From: Candidatus Methylacidiphilales bacterium
GTDB lineage: Bacteria; Verrucomicrobiota; Verrucomicrobiia; Methylacidiphilales; JAAUTS01
NCBI GenBank assembly: GCA_028713655.1
Contig: JAQTNW010000023.1
Coordinates: forward strand, 1-52,184
DNA length: 52,184 bases
Direction of reading: 5' to 3'
The translations under genes and the position numbers were made by a program. Numbering within the stretch: the first letter of the stretch is position 1; the number at the start of each line of letters is the position of its first letter. The notes below the pieces were generated by a model, which was not told the origin of the DNA, searched no databases, and was given only the letters and a program-made list of their open reading frames with translations. This document shows, piece by piece, positions 1 to 52,184 of the stretch.

Positions 1-119
1 AAGCTGGAAGAATAGGATCTGTCATGTGTGATGCACCAGACCATCCATGCTATATCGACAAGCCCCACAATAATCAAAACGATGCCAACACGGCGCAAAA
101 TGGGCAGATGCTCTTTCAT
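1..119 (-). CDS. Membrane protein, N-terminal part, cut by the window edge
   Basis: An open minus-strand frame starts with ATG at 119 and runs off the left edge after 39 codons without a stop. It begins MKEHLPILRRVGIVLIIVGL and continues with a hydrophobic stretch of about 20 residues (roughly 12-31), as expected for a first transmembrane helix after a short basic N-terminus. A GGAG ribosome-binding motif lies about 8 bases upstream of the ATG, which supports the start. The gene is divergent from the ABC transporter at 239. The family is not recognised, and only the first segment is visible. Confidence 0.6.
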   Translation of the reverse strand, partial: MKEHLPILRRVGIVLIIVGLVDIAWMVWCITHDRSYSSS

Positions 120-238
120 AAATGACTCCACTGTAGTTTGCAAAAGCCGTAATATGCAATCCATCCCTGCGCTCTCCCGAACCGCTGCCATTTGATTCTT
201 TGCGCCTTGGCGGCTTTGCGTTAACATGATTCTTTTGC
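120..238. promoter_or_regulatory. Divergent intergenic region with a repeat-like stretch
   Basis: This short region must hold the promoters of the two divergent genes, but no clear -35/-10 pair stands out. Positions 196-222 (ttctttgcgccttggcggct and following) resemble the dispersed 'ctcgcgcaaaggcgc' repeat seen at 7.33 kb and 43.49 kb, on the other strand. Confidence 0.3.
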
Positions 239-2008
239 ATGAAGGATCTTAAACGTGTTTTTGGCTATTGCCGCCGCTATCCGATTTTTGCGATCAGCAC
301 GCTGGTTTGTGCCGTTTTCTCCACAGGTTTCGCCATTCTGTATCCGAAACTGACCGGATCGATCATCAATGACGCGCTGACGGGCAACCGGTCCGACCGC
401 CTCATCTGGATGGTTTTGGCTGTGCTGGCTTCGTTTTTCCTGCGCGACCTCTTGAATGCGTTTCGCATTATTCTGAACAACACCTTTGAACAGAACGTCA
501 TTTTCGATTTGCGCAGCGATCTCTACGCCCATCTCCAACGCCTGCCGCTCGGCTGGTTCGACAACCAGGCCACAGGCGATCTCCTCACCCGGGTGAGCGA
601 GGACGTCACCAACATGGAACGGGTCCTGATCGATGGCATCGAGCAGGGGTCGGTGGCCATCCTGCAAATCGTGGGCGTGGGTGCGTGGCTGTTTTCGATC
701 AATTCCAGACTGGCCTGGCTCGTCATGCTTCCCATGCCGTTTCTGGCTGCGGGAGCCTTGATATTCACGAGGGCCTCGCATCAACGGCATCGCGCCATCC
801 GCCGCGCCACTTCGGCCTTGAATGCCCTCCTGATGGACAACCTGCAGGGAGTGCTGCAAATCAAGTCGTTTGGCCGCGAACAAACCGAGCATGTTCACTT
901 TCGCCAAAAGGCCAATGCGGTGCGGGAAGCCTCGTTGAACTTGATGCGGACCTGGGCCTGCTATTCGCCATCCATGACTTTTCTCTCGGCCACCGGGATT
1001 GTTCTGGTGCTTTATTTCGGTGGGCTGGATGTGCTTCATGGCCGGCCCGGGTTCAGGGTCGGCGACCTGATGGCCTTTTTGTTGTATGTGCGGATGTTCC
1101 ATGAACCGATCGAAAAATTGCACCAGCTCAACCAGCTTTTCCAGGGCGGCCGGGCCGCGGCCGAACGCGTGTTTAAAATTTTGGACACAGCGGTTGAACC
1201 CGAGCCTCTTTCGCCGACTCGCCTGCCGGAGCTGCACGGCAGCGCCCGCCGGGTTGAAATTCAGAATGCCGGTTTCGAATATGAGTCCAGCCGAACTGTA
1301 CTTCATGATATCAACCTGACTGCCGAGGCCGGGCAAACCATCGCTCTGGTCGGGCCGACCGGGGCCGGCAAAACCAGCCTGGTCAGTTTGATCCCGCGCT
1401 TTTACCGGGTCAAATCAGGGTCGGTGCGGATCGACGGGGTTCCTGTGCAAGATCTGCTCCTGGAAGATTTGCGGAATCAGATCGGCGTGGTGACGCAGGA
1501 GGCTTTTCTTTTCAACACCACGGTCCGGGAGAATTTGTTGTTAGGCAAACCGGAGGCTACGGATGCCGAAATCTGGTCGTCCCTGGAAGCGGCCAATGCG
1601 GCCGGCTTTGTGCGGAATTTGCCCAAGACATTGGAAACCAATGTGGGCGAAAACGGGGTCAAACTCAGTGTTGGCGAAAAGCAGCGGCTCTCGATTGCCC
1701 GCGCGCTGTTGAAAGACCCCCCGATTTTGATTTTGGATGAAGCCACGGCCAGTGTCGATACGGCCACGGAACGGCTCATCCAGGAAGCTCTCGAACGGCT
1801 CCTGCAAAACCGCACTTCCTTTGTGATCGCGCACCGCTTGTCCACGGTGCGGCGCGCCGATTTGATTTGTGTCCTGAAAGAGGGCCGGATTATTGAACGC
1901 GGCGGTCACGAAGAATTGCTGGCTTTGGACGGGCTTTATGCGCGCTTGTGCCGGGAGCAAAGCGTGGGTGAAACCATTGAAGAAACGTTTGAACATTTGG
2001 TCCGGTAG
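239..2008 (+). CDS. ABC-type exporter half-transporter, MsbA-like (membrane domain plus ATPase)
   Basis: A 589-residue half-transporter with an N-terminal membrane domain (about residues 1-310) and a C-terminal nucleotide-binding domain. Visible ATPase motifs are Walker A GPTGAGKTS at 372-380, the Q-loop glutamine at 420, the signature LSVGEKQR at 476-483, Walker B ending in D500-E501, and the H-loop histidine at 532. All catalytic residues are present, so it should be an active homodimeric exporter in the inner membrane. MsbA-type proteins flip lipid A or other amphiphiles, but the sequence alone does not fix the substrate. It is followed after 15 bases by an MscS-like gene, suggesting an operon. 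Confidence 0.9.
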   Translation: MKDLKRVFGYCRRYPIFAISTLVCAVFSTGFAILYPKLTGSIINDALTGNRSDRLIWMVLAVLASFFLRDLLNAFRIILNNTFEQNVIFDLRSDLYAHLQRLPLGWFDNQATGDLLTRVSEDVTNMERVLIDGIEQGSVAILQIVGVGAWLFSINSRLAWLVMLPMPFLAAGALIFTRASHQRHRAIRRATSALNALLMDNLQGVLQIKSFGREQTEHVHFRQKANAVREASLNLMRTWACYSPSMTFLSATGIVLVLYFGGLDVLHGRPGFRVGDLMAFLLYVRMFHEPIEKLHQLNQLFQGGRAAAERVFKILDTAVEPEPLSPTRLPELHGSARRVEIQNAGFEYESSRTVLHDINLTAEAGQTIALVGPTGAGKTSLVSLIPRFYRVKSGSVRIDGVPVQDLLLEDLRNQIGVVTQEAFLFNTTVRENLLLGKPEATDAEIWSSLEAANAAGFVRNLPKTLETNVGENGVKLSVGEKQRLSIARALLKDPPILILDEATASVDTATERLIQEALERLLQNRTSFVIAHRLSTVRRADLICVLKEGRIIERGGHEELLALDGLYARLCREQSVGETIEETFEHLVR

Positions 2009-2023
2009 GAGAATGTAATTGAT

Positions 2024-2605
2024 ATGATAATCGCGGATGCCATGACCCTTTCGGATTGGAAGCTTGGGGACTTTCATTACTGGGCGAAGCTGGCCACGGA
2101 CGTGAGTGTGATCGGCCTGCTCACGGGTTTGTCGCTTGTGCTGGTCGAACACCTGGCGACCCGCCTCGCCAACTCCACCCGTGTTTCGCGGCTGGCGTTG
2201 AGGCCCCTGCTGATTTTGGCGCGCGTGGCGGTCCTGACCCTATTTTTGGCAATCCTGCTGAACCGCCTGTTCGAGTTGGATTTTGTCGTCGTTCTGAGCA
2301 GTGTCCTCGCGTTGATCGGCGTCGCCTTCGTCGCATTTTGGAGTGTGTTGAGCAGCGTGACCTGCACCTTCCTGTTGATTTTATTCCGCCCGTTCAAAAT
2401 GGGGGACCATGTGGAAATCAAGGGTGAGGGTGCGGAAGGCGAGGTGTGCGATTTGAATCTTTTGTTCACCACATTGCGCGCGGCGGATGACCGGTTGATT
2501 CAGGTGCCTAACAACCTCTTTTTCCAAAAAGTCATCGTCCGCCGCAAAGGAACTGCCGGGAAGTCGCTGGAAGAGCAACTGGCCTCGGGCGGAGAAGGCA
2601 AGTAG
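2024..2605 (+). CDS. Short mechanosensitive channel of the MscS family
   Basis: A 193-residue membrane protein. After two or three hydrophobic segments it carries the MscS pore-lining helix and start of the beta domain: a small-residue-rich helix at about 108-125, then LLILFRPFKMGDHVEI. The downstream part continues to the beta domain (LIQVPNNLFFQKVIV) but stops there, so the C-terminal alpha/beta vestibule of the 286-residue E. coli protein is missing. The expected role is pressure release through the inner membrane. GGAG at about 2008-2011 lies 12 bases before the ATG at 2024. A second Met at 2041 is an alternative start. Confidence 0.85.
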   Translation: MIIADAMTLSDWKLGDFHYWAKLATDVSVIGLLTGLSLVLVEHLATRLANSTRVSRLALRPLLILARVAVLTLFLAILLNRLFELDFVVVLSSVLALIGVAFVAFWSVLSSVTCTFLLILFRPFKMGDHVEIKGEGAEGEVCDLNLLFTTLRAADDRLIQVPNNLFFQKVIVRRKGTAGKSLEEQLASGGEGK

Positions 2606-2705
2606 AGCGTCCCATTCATACCCAGCGGACGGAAGAACCCAACCTTTTTGTGGTTGATTATCATTCATTATAGGGTTGTTTGTCACGTTGCCTGGGTTGG
2701 CAGAT

Positions 2706-2733
2706 TTGACACCAGTCACAGCACTGCTAGGCT
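2706..2733 (+). promoter_or_regulatory. Possible sigma70-type promoter for mnmG
   Basis: TTGACA at 2706-2711 is a perfect -35 hexamer, followed after 16 bases by TAGGCT, a poor -10. A second TTGACT at 2761 has no good partner. The 200-base gap before mnmG must contain its promoter, but this assignment is weak. Confidence 0.25.
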
Positions 2734-2809
2734 TTGATCTCTCTTCCTACGGTGAAGATTTTGACTATTTAATACTAGTCGCAACATTCTCGTAGCAAGA
2801 TACTTGCAA

Positions 2810-4690
2810 ATGTTCACGTATCCCAAAATTTATGATGTCGTGGTGGCCGGCGCGGGTCATGCCGGCTGCGAGGCGGCTTTGGCTGCGTCGCGCATGGGCT
2901 GTAAGACCCTGCTGCTGACCATGAACTTGGATACGATTGCGCAGATGAGTTGCAACCCGGCGATAGGCGGTTTGGCGAAGGGTCACTTGGTTCGCGAGAT
3001 TGATGCGCTGGGGGGTGAGATGGGAATGAATACCGACGCGACGGGAATTCAGTTCCGGATGTTGAATATGAAAAAGGGGGCAAGCGTGCGTGCGCCGCGG
3101 GCGCAATGCGACAAGAAGGCGTATCAATTTCGGATGAAAGCCATTTTGGAACGCACCCCGAATTTGGACCTCAAGCAAGGCAACATTGCGGACTTGGAAG
3201 TTGAAGGGGATTGTGTTGTGGCGGTGGCTACGAGTTTGGGTGTGAAATATCGGACCAGCTCGGTGGTGATCACCACGGGGACCTTTTTGAAGGCGCTGTT
3301 GCATGTGGGGTTGAGGAATGCAGTGGGGGGCCGCATGGGCGATGGGGTCAGCAATTTTTCGGATACATTGAGAAGCTTGGGATTTGAAGTACAGCGATTG
3401 AAGACCGGAACGCCGCCCAGGTTGAATGGGCGGACCATCGATTTTTCAAAATGCCAGAGCCAGGAGGGCGACGTTCCGCCGCCGAGGTTTAGTTATGTGG
3501 CGGATACAATAGAGAAGGCGAAGGACGATATTTTTACGCTGAACTGCTGGAAGCCTGAAATGTTCCACGTGGAACAACTGCCCTGTTGGATCACCCACAC
3601 GAACCTCAAAACCGCCGAAATCATCCGGGCCAATCTCGACAAGTCCCCTCTTTACTGCGGCATCATCCAAGGCATTGGACCCCGCTATTGCCCTTCCCTC
3701 GAAGACAAAATCGTGCGGTTTGCCGACAAGGAGCGGCACCAGATTTTCCTGGAGCCGGAAGGTCGGCACACGGACGAATATTACGTCAACGGTTGTTCCA
3801 CCAGCCTCCCCATCGAAACCCAATATGACTTCATCCGTTCCATTGCCGGTCTCGAAGAGGTCGAGATCATGCGGGCGGGCTATGCGGTCGAATACGATTT
3901 CTGTCCGCCCACCCAACTCCAGTCCACCCTTGAAACCAAGAAAATCGAAGGGCTCTATTTTGCCGGTCAAATCAACGGGACTTCGGGTTACGAAGAGGCC
4001 GCCGCTCAGGGGCTGATGGCGGGGATCAATGCCGCGCTCAAAGTCCAACACAAGGCCCCCTTTATCCTGGGCCGACATGAAGCTTACATCGGCGTGCTGG
4101 TCGATGATTTGGTGACCAAAGGCACAAAGGAACCGTACCGCATGTTCACCTCGCGCGCGGAATATCGTCTTTTATTGCGACAGGACAATGCGGATCTTCG
4201 CCTGACCCAGCATGGCGCCCAATTGGGCCTGGCCTCAAGTGTGCGTGTTGCGCGGATCAGGGAAAAGCAATCGCGAATTGAAGAAGTCAAACAGCGGCTC
4301 AGTCAAATTCGGGTCGATGGCATCCTGCTTCAAGACTGGCTGCGACGGCCGGATTTCATGTGGTCCAACTTGCCCGAGGAATTTCAATCCACCGACAGCG
4401 AGGTTGCCGATCAAGTGGAGACAGACCTCAAATATTCCGGCTATGTGGCCCGGGAGCTGGGTCAAATTGAAAAGGCCAGGGAAATGGAAGAAACACTCAT
4501 TCCCGAGTGGGTGGATTTCAACGAAATCAAGGGGCTGAAAACCGAGGCCCGGATCAAATTGAATGAAATTCGGCCACGTTCCTTCGGCCAGGCGTCACGC
4601 ATATCCGGGATCAATCCGGCGGATGTCGCGATTCTGTCGATTTGGGTGAAGCGTGGAAAGAGCGCCAGCGGTAAAGCCGCCTCAAAATAA
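2810..4690 (+). CDS. mnmG: tRNA uridine-5-carboxymethylaminomethyl modification enzyme MnmG (GidA)
   Basis: Full-length FAD-dependent enzyme of about 626 residues that, with MnmE, modifies U34 of several tRNAs. The N-terminal dinucleotide motif is G14-A-G16-H-A-G19. The conserved central and C-terminal blocks are present (LPCWITHTN, FTSRAEYR, the FAD-contact region FAGQINGTSGYEEAAAQG). The ATG at 2810 gives the usual N-terminus; a TTG at 2804 could add two residues. Two oddities: residues 251-256 (MFHVEQ) are encoded by a 16-bp parS-like palindrome, and synonymous codon choice changes abruptly there, from G-ending codons upstream to C-ending codons downstream. The partner mnmE is not in the window; mnmA is at 31.5 kb. 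Confidence 0.95.
   Translation: MFTYPKIYDVVVAGAGHAGCEAALAASRMGCKTLLLTMNLDTIAQMSCNPAIGGLAKGHLVREIDALGGEMGMNTDATGIQFRMLNMKKGASVRAPRAQCDKKAYQFRMKAILERTPNLDLKQGNIADLEVEGDCVVAVATSLGVKYRTSSVVITTGTFLKALLHVGLRNAVGGRMGDGVSNFSDTLRSLGFEVQRLKTGTPPRLNGRTIDFSKCQSQEGDVPPPRFSYVADTIEKAKDDIFTLNCWKPEMFHVEQLPCWITHTNLKTAEIIRANLDKSPLYCGIIQGIGPRYCPSLEDKIVRFADKERHQIFLEPEGRHTDEYYVNGCSTSLPIETQYDFIRSIAGLEEVEIMRAGYAVEYDFCPPTQLQSTLETKKIEGLYFAGQINGTSGYEEAAAQGLMAGINAALKVQHKAPFILGRHEAYIGVLVDDLVTKGTKEPYRMFTSRAEYRLLLRQDNADLRLTQHGAQLGLASSVRVARIREKQSRIEEVKQRLSQIRVDGILLQDWLRRPDFMWSNLPEEFQSTDSEVADQVETDLKYSGYVARELGQIEKAREMEETLIPEWVDFNEIKGLKTEARIKLNEIRPRSFGQASRISGINPADVAILSIWVKRGKSASGKAASK
3561..3576. promoter_or_regulatory. parS-like ParB-binding palindrome inside mnmG
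   Basis: TGTTCCACGTGGAACA is a perfect 16-bp palindrome that fits the bacterial chromosomal parS consensus (TGTTnCACGTGnAACA), the centromere-like site bound by ParB/Spo0J. It lies in frame in mnmG as codons M-F-H-V-E-Q. In many bacteria mnmG sits beside parAB and oriC, which fits, but parAB are not in this window. The sequence match is seen directly; the function is inferred. Confidence 0.7.
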
Positions 4691-4699
4691 GGCGGTTTT
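4673..4699 (+). terminator. Intrinsic terminator of mnmG, overlapping its stop codon
   Basis: The arms AAAGCCGCCT (4673-4682) and AGGCGGTTTT (4690-4699) pair over ten positions, with one G-T wobble and a 7-base loop, and the T run forms the 3' side. The stop codon TAA (4688-4690) lies at the edge of the loop. Confidence 0.6.
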
Positions 4700-4750
4700 A
4701 CTTTTAGACCGGATTTCACCCCATTTTGTCCGATCTCTCAGCAAGATATA

Positions 4751-4790
4751 CTACCCGGTTTTTTAGAAGCGTGAGAAAGATCCGGGCTAA
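4751..4790. repeat. REP-like palindromic element, copy 1
   Basis: CCCGG (4754-4758) and CCGGG (4782-4786) close a hairpin around a core reading TTTTAGAAGCGTGAGAAAGA. The same core and right arm recur at 51.11-51.14 kb (TTTCAGAAGCGTGTGAAACA then TCCGGGCTA). It sits between mnmG and the minus-strand gene whose stop codon is at 4787. Confidence 0.5.
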
Positions 4791-5527
4791 TTCAAATGCA
4801 TGGGCTCGGCTTTGATTGCCGAATAAAGAATCGCCTGCTCGCCGTATTCGATCCAGGGGCCATAGGGCACTTCGTCGTTATCGACAAAGCGCCAGGTGGT
4901 TTTGTTCATGCCGCTAAGACCAAGATAGTCGCGCACAGCCGGTGAAACATCCAATCCCGCTTTGGTGTAGGTCGTGGGCCGTTCGTCGCCAAAAACATAT
5001 TTTGCATGGTCGGTACGGAAGGGGCCGACATCTTCCCATTGGGCAAAGCAAGTCTTGCCATTGAATTGAATCATGAGCCAATGGCCCCGGCATTGGGACA
5101 CATAAGGGTCGCGCTGATGGGCCTTGGCATTCCACCACGGGATATATTTGGCTGCCAATTCCGGATATTTGACATCGTTGAAGGGCAGGGCGACGTAAAA
5201 GGGATTGCGGGTGGGGGCAAATTTTTTGGGCAAGGAAACCGTTCCGGCTGAGGAAAAGCTCACGCGTTTTTCGGGGTGATCGACACCGCCAAAACTGCGG
5301 GTCCAAGTGTCGTCCCAGGCGCTGGCATAGCTCGTGGTATCATTGTATCCGGTGGAGCCTTCCCCAACCCAGAAGCCGGTGGTGACAATATCATGCTTGG
5401 GGAGATAGTTCGAATGAAGCGTTATATCGACGGTGCGGATGAAGGAAGCAGCAGACGCTTCAATGGCCTGCACTGCGGCCGCCGAAGCGAAAAAACACAA
5501 AAGCAGCATAGATATGACCCAACGCAT
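4787..5527 (-). CDS. Secreted protein of unknown function, possibly with an RlpA-like barrel
   Basis: A 246-residue protein with a clear signal peptide (MRWVISMLLLCFFASAAAVQ, cleavage expected near residue 21). The mature part is rich in aromatic and charged residues. It contains CFAQWEDVGPFRTD and, some 25 residues later, AGLDVSPAVRDYLG. This arrangement recalls the G-P-F and 'LDVSxAAxxxLG' blocks of double-psi beta-barrel proteins such as RlpA, but the match is too thin to name a family. Export to the periplasm or outside is likely. It is a single gene, convergent with mnmG. Confidence 0.7.
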   Translation of the reverse strand: MRWVISMLLLCFFASAAAVQAIEASAASFIRTVDITLHSNYLPKHDIVTTGFWVGEGSTGYNDTTSYASAWDDTWTRSFGGVDHPEKRVSFSSAGTVSLPKKFAPTRNPFYVALPFNDVKYPELAAKYIPWWNAKAHQRDPYVSQCRGHWLMIQFNGKTCFAQWEDVGPFRTDHAKYVFGDERPTTYTKAGLDVSPAVRDYLGLSGMNKTTWRFVDNDEVPYGPWIEYGEQAILYSAIKAEPMHLN

Positions 5528-5631
5528 GTAGTAGCTTTCTAACGAAAGTCATCAACGAATTCAAGGCTTTTTATGCTGAATAATATAATAATTTAAATAT
5601 CCCATTGTTATTTGGTGCGATAGCAATTATG

Positions 5632-5760
5632 GCATAACCCGCTTTGGGCTGTTAGTTCAATTAATTCCAGGCTAAGGCCCTGACGGAGGGCTACATAGAA
5701 GCGGGTTACATCAAGGTAAATTAGTTAATGACAAGCTCTTACCCTCTTGCATAACCTGCT
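5632..5760. repeat. Structured intergenic element with nested inverted repeats
   Basis: TAACCCGCTT (5635-5644) is repeated exactly in inverse as AAGCGGGTTA (5699-5708), and an inner hairpin GCCCT/AGGGC (5677-5681/5687-5691) sits between them, giving a 74-nt foldable unit. A third, direct partial copy, GCATAACCTGCT (5749-5760), matches GCATAACCCGCT (5632-5643) at 11 of 12 positions just before the gene at 5775. It may be a structured leader RNA or a protein-binding region; no known riboswitch class was recognised. Confidence 0.4.
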
Positions 5761-5774
5761 CGTCTCGTATTCCT

Positions 5775-6326
5775 ATGATTTATTCGCTTACTCTGCAGCA
5801 AGTCGCCATTGCCTTGGGCTTGATTTATATACTGGCCCATGGTTGGGCGCTCTGGAAACCCGAACAAACCCGGCGCTTTTTGCTGGCCGCACCCAGAAAT
5901 TACCCCTTGGGCGTCTTATTAATGCTGGCCGCAGGCCTCTGGTTTTGCGGATTGATCTTTTACGCCGATTTGATGGATTTTAAATCGTATCAAAATATTT
6001 TTCTGCTTTTCGCAGTGGCGATGACCGCAGCCGTGATTTGGTATGTCCGGGAATTCCTGACCGCGCGCGCTTTGGGTGTTTTGCTCCTGCTGCTTGCCAA
6101 TGTCCTACTCGATGCCGCCTTCCTGCGGAATGAACCCTCCAAGCTGGTGATTACGGTTCTGGCGTATGTCTATGCGGTTGTGGGTATGTTTTTGGTGGGG
6201 TCGCCTTATCATTTGAGGGACTTTCTGGGCTGGCTTTATAAAACAGAAAAATGCGCCCGCTGGGCTGCCTGGGGGGGCGTCGCCTTCGGTGTCGTCCTGC
6301 TTGGGCTGGGCCTGTTTGTTTATTGA
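5775..6326 (+). CDS. Integral membrane protein of unknown function
   Basis: A 183-residue, very hydrophobic protein with about five to six predicted membrane helices (around residues 5-22, 43-63, 75-92, 97-115, 128-145 and 163-182) and short loops. No catalytic motif is visible. Its stop codon overlaps the TTG start of the glycosyltransferase in a TTGA junction, so the two are probably co-translated and the protein may serve the same envelope pathway. The family is not recognised. Confidence 0.75.
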   Translation: MIYSLTLQQVAIALGLIYILAHGWALWKPEQTRRFLLAAPRNYPLGVLLMLAAGLWFCGLIFYADLMDFKSYQNIFLLFAVAMTAAVIWYVREFLTARALGVLLLLLANVLLDAAFLRNEPSKLVITVLAYVYAVVGMFLVGSPYHLRDFLGWLYKTEKCARWAAWGGVAFGVVLLGLGLFVY

Positions 6327-7324
6327 AAGTCCGAATCCTTGTCATCCGCGGCGGCGCTCTGGGTGATTTTATTGTCACTCTGCCGGCCCTGGCATTGCTG
6401 CGTAAGACCTGGCCCGGTGCGCAGATCGAAATTCTAGGCAAACCTTCCATCGCCTGCCTCGCCGTGGGGCGTCATTACGCCGATAATTGTCGTTCGATTG
6501 AAGATCCTGCCTTCGCCCCGTTTTATCTACCCGGCGTGGAACTGCCCCCGTCCGAGGCCGCGTACTTCAGCTCCTTTCATCTTGTCGTCAGTTGGCTGTC
6601 AGACCCTGAACTTGTGTTTCAACACAATCTTCAGCGTTGCGGTTTGGAGCCGTTGGAGCACGGCATCAGCCCTGCTGAAATCGGACGCAAAACACCCGGC
6701 TATTATTTGCGGGGCGACAGCCGGATTGTTGCCAGCCCCGCTGCCGCGCAACTTTGCGCGCCGCTCGCCTTGCTTGGACTTTCCACGAGCGATTACCGGA
6801 GCAGGGTTTATCCAAATTCCGAAGATCGGGCGGAGGCTTCCAGATTGCTGCCGGACGATGGGCGCAGGACGGTGGCGATTCATCCCGGCAGCGGCAGCCC
6901 GCGCAAAAACTGGCCGTTTGAAAATTGGAAAGAATTGATGGAGCGAATGTCGGAAGAATTGGATGTGCGGCTGGTTTTGACCGGTGGCGAAGCCGAGTCG
7001 GAACTTTTGCCGCAGTTGAGCTCCGGACTGAAGGTACCTCACACCGTGATTTACAACCAGACACTGCCGGTTTGCGCGGCGGTGCTGGAGCGCTGCAATT
7101 TTTTTCTTGGGCATGACTCGGGGATCAGCCATCTGGCCGCGGCCGTGGGGATTCCGTGTCAGCTTTTGTTTGGGGTGACGGATCCAGATGTCTGGGCGCC
7201 GCCGGGAGCGCATGTGAAAATCACCCGATCTGTGAAAGGGATGGAATCCATTTCCGTGGATGAAGTTTTAAATCGTCTCCAAAGAAGATTTTTACAAAGA
7301 GATTGCGAAGAACGTGAAGAGTGA
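6323..7324 (+). CDS. Glycosyltransferase family 9 protein (heptosyltransferase-like)
   Basis: About 333 residues. GT9 enzymes transfer ADP-heptose or related sugars to lipopolysaccharide core at the cytoplasmic face of the inner membrane. The N-terminal block RGGALGDFIVTLPALALL, the central AIHPGSGSPRKNWPFENW and the C-terminal donor-site block GHDSGISHLAAAVGIPC are all present in order. The start is taken as TTG at 6323 because homology begins right there and it overlaps the upstream stop (TTGA). An in-frame ATG at 6251 would lie deep inside the upstream gene. The last codons run into a dispersed repeat (7289-7319). Confidence 0.85.
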   Translation: MKVRILVIRGGALGDFIVTLPALALLRKTWPGAQIEILGKPSIACLAVGRHYADNCRSIEDPAFAPFYLPGVELPPSEAAYFSSFHLVVSWLSDPELVFQHNLQRCGLEPLEHGISPAEIGRKTPGYYLRGDSRIVASPAAAQLCAPLALLGLSTSDYRSRVYPNSEDRAEASRLLPDDGRRTVAIHPGSGSPRKNWPFENWKELMERMSEELDVRLVLTGGEAESELLPQLSSGLKVPHTVIYNQTLPVCAAVLERCNFFLGHDSGISHLAAAVGIPCQLLFGVTDPDVWAPPGAHVKITRSVKGMESISVDEVLNRLQRRFLQRDCEEREE

Positions 7325-7328
7325 AGGT

Positions 7329-7362
7329 TTAAAACCAGCACAGGTTCTCGCGCAAAGACGCG
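7329..7362 (+). repeat. Dispersed repeat 'acaggttctcgcgcaaag', copy 1
   Basis: TTAAAACCAGCACAGGTTCT and the following CGCGCAAAGACGC are almost identical to 43484-43516, which lies in the same relation (just after a stop codon) to the HAD gene. It is part of the low-complexity 'cgcaaaggcgc' family. Confidence 0.55.
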
Positions 7363-7476
7363 GAGGCGCAGAGGAAATCCTGAAACTGAACACTGAAAAC
7401 TAGAAACTTAAACAGAACCACGGATAAACACGGATGGACGCGGATTCTGTAATAAGACTACCTAAGAAGTCACAGC

Positions 7477-7583
7477 TTAAGCCTTCTTGTACTTGGCTTC
7501 GAACAGTTCCTTTTCTGCTGGAATGCGGTGAGATACAGCAACGCCAACACGTCCTGCTCGATCTTGTCCTCGTCGAATTCCAT
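7477..7583 (-). pseudogene. Remnant of a DUF6429-like small protein
   Basis: Minus-strand translation from ATG at 7583 begins MEFDEDKIEQDVLALLYLTA, which resembles the N-terminus of small DUF6429-type proteins. The frame then shifts: a second frame reads EKELFEAKYKKA and ends at TAA (7479-7477), resembling a C-terminus. The middle of the protein is missing, so this looks like an internally deleted copy. It lies 34 bases downstream of the orphan gene on the same strand. The family assignment is from memory of the N-terminal motif and is tentative. Confidence 0.4.
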
Positions 7584-7616
7584 GGGGTTATTCCATCAAC
7601 GTCGGCTCGCCATTAT

Positions 7617-8063
7617 TCATATTTGACCTGGACCGGTCGGTTCGGTCTTGTATTGAATTTCAGCTTCTCTTGCACAGAACCCTTTAAACCAAAATCCGGA
7701 AAGACCGTCGTTGGCCAAATAAAAAATAGCACGATAAGTGTGTCCAGAATGACTCAAGAGTAGGCGATTAAATCCTCCGTAAAAACATCCATCCATGTAA
7801 GAAAATGCAATACGTGCCAGACAAGGACGAAAGAGAACCGAAGGTAATGCCTCTGAATGAACTATTGCATACTCTGGAAGCTTAAAAAGTGACCAAATGG
7901 CGGTTTTATGGTCAGGAGAATATTCGGCTTTCAGTTCTGCTGGGGCGTAAGCAACCAACAAGTTTATAAAATAGTCAACAGTGGAAATGATAATGAGCTC
8001 ATTTCCTTCGGCCCAAGTTTTAGTGGGTCGTTCTGTAACAATGGGCAATGTGTAAACTTTCAT
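7617..8063 (-). CDS. Orphan protein of unknown function within the repeat-bracketed island
   Basis: A 148-residue frame with balanced composition and no low-complexity stretch; the DNA is richer in A and T than its neighbours. It has one moderately hydrophobic stretch (residues 24-45) but no signal peptide or recognised motif. No convincing ribosome-binding site precedes the ATG at 8063. Its setting between nested inverted repeats and next to a decayed gene suggests acquisition by transfer. The function is unknown, and it could be a chance frame, but length and composition favour a real gene. Confidence 0.45.
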   Translation of the reverse strand: MKVYTLPIVTERPTKTWAEGNELIIISTVDYFINLLVAYAPAELKAEYSPDHKTAIWSLFKLPEYAIVHSEALPSVLFRPCLARIAFSYMDGCFYGGFNRLLLSHSGHTYRAIFYLANDGLSGFWFKGFCAREAEIQYKTEPTGPGQI

Positions 8064-8496
8064 TTATTGACTGAAAGTATAATAGGTTAGATTCAGTATA
8101 ACACAATACTACCACGACCCTGAAAACTCGTAAAAACAATAAATCCGCCACTTTTTGTAAGCCAAGAAAACCCCCTTGTCTTCCGCCTTATCAGGGGGAT
8201 GGATACAGTTTGTGCTAACCAAAATGATATTCCTTTGCGTTCGTGACATCAGTGTTTATCCGTGTCCATCTGTGGTTCTCTTCAAGTTTTAAGTTCGCAC
8301 CCGGTGAATCCGTCCTTTGGCGGATTTTAAGCAGGAGCTTTTAACTCTGTGCAGTTTCTGAATTCTTAATTCTGACTTCTGAATTCTTCATTTCCTTCAC
8401 GTTCTCCGCGATCTCTTTGTAAAACGGGTTACCCGGTGCCTGCTCTGGATTCGCATTGATCTCGCCTGAATTCATCAGGAGTTCTAAACTTCCGGC
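8064..8496. other. Gene-free region with several dispersed repeats
   Basis: No credible gene is seen. The stretch holds an inverted copy of the 'aagacaagggggttt' repeat (8167-8200, matching 43560-43590 on the other strand), the right inner repeat (8253-8279), the right outer repeat (8395-8425) and repeated 'gaattctt' motifs at 8360-8390. Confidence 0.5.
8167..8200 (-). repeat. Dispersed repeat 'ccccctgataagggggaaga', copy 1
   Basis: AACCCCCTTGTCTTCCGCCT followed by TATCAGGGGGAT is the reverse complement of 43560-43590 with a single mismatch over the shared 31 bases. Its ends (CCCCCT and AGGGGG) can pair with each other. Confidence 0.55.
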
Positions 8497-9345
8497 ATGA
8501 AAATTCTCATCGCAGGCGCGGGCTATGTGGGCAGCGCCTGCGTCAGGCGCATGAAAGAACTGGGGCATGAGGTCCTTTGCTGGGTGCGCAGTCCTGAAAG
8601 CAGCGCGCGATTGCGCGAGGCGGGTTTTGATTCGCTGGTGGCGGATCTCGCATCGGCTGAAGCCTGGACAAATCTGAACTTCAAACCCGATGCGGTCTTG
8701 TATTGTCCCTCAACCCGCGGTGGCGGAGTGGAGGAATACCGGAGCCTGCATCACGACGGCCTGGCTCTTGCAGTCTGGAATTTGCCGCCGCCAACCCGAT
8801 TTATTTATATTTCGTCCAGTTCGGTCTATGGGCAATCGGACGCATCCTGGGTGGATGAAAGTTCCGAAACAAACCCGCCGAGCGAATCGGGAAAAATTCT
8901 GGTTGAAGCGGAAAAAATGGTTGTGCAGGCGGGAGGCGCCGTGCTGCGGCTTGCCGGGATCTACGGCCCGGGCCGCACGGTGTTGCTGGAAAAATTTCTG
9001 GAGGGAAAGGCAGTGATGTCGGCGGATCCCAAGCGATTCCTGAACCTGATCCATTTGGAAGATATTGTCACGGCTTTTGAAATGCTCCTGAGCAAAGCTG
9101 GAGTTGCGGGAGAAATTTATAACGGGGTGGACGACAACCCCTCGACCTATTCCGAGATTTATAACTGGCTTTCGGAGAAATTCAAAAAGCCCGCGCCGAC
9201 TTTCGCGCCATTGCGGGCTGCGGGTGCCGGGAAGAAAAGGGGAATCACAAATAAACGTGTCAGCAACGCCAAGCTGCGCGCGTTGGGCTGGCAGCCCCGG
9301 TATCCAAGTTTTCGCGAGGGATATGCCCGCTTGCTAAAAACCTAA
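8497..9345 (+). CDS. NAD(P)-binding SDR-like epimerase/dehydratase
   Basis: A 282-residue protein of the extended short-chain dehydrogenase type. It starts with a Rossmann motif (MKILIAGAGYVGSACV) and has YISSSSVYG at about residues 107-115 and the substrate-domain block LRLAGIYGPGRT. The usual catalytic Tyr-x-x-x-Lys is not intact: the matching segment reads SESGKILVEAEK, without the tyrosine, as in YeeZ-like members. It may be an atypical or non-oxidoreductase member of the family. Cytosolic, single gene. Position supports no pathway assignment. Confidence 0.8.
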   Translation: MKILIAGAGYVGSACVRRMKELGHEVLCWVRSPESSARLREAGFDSLVADLASAEAWTNLNFKPDAVLYCPSTRGGGVEEYRSLHHDGLALAVWNLPPPTRFIYISSSSVYGQSDASWVDESSETNPPSESGKILVEAEKMVVQAGGAVLRLAGIYGPGRTVLLEKFLEGKAVMSADPKRFLNLIHLEDIVTAFEMLLSKAGVAGEIYNGVDDNPSTYSEIYNWLSEKFKKPAPTFAPLRAAGAGKKRGITNKRVSNAKLRALGWQPRYPSFREGYARLLKT

Positions 9346-9357
9346 CAAAGTCTGGTT

Positions 9358-10407
9358 TTAAAAAATAAACACGTCGCCGGAAGCCGTTCCGGCCGCAAGC
9401 AGTTTGTCGTCGGGCGACCAGCGGACTGCGCTGATTTCCTCCTTGCCCATGTAAACAGCCAGCGGCTCCTCATTCCCGTCCCCGTTCCACAGCGCCAGTT
9501 TCCCATCCTTGCCGCCGGCGGCAAAGAGATGGCCGTGGTGTTGGAATCTGATTACAGTTACCGGCTCGCTATGTAATCCGAACATGGCCGGTTGGCGTCC
9601 GCTCGGACCTGCGCCGGAACAATCCCAGAGGAGCACATCGATCCCGTTGCTGGTTGCCATCCATTGCCCGTCGGCACTCCAATCGATCGAACGGATTTTC
9701 GATTGATAGCCCGGCATGTGGAAGTGCATTCCGCTTGCGGCGTCCCAGATATGCACCGCGTTTTCCTGGCTGCCGCCGCATACCCAGCGCCCGTCGGGGC
9801 TCCAACGGCAATTCCAGATCGCCCCCTTCCATTCAAAGGCCTTGAGCATTTCGGCAGTTTGCCCGTTCCAGGTGCAGAGGCCGCCGTAAGCCGCCGTCAC
9901 GATTATTGGATCGCCTGGATGCCAGCATAGATCCGCAATCGAACTGCCGAGGGGTTCTCCCTTGGCAACCGCTTCGCCCCTGGCATCCAGAAGATGCAAT
10001 TCCTTGCCCTGCGCGAAGGCCAGGACGGGTTCGTTGTTGTTCTCCGGACCCGCCGATACCGGGCTCCAGGCCAGACGTTCAATCCACGCGCGACCGGATT
10101 GATAGCTCCAAATCGGCCCGGCTTCCGATGGGTTCCAGGCCCGAACCATGCCGTCCTGGCCGGCTGTGGCCAGTGGGCCTCCGTTGGGATGCCATGACAG
10201 CGCTCCCATGCCTGCAGTGTGGGCGCTAAAAGCTTTTACCGGGGCGTTGGGTTGTCGTGGGATCAGGCTCACCTGTCCGTCGGCTGTGGCTGCCGCGAGC
10301 CAGGCGCCGTCGGGCGACCATTCCAGCGACACGATGAAGTCGCTCAGTTGCGTCTGCCATGCGGGGGGCAGGCGTTTGGTATGAACAGAAGTTTGGGTAT
10401 CAGGCAT
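9358..10407 (-). CDS. WD40-repeat protein paired with a COG0523 GTPase
   Basis: About 349 residues forming a probable seven-bladed beta-propeller. WSPDG/WHPNG-type blade motifs recur about every 40-45 residues (WSPDGAWLAA, WHPNGGPLAT, WSPDGRWVCG, WSADGQWMAT, WSPDDKLLAA). No signal peptide is seen, so it should be cytosolic. The start at 10407 was chosen because it lies 7 bases after the stop of the upstream COG0523 gene; a longer frame would overlap that gene. WD40 proteins often act as scaffolds, and the tight coupling suggests a role in the same metal-handling task, but the sequence does not show this directly. Confidence 0.8.
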   Translation of the reverse strand: MPDTQTSVHTKRLPPAWQTQLSDFIVSLEWSPDGAWLAAATADGQVSLIPRQPNAPVKAFSAHTAGMGALSWHPNGGPLATAGQDGMVRAWNPSEAGPIWSYQSGRAWIERLAWSPVSAGPENNNEPVLAFAQGKELHLLDARGEAVAKGEPLGSSIADLCWHPGDPIIVTAAYGGLCTWNGQTAEMLKAFEWKGAIWNCRWSPDGRWVCGGSQENAVHIWDAASGMHFHMPGYQSKIRSIDWSADGQWMATSNGIDVLLWDCSGAGPSGRQPAMFGLHSEPVTVIRFQHHGHLFAAGGKDGKLALWNGDGNEEPLAVYMGKEEISAVRWSPDDKLLAAGTASGDVFIF

Positions 10408-10414
10408 GATGGAA

Positions 10415-11467
10415 TCAGGCCAGGCAGCCTTGAAATCCCTTGTTGAGTTCCTCGCGATCCAGATTGCGCCCAATGAAAATCAGGCTGCTTTTCCGGGCCT
10501 TGCCTCTTGAGTCCGTTTCGGGCTTTGCATCCAGCATCATGTGAACCCCCTGAAAAACAAGCCGGTTCGGCTGGCCCTTGATGCAAAAAATGCCCTTCAT
10601 CCGGAAAATGTCCCGCCCTTTGCTTGCCAACAACACGCGGATCCACTCGTTCAGCCTTTCGCCGTGTACTTCCCCTTCATGCTCAATCCCCACCGACTGG
10701 ATGCTTTCGTCGTGTTCATGATCGTGGTGATGTTCCTCTTCTTTTTCATCGTCGTGATGATGCGTGCAGTCGGGTCCGCATTCGTGTTCTGAATGGTCAT
10801 GGTGCTGCTCCTCCTCCAAAAAATCGGGTTCGATCTCCATGATGCGGTCCAAATCAAAAGCCCCAACATCAAGAACATACGACAAATCAATCGCGGCATT
10901 TTCTGTCCGGTATATTTTCGACAGCTTGTTGATCGAATGAATGCGCTTTTCAAGAGCGTCCGCTTCGGCTGCGTCAACCAGATCCATCTTGTTCAGCAGA
11001 ATGATATCGGCAAAGGCGATCTGCTCCTTCACTTCGCGGCTGTCATCGATGTGCTGCAAAACATGTTTGGCATCCACCAGCGTGACAACCGAATCCACGA
11101 GCAAGGCCTGCTTTAGATCTTCATCGACAAAAAAAGTCTGGATGACCGGGCCGGGATCCGCAAGGCCGGTTGTCTCGATCAGAATGTGGTCGAATTTATT
11201 GCGGCGGCGCAGCAGGTTGCCCAGAATGCGGATCAAATCGCCGCGCACGGTGCAACAAATGCAGCCGTTGTTCATTTCAAAAATCTCCTCGTCGGTGTTG
11301 ATGACGAGTTCGTGATCGATTCCGACCTCGCCATATTCATTTTCGATGACGGCAATGCGCTTGCCGTGCTCTTCGGTCAAAATCCGGTTGAGCAGGGTTG
11401 TTTTACCCGCACCGAGAAAGCCCGTCAAAATTGTCACGGGGATACGCTTGGAGGAAGGCTGGGTCAT
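10415..11467 (-). CDS. COG0523 (CobW/Zng-type) metallochaperone GTPase
   Basis: A 350-residue G3E-family GTPase. Walker A GFLGAGKTT is at 16-24, the metal-binding C69-I-C-C72 motif is in NNGCICC, NKMD is at 159-162, and a histidine-rich linker covers about 221-252 (HHDHSEHECGPDC, then THHHDD and HHHDHEHD). The CobW C-terminal domain follows. The family delivers zinc, cobalt or iron to target proteins at the cost of GTP, and a histidine-rich insert is typical of zinc-related members. It is followed directly by a WD40 protein. No Zur-like operator was recognised upstream (11468-11600). Confidence 0.9.
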   Translation of the reverse strand: MTQPSSKRIPVTILTGFLGAGKTTLLNRILTEEHGKRIAVIENEYGEVGIDHELVINTDEEIFEMNNGCICCTVRGDLIRILGNLLRRRNKFDHILIETTGLADPGPVIQTFFVDEDLKQALLVDSVVTLVDAKHVLQHIDDSREVKEQIAFADIILLNKMDLVDAAEADALEKRIHSINKLSKIYRTENAAIDLSYVLDVGAFDLDRIMEIEPDFLEEEQHHDHSEHECGPDCTHHHDDEKEEEHHHDHEHDESIQSVGIEHEGEVHGERLNEWIRVLLASKGRDIFRMKGIFCIKGQPNRLVFQGVHMMLDAKPETDSRGKARKSSLIFIGRNLDREELNKGFQGCLA

Positions 11468-11640
11468 GCGGGGAAAGAATAATGCGTGAACTCAACGGGT
11501 GCAAAGATTTAACGCAGACCGCTGTGCATAAAAATGGCGCAGGAGTTCAACTTATGAGCCCGTTCATCACCTGAATCTCGGAAGGCGTATATTTCACAGG
11601 ACCGTTGCGGTGGAAGATAATCAGGCTAAGACTGGTACCT

Positions 11641-12786
11641 GTGAAAATCCTGATTGCCCCGGACAAATTCAAAGGATCCCTCCGCGCGGCGGAGGTGGGA
11701 TCGGCAATCTCCCGCGGATTCCTGGCAGCCTGGCCGGGCGCGGTTGTTGTCCACAAACCGGTTGCCGATGGCGGTGAAGGTTTTGCAGACGCGCTTTCGA
11801 CGCGAAACACCCCGGTGCGCGCGCATGACGCGCTGGGACGCGAAGTCACCGCAAGTTATGGCTGGTTGGACGAGAGCACAGCCGTGATCGAGATGAGCGC
11901 CGCCTCCGGCTTGTGGCGGATCGCGCCGGAAGAACGCAATCCACTGAAGGCCTCCAGCGCCGGCACCGGCGAACTGATTCGCGATGCAATCGCCAGGAGC
12001 GCGTGCGACATTTTGATCGGGATCGGTGGAAGCGCGACGAATGATGGCGGCATAGGAATGGCGGGGGTGCTGGGTTACCGGTTTCTGAATCACAATGGCG
12101 AGCCGATGGAACCTATCCCGGAAAATCTGCGCCATTTCAAAACCATCAAGGCGCCGGTGCCCGCAAAGCCGTTGCCCAGGATCATCGCCGCATGTGATGT
12201 CAATAATCCCCTGCTTGGCGAGCACGGCGCGACGCGTGTTTATGGACCTCAAAAGGGTGCAACTCGGGAGATGATCGGGGTATTGGAAGCCGGTTTGGAG
12301 CATCTGGCGGATCTTGTTGCCCGGGATTTGGGCTGTGATTTCCGCAACACACCCGGGAGCGGAGCGGCCGGCGGTTTGGGATTCGGACTGATGAGTTTTT
12401 GCGGGGCCGCGATCCGTTCCGGATTCGATCTTGTTGCCGGGTATGCGCGGATTGAAGAGGCGATTGCCGACAGCGATCTTGTCATTACAGGCGAAGGAAA
12501 AATCGACGCCCAAACCCTTCACGGCAAAGGCCCCGCCGGGGTGGCGGCCCTTGCGCGCAAGCATAACAAACCGGTCATCGCATTCTCCGGGATCCACGAA
12601 AAGGGAGGCCGGGACGGAGTGGCGGATGTTTTTGACGCCGTGTTTGAAATTCATCGTCCCGGACTCACCACCGAAGAGTCGATGAAAAATGCCGCCGCTT
12701 TGCTCGAGGCATTGGCGAGGGATGTGGCAACCGAGATCGGTGCCGGAACCATTTTGCCGCAGTTTCGACTGTCTGCCGACGGCTAA
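11641..12786 (+). CDS. Glycerate kinase, GarK/GlxK type
   Basis: 381 residues from a GTG start at 11641, the same length as E. coli GarK. It phosphorylates D-glycerate with ATP, feeding glycerate into glycolysis. Typical blocks are the N-terminus MKILIAPDKFKGSLRA, VADGGEGFADAL, LIGIGGSATNDGGIGMA, and the C-terminal GEGKIDAQTLHGKGPAGVA. The GTG was preferred over an in-frame ATG at 11605 because homology begins exactly at KILIAPDKFKG. It is convergent with the LarA-like gene (18-base gap). No close neighbour shares its pathway. Confidence 0.92.
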   Translation: MKILIAPDKFKGSLRAAEVGSAISRGFLAAWPGAVVVHKPVADGGEGFADALSTRNTPVRAHDALGREVTASYGWLDESTAVIEMSAASGLWRIAPEERNPLKASSAGTGELIRDAIARSACDILIGIGGSATNDGGIGMAGVLGYRFLNHNGEPMEPIPENLRHFKTIKAPVPAKPLPRIIAACDVNNPLLGEHGATRVYGPQKGATREMIGVLEAGLEHLADLVARDLGCDFRNTPGSGAAGGLGFGLMSFCGAAIRSGFDLVAGYARIEEAIADSDLVITGEGKIDAQTLHGKGPAGVAALARKHNKPVIAFSGIHEKGGRDGVADVFDAVFEIHRPGLTTEESMKNAAALLEALARDVATEIGAGTILPQFRLSADG

Positions 12787-12804
12787 GATCGGCGGTGGCT
12801 TGAA

Positions 12805-14097
12805 TCAAAGGGCCGACACCGGCACTTCTGCTTCCGGGCGCAAATACGGAATGGTCAACGGACCTTGGGGCAGCACGGCGATACGAGCAGAGGGACCCAG
12901 TTTTGCGATCTGTTCCAGGACCAGTCCTGCAATATCCGGGCATGGCACCAGGTGCGCCAGCTTTACCTCTTCCGGATCCAGGCTGCTGTACAAATAAACT
13001 TTGGCGTGCCGCTGGATCAACGCCTGTATCTGCGACTGCCATTGTTCGGGAAAGGTGGACTCGGCAATCAGCTCAAGAACGCGTTCCGGCCGACCGGCTT
13101 GGCGCAACAGCTTGTAAAACGGAGAGGACGCTGGAATCCCCTCGCGGCATTCCGCAGCCATGATGATGCTCCCACCCTCCTTCACAATACGCGCAGCCGC
13201 GCTCATGCCCTTCACCGCCTGGTAAAGATTCAAGTCGAGCGGATAACCGCTGTTTGTGCTAATGACGATTTCAAAAGGCTGTTCGACAGGCTGCATCGCC
13301 GAGGCACGGACAAATTCAATACCCTCCGCATGGGCTGCAATCAGGTCGCCTGCAAAAATGCCCGTGATCTCGCGGCGCTCGTTCAGCGCGACGTTGACCA
13401 GGAAACTGAAACCCGCCCGCAAGGCGATATCGCGCATCTCCTCCCACACCGGATTTCCCACCGTAATTCCGAAGGCCGCATTTGGGCTGCCAATATTGGC
13501 GCGTCCGTGGTTGCTGATCACGGTCTGCAGTCCGGCCACGCCCGGCATGATGCCTTTGGGCCCGCCGCTGAAGCCCGCGAAAAAATGGGGTTCGATGAAG
13601 CCGGTGATGATCCTGAGGTCCGCGGCTAGAAGATGTTTGTTGAGCAGAACGGGAACTCCCGCCCTGGTGTGTCCCATCTGCGCCAGGGCTTCTGGATTTT
13701 CGGGTTCATGATTGAGGACGCGGTAATGTTCCACGACTCCGGCGGTCAGCATTTTGCACAACTCTTCACGGGTGTTCGGGCGGTGGGTGCCGAGGCCGTT
13801 GAGCAGTGTGATTTGATCCCGCTTGACGCCCGCATCCTCAAGATAGGCGAGTATCCACGGAATCAACCGGTCATTGGGAGTCGGCCGGGTGATGTCGGTG
13901 AAAACAATGCATATCTTTGTCTGGTTGGTGACCCATTCGCGCAAGGGGGCACAACCGATTGGTCGATCTAATTTTTGGTTCAAGGCGAGCCGCTCATCAG
14001 CGAGGCCCGGTTGTTGTGCCGGGGTGATCACGGTTGTGAGATGATCGGGCAGATCAACCAGCAGGTTGCCCTGTCCGTATGCCAAGGGGATTTGCAT
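12805..14097 (-). CDS. LarA-type nickel-pincer racemase/epimerase (DUF2088)
   Basis: A 430-residue member of the lactate racemase family, which uses a nickel-pincer nucleotide bound to a lysine. The LarA active-site residues are in place: H105 in GLGTHRP, H171 in EPHFFAG, K181 in GGPKGIMPG, H197 in SNHGRAN. Each is offset by three from H108, H174, K184 and H200 of the Lactobacillus enzyme. FTDITRP (66-72) is also conserved. The cofactor genes larB, larC and larE are absent from the window, so the cofactor must be made elsewhere. The substrate is uncertain; LarA homologues racemise various 2-hydroxyacids. Confidence 0.85.
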   Translation of the reverse strand: MQIPLAYGQGNLLVDLPDHLTTVITPAQQPGLADERLALNQKLDRPIGCAPLREWVTNQTKICIVFTDITRPTPNDRLIPWILAYLEDAGVKRDQITLLNGLGTHRPNTREELCKMLTAGVVEHYRVLNHEPENPEALAQMGHTRAGVPVLLNKHLLAADLRIITGFIEPHFFAGFSGGPKGIMPGVAGLQTVISNHGRANIGSPNAAFGITVGNPVWEEMRDIALRAGFSFLVNVALNERREITGIFAGDLIAAHAEGIEFVRASAMQPVEQPFEIVISTNSGYPLDLNLYQAVKGMSAAARIVKEGGSIIMAAECREGIPASSPFYKLLRQAGRPERVLELIAESTFPEQWQSQIQALIQRHAKVYLYSSLDPEEVKLAHLVPCPDIAGLVLEQIAKLGPSARIAVLPQGPLTIPYLRPEAEVPVSAL

Positions 14098-14242
14098 TTC
14101 AATAAATTACCATGATCCGCCGCAGGCAAACGAGCACGGATTTGAAATTTTTCGAATGGCGCTTCGCCGAAAGGGAGAACAAAACTGTCCGTCTTCCGAG
14201 TTTTTTCTTTACTCGTTCCCGGATGGGTGTGGAATCCGTCAA

Positions 14243-16732
14243 ATGGCCACTCATTCCATGGGACGGAAACGGGAGGAAGAGGCAACGCCCATCTTCGACA
14301 TACCGCGCCTTGACAACATCAGCATCGACGGCAAAGCCGATGACTGGGGCGACCGTGGGTTTCGGGTTGAGCTGCTTGGAAACGCGAACGGCAGGGTCAA
14401 GCCGGCCTTCGATTTTGACGCCTTGTTTCGCCTCGGGTGGGACGAACGCGGATTGCTGCTGCTGGTCAAGGCCTCTGCCGCCGCCTATGACGAGGCAAAA
14501 CAGGGCAACGAACTTTGGGAAAAGGATTCCGTCGAAATTTTCTACTCCCCGCAGCGCGGCTCGCCCGATGTCGTTCAACTGGTTGTCAGTCCCGGAGTGG
14601 ACCCGCAATGCCCCAAACTTCGCTCGATCCTCCAGGACGGACGCAAGTCCGAAGCGCTGAAGAAAACAAAGGTGACTGCCACGGCGCTGCGCACCAAGAC
14701 CGCGAATGGGTACACATTGGAAGTCCTGCTGCCGTGGGGCAATTTCGGGATCAAGCCCGAAACCGGACGCGAGCTTGCCTTCCAGATTTACATCAACGAC
14801 ACGGGTGGCGCGGAACGTTTTCAAGCGCTCTGGTATCCGATTCCCAACGCCCATGAATCGATAAACATGCATCGTGTCAGGCTTTCCGGGAAACCAAGCC
14901 CGCCGGTCAAGGCTGTTGTGTTCGCAGAATACGATCGGTTTCGCAGGGTGCGCGTCGATGTGGCGGGTACGATGGAATTGCTGGGGAAAACAATCACGCT
15001 CAAGGGAGACGGGCGCGAATTGGGCAGCGCCCGGACCACGCCTGAAAACGGACGCGCGGGAGCGAAGTTTGTTTTGCCAATGCCCCCGCAGGACAAGGCG
15101 TATGGGCCGTTGGACCTTTTTCTGGAAGGGCAATTGCTGAAAACAATCAGCTTGCCGGACCTTCAGCAAGCGCGCGCCAAAGCTTTCATGGAGCAAAGGC
15201 TGGATTTCAATCCAAGCGTGTTCCCGGGACCGGGCTTCCCAAAATGCGATTTCGAACAGCCTTCCTATGTGGAGGATTTGATCGGGCCATATACCCTGAC
15301 AACCACCTTTTATGACGCCGATTACAATCCGGTAGCGACAGCGGAGAAGCCGGGCCGTTACGGCGCCGTTGTTGAGATCAAGACCGGGGACGGAAAAACG
15401 TTCCGGCGATTGCGGACCTTGTTTCGAACCCGGGAAAAGCTGGATGGCGGCGCGCGTGAAAACATCACGGGACCCATGCAATTTCCAAAAGAAACGGGGA
15501 TACATCCCACCGTGGTCAGGGAACAAAAGTTTTCGGTTAACAGTTACCTGAAATCGCTGCTGGACGGCAGCATGTCTCCTTGTATGGCAACGCCCGCGTT
15601 GATGGCGGCGCTTTATGAAACCAAGCCGGGCGCGAAAAACGCCGGCGTTTCCGGGGATTTCCTGGCGCGCGACCGCCAGTGGTGGGTCGGCTTGAAGCGC
15701 AAGCTTGCCGGAGCGGACAAACTGTATCGCAAGCCGTTTGTCTGTCCGGAAATTGTGAAGGGAAAGCCGGCAACGATGCTTCACAAAGGCACACTGAAGG
15801 CAGCGGGGATGAAGCCCGATGCAACGAAAAAAATCGACGCATTGCTCAGGCAATGGTCTGCGGATACCGAGGAGCCGTTTGCCGTTTGTGTCGCGCGCCA
15901 CGGCGTGATTGTTTTGCACAAGGCCTATGGCCGGCGCAACGGCAAAGCGATGACCGTGGACACAAAAAGCTGGATGGCCTCGATCACGAAAGCCATGTCC
16001 GGCACGGTGATGATGATGTTGGTCGATCAGGGTTTGGCAAACCTCGACGACCCTGTGTCGAAATATCTGCCATCGTTTCGTGATGACAAGGTCGCCACGC
16101 CGCTGACCATCCGCCACCTCTACACGCACACGACCGGGCTGCAGCGGGATTGCGGCGATGATCCGAGCGACTTCGACGATGTGATTGCCGGTTACTACCC
16201 GTACATGCCCGTCGGCAAGCGGCAGGAATATAACAACGCGGGAGCCCCGATAGGCAGCAAGATTGTCGAGATCATCACCGGCGAAGCGTTGCCGCAGTTT
16301 TACAAGCGCCATTTGTTAGAGCCGCTCGGTTGCGCCAACACGGACGTGACCAACAGCTCGGGCAGCTATTGGGGCGGCGCCCGCAGCGTGCCGATGGACA
16401 TTGCGAAATTCGGACAGATGCTGTTGAACCGCGGCAGCTACGGCAACAAGCGGTTCATGAGCGCGGAGACTTTCCAGCAAATGCTGCCTGTGCGATTGAC
16501 CCGGATCCTCGGCCCGGACACAAGTGTGGAGTGGGGCATTGGCCTCATCTGGTTCGAAGGCGAGGGCCTTGGCAAGGGGAGCTTCGGGCATGGCGCGGCT
16601 TCGTCGGCAACCTTGCGGATCGATCCCGAACACGATCTGGTCATCGTCATGTGCCGCAATGGCCCGGGACGGAATTTTGCGAAGTATCACTCGCAGTTCC
16701 TCGGCACAATCGTCGAAAACATGGCCGGGTGA
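14243..16732 (+). CDS. Fusion of a CBM9-like domain with a class C beta-lactamase-type serine hydrolase
   Basis: About 829 residues from ATG 14243. The N-terminal 220 residues resemble a CBM9/DOMON-like carbohydrate-binding fold (SIDGKADDWGD, SVEIFYSPQRG, GYTLEVLLPWG, FQIYINDTGG). A middle section of about 300 residues is unassigned. The C-terminus is a beta-lactamase/esterase domain with the nucleophile motif S580-I-T-K583, Y663-N-N665 and FGHGA near 783, so it is probably active. No signal peptide is found in any frame near the start, which is odd for such a protein. The frame is open back to 14066, but those residues look non-coding and overlap the divergent LarA gene. Confidence 0.75.
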   Translation: MATHSMGRKREEEATPIFDIPRLDNISIDGKADDWGDRGFRVELLGNANGRVKPAFDFDALFRLGWDERGLLLLVKASAAAYDEAKQGNELWEKDSVEIFYSPQRGSPDVVQLVVSPGVDPQCPKLRSILQDGRKSEALKKTKVTATALRTKTANGYTLEVLLPWGNFGIKPETGRELAFQIYINDTGGAERFQALWYPIPNAHESINMHRVRLSGKPSPPVKAVVFAEYDRFRRVRVDVAGTMELLGKTITLKGDGRELGSARTTPENGRAGAKFVLPMPPQDKAYGPLDLFLEGQLLKTISLPDLQQARAKAFMEQRLDFNPSVFPGPGFPKCDFEQPSYVEDLIGPYTLTTTFYDADYNPVATAEKPGRYGAVVEIKTGDGKTFRRLRTLFRTREKLDGGARENITGPMQFPKETGIHPTVVREQKFSVNSYLKSLLDGSMSPCMATPALMAALYETKPGAKNAGVSGDFLARDRQWWVGLKRKLAGADKLYRKPFVCPEIVKGKPATMLHKGTLKAAGMKPDATKKIDALLRQWSADTEEPFAVCVARHGVIVLHKAYGRRNGKAMTVDTKSWMASITKAMSGTVMMMLVDQGLANLDDPVSKYLPSFRDDKVATPLTIRHLYTHTTGLQRDCGDDPSDFDDVIAGYYPYMPVGKRQEYNNAGAPIGSKIVEIITGEALPQFYKRHLLEPLGCANTDVTNSSGSYWGGARSVPMDIAKFGQMLLNRGSYGNKRFMSAETFQQMLPVRLTRILGPDTSVEWGIGLIWFEGEGLGKGSFGHGAASSATLRIDPEHDLVIVMCRNGPGRNFAKYHSQFLGTIVENMAG

Positions 16733-16837
16733 GTTTCAGGTTCGTAAAGCTCAGTGGCGCAACGGGGCAAGGCGAAGGCGCGGAGGCTGCGGAAGCAGCA
16801 TCCGTGACTGAGCCGGTGAAGCCATGACCGTGCTTTT
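16733..16837. other. Short gene-free stretch with decayed 'cgcgcaaaggcgc'-like repeat
   Basis: CAACGGGGCAAGGCGAAGGC and the following bases at about 16758-16785 resemble the dispersed family at 7.33 and 43.49 kb. No gene is seen here. Confidence 0.3.
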
Positions 16838-16883
16838 CAACAACCCGCGCTGAGAGCCGTGGGTGTGCAGCGTATGGTTAGCC
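16838..16883 (-). repeat. attC-like site 3 (end of cassette 3)
   Basis: Read on the minus strand it begins GGCTAAC, containing the stop codon TAA of the 105-residue gene. CGCTG and CAGCG then form a stem, the AACC/GGTT boxes pair outside it, and it ends in GTTGTTG. At 46 bases it is short for attC and the least convincing of the three. Confidence 0.4.
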
Positions 16884-17195
16884 ATTTTTTTGATCCTCCT
16901 TCGCGACGAAACCAAAAATTCCTAATTCTGATTTGGTTAGATAAAATCGTTCTGCCGCTGAAGTGCGTGAAAAGTGAAGTGTCGTTGCATCCTTCTGGAT
17001 AAATAAGTCGTTTGAGCCTTCAAATCGAAATGTAAATTCACCCGCATCTTGGCAGCCGCAAAGAAAGCGATATGCTTCGCTCTCAAGTAATTCCGGATCA
17101 TGTGGAAGTGCGCGAATAAGGCAATCGCCGGAATCGTCAGCAAAAAGAATGAATCCCAGGTGACCACCGGAGGCCGTTTGGAGTGCAATTATCAT
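16878..17195 (-). CDS. Cassette 3 protein, 105 residues, unknown function
   Basis: A small soluble protein with no signal peptide, membrane helix or recognised motif. It has two cysteines close together (FLCGCQDAG, around residues 44-49) and an acidic N-terminal half. Only 9 bases separate its ATG from the degenerate core ACTAGCC, and its stop codon lies inside the next core box GGCTAAC, as is common for integron cassettes. There is no ribosome-binding site. A competing frame (16937-17188) on the same strand is less likely because it does not fit the cassette boundaries. Confidence 0.55.
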   Translation of the reverse strand: MIIALQTASGGHLGFILFADDSGDCLIRALPHDPELLESEAYRFLCGCQDAGEFTFRFEGSNDLFIQKDATTLHFSRTSAAERFYLTKSELGIFGFVAKEDQKNG

Positions 17196-17200
17196 ATTCT

Positions 17201-17270
17201 GGCTAGTCGGCGGTGATCTAGCCCCGGAAGCCGCAGGCTGTAGGGGCTTGGGTCAACCGCATGGTTCGAT
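17201..17270 (-). repeat. attC-like site 2 (end of cassette 2)
   Basis: On the plus strand CGGTGA (17211-17216) pairs with TCAACCG (17253-17259) leaving one extrahelical A, AGCCCC (17220-17225) pairs with GGGGCT (17243-17248), and GCC-gca-GGC forms the tip. The outer boxes are GGCTAGT (17201-17207) and GTTCGAT (17264-17270). Confidence 0.6.
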
Positions 17271-17624
17271 CTATTTTTTGCAAAATTGATCCAAGGCGGA
17301 TTGTGGAATAGTAATGCCCTTTTCAAACTGGCGGTATTTTATAAATCCCCAAAGAGCCAATAGGGCTACTGAGATTATTCCCAAGAATACAGTTGCCCAA
17401 AGTTCTATGGTGGATGGTCCGCCTGTTTTGGAAAGTATTGCTCCTAAAAAAACACCAAAGATAGAAAACGATGTGGAATAAAAAAGAGATAGTATTGTAT
17501 CAAGGTGAGCTGAGTCAGATCGAACTAATCTTACGCGCATGTCAGAGGGCAAAATTGCCCCTGCTAGCATGGCATTGCCATCTCCTCTCGTTACTTCAAA
17601 TACAGTATCTGTAGGAATAGTCAT
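17271..17624 (-). CDS. Cassette 2, second protein: 117-residue membrane protein
   Basis: Two strong hydrophobic segments (about residues 44-62 and 74-95) follow a polar N-terminal part and precede a short basic tail, giving a two-helix inner-membrane protein. Its ATG overlaps the stop of the preceding gene (ATGA), so the two are translationally coupled. The stop codon TAG directly abuts the core ATCGAAC of the cassette's attC-like site. The family is not recognised. Two-gene cassettes are unusual, and coupled soluble/membrane pairs are often functional partners, but no role is shown by the sequence. Confidence 0.6.
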   Translation of the reverse strand: MTIPTDTVFEVTRGDGNAMLAGAILPSDMRVRLVRSDSAHLDTILSLFYSTSFSIFGVFLGAILSKTGGPSTIELWATVFLGIISVALLALWGFIKYRQFEKGITIPQSALDQFCKK

Positions 17625-18025
17625 TTTCCCTCCTTTGGTTCCAAAGGAGTAGAGACGTGACGCCCCAAATAGATGGAATACATGAGGTCAATTGTAGGTG
17701 ATTCCGAGGTGAATTTACTGAGGCGGAAGCCTAAAAACAATTCTCTGCCTTGAACAGTTCCGACTGGCTCGGGAGAAAGTGTTCCAAAGGAAAGAGGGGA
17801 GGGTGGTATCTGACCGTCAAGTATATATACAAGTCTAAGATTTTTATGGTCGGCCTCCCTCCTTGCTTCAAGTTGCTTTTTAGCATCATTAGAATTAATA
17901 AAGCGAAAAGCTAGCGTGACAGCCCCTATCGCTATTTCGGGTTCATCACTACAGCGGGGCTGTAGCCAGCCGCTTTGCAGAAGCTCCTGTTCGCCAGAGC
18001 GTGCTTTAATTATTGGTTTATCCAT
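17621..18025 (-). CDS. Cassette 2, first protein: 134 residues, unknown function
   Basis: A soluble, mixed-charge protein starting MDKPIIKARSGEQELLQSGW, without signal peptide or membrane helix. A charged segment (NDAKKQLEARREADHKNLR) may be helical, and the C-terminal half looks beta-rich. The ATG at 18025 lies only 6 bases after the core GTTCGAT and has no ribosome-binding site, typical of cassette genes. It overlaps the downstream membrane-protein gene by four bases. The family is not recognised; a regulator or effector for the membrane partner is possible but unproven. Confidence 0.6.
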   Translation of the reverse strand: MDKPIIKARSGEQELLQSGWLQPRCSDEPEIAIGAVTLAFRFINSNDAKKQLEARREADHKNLRLVYILDGQIPPSPLSFGTLSPEPVGTVQGRELFLGFRLSKFTSESPTIDLMYSIYLGRHVSTPLEPKEGK

Positions 18026-18030
18026 ATTTT

Positions 18031-18090
18031 ATCGAACGTCAACCATCAGTCGCGTCGCGTAGCGACGTTGACTGGATGGTCTGGTTAGCA
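18031..18090 (-). repeat. attC-like site 1 (end of cassette 1)
   Basis: The best-formed site. On the plus strand ACCATC (18042-18047), AGTC (18048-18051) and CGTCGC (18053-18058) pair with GATGGT (18075-18080), GACT (18070-18073) and GCGACG (18062-18067) around a GTA tip. G18074 is extrahelical and a G/TT internal loop is present. The outer boxes are ATCGAAC (18031-18037) and GTTAGCA (18084-18090). The site overlaps the last codons of the gene at 18039. Confidence 0.7.
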
Positions 18091-18614
18091 GTTATCTTCT
18101 TTAATAACTCAGCAAACAAGCCCTGATAGATTATGGAAAGCAGGAGATACATGCGGTGTGGATGATGCTGCACCGCGATAACTAGATCTTCAGAAATATT
18201 ATTTGCCTTCCCTTTTTCCCCAACAATTACTTTCATTTTCTCAATTTCAGGTCTTATAAGATCGCTGGATAATGAAACATCAACACGATGTGCAAAATGA
18301 TTTCTTATCTTTTTCAGGACGCGAATACTTGCTAATTCTGTCTCTGGCAAATATCCCATAAGATGAGCCAATTGAATTTTTGCTCCAAATGTTCCCAGTG
18401 GGGCATGGGCAGTTCCGTCCACTCCGAAAAAAGACATCCTTTCACTTTCCGAACCACGTAAAGCGTGAAAAAGTAATTCTGTCAATGCCACGTCAATTAA
18501 TGCTGAGGATACTATTACCAACTCGCGCTCGGGAAGGTCCCAAAACCGCTTGGTTGTTTCTTCGGTGCCCAAAAAAAGCTCTGAGGAGAGTCTCTCTGCT
18601 TTCCAGTTTTTCAT
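18039..18614 (-). CDS. Cassette 1 protein: MltR/DUF4145-like protein, 191 residues
   Basis: The start at 18614 (MKNWKAERLSSELFLGTEET) follows the core GTTAGCA by 8 bases. The central part, ALIDVALTELLFHAL, then GTAHAPLGTFGAKIQLAHLMG and VLKKIRNHFAH, matches the pattern of MltR-like and related HEPN/DUF4145-type helical proteins: a helix with paired hydrophobic residues, 'PLGxFxAKIxLAxxLG', and 'IRNxFAH'. In E. coli MltR represses mannitol genes, but most relatives have no known function. The last 19 residues are encoded by the attC-like stem, as in many cassette proteins. A longer frame to 18794 would run through the cassette boundary and is unlikely. Confidence 0.65.
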   Translation of the reverse strand: MKNWKAERLSSELFLGTEETTKRFWDLPERELVIVSSALIDVALTELLFHALRGSESERMSFFGVDGTAHAPLGTFGAKIQLAHLMGYLPETELASIRVLKKIRNHFAHRVDVSLSSDLIRPEIEKMKVIVGEKGKANNISEDLVIAVQHHPHRMYLLLSIIYQGLFAELLKKITANQTIQSTSLRDATDG

Positions 18615-18629
18615 AGTTTTATTGCTAAC

Positions 18630-18892
18630 ATTATGATTCAGTCGCCGGAGACATTTGTGGGTAAAAAGTCTCGCGCGGCATTTTACCTGCAAAGGTCGCC
18701 CGAAAGGACAGGCTTCGTGAATAGCTTTGCATTCCTGGAACTTACACCCGCTTGCGCCATCCAAACAAGATGAAATTGGGTGGAGCCAAAGCATTCAGTT
18801 TCGAGCGTACTTTGCGATCTTCCTGTTAAAAACATGCTACTCTCGGAGAGTTGGAGATGGAGTTTGAGCAAGAGTAAGTGGTTCATCCGTAC
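18630..18892. other. Gene-free region next to the cassette array; would be the place for attI
   Basis: About 260 bases with no credible gene, no integrase and no clear attC fold. The right end carries a 'tccgtgtaatccgtggtt' repeat (18879-18914). Confidence 0.35.
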
Positions 18893-18914
18893 CTATCCGT
18901 GTAATCCGTGGTTA
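18879..18914 (-). repeat. Dispersed 'ccacggattacacggat' repeat reaching into a coding end
   Basis: TGGTTCATCCGTACCTATCC followed by GTGTAATCCGTGGTTA. On the minus strand the repeat supplies the final codons N-H-G-L-H-G and the stop of the DUF4126 gene. Related copies are at 7414-7444 and 8253-8279, with weaker ones at 34651-34688 and 51226-51247. Confidence 0.55.
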
Positions 18915-19891
18915 AATCTGAGTTCCTCGCGTATTTTTTCAAAATAAGCCCGGTGATTTTTGGCGAAGCGGACGGAATACGCTTTTCGCTTGCCGGCTGG
19001 AGAAAACGTCAATTGATCGTAAAGCATGCGGATTTCGGGGGTAATTTCAAGGGAATCGCAGCCAATTAGGATCGGTCGCAGGGTTTTAACGATAAAGACA
19101 AGGCGCTTGGAGGGTTCGATGAAGCCCAGATAGCCTTTCCGATTTCGCGGCAGGCCTGGAACCCGCCCGATCACCACCGGCACCGACCAGACCAGAGTTT
19201 CACCCTTATCAAGCCTCGATTCAAGCGCCTCCCGGCTTTCGGCGGAAATGATTTCGGGCAGTTGTGAGATGCGCTGTTCCTCGGCTCCGATGCTGCGCAG
19301 TTTCAGCAGGATGAAGCGGATGGTGTGATAAATATGGCGGAACAAAAGGGGCGCCAGCCAGAGGAACAAGAAAAATAAACCCAACAGCACTCCAAGCGCG
19401 ATGAAGGGATGCAGATAAATCAGGCTGAGCCCGCCGACCACAATCAGATCTTCCGTGACACTAACAATTGAATTGGAGAAGGGCTCCGGTGAAGCATTGA
19501 CCACCAGACGGGTCCCGGCCTTGGCCAGGTGGCTGCTGAGCGTGATGCTGCCGCAAAAGAGCCCGGCCAGGACGGTGATGCGGGGGTCCACCGGAGCAAG
19601 GGCGGCAAGCCCGAGGATGACGCCGCCCGCCGGGCGAATGACGGTATGGAAGGCGTCCCACAATGAATCGAACCAGGGCCATTTATCTGCAATAAACTCG
19701 ATCAGGGTCATGATGCCGGAAACAATGAGGATGGCCGGGTGCGCCATGATATGGAGATGTTCCATGCCGGGCCCGAGGTGGACCCAACCGAGATTCAAGG
19801 AAAGGCTCAGGACAAAGACGGTGAGGTAAAGGTTCAGCCCGGCCAGCGCGGACAATCCCATGGCAGTCGCAAGGAGCTGCAGCTCAGTCAT
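18893..19891 (-). CDS. DUF4126-family integral membrane protein
   Basis: 332 residues. The N-terminal 200 residues hold about five to six membrane helices, beginning with a glycine/alanine-rich first helix (LLATAMGLSALAGLNLYLTV) and the GIMTLIEFIADKWPWFDS block typical of DUF4126. The C-terminal 130 residues are soluble and contain WSVPVVIGRVPGLPRNRKGYLGF. The final six residues come from a dispersed repeat, so the original C-terminus has probably been altered. The ATG overlaps the stop of a 57-residue upstream gene (ATGA), indicating co-translation. The family's function is unknown. Confidence 0.8.
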   Translation of the reverse strand: MTELQLLATAMGLSALAGLNLYLTVFVLSLSLNLGWVHLGPGMEHLHIMAHPAILIVSGIMTLIEFIADKWPWFDSLWDAFHTVIRPAGGVILGLAALAPVDPRITVLAGLFCGSITLSSHLAKAGTRLVVNASPEPFSNSIVSVTEDLIVVGGLSLIYLHPFIALGVLLGLFFLFLWLAPLLFRHIYHTIRFILLKLRSIGAEEQRISQLPEIISAESREALESRLDKGETLVWSVPVVIGRVPGLPRNRKGYLGFIEPSKRLVFIVKTLRPILIGCDSLEITPEIRMLYDQLTFSPAGKRKAYSVRFAKNHRAYFEKIREELRFNHGLHG

Positions 19892-20061
19892 GAAACGAGA
19901 ATAACCTCAAGTATTTCAGATGTCACGCCGGGGCGCCTGGACCGCAATCGATAGCCCAAATAGATTGCCATGCCGGAGATCATCAGAGGGATGATTTTAA
20001 ATGCGTAGAAGAGACCGAGAGCCAGATTCTGGCCGGATTTGACGGGCGAGGCGTTTTTCAT
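19888..20061 (-). CDS. Small single-helix membrane protein coupled to the DUF4126 gene
   Basis: A 57-residue frame starts MKNASPVKSGQNLALGLFYA and holds one hydrophobic segment (about residues 12-36) followed by a basic stretch (YRLRSRRPG), so the C-terminus should face the cytosol. Its stop TGA overlaps the ATG of the DUF4126 gene in an ATGA junction, the strongest evidence that it is real. It may be a small subunit or membrane partner of DUF4126. It lacks a recognised family. Confidence 0.6.
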   Translation of the reverse strand: MKNASPVKSGQNLALGLFYAFKIIPLMISGMAIYLGYRLRSRRPGVTSEILEVILVS

Positions 20062-20090
20062 TTGGTTTGAAAAAGTTTTAAGTCTTACGA

Positions 20091-20115
20091 TTTAAGTTTA
20101 AAGCTTTTTTTGCGT
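20091..20115 (+). repeat. Repeat 'tttaagtttaaagctttttt', copy 1
   Basis: TTTAAGTTTAAAGCTTTTTT then TGCGT matches 45553-45577 with one mismatch. It lies in the 270-base gap before the MBL-like gene, which otherwise shows no gene. Confidence 0.45.
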
Positions 20116-20329
20116 ATTTCGTGGTTAGATTTCAAGAGTTTGAGTCAGAGTAAGAGTAAGATATTTATCAGTGCCCAGGCTGGTATAAATCCGCGCCTTC
20201 AGCGCTTCCAGTTTTAAACTTCCTTTATCTTCGCGTGCTTTGTGTAGAAAGCATTTTGCCCCCTGGCCGCTTGAATAATAGGCATCGACGGGCCGTTGGC
20301 TTTGTTGAATAATCGCAGCTTCTGCATTC

Positions 20330-21223
20330 ATGCGAACATTTTTGCTGCTTTTTTGCCTGGGCTGTACCGTTCACGTTGTGGCGGCGCAGACGCCTCGCGG
20401 GTTGACCCCGGTTGAAAAGCGTCCCGCCGGGCCGCAGGCCGCGCAGACGCCCGCGCAAAACGAGCAACCCTCCCCCTCCCAACAAGCAACGCCGGAACAA
20501 ACCAAAACAGACAACCCGCCTGCTCCGGTCAAACAGGCGTCCGGGCCTTCCATCCAGACGGATGGAACCAATGTGCGTTATTACGGCCATTCCTTTGTTT
20601 ATCTCACATCGTCGAGCGGGGTGCGCGTGGCCCTCAATCCATTTTCGGATGAGGCGGGCATGGCCTACAAATTTCCTCCCACCTTGCCGGCTGACATCGT
20701 GTTGATCAGCGCCGAAAGCACCGACCTCAACGGCGGGCAGGCTCTGTTTGGATTGCCGCAGGTATTCCGGAGCTTGACGGGACTTGGAGCAAATCGCGCC
20801 AATGGGATTCCCTTTCGCGGCATCGCTACTTTCCGCGATGACAAAAACGGCGCCGAATCCGGAGGCAACACGGTTTATGTTGTCGAAATGGACAACCTCC
20901 GATTCTGCCATCTTGGCGCCATCGGCCATGTTTTAACCCGCAGCCAGATTCAGGAGATCGGGCGTGTGGATGTGCTCTTTCTTCCGGTTGGAAACCTGGA
21001 ATTAACCAATTCGGAATTATGGAAACTGGCGGAACAGACAAAGGCAAAGTGGATTGTGCCGGTCGCCTACAAAACCGACAAATCGGGCCCGCTGCAATTG
21101 CGTCCCGTCCAGGACTTTGATCCGGGCGCCCATCCTCTCAAAACACTAGCCACCAGCGATTATGTCTTCCGCCCATCCGATGCGCCGTCTGTGCCGACGG
21201 TACTGATATTCAAATTGCCATGA
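20330..21223 (+). CDS. Exported metallo-beta-lactamase-fold protein with a degenerate metal site
   Basis: 297 residues. A signal peptide (MRTFLLLFCLGCTVHVVAAQ) is followed by a Pro/Gln-rich linker to about residue 78 and a UlaG-like MBL domain. YYGHSFVYL and LRFCHLGAIGHVLT match conserved blocks, but the HxHxDH metal motif is replaced by ISAESTDLNGG, and the usual aspartate in HLGDxGH is alanine. It is therefore probably not a hydrolase and may bind ligand or structure instead. Its stop overlaps the ATG of purD (ATGA), so the two are co-translated. Confidence 0.75.
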   Translation: MRTFLLLFCLGCTVHVVAAQTPRGLTPVEKRPAGPQAAQTPAQNEQPSPSQQATPEQTKTDNPPAPVKQASGPSIQTDGTNVRYYGHSFVYLTSSSGVRVALNPFSDEAGMAYKFPPTLPADIVLISAESTDLNGGQALFGLPQVFRSLTGLGANRANGIPFRGIATFRDDKNGAESGGNTVYVVEMDNLRFCHLGAIGHVLTRSQIQEIGRVDVLFLPVGNLELTNSELWKLAEQTKAKWIVPVAYKTDKSGPLQLRPVQDFDPGAHPLKTLATSDYVFRPSDAPSVPTVLIFKLP

Positions 21224-22494
21224 AAATTCTGGTTGTGGGAAATGGGGGGCGCGAGCACGCCATCGGCTGGGCCCTGGCTCAGGACGCGCGGGTTTCCGAA
21301 TTGTATTTTGCCCCCGGCAATGCCGGAACCGGGCAGTTGGGAAAAAATATTCCGGTAAAGACGGACGATATCAAGGGACTCAAGTCCTGGTGCGAAACCG
21401 CCCGCCCCGGACTGGTGGTCGCCGGCCCCGAGGCGCCGCTTTGCCTGGGTCTGGCGGATGAGCTGGCAGCCGTTGGAATTCCTGTTTTTGGGCCCGGCAG
21501 GTCGGGCGCGCGTCTGGAAGCCAGCAAGATTTTCACGAAGGATCTGCTGGCAAAGGCAAAGATCCCGACGGCGGCGAGCGCCCGGTTTTCGGACCCCGCG
21601 CAAGCTCTCGCTTATTGTGAGGGGCAGCCGTATCCGCTTGTGATCAAGGCGGACGGCCTTGCTGCGGGCAAGGGGGTGATCATCGCGCAGACGCGCGCGG
21701 AAGCGGAACAAGCCATCCGCCAAATCATGACCGAGAAAGTGTTCGGCGCTTCGGGAGAAAATATTCTGATCGAGGAATTCCTTGAGGGCGAGGAGGCGTC
21801 GATCCATGCGGTGACGGACGGACGGGATTATGTGCTGATGCCGAGTTCGCAGGACCACAAGCGGATTTACGACAATGACAAGGGGCCTAACACTGGGGGC
21901 ATGGGCGCCTATGCCCCGGCGCCTGTCGTGACAAAGGAGCTCCTGTCCCACATTGAGGAAAGCGTCATACGCCCGATGATACGGGTCCTGCGCGACGAAG
22001 GAATTCCATATCAAGGCGTGCTGTACGCCGGTATGATGATCACAGCAAAGGGGCCCAAAGTGCTGGAGTTCAATTGCCGCTTCGGCGATCCGGAGACCGA
22101 GGTGCTGTTGCCGTTGCTGGAAACACCGTTGCTGGATTTATTGCTGGCCACGGTTGAAGGCAGGATAGGGAAGCTGGATTTTCGCTTGAAAAACGAGCAC
22201 GCCCTGACAGTGGTGCTGGCGGCGCCGGGTTACCCGGAGCATCCGGTCATTGGACAGGAAATTCATGGGCTGGAGCAGGCCCCTCCTCTTTTGTTTCACG
22301 GCGGGACCCTCCGCAAGGACGGCAGGGTGTTCACATCCGGAGGGCGGGTGCTGGCCGCCACGGGCAGGGGCAAAACCCTGTTGGAAGCGAAGGACGCAGC
22401 CTATGAGCAGGCGCGGAGAATCCGCTTCGAGGGGGCGCAGTTCCGGAGCGATATCGGCAAAAGAGCCCTCGATTTACCCCAAGCCCGGCGCTAG
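21220..22494 (+). CDS. purD: Phosphoribosylamine-glycine ligase PurD
   Basis: Full length, 424 residues. It catalyses the second step of purine synthesis: phosphoribosylamine plus glycine plus ATP gives GAR. Visible blocks are the N-terminal MKILVVGNGGREHAIGWAL, the ATP-grasp segment LVIKADGLAAGKGVIIAQ, SQDHKRIYDNDKGPNTGGMG, and the metal-binding end of the grasp domain EFNCRFGDPETE. The start overlaps the upstream stop codon. The first-step enzyme purF is at 49 kb, and glyA, which makes glycine, is part of the fusion at 23.8 kb. Confidence 0.96.
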   Translation: MKILVVGNGGREHAIGWALAQDARVSELYFAPGNAGTGQLGKNIPVKTDDIKGLKSWCETARPGLVVAGPEAPLCLGLADELAAVGIPVFGPGRSGARLEASKIFTKDLLAKAKIPTAASARFSDPAQALAYCEGQPYPLVIKADGLAAGKGVIIAQTRAEAEQAIRQIMTEKVFGASGENILIEEFLEGEEASIHAVTDGRDYVLMPSSQDHKRIYDNDKGPNTGGMGAYAPAPVVTKELLSHIEESVIRPMIRVLRDEGIPYQGVLYAGMMITAKGPKVLEFNCRFGDPETEVLLPLLETPLLDLLLATVEGRIGKLDFRLKNEHALTVVLAAPGYPEHPVIGQEIHGLEQAPPLLFHGGTLRKDGRVFTSGGRVLAATGRGKTLLEAKDAAYEQARRIRFEGAQFRSDIGKRALDLPQARR

Positions 22495-22511
22495 ACTGTG
22501 GGATTGATGAC

Positions 22512-23708
22512 ATGCGCATACTGAATATCTTTTTATTGGTCGGCATTTCCTTCATTTCGGGAAGCCTGGCAACCTATGTACTGACAGTTGAGTTCCCCCA
22601 ACTTGGCCGCCACGCGGTCCGGCCTGCCCTCACAGCGGTGAAAAAAAGCCCCGAACCGCGCCAGCAATCGTCCCTGCTGCCGCCCAAGGTGCCTGGCACG
22701 GTGTTGGAACCAGACCCCTACGCGCGCACGCCGAAGGCCGAACAGCCGGAGGAGCTGTTGTTGCCGCGGGCCGATGAGGCGTCCGAAGTCATCGACTTGC
22801 TCCGCAGCGAATTCATGGACGCCCCCGCTTTGATCAACACCCAGTTGGGCGAGGACACACTCAATGCGCTGATGCAAAAAATCGGCGACAAGGCCAAAAT
22901 CAGCAATGCTTCCGTGCTGGGGCCGGACCCAAAAACAAAGTCGATCACCGAGGTTCTGCCCAGCGGAATCGGCTATTGGCGCGCGAACGACTTTTCGCAA
23001 AAGGAAATCGAATCGTTCCTGAAGGAATGGTCCATCTGGAAAAGCGGCGATCTGCGCGGGCTGATTGTGGACCTGCGGAATTTCCGCGACGGCAACAACC
23101 TGCGGGGCGCGGCATCTGTGGCCAGTTTGTTTGTTTCCCCGCAGGAGGCGCTTTTTACCGTGGAGGGGGTGAATTTCCCACAACAGGTCCTCCGCTCGCA
23201 ACGCCAGCCTCTGGATCTTTCCAAAAATTTTCCCATCATAGTTTTGATCAATGTCGGCACACGGGGGTCCGCCGAGGCATTGGCGGTGGTCTTGAGGCAA
23301 AAGGCGGGGGCGATTTTGATCGGGCGGAAATCAGCGGGGGAAGGCGGGCTGTTTGTGGAAAAGCAATTGAAGAGCGGGCGATACCTGAGGCTGGCCACGG
23401 CGCGGATCACGGCGGCGGACGGGAGCAACCTGCTCGGAACCCCGCTTGTTCCTGACGTTCCGGTGGATCTTTCAACGGCATCGGACCGCGAGGGATTCAA
23501 CGCCGCTTACAGGGTTGGAATTTCCGCATTGGCAGCCGTCAGGATGCCGGACCGCAATACCATGAAGGAAAAGGAGGAATTGGATTTGCCCCTTGATAAC
23601 GCCGGGATAGACTTGAAATCGCCCCGTGATTTGATTCTGAGTGTGGCGAATGATGTGATTTTGGGAATCACGTCCAGCCGGCAGAAGCCGGACGGGAAGA
23701 ATGGGTGA
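22512..23708 (+). CDS. S41 peptidase-like protein lacking the catalytic Ser-Lys pair
   Basis: 398 residues with an N-terminal signal anchor (residues 3-22), a Pro-rich linker and an S41/C-terminal-processing-protease-like core: DLRGLIVDLRNFRDGNN at about 180-195, then PIIVLINVGTRGSAEALAVV and GAILIGRKSAGEG. In active enzymes the matching blocks read SASASE and FGKG. Here the serine cluster reads TRGSAE and the lysine position is glutamate, so it is probably inactive. A PDZ domain is not obvious. It lies 17 bases after purD, probably in the same transcript, and is likely periplasmic and membrane-tethered. Confidence 0.65.
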   Translation: MRILNIFLLVGISFISGSLATYVLTVEFPQLGRHAVRPALTAVKKSPEPRQQSSLLPPKVPGTVLEPDPYARTPKAEQPEELLLPRADEASEVIDLLRSEFMDAPALINTQLGEDTLNALMQKIGDKAKISNASVLGPDPKTKSITEVLPSGIGYWRANDFSQKEIESFLKEWSIWKSGDLRGLIVDLRNFRDGNNLRGAASVASLFVSPQEALFTVEGVNFPQQVLRSQRQPLDLSKNFPIIVLINVGTRGSAEALAVVLRQKAGAILIGRKSAGEGGLFVEKQLKSGRYLRLATARITAADGSNLLGTPLVPDVPVDLSTASDREGFNAAYRVGISALAAVRMPDRNTMKEKEELDLPLDNAGIDLKSPRDLILSVANDVILGITSSRQKPDGKNG

Positions 23709-23755
23709 CGCCCCGGCGATTTTGGAGTAAGGATAGTCCAACCGGATTTTAGACC

Positions 23756-25930
23756 ATGCACGTTCTTTTTGTTTGCACCGGCAATATTTGCCGCAGCCCG
23801 ATGGCGGAAGGCTTGTTCCGTGAAATGGCCAAGCCCGACCGGAGCCTGACGGTTGCGTCCGGGGGAATTGGGGCCGTCGAAGGGCAGGCCCCCAGCGTTC
23901 AGGCGATTGCCGTGATGGATGAATTGGGCATCAATATCCGCGCCCTGCGGAGCAAGCCGGTCACTTCGGCGATGGTGGATGCGGCCGACCTCATTTTTGT
24001 CATGACCTACGGCCATCTCGATTCCATGTTGATGCTGCATCCGCAGGCGGCTGATAAAGTTTACCTGTTGCGAGAATTTGAATCGGCCAAGGCCGGAGAC
24101 CTGGAGATTGACGATCCGATCGGGCAATCCGTGGAGATTTATCGCAGATGCCGGGAGCAGATTCGCGCGGCGCTGGTGCCGATTTTGATCATGTTGCGGG
24201 CCCGGAAATCGGAGAAGAACAGCCCGCACGGGCGGCCTGAGCAGGTGGCCATCGGGGCCGACCATGGAGGGGTGGAATTGAAGCAGCGCCTCATTCAGGA
24301 ACTTCTGCGGCAGGGACAACAGGTTACGGACCTCGGCGCGTCCGGGCCGGAATCGGTCGATTACCCGGATTACGCGGCTTCTGTGGCCCGGGAAATCCTC
24401 TCGGGACGCGCGACCTGTGGAATTTTGATTTGCAAGACCGGCATCGGCATGAGCATGACGGCGAACCGGTATCCCGGCATACGGGCCGCGCTGGTACACA
24501 GCGAGGAAGCGGCGCGAATCAGCCGCGAGCATACCAATGCGAATGTGTTGTGCCTGGCTGCAAATGAGTTGACCTTTGCCGACGCGGTGAGAATTTTAAA
24601 TGTCTGGTTTAAAACCGGTTTCGAGGGAGGCCGGCATGCCCGGAGAATCAATAAAATGGAAACACTGAAAAAGCAGATTGAAATCGAACCGTTTGGCCCG
24701 GCTTTGCCGCAAGCCGATCCGGAAATTTTTAGCGCCATTTCGCATGAAAGGGAACGCCAGCGCCGCAATATCGAGCTGATTGCCTCCGAAAATTTCACCA
24801 GCAGGGCCGTGATGGAAGCGCAGGGGTCCTGCCTGACCAACAAGTACGCGGAAGGCTACCCGTCGAAGCGCTGGTATGGCGGGTGTGAAAATGTGGATGT
24901 GGTCGAGCAGCTCGCCATTGACCGGGCCAAAAAAATCTTTGGCGCGGAACATGCCAATGTCCAGCCTCATTCGGGTTCGCAAGCCAACATGGCCGTTTAT
25001 TTTTCCGTGCTGCAACCGGGCGACAAAATCCTGACCATGGACCTGTCGCACGGGGGCCATCTGACCCATGGTCACAAAATGAATTTTTCCGGGCGTCTTT
25101 TCGAGGTGTTTCATTATGGAGTCAGCCCTGAGACGGAGGCCCTGGATTATGACGACCTTCAGAAGAAGGCGCGCGAATTCAAGCCGAAGATGATCACAGT
25201 GGGCGCATCCGCTTATTCGCGCATCATTGATTTTGCCAGGATGGGTGAAATCGCGCGTTCGGTGGGGGCCTATCTCTTTGCCGATATCGCGCATATCGCG
25301 GGACTGGTGGCGACGGGATTGCATCCCTCGCCGGTGCCTCATGCCGACTTTGTCACCACAACCACGCACAAGACCCTGCGCGGTCCGCGCGGCGGGCTGA
25401 TTCTTTGCCCCGAAAAATACGCCAAAGACATTGATGCGATGGTCTTCCCCGGCTGCCAGGGCGGCCCGCTGATGCATGTGATTGCAGCCAAGGCGGTTTG
25501 TTTTGGCGAAGCACTGCAGCCTTCCTTCAAGGAGTACCAGCAGCAGGTGCTGCGGAATGCCAAGGCCCTTTGCGAGAGCATGAAAAAGAACGGCTATCGC
25601 ATCGTGTCCGGCACGACGGAAAATCATGTCATGCTTGTGGACCTGCAGCCGAAAAACATCACCGGCAAGGAAGTGCAGGAGGCGCTGGACAAGGCGGGCA
25701 TTACCGTGAACAAAAACGCAATCCCGTTCGACAAGCAGTCGCCCTTCAAGGCGGGCGGGATTCGCCTGGGCAGCCCTGCCGTCACCACGCGCGGGATGAA
25801 GGAAGATGAAATGTTCGACATCGGAAACCTGATCCACGAAGGGATTCAGAAACGGGCGGATGACAGGTCGCTTGCGGAATTGCAGGCGCGCGTGTATGCC
25901 TTTACCGCGCAGTTTCCCCTGCCGGGGTAA
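23756..25930 (+). CDS. Three-domain fusion: LMW protein tyrosine phosphatase, RpiB and serine hydroxymethyltransferase
   Basis: A single 724-residue frame. Residues 1-150 are a low-molecular-weight phosphatase with C7-TGNIC-R13 and the acid loop D119-D120-P. Residues 163-310 are ribose-5-phosphate isomerase B with ADHGG (168-172), CKTGIGMS starting at C226, H259 and the terminal FEGGRHARR. Residues about 315-724 are GlyA with LIASENFTS (341-349) and the PLP lysine K539 in [11 protein letters not shown]. All active-site residues are kept. An in-frame ATG at 24656, with CGGAG 10 bases upstream, might allow separate translation of GlyA. A missed stop or frameshift from assembly cannot be excluded, but no break in codon pattern is seen. 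Confidence 0.85.
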
Positions 25931-25960
25931 ATTTCAAATCCCAAATTTGAGATTTGAAAT
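25931..25960. terminator. Hairpin between convergent genes
   Basis: ATTTCAAATC (25931-25940) and GATTTGAAAT (25951-25960) are perfect inverse copies with a 10-base loop. The stem is AT-rich and lacks a T-tract, so it is a weak terminator candidate, but it sits exactly between the stop codons of convergent genes. Confidence 0.4.
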
Positions 25961-26307
25961 CAACCGAAGGTCTCTCCATTCCAGCCCCAAAGGTTGGCGG
26001 GGTGGCTGGACATTTCGATGTAAATGCGCCGCGGATCGATGTTGAGGGACTCCTTCAACAGGCTGCAGATCATGCTGGAGAGTCGCGGGGCTTTGTCTTC
26101 CGGCAGGCCGAGGCTTTTCAGTTCCACAAATGCCGCCGCATCCCCTCCCCCGGCAAACAGCAAATCCTGTCCGGCCTGCAAATGAACCATGACATAGCTT
26201 TCCGGCTTCCCCAGTTCCTTTGCCAGGAGGCGCGAAGCCGCCCGGAGAATGTCGGATTTGGCGGAATCTTCCACCGGAACATTGGTCTGGATCTTGAGAT
26301 AAGGCAT
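25960..26307 (-). CDS. MIF/tautomerase-superfamily protein
   Basis: 115 residues from ATG 26307, the length of macrophage migration inhibitory factor. The start was chosen because it puts proline at position 2 (MPYLKIQTNV), the catalytic N-terminal proline once Met is removed. A longer frame to 26343 would bury it. Other family features are SYVMVHLQAGQDLLFAGG and the C-terminal RIYIEMSSHPANLWGWNGETF. It probably forms a trimer that tautomerises phenylpyruvate-like keto-enols; the natural substrate in bacteria is unclear. Confidence 0.88.
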   Translation of the reverse strand: MPYLKIQTNVPVEDSAKSDILRAASRLLAKELGKPESYVMVHLQAGQDLLFAGGGDAAAFVELKSLGLPEDKAPRLSSMICSLLKESLNIDPRRIYIEMSSHPANLWGWNGETFG

Positions 26308-26401
26308 GGGCACAGGAATAACGGAAAGGCGGGCCGTCGCCAAGCAGCAAAGCTAAAATTGCGGGCTAGTCATATGCGGATTGTCCCGCTAATGATTTCC
26401 C

Positions 26402-28648
26402 ATGGGAAAGAAAAAATCCAAGCACGCTTTCAAACAAGGGGGATTTGCCGCAGGCGGGCAGGCGGCGCCTGTTTCCACCCATGGCATCTCTCAGATCATG
26501 CTGCTTGGTTGGGTCGCCGTCGGCCTGGGAATACTCACCCTGCTGACCTACATGAATTCGTTTGGGGCGGAATTTGTCCTGGATAACAAACTCGTATTTT
26601 TAATGGATGTCCGGATACGCGAATTGTCCCAACGCAACCTCTATTTGATTTTCACTGAAAACTATTGGTGGCCCTCATTTGTCAGCGATCTCTACCGGCC
26701 CATAACCACGCTGACCTATCTCTTTAATTATGCCATTCTTGGAAACGGGCCGAATCCCGCCGGCTATCATGTGGTTAATTTTCTGCTTCATTGGACGAAC
26801 GCCCTCATGGTTTTTATCCTGCTGCGCCATGTCAGCCGGTCACTCACTGTCGCCTTGATTGCAGCCGCGCTTTTTGCGGTTCATCCGGTCGGCACAGAAT
26901 CGGTGACGAACCTCGTCGGACGAGCGGATCTCCTGGCGACCGCCTCGATTCTGGCCGCCGGAATCGCCTACATCCGGGCACTCAAATGCACAGGAAAAGC
27001 GCGGGTTGCATGGCTGCTGCTTGTGGCCCTCATTTCATTGATTGGGGTGTTTTGCAAGGAAAGCGCGATCATGATTGTCGGGCTTGTTGGCCTTTACGAC
27101 ATGCTTTTCCGCTGGCAGCAGCTCAAGAGCCATTGGGTCGGGGATTTCCTGGAAAATTTTCGCCGCTGGGTCTGGCCCAACTACCTTGCCCTTGTTCCGT
27201 GTGTCGTCGGGCTTTTGTGGATGCGTCATATATTAATCCAGGCCTCTCCCGTCTATGGACAGATCTTTATCGACAATCCGATAGCCGATGCAGGTTTTTT
27301 CCAGACACAAATGACCGCGCTGAAGGTCATCGGCCTGTATCTCGGCCTTCTGCTGTTTCCGTGGCGTTTGTCATGTGATTATTCGTACAACCAAATCCCG
27401 CTTTTTCTGGAACACTCCACCTGGACGGATGATGCCCAGGCGGTATTCGGCGCGCTTGCCGTTGTCTCCCTGCTGGTCGCCGCATTTGCGGCTTGGAGGA
27501 GGAGGCCGTTGCTGACTTTTGGCCTTTTGTTTTTCTTTGGCATGTTATTACCGACAGCGAATATGGTCATCCCGATTGGCAGCATCATGGGCGAACGTTT
27601 TCTTTATTTGCCGATGATCGGCCTCGCCCTGCCCGCCGGCCTGGCGCTTGACTGGGGAAGAAAAAAAATCACCGGGGTGCTGGCTGCAACGCTGCCGCGC
27701 CTGGGCTGGTTGGGATGGACGTTGCCCGTTTCCGCCATCTGTTTGTTGGGCATTCGGGCCTATATCCGCAACGATGACTGGCAAAATGACACCAGCCTCT
27801 GGACCAGCGCCACTGAGGTCTGCCCGAACAGTTTTAAAGTCTGGAAGGGCCTCTCCAATGCGGTCCTGGCGAACGAACCAAACGAGAATGGCCTCAGAAA
27901 GGCCATTGCGGTTGCAAGCCGGGGACTTTACGTCCTGGATCATCCCCCGCTGCCGATCAATAGACAGGATAACACCTTGTTCTACGACCTGGGTAATTAC
28001 TATCGCGAATTGGGAGATGTCCTCGCGGCGCGCGGCGCAAAGGATGAAGCCCGGCAAGCCTGGCAGCAGGCGATTGTCATTCTCGACCGGGGCCGCCAGG
28101 TTGACACCTATGTGAATCATGCCTCCCGGGAAAAGCGTTTAAGCCGCGGGACGAGGCCTGAAGATATCACCGATGTCGGTAATTACAAAATGCACCAGTC
28201 GCTGGGACAAACGTATCTGCAACTGGGCGACTATAAGGAAGCCGAACGCTCCATCCGGTACATGCAACAACTGAACCCAACCGAGCCGACGGGCTGCCTG
28301 CTCCTGGCGGAATTGTATTTTAGACAGGGGGATCTGCCTGACACGGCCATTTCACTCATCCAAGCCCTCTTTTTGGATGCAAACAATGAGGCGGCCTGGT
28401 CCAACCTGCGTACAGTTTATCAAAAGCTTTTTGTCCAAGGAGTTCCAATCCTATCAATGGACGCAAAAAAGAACGCGCTGGATGACAGCAATCCGGTTGT
28501 GCGCCAGGAAATCCAGGAAGCCGCCCTGCGGATGTATTCAACTCTTCAAAAGGCCAATCAAAAGCAGGCAGCCGAGGGCATGCGCAACATGGCCGTCAAC
28601 CTCTATCACTGTCCTTCCGGAATTTTCCCACCAGCGCCTGCTATGTGA
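26402..28648 (+). CDS. TMTC-like membrane protein with C-terminal TPRs
   Basis: 748 residues: about ten membrane helices in the first 465 residues, then a soluble TPR region (roughly 540-690; GQTYLQLGDYKEAERSIRYM, AELYFRQGDLPDTA). The first loop contains DLYRPITTLTYLFNYAILG and GYHVVNFLLHWTNAL, the hallmark of TMTC/DUF1736-type GT-C glycosyltransferases, which add mannose to proteins from lipid-linked donors. Sugar transfer on the outer face of the membrane is therefore likely, but the donor and target are unknown. Its last 8 bases overlap the convergent serine hydrolase gene. Confidence 0.8.
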   Translation: MGKKKSKHAFKQGGFAAGGQAAPVSTHGISQIMLLGWVAVGLGILTLLTYMNSFGAEFVLDNKLVFLMDVRIRELSQRNLYLIFTENYWWPSFVSDLYRPITTLTYLFNYAILGNGPNPAGYHVVNFLLHWTNALMVFILLRHVSRSLTVALIAAALFAVHPVGTESVTNLVGRADLLATASILAAGIAYIRALKCTGKARVAWLLLVALISLIGVFCKESAIMIVGLVGLYDMLFRWQQLKSHWVGDFLENFRRWVWPNYLALVPCVVGLLWMRHILIQASPVYGQIFIDNPIADAGFFQTQMTALKVIGLYLGLLLFPWRLSCDYSYNQIPLFLEHSTWTDDAQAVFGALAVVSLLVAAFAAWRRRPLLTFGLLFFFGMLLPTANMVIPIGSIMGERFLYLPMIGLALPAGLALDWGRKKITGVLAATLPRLGWLGWTLPVSAICLLGIRAYIRNDDWQNDTSLWTSATEVCPNSFKVWKGLSNAVLANEPNENGLRKAIAVASRGLYVLDHPPLPINRQDNTLFYDLGNYYRELGDVLAARGAKDEARQAWQQAIVILDRGRQVDTYVNHASREKRLSRGTRPEDITDVGNYKMHQSLGQTYLQLGDYKEAERSIRYMQQLNPTEPTGCLLLAELYFRQGDLPDTAISLIQALFLDANNEAAWSNLRTVYQKLFVQGVPILSMDAKKNALDDSNPVVRQEIQEAALRMYSTLQKANQKQAAEGMRNMAVNLYHCPSGIFPPAPAM

Positions 28649-29738
28649 GAGTTGCAAGTCCGAGGTCCAGATAGATGGCGGACAGGGCTTCACGCGCGCG
28701 GGTCTGGTGGGCGGCTTCGCCCGGCATCCCGTTGTAGATCAGCACCACAACAAGCTTGTGCTGCGGGTCTGCAAATGCGGCCGAGCATTGGTTGCCACAA
28801 TGGCCGAAAGTTTCTTCCGACGCAAAACGCCCGTATCCGTAGGGAACTGTTTCCGCGCCGTAACGGTTGGAATTGAGGATTACGCCGAGGCCGGTGTCGA
28901 GAACATGCCGGAAGGTATGATCCATCATCCCTTCCCGATGCCGCCGGGTCATGAGTTCCACGGTTTCGGGCTTTAAAATCCCGCGCCCGCCGTCCAGCAA
29001 TGCTTCATAAAAGCGGCCCAGTTCGGCCGCAGGCCCCAGGCAATTGCTGCCAGGCCTGGGTTGGGCCAATATTTCCGGGCGGCTCCAGATTCTGTGGGGC
29101 GAGGGCGGGGGCTTTTCCGTTTGATAAATCAAAACAAGCTTGTCCAGGTTTTGCTTCAGAGCTTCGGCATCCAGGCCGAGAAAGCTGTGGCTCATGCCCA
29201 GCGGGTGGAAGATTTTCTCCCGCAGATAATCCCCGAGAGGCAGGCCACTTGCACGCCGCACCACCTCGCCCAACAGATACCAGGTTCCACCGACATGATA
29301 AGCCGCTTTTTTACCGGGTACCCAGCCGGGTTCCATCCGGACGCGGCACAGGGCCTTGATGGTGTCGTCCCAGGGCTGCGGCGGAACCAGATCCCCCTGG
29401 CGGAGAGGAGCGGTATGCGTCAACAGATGGCGGAGCGTGATGGACTCCTTGCCGTGCTCCGCAAACCCGGGAATAAAACGCACGACCGGATCGTCCACGG
29501 AGAGCTTCCCGGCCTCCTGAAGCTGTAAAATGGCGGCAGCCGTAAGAGGTTTGCCTGCCGACATCCAAAGCGACAGCGCATCCGGTGCCATCGGATTTCC
29601 GTTTCCAGCGGAGCCGAATGCAAGATCGGCAACGACGTGGTTATTCTGCGAAATGTAAAGCAGCGCGCCGATCTGTTGGCCATTGGCAATGCCCAGATTA
29701 ATCAGAGCGACAGTCTGCGTTAGCTTGGATTTGGACAT
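28641..29738 (-). CDS. Class C beta-lactamase-like serine hydrolase
   Basis: 365 residues, no signal peptide. The nucleophile motif is S60-A-G-K63, followed by HLLTHTAPL. The second motif is Y147-H-V149, where class C enzymes have Y-x-N, and a C-terminal FGHCGN replaces KTG. The fold family includes esterases, D-amino-acid peptidases and beta-lactamases; cytosolic location and motif changes favour an esterase. Divergent from the NDH-2 gene, with a 125-base shared upstream region. Confidence 0.82.
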   Translation of the reverse strand: MSKSKLTQTVALINLGIANGQQIGALLYISQNNHVVADLAFGSAGNGNPMAPDALSLWMSAGKPLTAAAILQLQEAGKLSVDDPVVRFIPGFAEHGKESITLRHLLTHTAPLRQGDLVPPQPWDDTIKALCRVRMEPGWVPGKKAAYHVGGTWYLLGEVVRRASGLPLGDYLREKIFHPLGMSHSFLGLDAEALKQNLDKLVLIYQTEKPPPSPHRIWSRPEILAQPRPGSNCLGPAAELGRFYEALLDGGRGILKPETVELMTRRHREGMMDHTFRHVLDTGLGVILNSNRYGAETVPYGYGRFASEETFGHCGNQCSAAFADPQHKLVVVLIYNGMPGEAAHQTRAREALSAIYLDLGLATLT

Positions 29739-29863
29739 ACGGGCATGGATGTTACCTTATTCCGCAGAAAATGCCATATCCGGGTCACGTAAAATTTTCC
29801 GAGGTACGGGTATCTTTACAATGGAAAAGTTTGAGTTTTGGAAAAAGCAGACGACCTTGAGGT

Positions 29864-31156
29864 ATGAGTGTGCCATCAAAACACATTGTTGTATTGGGCG
29901 CCGGCTTTGGAGGCCTGGAATTCTGCAAAGCCTTTCGGCATCCCGATGCGCGTATTACCCTGGTGGATCGGCACAACCATCATTTGTTCCAACCGCTGTT
30001 GTATCAGGTGGCAACGGCGGGTTTATCCATGCCGGAAATTGCGCAACCCATCCGCTCCATTCTTTCCGAACGAAGGGATATTACCGTACTGCTTGATGAA
30101 GCGACTGACATTCGTCTGGCTGAAAAGGCTGTTGTTCTAAAAAATGAAACGCTGCACTACGATTACCTTTTGCTGGCTCTTGGGGCCGTAACCAGTTATT
30201 TCGGACATGAGGAATGGGAGCGGCATGCGCACGGGTTAAAATCATTGGACGATGCTTCCGCCATTCGCAGGGATGTGTTGCTGGCGTTTGAACGCGCGGA
30301 ATCCTGCAACGATCCGCAAGAACAAAAGAAACTGATGACCTCGGTGGTCATCGGCGGCGGCCCCACCGGGGTCGAGTTGGCGGGCGCCTTTGCCGAATTG
30401 ACACGGCATGTTTTAAAACGCGATTTCCGGCGGATCAACCCCGCCGAAGCCCGCGTGGTGTTGGTCGAAGCCGCGCCAAAGGTCTTGGTCGGCTTTCCCG
30501 ACCCTTTGCCGGACAAGGCCCGCAGGCAATTGGAAAAGCTGGGAGTGGAAGTCCGGACTTCCTCGCCCGTAAAGGAAATCGGCCCCGGTTATGTGCGGTT
30601 GGAGAATGAAGCATTGTACGCGGCCAATATTGTCTGGGCTGCCGGGGTCATGGCGCATCCGATCACACGCAGTCTCGATGTGGACCTGGACCGTGCAGGA
30701 CGCATCAAGATCCGGCCCGATTGCAGTCTGCCGGGCTATCCGGAAGCATTTGCCGTGGGGGACATCGCCTGGTTGGTGGATGCCAGGCAACGGACGGTGC
30801 CGGGGGTTTCGCCCGCAGCCATGCAAATGGCGCGGCATGTCGCGCGGATTATCAAAACCGAACTCATGGGTGCGCCATGTGTTCCCACGCAACGTCCGGC
30901 CTTCAGCTACTTCGACAAAGGCAGCATGGCCACAATTGGCCGCTCAGCCGCTGTCGCCGTAATCGGCAAAATCCAATTGACCGGCTGGTTTGCCTGGCTT
31001 GCCTGGTTGTTTGTGCATCTCATCTTTCTTGTGGGGCTGCGCAACAAACTGGCTGTTCTGCTCCAGTGGTTCTATTCCTATGTGCGATACAAACGGGGTG
31101 CGCGCATCATCACCGGCGAACTCCCTGACAAGTTTTTTTCCACTCGTCTTCCTTGA
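29864..31156 (+). CDS. ndh: Type II NADH:quinone oxidoreductase (NDH-2)
   Basis: 430 residues, membrane-associated flavoprotein that oxidises NADH and reduces quinone without pumping protons. The FAD motif is G12-A-G14-FG-G17, the NADH motif is VVIGGGPTGVELAG (161-174), and AFAVGDIAW near 300 contacts FAD. The C-terminal hydrophobic helices (LTGWFAWLAWLFVHLIFLVG) give the membrane anchor. A TGAGG ribosome-binding site lies close before the ATG. Its end overlaps the convergent Spx-like gene by 47 bases. Confidence 0.92.
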   Translation: MSVPSKHIVVLGAGFGGLEFCKAFRHPDARITLVDRHNHHLFQPLLYQVATAGLSMPEIAQPIRSILSERRDITVLLDEATDIRLAEKAVVLKNETLHYDYLLLALGAVTSYFGHEEWERHAHGLKSLDDASAIRRDVLLAFERAESCNDPQEQKKLMTSVVIGGGPTGVELAGAFAELTRHVLKRDFRRINPAEARVVLVEAAPKVLVGFPDPLPDKARRQLEKLGVEVRTSSPVKEIGPGYVRLENEALYAANIVWAAGVMAHPITRSLDVDLDRAGRIKIRPDCSLPGYPEAFAVGDIAWLVDARQRTVPGVSPAAMQMARHVARIIKTELMGAPCVPTQRPAFSYFDKGSMATIGRSAAVAVIGKIQLTGWFAWLAWLFVHLIFLVGLRNKLAVLLQWFYSYVRYKRGARIITGELPDKFFSTRLP

Positions 31157-31472
31157 AGCCAATCAGGATCTGGCCGTTTCCAATGGCAAACGGGCGTTTG
31201 ACCAAATTTCCATTTTTCGAAAGTAACGCAAGGGCCTGCTCTTCACTCATGGACGGAAGCCTGGTTTTGAGGTCGAGGGAGCGATAATCGAGCCCTGAGG
31301 TATTAAACAGGCGGCGGATACCGCCGGCAGATTGCAGGGCCTTCTTCAGTTCAGCCACGGTCGGCGGTGTTTCACGGATGGGAACAATCGTATGCGCGAT
31401 TTTCCTGGATTTCAGAAATTGGAGGGCCTTCCGACAGGCGCCGCAATTTTTGTAGGCATAGACTTTGAGCAT
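31110..31472 (-). CDS. Spx/ArsC-like thioredoxin-fold protein (YffB type)
   Basis: 120 residues. It opens with MLKVYAYKNCGACRKALQFL, giving a C10-G-A-C13 pair in the position used by Spx and ArsC-type reductases, and continues with RRLFNTSGLDYRSLDL and the arsenate-reductase-family block NGNLVKRPFAIGNGQILIGF. Most such proteins in Gram-negatives are redox-active thiol proteins of unknown substrate. Its 3' end overlaps that of ndh on the other strand. Confidence 0.82.
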   Translation of the reverse strand: MLKVYAYKNCGACRKALQFLKSRKIAHTIVPIRETPPTVAELKKALQSAGGIRRLFNTSGLDYRSLDLKTRLPSMSEEQALALLSKNGNLVKRPFAIGNGQILIGFKEDEWKKTCQGVRR

Positions 31473-31552
31473 GAGGATATTTTACAGCAGAGATATGCGG
31501 AACATAAAATAAAATCTTTGGGCGCGCGTCTCCCCGGTGCTAATCTTGTTTC

Positions 31553-32635
31553 ATGAAAATCCTGGTGGCGATGTCCGGCGGCGTGGACAGCAGCGTGGCC
31601 GCAGCCCTGCTCAAGGAGCAGGGGCACGACATCACGGGCGCCTACATGAAGAATTGGATCAATGAGGAAAATGTCATCGGACATTGCCCCTGGATGCAGG
31701 ATATTGAAGACGCGTCGTCCGTCGCGGAAAAACTTGGCATTCCCTTCCGGGTGGTGAATTTGATGCAGGAATACCGCGAGCGAGTAGTTAAGTATTTGCT
31801 GGAGGGTTACGAAGCCGGAATCACGCCCAATCCCGATGTCATGTGCAATCGTGAAATGAAATTCGGCGTTTTTCTGGACCACGCCCTCGCGAACGGATTC
31901 GAGGCCGTGGCCACCGGCCATTACGCCCGGATTCAATGTCATGACGCAGGGACATCGGACATTTTGGAAGGGACCGACAAAAACAAGGATCAATCCTATT
32001 TCCTCGCGCTGCTGCGCCAGCAACAAGTGGGCAAGGCTGTCTTTCCCGTGGGAGGGCTGCCAAAACCCGAAGTGCGCAGCATCGCCGAAAAATACGGCTT
32101 GGCCACGGCCTCCAAAAAGGACAGCCAGGGCATCTGCTTTATTGGCGAAGTAAAAATGTCGGATTTTTTGAAAAAATTCATTCCTGAAAAGCCAGGCCCG
32201 ATAATGAATTTGCAGGGCAAAAAACTGGGGGAGCATCGGGGCCTGCATTTTTACACACTCGGGCAGAGAAAAGGCATCCGGGTGCCTTCCAACACCCTGA
32301 ACCAGGCTTACGTGGTCGTTGAAAAGCGCGCGTCGCGCAATGAGCTGGTGATCGGCTTCGACACCCCGGAAACGCCGGGGCTTTACGCGTCGCGCTGCAG
32401 GTTAACTCATGTTTCCTTCACCAACCGGGTGATCGACAGGCCGGTGGACATCGAAGCCAAACCGCGATACCGGGCTCCGCGCCAGGCCGTGCATTACAAG
32501 CCGATGGATGGCGCCAAGGCCGAGCTGGAATTCAAACGACCCCAGCGGGCTCTGGCTCCCGGCCAGATCTGCGCCCTCTATGATGGCGAAACCCTTCTCG
32601 GTGGCGGCGTTTTTTCAGAAATCAGTTACGGATAA
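31553..32635 (+). CDS. mnmA: tRNA-specific 2-thiouridylase MnmA
   Basis: 360 residues, full length. It adds sulfur to C2 of the wobble uridine in tRNA-Lys, -Glu and -Gln. The PP-loop motif SGGVDSS is at 8-14, and the catalytic cysteines are C98 in DVMCNRE and C195 in GICFIGE. Other blocks are GHYARI and [10 protein letters not shown]. It acts on the same base as MnmG (2.8 kb). Followed by a strong intrinsic terminator. Confidence 0.96.
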
Positions 32636-32664
32636 ATACACAGGCCCGAAAACCCAAAACTCGT

Positions 32665-32695
32665 TTCGCGCGCGCGCAAGAGCGCGAAGTTTTTT
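32665..32695 (+). terminator. Strong intrinsic terminator after mnmA
   Basis: TTCGCGC (32665-32671) and GCGCGAA (32680-32686) form a 7-bp GC-rich stem with an 8-base loop, followed by a run of eight T (32688-32695). Confidence 0.8.
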
Positions 32696-32828
32696 TTGTT
32701 TTAATCCGGAGAATATAATTTTGCCGTTTTTTGCGTCCATGTCGGACTTTGCCGGGCGCGAGAAATGTATTGCTCGCCCTTTCTCCGAATCCCAACGGGA
32801 TTCCGTTCCCGGGGTTTCACGCCGAAGC

Positions 32829-33692
32829 CTATGCGAAGGCGGATACCCTGGGTACATGCGCCGATTCCCATGCTATCAAGGCCTGCTTGCGCGCCACGCC
32901 CCAGCGGTAACCGCCCAGTGCGCCGGATTCGCGGATCACGCGGTGGCAGGGGATGAGATAAGCCACCGGATTATTTCCGACCGCAGTCCCGAGGGCCCGC
33001 ACCGCTTTTCGATGGTGAATGGCATCCGCGAGTTTTCCATATGACACAAGACGGCCTTCCGGAATTTTCAGCAAGGCCTGCCAGACCTGAAGCTGAAAAT
33101 TGGTGCCGCGCAGGTGAAGCCGTAATGCACCGTGTAGCCTAACATTGGGCGAATGGAATATTTTTTTGATCAGTGTTGCGGTTTTGCTCTGATCTTCCCG
33201 GAACCGGGCTTGCGGCCATTCCTTGCGGAACTCCACAAACGTTTGCGCGGAAGATTTTCCATCAAGAAAGCGCAGGCAGCAAATTCCCTTGCCGGTTGTT
33301 GCAATCAAACAAGGCCCGAACGGGGTTGGATGAAACCCATGTGAAATTTCCACGCCTTTGCCGGAGGATTTATATTCACCGGGAGTGAGTGCCTCGCAGG
33401 TCACAAACAAATCATGCAGGCGTCCGGGGCCGGACAATCCGCTTTCAAGGGCCGTGTTCAGAATGCTGTTGCCGTTGCGAAGCAGTTGTTTGGCATGTTC
33501 CGCGGTCAGGTACTGCAAAAACTGTTTCGGCGTCGTTCCCGCCCAGCGTTTGAAGAGGCGGTTGAAATGGAATTCGCTCAGATGCGCCTGCCGGGCGACT
33601 TCCTCCAGGGAGGGTTGTTCCGACCGGTGTTTCGAAAGAAAAAGGATGGCCTTTTCAATTCTCTGGTAATCCAGTTCCTGCTGCGAACTCAC
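32829..33692 (-). CDS. AraC-type regulator fused to O6-methylguanine-DNA methyltransferase (Ada-like)
   Basis: 287 residues. The first about 105 are an AraC/XylS helix-turn-helix domain (SLEEVARQAHLSEFHFNRLF), then an MGMT N-terminal part and the active-site block PCHRV with C249. It removes methyl groups from O6-methylguanine and probably controls alkylation-repair genes. The Zn-binding AdaA domain that senses phosphotriesters in E. coli Ada is missing, so sensing would differ. Convergent with mnmA. Confidence 0.88.
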   Translation of the reverse strand: MSSQQELDYQRIEKAILFLSKHRSEQPSLEEVARQAHLSEFHFNRLFKRWAGTTPKQFLQYLTAEHAKQLLRNGNSILNTALESGLSGPGRLHDLFVTCEALTPGEYKSSGKGVEISHGFHPTPFGPCLIATTGKGICCLRFLDGKSSAQTFVEFRKEWPQARFREDQSKTATLIKKIFHSPNVRLHGALRLHLRGTNFQLQVWQALLKIPEGRLVSYGKLADAIHHRKAVRALGTAVGNNPVAYLIPCHRVIRESGALGGYRWGVARKQALIAWESAHVPRVSAFA

Positions 33693-33749
33693 ACGGTCAA
33701 TTTAACGCAGAGGGCCGGGTCAAACCACCCGATTCTTGCTCAGTCTCCA

Positions 33750-33812
33750 GATTGCCGCGTGCTCCCGTCATCGCGAGAGGCCCATCCTGGGCCGTGGCGA
33801 TCCATCTTCATC
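33750..33812. repeat. Dispersed palindromic repeat 'attgccgcg...gtggcgatcca'
   Basis: GATTGCCGCG, CGTCATCGCGAGAGGC and GTGGCGATCCA follow the well-known pattern of a small repeat unit with ends related to 'tggattgccgcg'. Related stretches lie at 47738-47785 and 47833-47880. Confidence 0.4.
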
Positions 33813-33849
33813 CCCGTAACTTCAAATGCGATTGCTCAGGGGAGTAGGG

Positions 33850-33878
33850 TTGACGGGGCCTTATTTGTAATACATAAT
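33850..33878 (+). promoter_or_regulatory. Promoter of the Phd-VapC module, probably giving a leaderless message
   Basis: TTGACG (33850-33855), a 17-base spacer and CATAAT (33873-33878) make a near-consensus sigma70 promoter. Transcription should begin at about 33885, next to the ATG at 33886, so the antitoxin message would have little or no leader. This argues against the ATG at 33877, which overlaps the -10. Confidence 0.6.
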
Positions 33879-33885
33879 GTGTCAC

Positions 33886-34137
33886 ATGAAGACAGCGTCA
33901 ATCCGCGAAGTTCGGCACGATTTTTCCCGTGTCCTGGAATGGGTGGCAAACGGCGAGGAAGTCGCCATTACCAAGCGCCGTGAAACAGTCGCCCGTCTTT
34001 TGCCGGCGAGACAAAAAAAAACCATTCGCGCCAAAATGCCCGATGTGGCCGCCCGTCTTCAAAAAGTTTTTGGAAGAAAAGTCATTTCTGACAAGGCGAT
34101 GAAGGATATTTTGGAGGAAAGCCGGGGGAATTATTGA
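33886..34137 (+). CDS. Phd/YefM-family antitoxin
   Basis: 83 residues, beginning MKTASIREVRHDFSRVLEWV. This is the N-terminal DNA-binding fold of Phd/YefM antitoxins, followed by GEEVAITKRRETVARLLP. The C-terminal part would wrap the toxin. The start at 33886 is favoured by promoter position. The stop overlaps the TTG start of the PIN toxin (TTGA), the usual coupling of type II toxin-antitoxin pairs, and the complex probably represses its own promoter. Confidence 0.85.
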   Translation: MKTASIREVRHDFSRVLEWVANGEEVAITKRRETVARLLPARQKKTIRAKMPDVAARLQKVFGRKVISDKAMKDILEESRGNY

Positions 34138-34571
34138 AAGTCTATGCCGATTCCAGCTTTATAGTTGCCCTTTATCTTCAGCAACAAAGTTCACCTGTAG
34201 CCGCCGCATTTATGCGGCAACAGGGCGTCGCATTGCCTTTTACGCCGTGGCACCGGCTGGAAGTGCGCAATGCAATCCGGCTGTCTGTGTTTCATCGGGT
34301 GATTGATTCGTATCAGGCCAAGATACAACTCAGACAAGTGGAGGCGGATTTACGCCAGGGAGTCTTGATCGTTCACGAACCCCTGGATTGGGTCGCGGTA
34401 TTGCGCACGGCTGAAAAACTGGGGGCCGCACACAATGAATCCATGGGTTGCCGCAGCGCTGATTTATTTCACATCGCCTCGGCAATCGAATGGGAGGCGG
34501 ATCATTTTTTGACATTCGATGAGCGACAGAAAAAAATGGCAAAGGCAGCGGGGCTCGCGGTCAAGAATTGA
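34134..34571 (+). CDS. VapC-like PIN-domain toxin
   Basis: 145 residues from a TTG start that overlaps the antitoxin stop. PIN-domain acidic residues are visible: D6 in YADSSFIVALYL, E43 in RLEVRNA, D in CRSADLFHIASA and D in FLTFDERQ. These proteins are Mg-dependent ribonucleases that cut tRNA or rRNA when not held by the antitoxin. GGGGGAA lies just before the TTG as a ribosome-binding site. Complete and probably active. Confidence 0.87.
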   Translation: MKVYADSSFIVALYLQQQSSPVAAAFMRQQGVALPFTPWHRLEVRNAIRLSVFHRVIDSYQAKIQLRQVEADLRQGVLIVHEPLDWVAVLRTAEKLGAAHNESMGCRSADLFHIASAIEWEADHFLTFDERQKKMAKAAGLAVKN

Positions 34572-34740
34572 GTGCGTATGAGTTTAGTCTGCCAACCTCA
34601 AGCCGTGACGTGCTTCGCGCCCTTCCTGTAAAACAATGCTTAGCCTTCACTCTGAATATCCAGTAAATCCTGTTTATCCCTGTTAAATTTCCCGGAATTT
34701 GCCCCCTTGGCAATCCCGTGACAGCGGCTACTTTGTGCGA

Positions 34741-35496
34741 ATGAAACTGATCTCCTGGAATGTCAACGGAATACGGTCCTGCCAAAAAAAGGGGTTCGAG
34801 GATTTTGTCATCCGTGAAGCGCCGGACATTCTTTGCCTGCAGGAAACCAAGGCTCAGGCCGAGCAGGTATCGCTTGATATTTCTCCAGAATATCATGCCA
34901 TTTGGAACAGTGCGGAGAAAAAGGGTTATTCCGGTACTGCCGTGTTCACAAAATCAGCCCCGCTTAAAGTCGTGCATGGCCTCGGCTTCGAGGACCACGA
35001 CAAGGAAGGGCGTGTCATCACATTGGAGCTTCCGGATTACTTTCTTGTGAATGTGTACACCCCGAACTCCAAGGATCAGTTGCAACGCCTGAGTTACCGC
35101 CACAAGGAATGGGATGTGCTCTTTTTGAAACACCTCAAAAATTTGGAAAAGACGAAGCCGGTTGTTTTTTGCGGCGATTTGAACGTTGCGCATCAGGAAA
35201 TCGATCTGGCCCGGCCCAACGACAATCGTTTTTCCGCCGGATTCACCGACGAGGAGCGCGAGGGGTTTTCCAATTATATCCAGGCGGGCTTTATCGACAC
35301 CTTCCGCGAATTCGAGAAGGGCGGCGGGCATTACAGTTGGTGGAGTTTCCGCACGGCTGCGCGCGAGCGGAATGTGGGTTGGAGGATTGATTACTGGTGC
35401 ATCTCAGGCGTCCTGCGTCCACGGCTGAAAAAGGGCTGGATCATGCCCGAAGTCATGGGCTCGGACCACTGCCCCGTGGGCATGATTTTGGATTAG
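34741..35496 (+). CDS. xth: Exodeoxyribonuclease III
   Basis: 251 residues, starting MKLISWNVNGIRSCQKKGFE. It cleaves DNA at abasic sites and degrades 3' ends in base-excision repair. The endonuclease/exonuclease/phosphatase motifs are in place: NVNGIR, LQETKAQ, NVYTPNS, FCGDLNVAH and the C-terminal GSDHCPVGM. The ATG at 34741 was preferred to one at 34699 because family homology begins there. A small DUF3820 gene follows after 18 bases. Confidence 0.94.
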   Translation: MKLISWNVNGIRSCQKKGFEDFVIREAPDILCLQETKAQAEQVSLDISPEYHAIWNSAEKKGYSGTAVFTKSAPLKVVHGLGFEDHDKEGRVITLELPDYFLVNVYTPNSKDQLQRLSYRHKEWDVLFLKHLKNLEKTKPVVFCGDLNVAHQEIDLARPNDNRFSAGFTDEEREGFSNYIQAGFIDTFREFEKGGGHYSWWSFRTAARERNVGWRIDYWCISGVLRPRLKKGWIMPEVMGSDHCPVGMILD

Positions 35497-35514
35497 CCAG
35501 CAAAGGGAACGCAG

Positions 35515-35748
35515 ATGGCTGACGACGAAATCACGCGGAATGCGCGGGTCGACTGGGAAAAGCTCCGCACCTGGCGGATGCCGTTCGGTCGTTACAAAAA
35601 TTCCCCGCTTTACGATATTCCGGCGGAATATTTGTGCTGGTTTGAACAGCGCGGCTGGCCCGAAGGGGATCTGGGGCGTCTCCTGCGAATCGTGCTGGAA
35701 GCAAAACGCGAAGGGGCCGATGAAGCGTTTCGTTCGTTACGAAAATAA
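35515..35748 (+). CDS. DUF3820-family small protein
   Basis: 77 residues. The core WRMPFGRYKNSPLYDIPAEY followed by LCWFEQRGWP matches DUF3820, a small family often annotated as quorum-sensing-regulated virulence factor from one Pseudomonas member. Its real role is unknown. It lies directly after exonuclease III and probably shares its transcript. Confidence 0.8.
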   Translation: MADDEITRNARVDWEKLRTWRMPFGRYKNSPLYDIPAEYLCWFEQRGWPEGDLGRLLRIVLEAKREGADEAFRSLRK

Positions 35749-35853
35749 ATCTCCGGAGAGTCCGACACCTTTATAGTCTAAAAGGCAAACGGGCTTCTTG
35801 AGCGTGGAACCTATTTTTAGCCTATAGCGGTGCAGAACTATCTTATTCTACAT

Positions 35854-36117
35854 CTAAAGGCCTAGATGGGCTTTCATTGCTGCTTTCAGGAGTTCTTGAA
35901 AGAGTGTCAGACTGATTGATGCAGCCTTTGTGGCGGCCTCATTCTTGGCTTTTGTCCAAATCGTGTTGTCGCGGGCATCATCTAAAAAATCATGACTCTT
36001 CATTGTAAGGGAAAGCAAAACCGCTGCATGCGGCTGGCCTCTGTGATCCGTTATGACTTCCCCCACAATGTATCCTGCATCGATCAAAAGTTTTGCGTTG
36101 TAGCTAATGTCTGCTGC
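35854..36117 (-). pseudogene. N-terminally truncated DUF2513-like gene
   Basis: Minus-strand reading directly after the stop of the DUF5131 gene gives AADISYNAKLLIDAGYIVGE and later LTMKSHDFLDDARDNTIW, the middle and C-terminal part of DUF2513 proteins. The N-terminal about 40 residues are gone, and the frame opens straight from the upstream stop. A TTG at 36087 could start a 77-residue product. It is probably the remains of a third gene, shortened when the neighbouring pair arrived. Confidence 0.6.
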
Positions 36118-36867
36118 TCAAGCCACGACTAATAAGGCATCATTTTGAGGCTGTATGGCTTTAGTCGGCATTTCACTCCATGTTTTGCCTTCCAAGACGC
36201 GGCCGGCTTTCTTTTTATTAAAGCCTCCCCATTGCTTGAAGAAAAACGCAACCCCGGCCTTGTGGCATTGATCGCGGATGTCGATGACCCATTCCTTTTG
36301 CATCGGTCGGGCACGGGGCCCTGATTCACCACCTACAATGGCCCAGTCAATTTTTTTCAATTTCAGCCTGGGCAACGGCCCCAACAAGGGTTCAAGCGAA
36401 AGGAATTTGATATGGGCATGGGTCTTGCGCAGGCAATCAATTCTGGAAACCACATCCTCATTTTCAACACTGACTCCCATCCAGATATTGGGCGCCCAAT
36501 GCAAAGACGGGTCAAGCTCCAGCAATCGCTCGGCCCGCTTGGTCAGGACTTGGAAACGGTGCCAATGGGCCAGCCTCATGACGGCAAAAACCTTCTGGAT
36601 GAATGAAACAGGGACATCCTTGTGAAACAAATCGCTCATGGAGTTTACAAAAATAGTCTGAGGCTGCTTCCATCCCAAAGGAATGCCCAGTGCGTCTTCG
36701 TGAAGAGTCAGGTTGAATCCGTTGGTATAGTTCGCCACGCCCATAGCATGAAGACGCAACGCCATCCGCTCGGCATAGCAGTTCTTACAGCCTGGGCTGA
36801 TTTTGGTGCAGCCGGTCAGAGGATTCCAGGTGGACTCGGTCCATTCAATGGAGGATTTTGTCGCCAT
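36118..36867 (-). CDS. DUF5131 (phage Gp37/Gp68) three-cysteine protein
   Basis: 249 residues. The N-terminal block [20 protein letters not shown] continues to a C20-x6-C27-x2-C30 cluster, then [15 protein letters not shown]. The rest reads like a radical-SAM-type barrel ([44 protein letters not shown]). This is the three-Cys-motif family carried by phages and islands, and it is the known genetic partner of TcmP, encoded directly upstream with a TAATG overlap. Its biochemical activity is not established. Confidence 0.87.
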
Positions 36868-37697
36868 TACGTAACTCCCTGATTTCGGTATTTATTGAAA
36901 ATATGCTGAACAATCTTGTGTCCTGTGGCATTGGGTGAAGCAAAATAAAGATAATACACAATCGCGTTATTGCTATTCCGCATCGGAATGGGTTTTGGCA
37001 CATGCTCGAAACCTGCAATATCCTTGAGCCTTTGGCGAAAGGCTTCCGCAATGGTTTCATTATTGTTTTTTGTGGGGTAACCAAAAAGATCTCCCTTGTT
37101 GTCGTAAGCGATGTCCAACCAAGAAGCATCCCCCCAAAACGCAGTCATTCGTTCCACCTGATCTGGTTTGACTTTATCCCTGTTGTGCCAAAGCGCATTG
37201 CGGTTGATGTCCGCCACGGGAAAATTGAGGAAGATTTCAACCGTACCAAGCTGGCCAGCCTTTTGTATGGATGCCCAATTCAAGTGTAGGCCATATGGGT
37301 CAAGAAGGCATAAACCTCTGGTGTGCCGATCCGGGCTGAGCAGCGGAAATACTTCTTCGAGCAGAACCTTGTTGCAGTCATCCTGATAAATTTTAACATT
37401 TGGAATATCTTCAGCTATCTTACGAAGATTTTCCGCCTTTCCAGAATCCAAGTCGATCAAATGATATCCGTCAAATGGAGGAGTCGTATTCAAGGCATTC
37501 AACGGACTTCCCGCCACAAGCTCTCCGGTGGCCTTGGATATATGAATTCCAGCCCCCGCAAATGCGTCCACGTAATAGTGTCCTTTGCACCATTTTTGAT
37601 TGGCAAGAATTTTGGAATATTCTTTGGCATAGTCCTTGATAATGTCGAGCTTCACCTCGGACCAATAGCCAATTTCATCAAACTCAAAAGCACTCAT
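36867..37697 (-). CDS. tcmP: Three-Cys-motif partner protein TcmP
   Basis: 276 residues from ATG 37697 ([20 protein letters not shown]). Conserved TcmP features are the YVDAFAGAG motif at about 42-50, which resembles an S-adenosylmethionine-binding loop, [12 protein letters not shown], and [11 protein letters not shown] in the place of a methyltransferase motif IV. It is always found next to DUF5131-type proteins, as here. The pair may modify nucleic acid, but this is inference from fold. A longer frame to 37742 is less likely. Confidence 0.87.
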
Positions 37698-37880
37698 GTA
37701 GTTGTCGGCGCAAAGCATGAGGCATTGTGGTCTTAAACACAATCCCGGCTAACCTGAAACTTTATCTATTCGTTAAATTCCCAAGACAATTCGCGCCGCT
37801 ACTGGAATGTCATGGAAGGAATATTCGTTTGGAAATCGAAGCTGTTTAAATTCGGTCGCGCATGTCTCTAGCAAAATGCA

Positions 37881-38300
37881 TCAAACCCCGGTCACATTGA
37901 ACACGATCGTGCGGGTATGGCTTTGATTGCGGTGCTCGAAGACAAACACGCCCTGCCAGGTCCCCAGGCAGAGTTTTCCCGCGGCAATTGGAATCACCTC
38001 TGAAGTCCGGGTCAAAACCATGCGGATGTGCGACGTCATGTCGTCCGGCCCTTCCAGGGTATGCACAAAACCGGGAGTGTCCTCGGGCACGAGGTCTTCA
38101 AAATATTTATGCAAGTCGGTGCGAGCCGACGGGTCCGCATTTTCGAAAATAATCAGGCTCGCGCTGGTGTGGGTGATGAAAACCGTGGCGGTACCCTCCC
38201 GAACGCCGCTGTCTGAAACCGCCTCCCGTATTTTGTCCGTGATTTCATAGGTGCCTTTTCCTTTGGTGCGGACGGAAAAACTGGAGGTTTTGGAAATCAT
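37881..38300 (-). CDS. yjbQ: YjbQ-family protein (UPF0047)
   Basis: 139 residues, a complete member of a small, very widespread family. Conserved blocks are FITHTSASLIIFENADPSAR, then HTLEGPDDMTSHIRM and LGTWQGVFVFEHR, with several histidines grouped around a likely metal site. E. coli YjbQ has weak thiamine-phosphate synthase activity, but the physiological role is open. Lies 29 bases after the OmpA-domain gene on the same strand. Confidence 0.9.
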   Translation of the reverse strand: MISKTSSFSVRTKGKGTYEITDKIREAVSDSGVREGTATVFITHTSASLIIFENADPSARTDLHKYFEDLVPEDTPGFVHTLEGPDDMTSHIRMVLTRTSEVIPIAAGKLCLGTWQGVFVFEHRNQSHTRTIVFNVTGV

Positions 38301-38329
38301 GGCTCTGGCAACTGATCCCTATTCCGCTG

Positions 38330-39310
38330 TCAACGCTCTCCTTCGACGCGGATTTCCACGCGGCGGTTGCGGGCCTGTTCCTCGATGCTTCCGCGCGGAT
38401 TCACGATGGGGCGCGTTTTGCCGAATCCGCGCGAATGAAGGACATCCGGGCCGAGCCCGGATCTTTGTCTGAGCCAGACTGCCACCGCTTCCGCGCGCTG
38501 CTCGCTGAGGCGCTGATTGTATTCATCCGTGCCGATGGTGTCGGTGTGGCCTTCAACCATGATTTGCACCTTTTTTGCCTGGGCCAGCACGGCAGCCACC
38601 TGTCCGAGGCTCGATTCGGCGTCCGTCTTGAGCCGGGCTGAATCAAATTCAAACAACACATCACTGGAGAGACGGATCAATATCGGCTGGAAACCGGGGC
38701 GCTCCAGTGCGCTTGGCGGCCGTAAATTGGCAAGCGAAGAAATTTCGGAAAAGCCGGGAGTTCCCTTGGAGGAGGCCATGGCATCGCCGTTCCCGCCGGG
38801 ATTGGATTGCGCCAACGCTTTGTTGGCCTCGGCCATTGCGGCGGTTGACGCTTCATTCGCCAGCGCCTGCGCTGCTTCCGGAATCCCGCCTTCAGAATGG
38901 ATGGGCAATGCGGTAAATGCCTCCGCCGGGAGCGGCGCGGGGCCATTGCCGAGCGGGGCTGTGGGCAGGTTTGTGAGCCGGGGCAGAGGGATGGAAGGCG
39001 CTTTGAGCGGACCGTCAAAAGCGGCGATTTTTTCCGTGCTCATTTCCAAAGGCTCGCGTGAATTTTTGGGATTGCTTCCCTGGGTTGGCGGCAGCTCGGG
39101 CTCGAGATGTTTGGGATCAATGGTGGCGCGTTCCAGGTGGAATCGGGCCGGCTCAATGGGGTCCACGAGCGGTTTCCCAAAATCCACATACAGGCCGCGG
39201 AACAGAATATATAAAGTCCCATGCAACAGCAGCGAGGCCAGGATAGCCAGCAACAGCCAGGCTATGAAGGAAGTGCGTTCGGACCGGTTGGTGGACTCAA
39301 ATGAGTTCAT
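38330..39310 (-). CDS. OmpA-domain envelope protein with an N-terminal membrane anchor
   Basis: 326 residues. One membrane helix (about 17-36), then a long Pro/Ala-rich low-complexity linker, then an OmpA C-terminal peptidoglycan-binding domain from about residue 210 (FEFDSARLKTDAESSLGQVA, MVEGHTDTIGTDEYNQRLSE, ARNRRVEIRV). The layout, TonB/TolA-like anchor plus OmpA domain, suggests a link between inner membrane and cell wall. It follows a large TPR gene by 49 bases on the same strand and is probably co-transcribed with it. Confidence 0.85.
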   Translation of the reverse strand: MNSFESTNRSERTSFIAWLLLAILASLLLHGTLYILFRGLYVDFGKPLVDPIEPARFHLERATIDPKHLEPELPPTQGSNPKNSREPLEMSTEKIAAFDGPLKAPSIPLPRLTNLPTAPLGNGPAPLPAEAFTALPIHSEGGIPEAAQALANEASTAAMAEANKALAQSNPGGNGDAMASSKGTPGFSEISSLANLRPPSALERPGFQPILIRLSSDVLFEFDSARLKTDAESSLGQVAAVLAQAKKVQIMVEGHTDTIGTDEYNQRLSEQRAEAVAVWLRQRSGLGPDVLHSRGFGKTRPIVNPRGSIEEQARNRRVEIRVEGER

Positions 39311-39358
39311 CTTTTTTGCGATCCTTGATACTAGTGCACTAAACCCCAGGTTAAAAGT

Positions 39359-41725
39359 TCAATTGGAAGGAGATTTGTAATCCGGATATTGTTTCCTCAG
39401 GCGCAAAAGGACTTCATCCGCCTTTTTTTCAGCGCCCGCCACTCGCCAGGCCTTTTCCGCCTTGCCCAGGGCAAGGGGGGTCAAAACCGGGTCGTCGATC
39501 AGGAGGGCCACGGCCGAATAGATTTTGCCCGCCTCGTCATAATTGAGTTTCGCCATCGCCACGTCGCCGAGCAAAAGCCTGCCGCGGGCGTTGTATTCGC
39601 CTTCCGGATTTTGCTCCAGGATCTGGTCGGCCAGCTTGACCGTGCTGTCGTAATCGGCGGCGCCGAGGCACGCTTTTGCCAGGGGTTCCAGAACCGCGCT
39701 GCGATTGGCTTCCTCGGGAAAATTGACACGGTAGATTTTCCATTCACGGATGGCCGCCCCATAGTTTTTGAGTTGCGACATCAACATGGCCAGGCGCAAT
39801 TGCACGCGTTTGCGCTGGGGGCCATCCTTGCTCCCTGCCAGGACCTTGCGGAAGTAAGACTCGGCGGCCGGGGGATCGCTGCCGTCCATCAACTGCTGTC
39901 CGAGCCATTCATAGACGCTTAGCGAAACGGCAGGCGCCTGCGGATTTTTCATGCGCCAGGCATCGTAGGCATCGACTTCCAAGCGCAGGCTTTTCAGGTC
40001 CCCATTGTGCAGGACAATCCGGATGATTTGCGGGGTGGCAATGGCATAGTAAGCGGTGGAATCGAGCCGCCGGGCTTCCAGCCAGTGCGGCAGCGCATTC
40101 GTATCGTCTCCAGCGGTTTGTCTGGTCAAGGCCAGCCAGTAGTGGGCTTCGGCCGAGTGGGCGGATTTTGGAAATTCCGAGAGCAGCAATGACAGCCATG
40201 TTTCAAGCCTGGCGTTGTCCTTTTGTCCGCCTGCGAGCATGGAAGCCTGCCAAAGCAGATTTTCGCGCTGCTCAAATTTTGGCGCGGTCTCGATCAACTG
40301 TTGCCAGGATTTGAGGGCGGCGTCGTTTTTCCCGAGTTGTGTTTCGGCAAGCCCCTTCCACCAAAGCGCCTGCGGGCCTGAGGGGTCGCCGGGAAATTTT
40401 CCAAGGTACTCCGCAAATCGCGCGGCGGCATTTTCATAATCCTTTCCGTTAAAGTCCGCATAAGCGGAACGGAAATACACCCCCGCCAGCAACTCCGGCT
40501 TGAGGCTTTTCAAGGCATCCGGCGCCTTTAACACCTCGGCATACATCCCGGCGGCGGTTTTGTAATCCGACTTCCCGTAAAAACCGTCGGCCCGCATCAA
40601 TTGTACCAGCGGCAGGCGTTCGGACTTGGGAAATTTTGTGATAAAACGGGCGGTCTCGGGGAGAAAATCCTCCGAGTTTGCGCTTTTTAACAGCAGGATG
40701 CGCGCCCACATCGAAGGCTCCGCGACGTTGTCATTTGGAAATTCCTTGAGGATGAACTGGTACAAATCCAGCGCTTCCTGGTTTTTTTGCGTCAGCCGCA
40801 AGGCCTCGGCGGTGAGAAACAGGACCTGGGGCCGTGCCACATCGGGAAAAGCGGGGCGCACGTCGTTGAACACCTGGGTGACCGTCGCATAATCGCCCGC
40901 CGCAAAATACGACTGGATCAGCCCCAGATGGGCGAGTTTTTTCCAGAAGTCCGGCGCCTCGGTCCTTCGCACCACTTCATAAAAGCCGGCCGCGTCCCGG
41001 TAGTTTTTCTGGCTGTACGCCAGATTGCCGGCCCGCACGCCCGCTTCCGCGCGCAACGCGGCGTCATTGGTGGATGCCAGGACGGCTTTCAGCAACGTAG
41101 CGGCATGAGCGTTGTTGTTAGACTGGATTTCCAGGCAGGCGAGTTTCAGACGGCCGTAATCGAGCCAGGGATTGTCCTTTTCTTTCCCGGCGAGAAACTC
41201 GAGGCTCGGGCGCGCCGGTTCCAGTTGATTGAGATTGTCCGAAACCAGGACCACCAGATAATGCGCCCGCAATTGAACTTCCGGCAGCGTGGCTGAGGTT
41301 GCCTTTTGGAGGAAGGGAAGCGACTCCTTCCATTTTTTGTCCGCAGCCAGCATTTCGCCGCGGAGAAGATTGGCGGGGCCGAGCCAGTCGCTTTTGGAAA
41401 ATTTCTTTTCCAGGAGGTCGAGCGTTTGATGGGCTTCGTCAAAACGGCCGAGGTCGCGGTAGCAAAGCGCCACGCGATAGAGCGCCTCCTCCTGATATTT
41501 ACCCTCCGGGTAATAGCGCAGGAGATCGCTGAGAATGTTGATGGCCCGACCGGGATTTTTTTGCTGCTGCAGCGCGACCGCTTCATCCAGCAATTCCTTT
41601 TCCGGAGGTTGCAGCTTGGATAAATCAATCACAACAGGCTGTTCGGGAACAGGCTGCGGGGCGGCGTTGAGCCCGGCAGGTGAAACGGCCGGCAACAGCA
41701 AAATCAGCAGGAAGCGAAGTTTCAT
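39359..41725 (-). CDS. Exported TPR-rich protein
   Basis: 788 residues from ATG 41725, which gives a good signal peptide (MKLRFLLILLLPAVSPAGLN); an upstream extension to 41851 has no signal and overlaps fabI. The whole mature part is helical repeats of the TPR/outer-membrane-assembly lipoprotein type (ALYRVALCYRDLGRFDEAHQ, YYPEGKYQEEALY, LLGDVAMAKLNYDEAGKIYS). Repeats this long in the periplasm usually serve protein-protein contacts. AGGAACC nearby acts as ribosome-binding site. No enzyme domain is seen. It is divergent from fabI. Confidence 0.82.
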   Translation of the reverse strand: MKLRFLLILLLPAVSPAGLNAAPQPVPEQPVVIDLSKLQPPEKELLDEAVALQQQKNPGRAINILSDLLRYYPEGKYQEEALYRVALCYRDLGRFDEAHQTLDLLEKKFSKSDWLGPANLLRGEMLAADKKWKESLPFLQKATSATLPEVQLRAHYLVVLVSDNLNQLEPARPSLEFLAGKEKDNPWLDYGRLKLACLEIQSNNNAHAATLLKAVLASTNDAALRAEAGVRAGNLAYSQKNYRDAAGFYEVVRRTEAPDFWKKLAHLGLIQSYFAAGDYATVTQVFNDVRPAFPDVARPQVLFLTAEALRLTQKNQEALDLYQFILKEFPNDNVAEPSMWARILLLKSANSEDFLPETARFITKFPKSERLPLVQLMRADGFYGKSDYKTAAGMYAEVLKAPDALKSLKPELLAGVYFRSAYADFNGKDYENAAARFAEYLGKFPGDPSGPQALWWKGLAETQLGKNDAALKSWQQLIETAPKFEQRENLLWQASMLAGGQKDNARLETWLSLLLSEFPKSAHSAEAHYWLALTRQTAGDDTNALPHWLEARRLDSTAYYAIATPQIIRIVLHNGDLKSLRLEVDAYDAWRMKNPQAPAVSLSVYEWLGQQLMDGSDPPAAESYFRKVLAGSKDGPQRKRVQLRLAMLMSQLKNYGAAIREWKIYRVNFPEEANRSAVLEPLAKACLGAADYDSTVKLADQILEQNPEGEYNARGRLLLGDVAMAKLNYDEAGKIYSAVALLIDDPVLTPLALGKAEKAWRVAGAEKKADEVLLRLRKQYPDYKSPSN

Positions 41726-41835
41726 AAAAGGCGGTTCCTGCTGTACTACCCGCTTCCGCCGCCAAAAGAAGCAAGAAAACCGGTGAAAACAATCCGCGTG
41801 ACAAAGGGCATCGGGGTTTGGCACCTTGTTTGCAC

Positions 41836-42612
41836 ATGAGCGTAAAACCATTGGAAGGAAAAGTCGGCCTCATTTTTGGGGTGGCTAATAAACGAAGCAT
41901 TGCCTGGGGGATCGCCCAAGCCTGGGCCCAGGCCGGGGCCAGGCTTATCTTCAATTACCAGGGGGAACGCATCAAGGACAACGTCGAGGAGCTGGTCGGC
42001 GAGTTTGGAGCCGACACGCCCCTGCATCCCTGCGATGTGAGCAAGGACGAGGAAATCAAAAGCTTTTTCGACTTTGTCCGCACGAAGACCGACAAAGTCG
42101 ATCTGGTTCTCCACAGCGTGGCCTATGCGCCCCGTGAAGCGTTGGAAGGCCACTTCGTCAACACCTCGCGCGAAGCATTCCGTGTCGCCCATGACATCAG
42201 TTCGTATTCCCTGATTGCCCTCTCCCGTGAAGCGGCCCCACTGATGAGCGATGGGGGCAGCATTATTGCCATGAGCTATTATGGAGCCGAAAAAGTCGTT
42301 CCGCATTACAACATCATGGGCGTCGCCAAGGCGTCCCTGGAAGCCTCCGTGCGCTATCTGGCCAATGATCTCGGTACGAAAAAAATCCGCGTCAATGCCA
42401 TCAGTGCCGGGCCGGTCAATACCCTGGCTGCCCGCGGGATTGCCGGGTTTTCATCCATGATGAAACATTACGAGGAACATGCGCCCCTCAGGCGGAATGT
42501 GGAAATGGCCGAGCTTGGCGCCACCGGCGTCTTTTTGGCGAGCCCCGGTTCCGCATCCATCACCGGCCAGACGCTCTATGTCGATTGCGGTTATTCGATC
42601 ATGGGGATGTGA
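41836..42612 (+). CDS. fabI: Enoyl-[acyl-carrier-protein] reductase FabI
   Basis: 258 residues. It performs the last reduction in each round of fatty-acid elongation, using NADH. The N-terminus VGLIFGVANKRSIAWGIA is the FabI nucleotide motif, and the active-site residues Y148, Y158 and K165 (Y158-x6-K165) match Y146, Y156 and K163 of E. coli. SAGPVNTLAARGI is also conserved. The ATG at 41836 is preferred to one at 41818, since homology begins there. A GCGGTG/CACCGC hairpin (42613-42630) follows the stop but has no T-tract. Confidence 0.95.
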   Translation: MSVKPLEGKVGLIFGVANKRSIAWGIAQAWAQAGARLIFNYQGERIKDNVEELVGEFGADTPLHPCDVSKDEEIKSFFDFVRTKTDKVDLVLHSVAYAPREALEGHFVNTSREAFRVAHDISSYSLIALSREAAPLMSDGGSIIAMSYYGAEKVVPHYNIMGVAKASLEASVRYLANDLGTKKIRVNAISAGPVNTLAARGIAGFSSMMKHYEEHAPLRRNVEMAELGATGVFLASPGSASITGQTLYVDCGYSIMGM

Positions 42613-42647
42613 GCGGTGCAGAGCCACCGCAGGGGGTAGTATAGTCG

Positions 42648-42803
42648 GATAGTGGGATCGCCTTATGGTCAAATAGTTGAATAGTGGAAGAACAGAGGCA
42701 GAATTTTCATGTCACGTATTGAACGTTTTGAGGACTTGCAGGCCTGGCAACTGGCCCGCTCCAAATGACCATGCCACCATCCGACCATCCGAGTATCCCA
42801 CCA
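42648..42803. repeat. Inverted repeats around a four-helix-bundle gene fragment
   Basis: The left copy (from about 42648: TCGGATAGTGGGATCGCCTT then ATGGTCA) and the right copy (42765-42803, on the other strand TCGGATGGTGG and CATGGTCA) share two blocks in inverse orientation. They enclose the short fragment at 42709-42768. The right copy also contains the start codons of the HAD gene. Confidence 0.4.
42709..42768 (+). pseudogene. Fragment of a four-helix-bundle (S23/IVP) protein
   Basis: ATG at 42709 opens MSRIERFEDLQAWQLARSK and stops at 42766-42768. The segment up to LAR is the typical N-terminus of the four-helix-bundle proteins found in 23S rRNA intervening sequences and scattered in genomes. 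The rest of the gene is lost, and the stop overlaps the ATG of the HAD gene. Confidence 0.5.
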
Positions 42804-43487
42804 GCAAATGCGAAGCTTTTGCTCTGGGACATCGACGGCACGCTTGTTTCGGTTGGGAAAGCGGGCGAGATTGCTTTGGTCATCGCCATGGAACGGCTTT
42901 TCGGCGTTAAAACCGACATTCAAAAAATTGATTTTCGGGGGAGGACGGACACATGGATCGGCGTGCAGCTTTTCAAGCAGGCGGGAATCGAAGAAACCCC
43001 CCGGAACATTCACGATTTCAAGGAGGCCTATCTTGCGGTGTTGAAGGAACAACTGCCCATGAGCGTCGGGAAAGTGCATCCGGGCATCCTCGATATTTTG
43101 GAACAGGCGCGGCTCCGCCCGGATTGCGTGAATGCGCTGCTCACGGGCAATCTCGAACGGGGCGCCAAAATCAAATTGGAGCATTATGATGTGTGGAGCT
43201 ATTTCGAGTTTGGCGCCTTTGCCGACGACTCTCAGCTTCGCAACGAGCTGGGACCGGTGGCGCTGAAACGCGCCCTGGAGAAAACCGGGCTGCATTTCAA
43301 GCCGGAGCAGGTGTATGTCATCGGCGACACGCCGCACGACATCGAATGCGGCAAGGTGATCGGTGCGAAGACCATTGCCGTGGCCACGGGCGGCTATTCG
43401 CGCGTGGAGTTGGAAGCGCATGCGCCGACGGCGCTGTTCGACGACCTACGACACCCTGAGAAATTTTTCAAGCTGCTGGATCCTTAA
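42765..43487 (+). CDS. HAD-superfamily phosphatase
   Basis: 240 residues. The four HAD motifs are visible: LLLWDIDGTLVS (nucleophile and acid aspartates), LLTGNL, the lysine region LKRALEKTGLHFKPEQ and VIGDTPHDIECG. The cap is the small helical type of phosphoglycolate phosphatase-like enzymes, so a small phosphate ester is the expected substrate. The start is uncertain: the first 13 residues (MTMPPSDHPSIPP) are encoded by a dispersed repeat, and no other start codon is available before the motif. Confidence 0.85.
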   Translation: MTMPPSDHPSIPPANAKLLLWDIDGTLVSVGKAGEIALVIAMERLFGVKTDIQKIDFRGRTDTWIGVQLFKQAGIEETPRNIHDFKEAYLAVLKEQLPMSVGKVHPGILDILEQARLRPDCVNALLTGNLERGAKIKLEHYDVWSYFEFGAFADDSQLRNELGPVALKRALEKTGLHFKPEQVYVIGDTPHDIECGKVIGAKTIAVATGGYSRVELEAHAPTALFDDLRHPEKFFKLLDP

Positions 43488-43798
43488 AACAGCACAGGTT
43501 CTCGCGCAAAGGCGCAAATTCGCGAAGAACAAGGAATTAGCGGGATCACTTATCTTTATCCCCCTGATAAGGGGGAAGACAAGGGGGTTTGTGTTTGGTG
43601 GCAGATTAAAACGCCGCTTTTCAGCAAATGCGTCCAAAATCCCGTCTGGTGAATCCGCGCCGAATCCACTCACAAAACATGAGAAGACAGTGGGATATGC
43701 CGCCAAAAAAATTCATGCGCTTATCAACGAACTAGCGCAATGACCCCCGCCAGCGTGGGCGAGCGCCAATATTGAGTGGGGGGTGGAATTACAAAAGA
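43484..43798. repeat. Gene-free region with two dispersed repeats shared with 7.3-8.2 kb
   Basis: 43484-43516 repeats 7329-7362 ('acaggttctcgcgcaaag'), and 43560-43590 repeats 8167-8200 in the opposite direction ('ccccctgataagggggaaga'). No credible gene lies in these 311 bases. Confidence 0.55.
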
Positions 43799-44953
43799 TC
43801 ATTTAAAAGAAGCGGCTGGTGGCGGTCGGTCTGCCGCGCCTGGTTTCGCCAACTCGCTGATTCCGATCCAGTTTTCCAGCCATTTCCATGTCGAATCCGC
43901 ATCCTGCATTTGTGGCAAAGTCGCTAAATTGATCTGTTTTGTGTCCACTGCGTTCCGACCACGGTAGGCATCTGCAAGCTCCTTGAACACATGTCCTTGA
44001 ACCTTGATCTTTTGGTCAAGCGTGATCAAACCGAGCGAATACTCCAGGGGATGAAACGCGTATTGCCTGTCAAGATCGTGACTTGACCACCATGTGAACC
44101 AGTTCACGCCGGACTGAATCGCGTTAACCGTGGATTCCTGGAGAAACCGTGGAATATTTTCCGGGTCGGTCCAGTCCTCGGACATTCCATATTCCTGAAT
44201 CCAAATAGGTTTGCGAGGATTGCCAGAATATGAACGGGCAAGCGCAGCCATGGCCTCCGGCAGGCGCAGGCAGCGGGGATCGAAGCAATTACCACCGGCA
44301 CGGCCCAATGCTCCGGTGAAGAATGTCCAGCAATGCAGTGGGATAATGCTTTGCGTTGTTGCAAGGCATTGAGGCGAGAAGGTTGCCCGCGTGAACCATG
44401 GATTGTGATCGACCCCATTCACATGTGTTCCTCCCGGGAGGCATTTTTCAGAGAGGGCCAGCATTTGGCTGCTCCACCGGTCGCCACAATCGAGATCGTC
44501 CGTCTGCCAGCAGCAATTTAACTCATTGCCGAGATCAAACCCCAGGAAGTTGCTATGTTGTGACATGGCTTTTGCGATGCTCGTCACATAGAACTCCTGG
44601 ATGCTCCTCTCCTCCAAGAGCTGGTAAAAGGAGCTGTCCGGTTGGAAAGGAGGTTTAAAAGCGTAACCTGAAAGCCAGCCAACGAAGAGACTCACACAGA
44701 CATCAAGTTGCCTTTCCTCCGCCAAATTCATAAGAATCTCAAGACGGTCAAGATGTGCCTTGCTTACAACTTTTGGATTGGGTTGAAAGTATGGCCATAT
44801 CAGCATAATGCGGATGTGATCGGCGCCAAGTCTGACGATGGCATCCAAGTCCTTAGCGATGGCGTCCGATTGGAAATCGTTCCAGCAGTGCCACCAAGCG
44901 CGAGTGGGTGTGTAGTTCACTCCGAAACGATATTGAGTTAATCCAAATCTCAT
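43799..44953 (-). CDS. Glycoside hydrolase of clan GH-A (cellulase/GH5-like)
   Basis: 384 residues from ATG 44953, with an AGGGAG ribosome-binding site. Opening block YRFGVNYTPTRAWWHCWNDF, then LGADHIRIMLIWPYFQPNP. The acid/base is E144 in GFDLGNELNCCW and the nucleophile E254 in KPIWIQEYGMS, the spacing expected for a retaining TIM-barrel GH-A enzyme. No signal peptide is present, so it would act on imported oligosaccharides in the cytosol or on glycosides. The exact family is not certain. Upstream lies the ExbB-like cassette gene on the same strand. Confidence 0.8.
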   Translation of the reverse strand: MRFGLTQYRFGVNYTPTRAWWHCWNDFQSDAIAKDLDAIVRLGADHIRIMLIWPYFQPNPKVVSKAHLDRLEILMNLAEERQLDVCVSLFVGWLSGYAFKPPFQPDSSFYQLLEERSIQEFYVTSIAKAMSQHSNFLGFDLGNELNCCWQTDDLDCGDRWSSQMLALSEKCLPGGTHVNGVDHNPWFTRATFSPQCLATTQSIIPLHCWTFFTGALGRAGGNCFDPRCLRLPEAMAALARSYSGNPRKPIWIQEYGMSEDWTDPENIPRFLQESTVNAIQSGVNWFTWWSSHDLDRQYAFHPLEYSLGLITLDQKIKVQGHVFKELADAYRGRNAVDTKQINLATLPQMQDADSTWKWLENWIGISELAKPGAADRPPPAASFK

Positions 44954-45013
44954 AATTTTCTCCCTGATTGTTACGAGCAGATCGTTACCAGTCAGCAACT
45001 CCGAGGACCTGGC

Positions 45014-45110
45014 ATCCGAGGCTGCTGCTTGTCCCGCCGTAGCCTTGCGAAGGCGGACGCAGCCGTAGTGCTGGTGTGTGAAGGGTTGAGGCGGACGGCC
45101 TGGTTCGGAT
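45014..45110 (-). repeat. Possible attC-like site after the ExbB-like gene
   Basis: On the plus strand the outer boxes are ATCCGA (45014-45019) and TCGGAT (45105-45110, part of GTTCGGAT at 45103-45110). GTCCCGCC (45031-45038) can pair with GGCGGAC (45091-45097), leaving an extra base. The interior also holds a common 'gccgtagccttgcgaaggcgg' hairpin, so part of the fold may come from that repeat instead. Confidence 0.35.
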
Positions 45111-45113
45111 TCT

Positions 45114-45401
45114 TCATGTATTTATTGGAGGTGCTGTTGGTGCAACTCGTGTGCATCGCCAAAATATCAGTCCGAAAACAAGGACACCTAAACCCGTGAC
45201 ACCAATAGATATGCCAACCACCGTGGAAATCATGACGGATGATATATCTGATGACAATTTGTCTGTGTGTGCAATGCCCGACTCGCCAAGTGTGTTAAAA
45301 CCACCGATCATTCCGATGACTGTTCCCAAAACGCCCAAGGCAGGCCCAGCAAGGGTCATTATACCACCAATAATCATCGTCCACCTTATGACTGGTTTCA
45401 T
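45114..45401 (-). CDS. Small ExbB/MotA-like proton-channel protein, probable single integron-like cassette
   Basis: 95 residues, two membrane helices (about 9-33 and 58-82). The first helix contains GPALGVLGTVIGMIGGF, the conserved glycine-rich motif of the TolQ/ExbB/MotA family, followed by LGESG and a second helix with STVVGISIGVTG. The cytosolic loops of full-length ExbB are missing. The ATG is 8 bases after GTTCGGAT (minus strand) and the stop 3 bases before ATCCGAAC, an exact 8-base inverse match, the same boundary rule as in the array at 17-18.6 kb. Without an ExbD-like partner its role is unclear. Confidence 0.65.
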   Translation of the reverse strand: MKPVIRWTMIIGGIMTLAGPALGVLGTVIGMIGGFNTLGESGIAHTDKLSSDISSVMISTVVGISIGVTGLGVLVFGLIFWRCTRVAPTAPPINT

Positions 45402-45409
45402 ATTTTTTA

Positions 45410-45417
45410 ATCCGAAC
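45410..45417 (-). repeat. Core-site box at the start of the ExbB-like cassette
   Basis: ATCCGAAC on the plus strand (GTTCGGAT on the minus strand) is the exact inverse of 45103-45110 and lies 8 bases before the ATG. Confidence 0.4.
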
Positions 45418-45552
45418 GCACATTAGTTTCGATTCGGTTCTTATTGCAGTAGGTTGTTTTCAACCTATTTCGGGAATTGAAGCGGACTCGTTTCAGAAGC
45501 GCCATGCACATGCCATCAGCATGCATGAATTTGGGTTGTGAACAATCAGAGT

Positions 45553-45577
45553 TTTAAGTTTAAAGCCTTTTTTGCGT
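45553..45577 (+). repeat. Repeat 'tttaagtttaaagccttttt', copy 2
   Basis: It differs from 20091-20115 at one position. It ends 7 bases before the L,D-transpeptidase stop codon and may double as a weak terminator for the opposite direction. Confidence 0.4.
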
Positions 45578-45583
45578 GCCGAG

Positions 45584-46363
45584 TCACGGCAATTTCCATT
45601 GCTTCACAAGTTGCTGATAGACTGGCTTGGGCAGCAGGACGTAGAGCGGCTTGGCGGCGGGATCGACCCATGCGATCAGCTCCCGCAATCGTTGTTCCTC
45701 CATGGCCGTACAGCCGGTTGTCGGCTTGGCGCCATTCTCGCGCCAGATATGGAAAAAAATCGCGCTGCCCGCCCCGCGTTCTGTCCCCGGCCCGGTATTG
45801 TGGCCGATGAATAATTTCAGGCGATGGGCCGGGTCGTCCATCCGCATTTGCTGCCGTTTCTCCCAGTCGTTTTGGGGCCCGCGCCCGGGGAGCCGCAGGT
45901 GTTTGTTATAATACGGGGAAGAGCTGTCTTCCACCCACAAATCCTGCTCGGTGACCTGGGTGTAGCCGAGGTTTGGATTTTTTTGAATTTCGGGATCATA
46001 ACCGTAGGCCTCTCCTATTGCAAAGACCCCGCAGGGCGCGCGGCCATCGCCCTCTTTTTTTACAAGACCGTCCAGGTCCGCGGGATGCAGTCCGCGGCCC
46101 CAGGCCAGGCCGTTCTTGCCAAGCCGGACCGGCCAGGGCTGGCCGACCGGATGCCATTCATCGTTGCTGCGCTCAAAGCGCTGGAGAACGCCATTGCTTA
46201 AGTTCCAGTCGTCTGTCAGTGTCAGAACCAGTTGCTGGCAGCCGGTGGGAATCGAGAAGGAATCGTCGCAGAGGCCCGCGGATGGAAAGGCGGCCCAGAG
46301 CAAAAGCAGACCCAGGCAAAACCGCCTCGCAATGCCAGGTTCCAGTTTCAAATAAGTTCCCAT
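45584..46363 (-). CDS. L,D-transpeptidase (YkuD-like) exported protein
   Basis: 259 residues with an N-terminal signal peptide (hydrophobic core 16-31). The YkuD signature is present: H205 in IFFHIWRENG and the catalytic C218 in TTGCTAM, 13 residues later. Earlier blocks KLFIGHNTGPG and LWVEDSSSPYYNKH are typical of the longer 'murein transpeptidase' subfamily. It would cross-link peptidoglycan or attach proteins to it in the periplasm. The OmpA-domain and TPR genes nearby also concern the envelope. Confidence 0.85.
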   Translation of the reverse strand: MGTYLKLEPGIARRFCLGLLLLWAAFPSAGLCDDSFSIPTGCQQLVLTLTDDWNLSNGVLQRFERSNDEWHPVGQPWPVRLGKNGLAWGRGLHPADLDGLVKKEGDGRAPCGVFAIGEAYGYDPEIQKNPNLGYTQVTEQDLWVEDSSSPYYNKHLRLPGRGPQNDWEKRQQMRMDDPAHRLKLFIGHNTGPGTERGAGSAIFFHIWRENGAKPTTGCTAMEEQRLRELIAWVDPAAKPLYVLLPKPVYQQLVKQWKLP

Positions 46364-46395
46364 TCAAGAAATATGGTTTTGACCATGGAGCGATA

Positions 46396-46513
46396 TGGAG
46401 TGCGGTGGCAAGCCGTAGGCGCGACACCGCTTTGTATCTCCAGCAAAGAACAACTCCGACCGATGTCGCGAGTACAAAGCGCCGTCGCCGCTATGCTCTG
46501 CCGGCACACTCCA
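46396..46513. repeat. Inverted pair of the 'tggagtgcggtggcaag' repeat (MITE-like)
   Basis: 46396-46437 (TGGAGTGCGGTGGCAAGCCG to CACCGCTTTGTAT) and the inverse copy 46472-46513 (GTACAAAGCGCCGTCGCCGC to CACACTCCA) face each other over 34 bases. A third copy stands alone at 51169-51209. The pair could fold into a 40-bp stem with mismatches. Confidence 0.55.
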
Positions 46514-46575
46514 AGGTTCCCCGTGCTTTCCCGCTGGACTTCGTGTGGCTTTCATAATCAGATGAGGCATCCGGG

Positions 46576-47244
46576 TTAGGAGTCATCGCCCCGGAATTTT
46601 TTCATGCGCCGGCGGGAATCCAAACGCATTTTCCACGATTGAATGGCGCCCGGCCCGACGAACAGGAAGTAACCGGCCATGCTGGCTAGAACCAGCGGCG
46701 CCAAAGCCAGGTCAAATATGACCTGGAGCCCCATCATGGCAGCGGAAAAAATGGCGAGGTATTTTATCGGAATCTGGATCGGCAGCGGGAAAATCATGAT
46801 CGGCAGGTCCGGATAGAGCGTGGCAAACGCGAACAACAGCGAGGCCATGATATAGGTGCTGGGAATCGGCCCCTGATAGAAAAGAACACCCGCCAGCGAG
46901 AAAAACAGGACGCTGACCAGCATATAAAAATTTAAAAGAAAGGCGCCCCAGGCGTTTTCCAGTCCCTCGCCGATAAACCAGGTGAAATACATGGAGATCA
47001 AAAAAAAGATCATGCCGAAAGAGCCGGGCGCAAAAGCCGGCACCAGCAAAAAGCTGAACACGCGCCAGACCTCTCCGTGCAGCACCGCCTGCGGGTCGAA
47101 AAGCAGGCTGTCGTCAAAACCCGGACTCAGGGTCTGAAGCACGAAGGTGAGGCAGTTCAGGATGACGAGGCTGCGGATCAGGTGGGGAATGCCCCAATGT
47201 CCAAAACGATTTTCAAGACGGATGAGCCAGGGCGAGATTTCCAT
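46576..47244 (-). CDS. Rhomboid-like membrane protein without the catalytic motif
   Basis: 222 residues with about six membrane helices. WRVFSFLLVPAFAPGSFGMI and the membrane topology recall the rhomboid/derlin fold (the 'W-R-x-x-T/S' loop and a following helix). The protease motif GxSG is absent: the matching helix reads YIMASLLFAFATLYPDLPIM. It is likely a non-catalytic relative that binds membrane proteins. It lies directly after the DUF1232 gene (5 bases apart) and is probably co-transcribed with it. Confidence 0.7.
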   Translation of the reverse strand: MEISPWLIRLENRFGHWGIPHLIRSLVILNCLTFVLQTLSPGFDDSLLFDPQAVLHGEVWRVFSFLLVPAFAPGSFGMIFFLISMYFTWFIGEGLENAWGAFLLNFYMLVSVLFFSLAGVLFYQGPIPSTYIMASLLFAFATLYPDLPIMIFPLPIQIPIKYLAIFSAAMMGLQVIFDLALAPLVLASMAGYFLFVGPGAIQSWKMRLDSRRRMKKFRGDDS

Positions 47245-47249
47245 GCAGG

Positions 47250-47654
47250 TCAGGGACTGCTGGTGATCTTGGACCAGTCCATGTGATGTTTTTCGGCGTA
47301 GGCCTGAAAATAATGTTCGTGCATGATGAGCACGGAACGCACGACGCTGGAATCGTCCGCATGACCGAGGGAAGGCAGGAAATCCGGGATCAGGTCTGTC
47401 CGTTTATGCCCGTAAAAAAGAGCGAAGATGGCTTCCGCGACGGCGTAATAGGGCATTTCATCCGCTTCATTTTCCGCAAAATCCTCAACCACATCCGCTA
47501 AAAATGTGAGTTGGTCCACGAGGTGGGGAAATTTGGGCGCATGAATCTGGGTGAATTCGAGCTTGAGCAGCGGCAGTTCATGCAAAAGGCGTTTTAAGGT
47601 CACGGGGCTGATCTTGGCGGCTCCCCGGCGGACAAAGTTGGCAATTTCAGGCAT
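47250..47654 (-). CDS. DUF1232 (YkvA-like) small protein
   Basis: 134 residues from ATG 47654; a longer frame to 47753 includes repeat sequence and is unlikely. The C-terminal block AEAIFALFYGHKRTDLIPDF followed by LPSLGHADDSSVVRSVL is the DUF1232 signature, with DLIPDFLP and the paired aspartates. The N-terminal half is helical. Related proteins are found on membranes, but their function is unknown. Confidence 0.75.
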   Translation of the reverse strand: MPEIANFVRRGAAKISPVTLKRLLHELPLLKLEFTQIHAPKFPHLVDQLTFLADVVEDFAENEADEMPYYAVAEAIFALFYGHKRTDLIPDFLPSLGHADDSSVVRSVLIMHEHYFQAYAEKHHMDWSKITSSP

Positions 47655-47737
47655 AAAACCAACCTGTAATTTTCCAAGGCAAAGACAAGATAATTGCTTC
47701 TGTTTGTCCATGATAATGCACATTAAGATCAGGTGGT

Positions 47738-47880
47738 TGCGGTGGATCGCCACGTCCGGCTTCGCCGGTCTCGCGATGACGAGTTGCCCGAGTCATCATC
47801 TTTGTTGGCATAAGGCCATACGCGACCGCGTTCCGCCGCGGCGGACGAGGAGCGTAGCGACGCGGCAATCCATGCAATTG
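47738..47880. repeat. Dispersed repeat pair in the gap before the DUF6600 gene
   Basis: TGGATCGCCACGTCCGGCTT and CGGTCTCGCGATGACG (47738-47785), then CGGACGAGGAGCGTAGCGAC and GCGGCAATCC (47845-47874), are facing members of the 'ggattgccgcg' family also seen at 33750-33812. No gene is seen in 47655-47931. Confidence 0.45.
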
Positions 47881-47931
47881 ACGCAAAATAATTCTGCTTG
47901 GGTCGGTTCCGAAGCACGCTAATATTATTAC

Positions 47932-48837
47932 ATGAACTTTTTAAGCGCCGCAGCTCTTCTTCTTGTGGTGGAGGGTGTATCGGTTCAAAGGCCGTTGGTT
48001 GATTTTGATCTGGTCGTTGATGCGCTGAAAACCCAGGGAACCTGGGAAGAGAATAAAACAACCAAATTTTTATACCGCCCCAAAGTTGAAAAAGACTGGG
48101 CGCCCTATCGCAACGGCCAGTGGATATACACGGACTATGGTTGGACCTGGAAAGGCGCCGACGCCGGTTCGTGGGTGACGTACCATTACGGGTATTGGAC
48201 CAAACGGGTTGCGGATGGCTGGGTTTGGGTTCCCTCGGGTCATTGGCTGCCATCGACCGTGGACTGGGTCAAAAGCGGCGACTATGTCGGCTGGCGGGCC
48301 AGCAAGCTCGATCGTTTCAGCAATACCCAGGAACCGGACAATGTGCGTTACAGCGATCCAAGCGAATGGAATTTTGTACTGTCTGAAAAGTTGCGGGGAC
48401 CTCTGAAACCGGAGGATTTTGTGACCGGGGAAAAAGCCAAGGATTTGCTCATAAGCGGGCAACCGCTGGATCATATCTTCAAATCGTATCGTGAAATCGG
48501 CAGGCCCGGACCCGACCCTGCAATCCTCAAGTCGGGCGAGAAGGACAAACTGTTGATTCCCATAGTACGGGACCTGCAGGACCTGGAAAGCCGGCCCGAT
48601 AAAGCTGAAGCCACTGACTTTTACGCCTATCGCCCGTCGTTTGCGCAGGATGAAGACGGGATTTTACGCCGGGTGGAACTCTTTTTGCATCCCCGTAAAC
48701 AGAGCGAGAAGGATGAAGAGCTTAAAAAAGTTCTGGGGCATGACCCGAAGAAGGACGAGGATGCGAAGAAACAGGCCGAAAAGCTGGAGGAACAGATCGA
48801 GCGCGAGCGCAAAAATCAGGAAATGCTGTATCGCTGA
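47932..48837 (+). CDS. DUF6600-like exported protein
   Basis: 301 residues. A short hydrophobic N-terminus (MNFLSAAALLLVVEGVSV) acts as signal peptide. The core repeats W-x-P-Y-x-x-G-x-W patterns: WAPYRNGQWIYTDYGWTWKG, VTYHYGYWTKRV, GWVWVPSGHW. This W/Y/G-rich unit is typical of DUF6600 envelope proteins, common in Verrucomicrobiota and relatives. The last 60 residues are a charged coiled coil (KKQAEKLEEQIERERK). Its role is unknown; wall binding is plausible. Confidence 0.75.
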   Translation: MNFLSAAALLLVVEGVSVQRPLVDFDLVVDALKTQGTWEENKTTKFLYRPKVEKDWAPYRNGQWIYTDYGWTWKGADAGSWVTYHYGYWTKRVADGWVWVPSGHWLPSTVDWVKSGDYVGWRASKLDRFSNTQEPDNVRYSDPSEWNFVLSEKLRGPLKPEDFVTGEKAKDLLISGQPLDHIFKSYREIGRPGPDPAILKSGEKDKLLIPIVRDLQDLESRPDKAEATDFYAYRPSFAQDEDGILRRVELFLHPRKQSEKDEELKKVLGHDPKKDEDAKKQAEKLEEQIERERKNQEMLYR

Positions 48838-48961
48838 ACTTTAGTTGTGCACGCCCGTGAAGAACACAAATGAACAGTCTTGTGCTAATTCCGAGGCGGC
48901 CTAATCTGGCCCCATGCGTTTTCCAATAGCTGCGCATCCTGCAAAATGTGATTCCTGACCT

Positions 48962-50875
48962 ATGAGCGATCCGGTCCAGCATGAATGTGGCGTGGCCCTG
49001 GTGCGGCTGCTCAAGCCCCTATCCTATTATTATGAGAAATACAACACGCCGCTTTGGGGCCTGATCAAGCTGTTTCTGTTGATGGAAAAGCAGCACAACC
49101 GCGGCCAGGACGGCGCGGGTGTGGCGGCCCTCAAACTCAACGTCAAACCGGGCTTTCCGTACATTTTCCGGGAGCGGGAAATGAAGAGCAACCCACTGGA
49201 CCGCATTTTCAGCAAATTGTTCAAGGAATACAACAAGCTGGTCAAAGCAGGAACCATCCATCCCGAATTTGCCGTCACGGTGAAGGACAACTTTACGTTT
49301 GGCGCCGAGGTTTACCTGGGACACCTGCGTTACGGAACCTCGGGCGGTTACAACATCAGCGCCTGCCATCCTTATTTCCGCCGCAGCAACTGGCCGACGA
49401 AAAACCTCATCCTGGCCGGCAACTTCAACATCACCAACGATTCCGAGCTCAACCAGCACCTGATCGATCACGGCCAGCATCCGATCTTCAGCACGGACAC
49501 GCAAACGCTCCTCGAGGAGATCGGATTCCATCTCGACCAGGAGCACGACAACATTTACCGCCACCTTCGCGACTCGGGGCTTCAGGGCCAGGACATCGCC
49601 CATGGAATCAGCCAGAAGCTGGACCTCGTGGAAATCATCAAAAATGCCTCGCGCGGCTGGGATGGGGGCTACGCCTTGGCGGGAGTGGTTGGCAATGGCG
49701 ATGCGTTTGCCCTGCGCGATCCGAACGGCATCCGGCCGTTGTTCTACTTCAAAAACGACGAGGTGATCGCCGTTGCTTCCGAACGCGCCCCGCTCATGAC
49801 GGTTTTCGACCTCGAATACAAGGACGTGCGCGAGGTGACTCCCGGCTCCGTGCTGGTGATCAAAAAGACCGGCGCTGTCAGCGAAGGCGCCTTTCACGAC
49901 CCGGCCCCCCTGAAATCCTGCACCTTTGAACGGATCTATTTTTCGCGCGGCAACGACCAGGATATCTACCGTGAACGGAAGAAACTGGGGGCCTTGCTGG
50001 GAGAACAGATTTTGGAGGAGATCCAATCCGATTTCGACCACACACTGTTCAGCTTTATTCCCAATACGGCCGAGATTGCCTACTACGGATTGCTAGAGTC
50101 GTTGCGTCTCCGCCGGCGCCTCGAGGTGCGGGATTTGATCCTGAAGGCGGTGCGGCAGGGGGTGATGACGGAGGATTTTCTGGACGAGCTCATCCTGCGC
50201 GGCTGGCCGAGGGCCGAGAAGGTGGCGCACAAGGACATCAAGCTGCGAACCTTTATCAGCCAGGAATCGGACCGCAACCAACTGGCTTCCCACATCTACG
50301 ACATTTCCTACGGCACGATCACGCCGAGCGATACCCTGGTTTGCATCGATGACTCCATCGTGCGCGGCACGACGTTGAAAAATTCGGTCATCAAGATTCT
50401 GGCCCGGCTCAATCCGAAAAAGATCGTCATTGCCTCCACCGCTCCCCAGATCCGTTATCCCGATTGTTACGGCATTGACATGTCGCAGCTCGGGAAATTC
50501 ATCGCCTTCCAGGCGGTTGTGGCGCTGGTGAAGGAACACCATATGGAAGATCTGATCCAGGAAGTGTACCGCGACTGCCTTGCGCAGCAGGACAAGCCGC
50601 CGGCCGGCATGCAGAACCATGTCAAACGCCTTTACGACCGCTTTACCACGCAGCAATTATCGGAAAAAATTTCCGTACTGGTGGCGCCCAAGTCCGACAC
50701 CTGGCAGGGCGAGGTTAAGATTATTTTCCAGACTGTGGAAAACCTGCATAAGGCGCTGCCCGGCCATAGCGGCGACTGGTATTTTACCGGCAAATATCCC
50801 ACCCCCGGCGGCTATCGCGTCCTGAACCGCGCGTTCATCAATTTTTATGAAAACTCCGACTTGCGGAGTTATTGA
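48962..50875 (+). CDS. purF: Amidophosphoribosyltransferase, long form
   Basis: 637 residues, much longer than the 505-residue E. coli enzyme and similar to the Bacteroidetes-type long form. It makes phosphoribosylamine from PRPP and glutamine, the first step of purine synthesis. The glutaminase nucleophile is C9 in HECGVAL, so eight residues must be removed first. Glutaminase blocks are KQHNRGQDGAGVAAL, GHLRYGTSGG, LILAGNFNITN and LRDPNGIRPL; the PRPP loop is VCIDDSIVRGTTLKNS. The C-terminal 120 residues are extra compared with the short form. Confidence 0.9.
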   Translation: MSDPVQHECGVALVRLLKPLSYYYEKYNTPLWGLIKLFLLMEKQHNRGQDGAGVAALKLNVKPGFPYIFREREMKSNPLDRIFSKLFKEYNKLVKAGTIHPEFAVTVKDNFTFGAEVYLGHLRYGTSGGYNISACHPYFRRSNWPTKNLILAGNFNITNDSELNQHLIDHGQHPIFSTDTQTLLEEIGFHLDQEHDNIYRHLRDSGLQGQDIAHGISQKLDLVEIIKNASRGWDGGYALAGVVGNGDAFALRDPNGIRPLFYFKNDEVIAVASERAPLMTVFDLEYKDVREVTPGSVLVIKKTGAVSEGAFHDPAPLKSCTFERIYFSRGNDQDIYRERKKLGALLGEQILEEIQSDFDHTLFSFIPNTAEIAYYGLLESLRLRRRLEVRDLILKAVRQGVMTEDFLDELILRGWPRAEKVAHKDIKLRTFISQESDRNQLASHIYDISYGTITPSDTLVCIDDSIVRGTTLKNSVIKILARLNPKKIVIASTAPQIRYPDCYGIDMSQLGKFIAFQAVVALVKEHHMEDLIQEVYRDCLAQQDKPPAGMQNHVKRLYDRFTTQQLSEKISVLVAPKSDTWQGEVKIIFQTVENLHKALPGHSGDWYFTGKYPTPGGYRVLNRAFINFYENSDLRSY

Positions 50876-51285
50876 GCGGATGCGGGAGGCAAGGTCTCAC
50901 ACGAAGACACGAAGCAAAGGGGTTTGGGTTGCCCGCTAAAAGACGCAAGAGGTTAGCCTGCATATTTCATACTCATTTCAATGGTCAACCTGTTAGCGCC
51001 TGGACGTAACTGGGAAAGGCACGAACTGGGCTATGCAGGCTATGTAACCCGGATGTTCCTGCACCCCTATTTCCGCCATACTTTGGAGCAGGACACTTTG
51101 CACGGGGTTTCAGAAGCGTGTGAAACATCCGGGCTAGAGCCAGCACATTTTTGGCTTAAAACTTAATTTGGAGTGCGGCGGCAAGCGGATGCGCGACACC
51201 GCTTTGTATTTTCCGCAAAAGTGCCAATCTGCGTAATCTGTGGATAGAAATGTGTTCTTTGCCTTAATTCTTTGTACGCTCGCTC
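50876..51285. other. Gene-free region with structured repeats before the methyltransferase
   Basis: No credible gene. The 61-residue frame at 50981-51166 only translates the REP-like element. The region holds this element (51048-51133), one 'tggagtgcggcggcaag' repeat (51169-51209) and a weak 'aatctgcgtaatctgtgg' repeat (51226-51247). Confidence 0.5.
51048..51133. repeat. REP-like element, copy 2, with cloverleaf-like folding
   Basis: CCCGGATGTT (51048-51057) and AACATCCGGG (51124-51133) are perfect inverse arms. Inside, CCTGC (51058-51062) pairs with GCAGG (51088-51092), and GTTTCA (51107-51112) pairs with TGAAAC (51121-51126). The AGAAGCGTG core and TCCGGGCTA end are shared with 4751-4790. 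Confidence 0.55.
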
Positions 51286-52056
51286 ATGGACAAATCCTAC
51301 TGGAACCGCATTGGCAAAAACTACAGCCGGGAAATTTTCCACGCGCTGCACAGCGACCGCAAGGGTTGCCTGCGGCGGTTGTTGAACCGGCTTGCAGGCC
51401 CGGACAAGGACGTTATCGATTTCGGTTGCGGCACCGGACAGTTTCTTCCCCTGCTTGCGGAAAAATGCCGGTACGTGCGCGCGCTGGATTTTTCGGCCGG
51501 ATTGTTGGAGCAGGCGGCGGCCCGGCATCGCCGGTTTGGGAATATTGAATTTTATAATGTCGATCTGAGCCTGCCCCGTTTGAAGTTCGAAGCGGCGGCT
51601 TGGGGACTTTGCGTCAATGTCCTGATCATGGAGAATTTTTCGCTTCGCCGCCGCATCCTGCAAACCATCCGGCGCTGCCTGCTTCCCGGCGGAAGGCTTT
51701 TGCTGGTGCTCCCTTCCCTCGAATCCGTTTTTTTGACCCAACAACGGTTGATCGAATGGAATTTGCGCGATGGTTTTACCCCTCGTCGCGCGGCGGAGGC
51801 CCGCATCCCCGGGCTTTCCAGGCGCGCGTTGGACCGCGTGCATGAAGGCATCTTTCCGGTGGATGGCGTACCCACCAAACATTATTTGAAGGAAGAATTG
51901 GAGCTTTTCCTGAGCTCGGGTGGATTTGAAATGGAAAGCATCGAAAAGGTGGAATACGGATGGGAAACCGAATTTGCCGGCCCGCCGCGGTGGATGAAGT
52001 CGCCCTATCCCTGGGACTGGGCGGTTGTGGCGCGGAAGAGCCTATCTAAAAAATAG
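51286..52056 (+). CDS. Class I SAM-dependent methyltransferase
   Basis: 256 residues. SAM-binding motif I is VIDFGCGTGQFLPLL (about residues 43-57), followed by motif II ALDFSAGLLEQA and a motif IV-like NVLIMENFS; LLPGGRLLLVLPS is the post-motif block. The fold is the common small-molecule methyltransferase type. The substrate cannot be told from the sequence. It lies alone, with the transposase fragment downstream. Confidence 0.82.
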   Translation: MDKSYWNRIGKNYSREIFHALHSDRKGCLRRLLNRLAGPDKDVIDFGCGTGQFLPLLAEKCRYVRALDFSAGLLEQAAARHRRFGNIEFYNVDLSLPRLKFEAAAWGLCVNVLIMENFSLRRRILQTIRRCLLPGGRLLLVLPSLESVFLTQQRLIEWNLRDGFTPRRAAEARIPGLSRRALDRVHEGIFPVDGVPTKHYLKEELELFLSSGGFEMESIEKVEYGWETEFAGPPRWMKSPYPWDWAVVARKSLSKK

Positions 52057-52127
52057 TTAGAGCGTATTCATATTAATCAGCCGCTAAAAGGCTGTACAAT
52101 GCTTGAGGGATTCCGTACAAGATTGGG

Positions 52128-52184
52128 ATGAAATCCTACAGTGCTGATTTACGGGCCAAGATAGTCAAACGCCGGGAAAAGGGG
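52128..52184 (+). mobile_element. Start of an IS630-type transposase, cut by the window edge
   Basis: ATG at 52128 opens MKSYSADLRAKIVKRREKG and runs off the window after 19 codons. This is the typical N-terminus of IS630-family (DDE, winged-helix) transposases. GATTGGG precedes the start. The upstream 70 bases may contain the left terminal repeat, but it cannot be defined without the other end. Confidence 0.6.

Follow-up and report, generated by a model that had tools for sequence, protein, structure and literature searches.

Does a short gene at 45 kb of the window (the whole 52,184-nt stretch of DNA analysed here, contig C23 of a 3.29 Mb genome in 90 contigs) represent a single integron cassette standing away from any integrase gene? 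Its 95-codon ORF encodes a membrane protein that matches Pfam MotA_ExbB (PF01618) with E=5.9e-9 and 36.2 bits against a cutoff of 22.9, which confirms the ExbB/MotA-like assignment of the original prediction. Only residues 17-68 of the protein are covered, by profile positions 54-105, and a weak resemblance to the MotA structure 6ysl was found as well (E=0.033). An 8-base inverse repeat had been predicted around the gene, and its boxes are indeed present on the minus strand, 8 bases before the ATG (GTTCGGAT, 45417-45410) and 3 bases past the stop codon. The exact inverse match extends to 9 bases, with AATCCGAAC at 45111-45103 (minus strand) pairing inversely with GTTCGGATT and the ORF lying in between. 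The 8-base leader TAAAAAAT shows nothing resembling a Shine-Dalgarno sequence, again as predicted, and a scan for sigma-70-type promoters gave no score above those of shuffled sequences.

Taken alone, this inverse repeat is weak evidence and could be due to chance. When matches within 25 bases of the ORF ends were counted for the 284 window ORFs of at least 60 aa, two ORFs reached 9 bases, namely the 95-aa ORF and another whose match sits in apparent coding sequence, while the octamer occurs 4 times versus 2.07 expected. A covariance model of attC was built from 15 sites on contigs C30, C26 and C63 and in a genome of the sister genus (G001), with the window sites excluded. Double changes were observed in 13 of its 18 pairs, a number reached by none of 500 shuffles, and the double-change cells amount to 49 versus 18.9 in the shuffles. 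In this genome and G001, 17 of the 24 spans between neighbouring attC matches show an inverse start/end match of 6-9 bases, and a cassette on contig C43 bears the identical GTTCGGATT...AATCCGAAC pair; therefore, the inverse repeat corresponds to ordinary cassette anatomy. The other 7 spans match over the fixed GTT alone or one base more, and part of the spans with a short match probably contain an attC missed by the model.

A BLAST search of window positions 44900-45700 against the genome returned two places on contig C30, both in its cassette array, one matching the attC side (45058-45108) and one the upstream side (45396-45535). This contig carries the only full integron integrase of the genome (457 aa; TIGR02249, 431.5 bits against a cutoff of 265), whose gene, intI, is transcribed divergently from the cassette array at its attI. 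The complete set of intI, attI and attC array is thus found on C30 and not at the 45-kb locus. The upstream-side match covers the attI region of C30, which lies between the core and the start codon of intI. With a leave-one-out profile built from the four other full-length copies, the window element was recovered at 45412-45552 (E=3.7e-26), its homology beginning at the core. Neither intI nor a remnant of it was detected within 3.5 kb beyond the element. It consequently shares with an attI site the homology to the genome's own attI region ending at the core, but not the adjacency to intI, and since no intI adjoins it, we call it attI-like.

On the other side of the gene, the DNA from 45110 to 44983 aligns with an attC of the C30 array as far as the cleavage G of G/TT (the slash marks the cleavage point), with 82% identity over 51 nt by BLAST (window 45058-45108). 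The alignment ends at TAACG/TTAGC in C30 versus TAACG/ATCTGC in the window, and past the cleavage G the DNA is different, as would be expected because insertion predicts the target's own DNA there, in this case with GAT. This end was taken as the downstream limit of the cassette, and the point where the attI homology starts as the upstream limit (Table 1). The unit so delimited has the anatomy of an integron cassette, with a 5' junction core G/TT, a gene, and an attC with R'' at the 3' end. The attC, predicted to span 45014-45110, is thereby corrected to 44977-45110; because it is part of the cassette, an empty site should join 44982, rather than 45103, to 45417. The R''/L'' side of this attC is good, L' is partly decayed with mispairing, and the outer R' box reads GATCTGC versus the expected GTTNGRN. 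Run on the window, the covariance model gave no match for the cassette attC as it stands, since the homology to the C30 attC stops at TAACG and the outer core is GAT; an Rfam scan of the window matched nothing. The attC pair-profile score is 4.9 as standing and 22.4 once the site is rejoined, as it would be in the excised circle, to the start of its own cassette, the latter value partly by construction because the matching box is supplied, compared with a window maximum of 47.4.

Table 1. Features of the putative cassette locus and of the other array in the window.
Feature	Position	Strand	Basis or remark
Putative integron cassette, 434 bp	44983..45416	-	From TT of the upstream core G/TT to the cleavage G of its own attC
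Putative cassette attC	44977..45110	-	Alignment to C30 attC, L009 1179-1281
Short MotA/TolQ/ExbB-like membrane-protein ORF, 95 aa	45114..45401	-	ATG to TGA; PF01618
Upstream core GTTCGGATT, junction of attI-like element and cassette	45417-45409	-	Inverse match to the cassette end, like other cassettes
R'' box ATCCGAAC	45110-45103	-	3 bases beyond the ORF stop
attI-like element without integrase	45410..45555		77% to C30:2640-2800 upstream of intI
YkuD L,D-transpeptidase-domain gene, flanking, chromosomal, outside the cassette	45584..46363	-	PF03734; homologues in 6/6 family members
384-aa gene, flanking, downstream of the cassette	43799..44953	-	Patchy in the order; cassette status not demonstrated
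attC of the other window array	18031..18090	-	Covariance model R1, E=1.8e-10
Second, weaker attC of the other window array	17201..17270	-	R1, E=0.025
Outer attC of the other window array	16761..16879	-	89% over 119 nt to an attC-like stretch on contig C26

The attC model matches also on contigs C61, C43, C44, C3, C7, C6, C30 and further contigs, and attC types are common to several loci. The number of separate cassette loci is uncertain, as C30, C26, C43, C44 and C61 end within or close to arrays. At the other array of the window, at 16.7-18.6 kb, the attI profile search detected no attI. Two further candidates were discarded, namely window positions 490-562 (E=0.34), which read as lying inside an ABC-transporter-like coding sequence and were taken as a chance match, and a possible attC past the 384-aa gene at 43836-43850, which received no covariance-model support. 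The outer end of the C18 array resembles window positions 43748-43826 (80% similarity over 79 nt). Elsewhere, a 234-bp segment of the C30 array, attC included, is duplicated at 99.6% (L009 reverse complement 473-706 and 1671-1904, of bases 1-2800), and the C26 array adjoining an intI remnant contains a 342-bp segment duplicated at 99.7%. G001 has 65 attC-model matches at E up to 5 on many contigs, including C206, C210, C197 and C95.

The window element is not the only one of its kind. Besides the attI of C30, the genome contains five integrase-less attI-like copies, the window included, all with cassette-like genes on the core side. BLAST identity to the C30 attI region is 88% for C18, 86% for C6:36.1 kb, 83% for C63 and 77% for the window (45396-45532), and a copy at C6:100.5 kb is truncated, its core-proximal half being lost. 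C30, C18, C6:36 kb and C63 retain both dyads as well as the core-proximal CTAATRYRCTGTT. Among the full-length copies, that of the window has diverged most (62-69% to the others); its first dyad is degenerate or lost, and one core-proximal base is missing. The dyads, which are related to each other, lie at L009 2674-2715 in the attI region; TAGATTGAATTCAATCTA is one of them, the other has a second GAATTC at its centre, and both are possible binding sites. Within 3.5 kb beyond the attI-like copies no intI remnant was detected, save a similarity in C18 reaching about 50 bp past the intI start; the homology of several copies stops near that start. A transposable unit with fixed ends was also considered and rejected, as the C18 homology runs further and the copies were not seen to share an end sequence. 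A pattern scan of the genome contigs for the attI-like block gave no match. The array with the truncated element on C6 also holds, at about 101 kb (L013 5973-6374), a HicA/HicB-like toxin-antitoxin pair (PF07927, PF15919) in a cassette-like position, and a dispersed GGAGTGCGGCGGCA-type repeat occurs near several loci (window ~46380-46420, L009 4259-4304, and C63 near its attI-like copy).

Relatives were compared at the same chromosomal position. Five of the six family members keep, next to YkuD, one or more further genes as ordered in the window, while the genes on the opposite side differ. In these six, neither attI-like DNA (by BLAST) nor an integron cassette was detected beside YkuD, and the 95-aa gene was found at the equivalent place in none of the relatives. 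Since the side opposite YkuD differs in all six, no junction could be read, and no empty site was found by synteny because these relatives are too distant. An integron integrase above the cutoff occurs in two of the 62 genomes of the order, this one (G000) and G001. A single 28-base match was the only attI-like DNA detected in the other 61 genomes; G001's own attI was detected solely with the G001 sequence as query. Among the GTDB genomes searched, the best homologue of the protein (48-49% over 95 aa; L086 4001-4288) comes from a Chthoniobacterales genome. There, an attC-like stem followed by GTTCGGCAGAAAAATATG lies at the gene start, the end box is GCCGAAG, one base off, and further attC matches lie along the sequence (best E=7e-5), features that place this homologue, on sequence grounds, in an apparent cassette context.

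Combined, these results indicate that the locus is very probably one integron cassette at an attI-like site without integrase. The inverse repeat would then be the R'/R'' pair of one attC, whose boxes face each other across the hairpin in the excised circle; insertion by IntI at G/TT would transfer the R' half to the 5' end of the cassette, leaving both boxes flanking the gene. The locus would most likely descend from an integron that lost intI, with the cassette entering either before that loss or in trans via the intact C30 IntI, and the gene would be expressed from the attI side, its leader being very short. As the outer attC box is GAT instead of GTT and the attI-like element is the most diverged full-length copy, the cassette is probably of old date, with little mobility left. 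The simplest origin is that former integrons lost their intI, and most likely all five integrase-less copies arose in this way. Loss is supported by intermediates, namely G001 contig C111, where a second attI-like copy has cassettes on one side and an intI fragment of about 54 codons (counted by eye) on the other, and C26, where a different, diverged attI-like end accompanies the last ~29 codons of another intI (L026 1276-1590). Against the cassette reading stand the attC unseen by the covariance model, the GAT core, the diverged attI-like element, and the lack of an empty site and of an intI remnant. The predicted dispersal of a single cassette is nevertheless supported by the attI homology, by an attC homology that runs as far as the crossover base, by the way other cassettes are built and by the homologue in cassette context. 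The site is not simply a random one, however, since the cassette, with its half-decayed attC, abuts an element homologous to that beside the only full intI.

Three other explanations were weighed. That the inverse repeat surrounds an ordinary chromosomal gene by chance would agree with the ORF count given above and with an octamer that is not enriched, but the two boxes are exactly where the attI and attC homologies lie, neither a cassette nor attI-like DNA was seen in relatives at the same place, and the homologue lies in a cassette context, which together make coincidence extremely improbable. Cassettes are reportedly also inserted at sites that are neither attI nor attC (attG; Loot et al. 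2024, as described in PMC12444791). Such an insertion by IntI at a non-attI chromosomal site, with incidental attI similarity nearby, would account for the outer core GAT; it appears improbable given that the attI-like element abuts the core exactly, in the right orientation and as at C30, with the E value reported above.

A further alternative holds that the attI-like elements are working secondary docking sites at which the C30 IntI inserts and excises cassettes in trans. The five copies have their cassette-like genes on the same side, four sites including C30 keep the core-proximal motif and both dyads, in several copies the homology ends close to the start of intI, as though the site but not the gene had been kept, and attC types are common to different loci. 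However, recent insertion is not directly evidenced at any orphan copy, the window copy lacks the first dyad and one core-proximal base, and C6:100.5 kb lacks the core-proximal half. We therefore regard trans docking as unlikely, and descent from an integron that lost intI as the preferred reading.

A cassette cluster without integrase may stem from the decay of an integron or from insertion at a non-attI site; these origins are seldom distinguished, since outside class 1 integrons attI is difficult to recognise. Here, the genome's own attI region recognises the orphan copies, which allows every cluster to be assigned: five have an attI-like arm, and none was detected at the other window array. 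What surprises is how many orphan copies one genome contains. This approach also makes it testable whether one integrase serves several attI sites. A distributed integron, in which one integrase serves several dispersed docking sites in trans and every such site has a first-position promoter of its own, is a tentative and rather unlikely idea; if true, several cassettes would occupy the expressed first position simultaneously.

Compared with the MotA/TolQ/ExbB proton-channel family (PF01618), the cassette protein shares the profile region noted above, but at just 95 aa it lacks the remainder of the domain, and the cassette lacks an ExbD/TolR-like partner. With attG insertion as citing papers describe it (Loot et al. 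2024), the locus shares a cassette outside the main array and a non-GTT outer core, while differing in the attI-like arm on the 5' side of the cassette. In Treponema, attC sites and cassettes outlast intI (PMC3607928), as they probably do here, yet in our case the genome retains an intact intI at another locus. In Xanthomonas, cassette clusters (CALINs) occupy several chromosomal loci away from a single intI locus (PMC12444791), a similar dispersal; five loci here have an attI-like copy, whereas the part of that study considered mentions none for its dispersed loci. IntegronFinder 2.0 defines a CALIN as attC sites without neighbouring integrase, with a default threshold of two attC sites, and does not detect attI outside class 1, where it is poorly described (PMC9024848). 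The 45-kb locus agrees with this definition through one degenerate attC, below the default threshold. It thus resembles a single-attC CALIN in having one cassette, one attC and no adjoining intI, and differs in that its attI-like element is still recognisable via the complete integron of its own genome.
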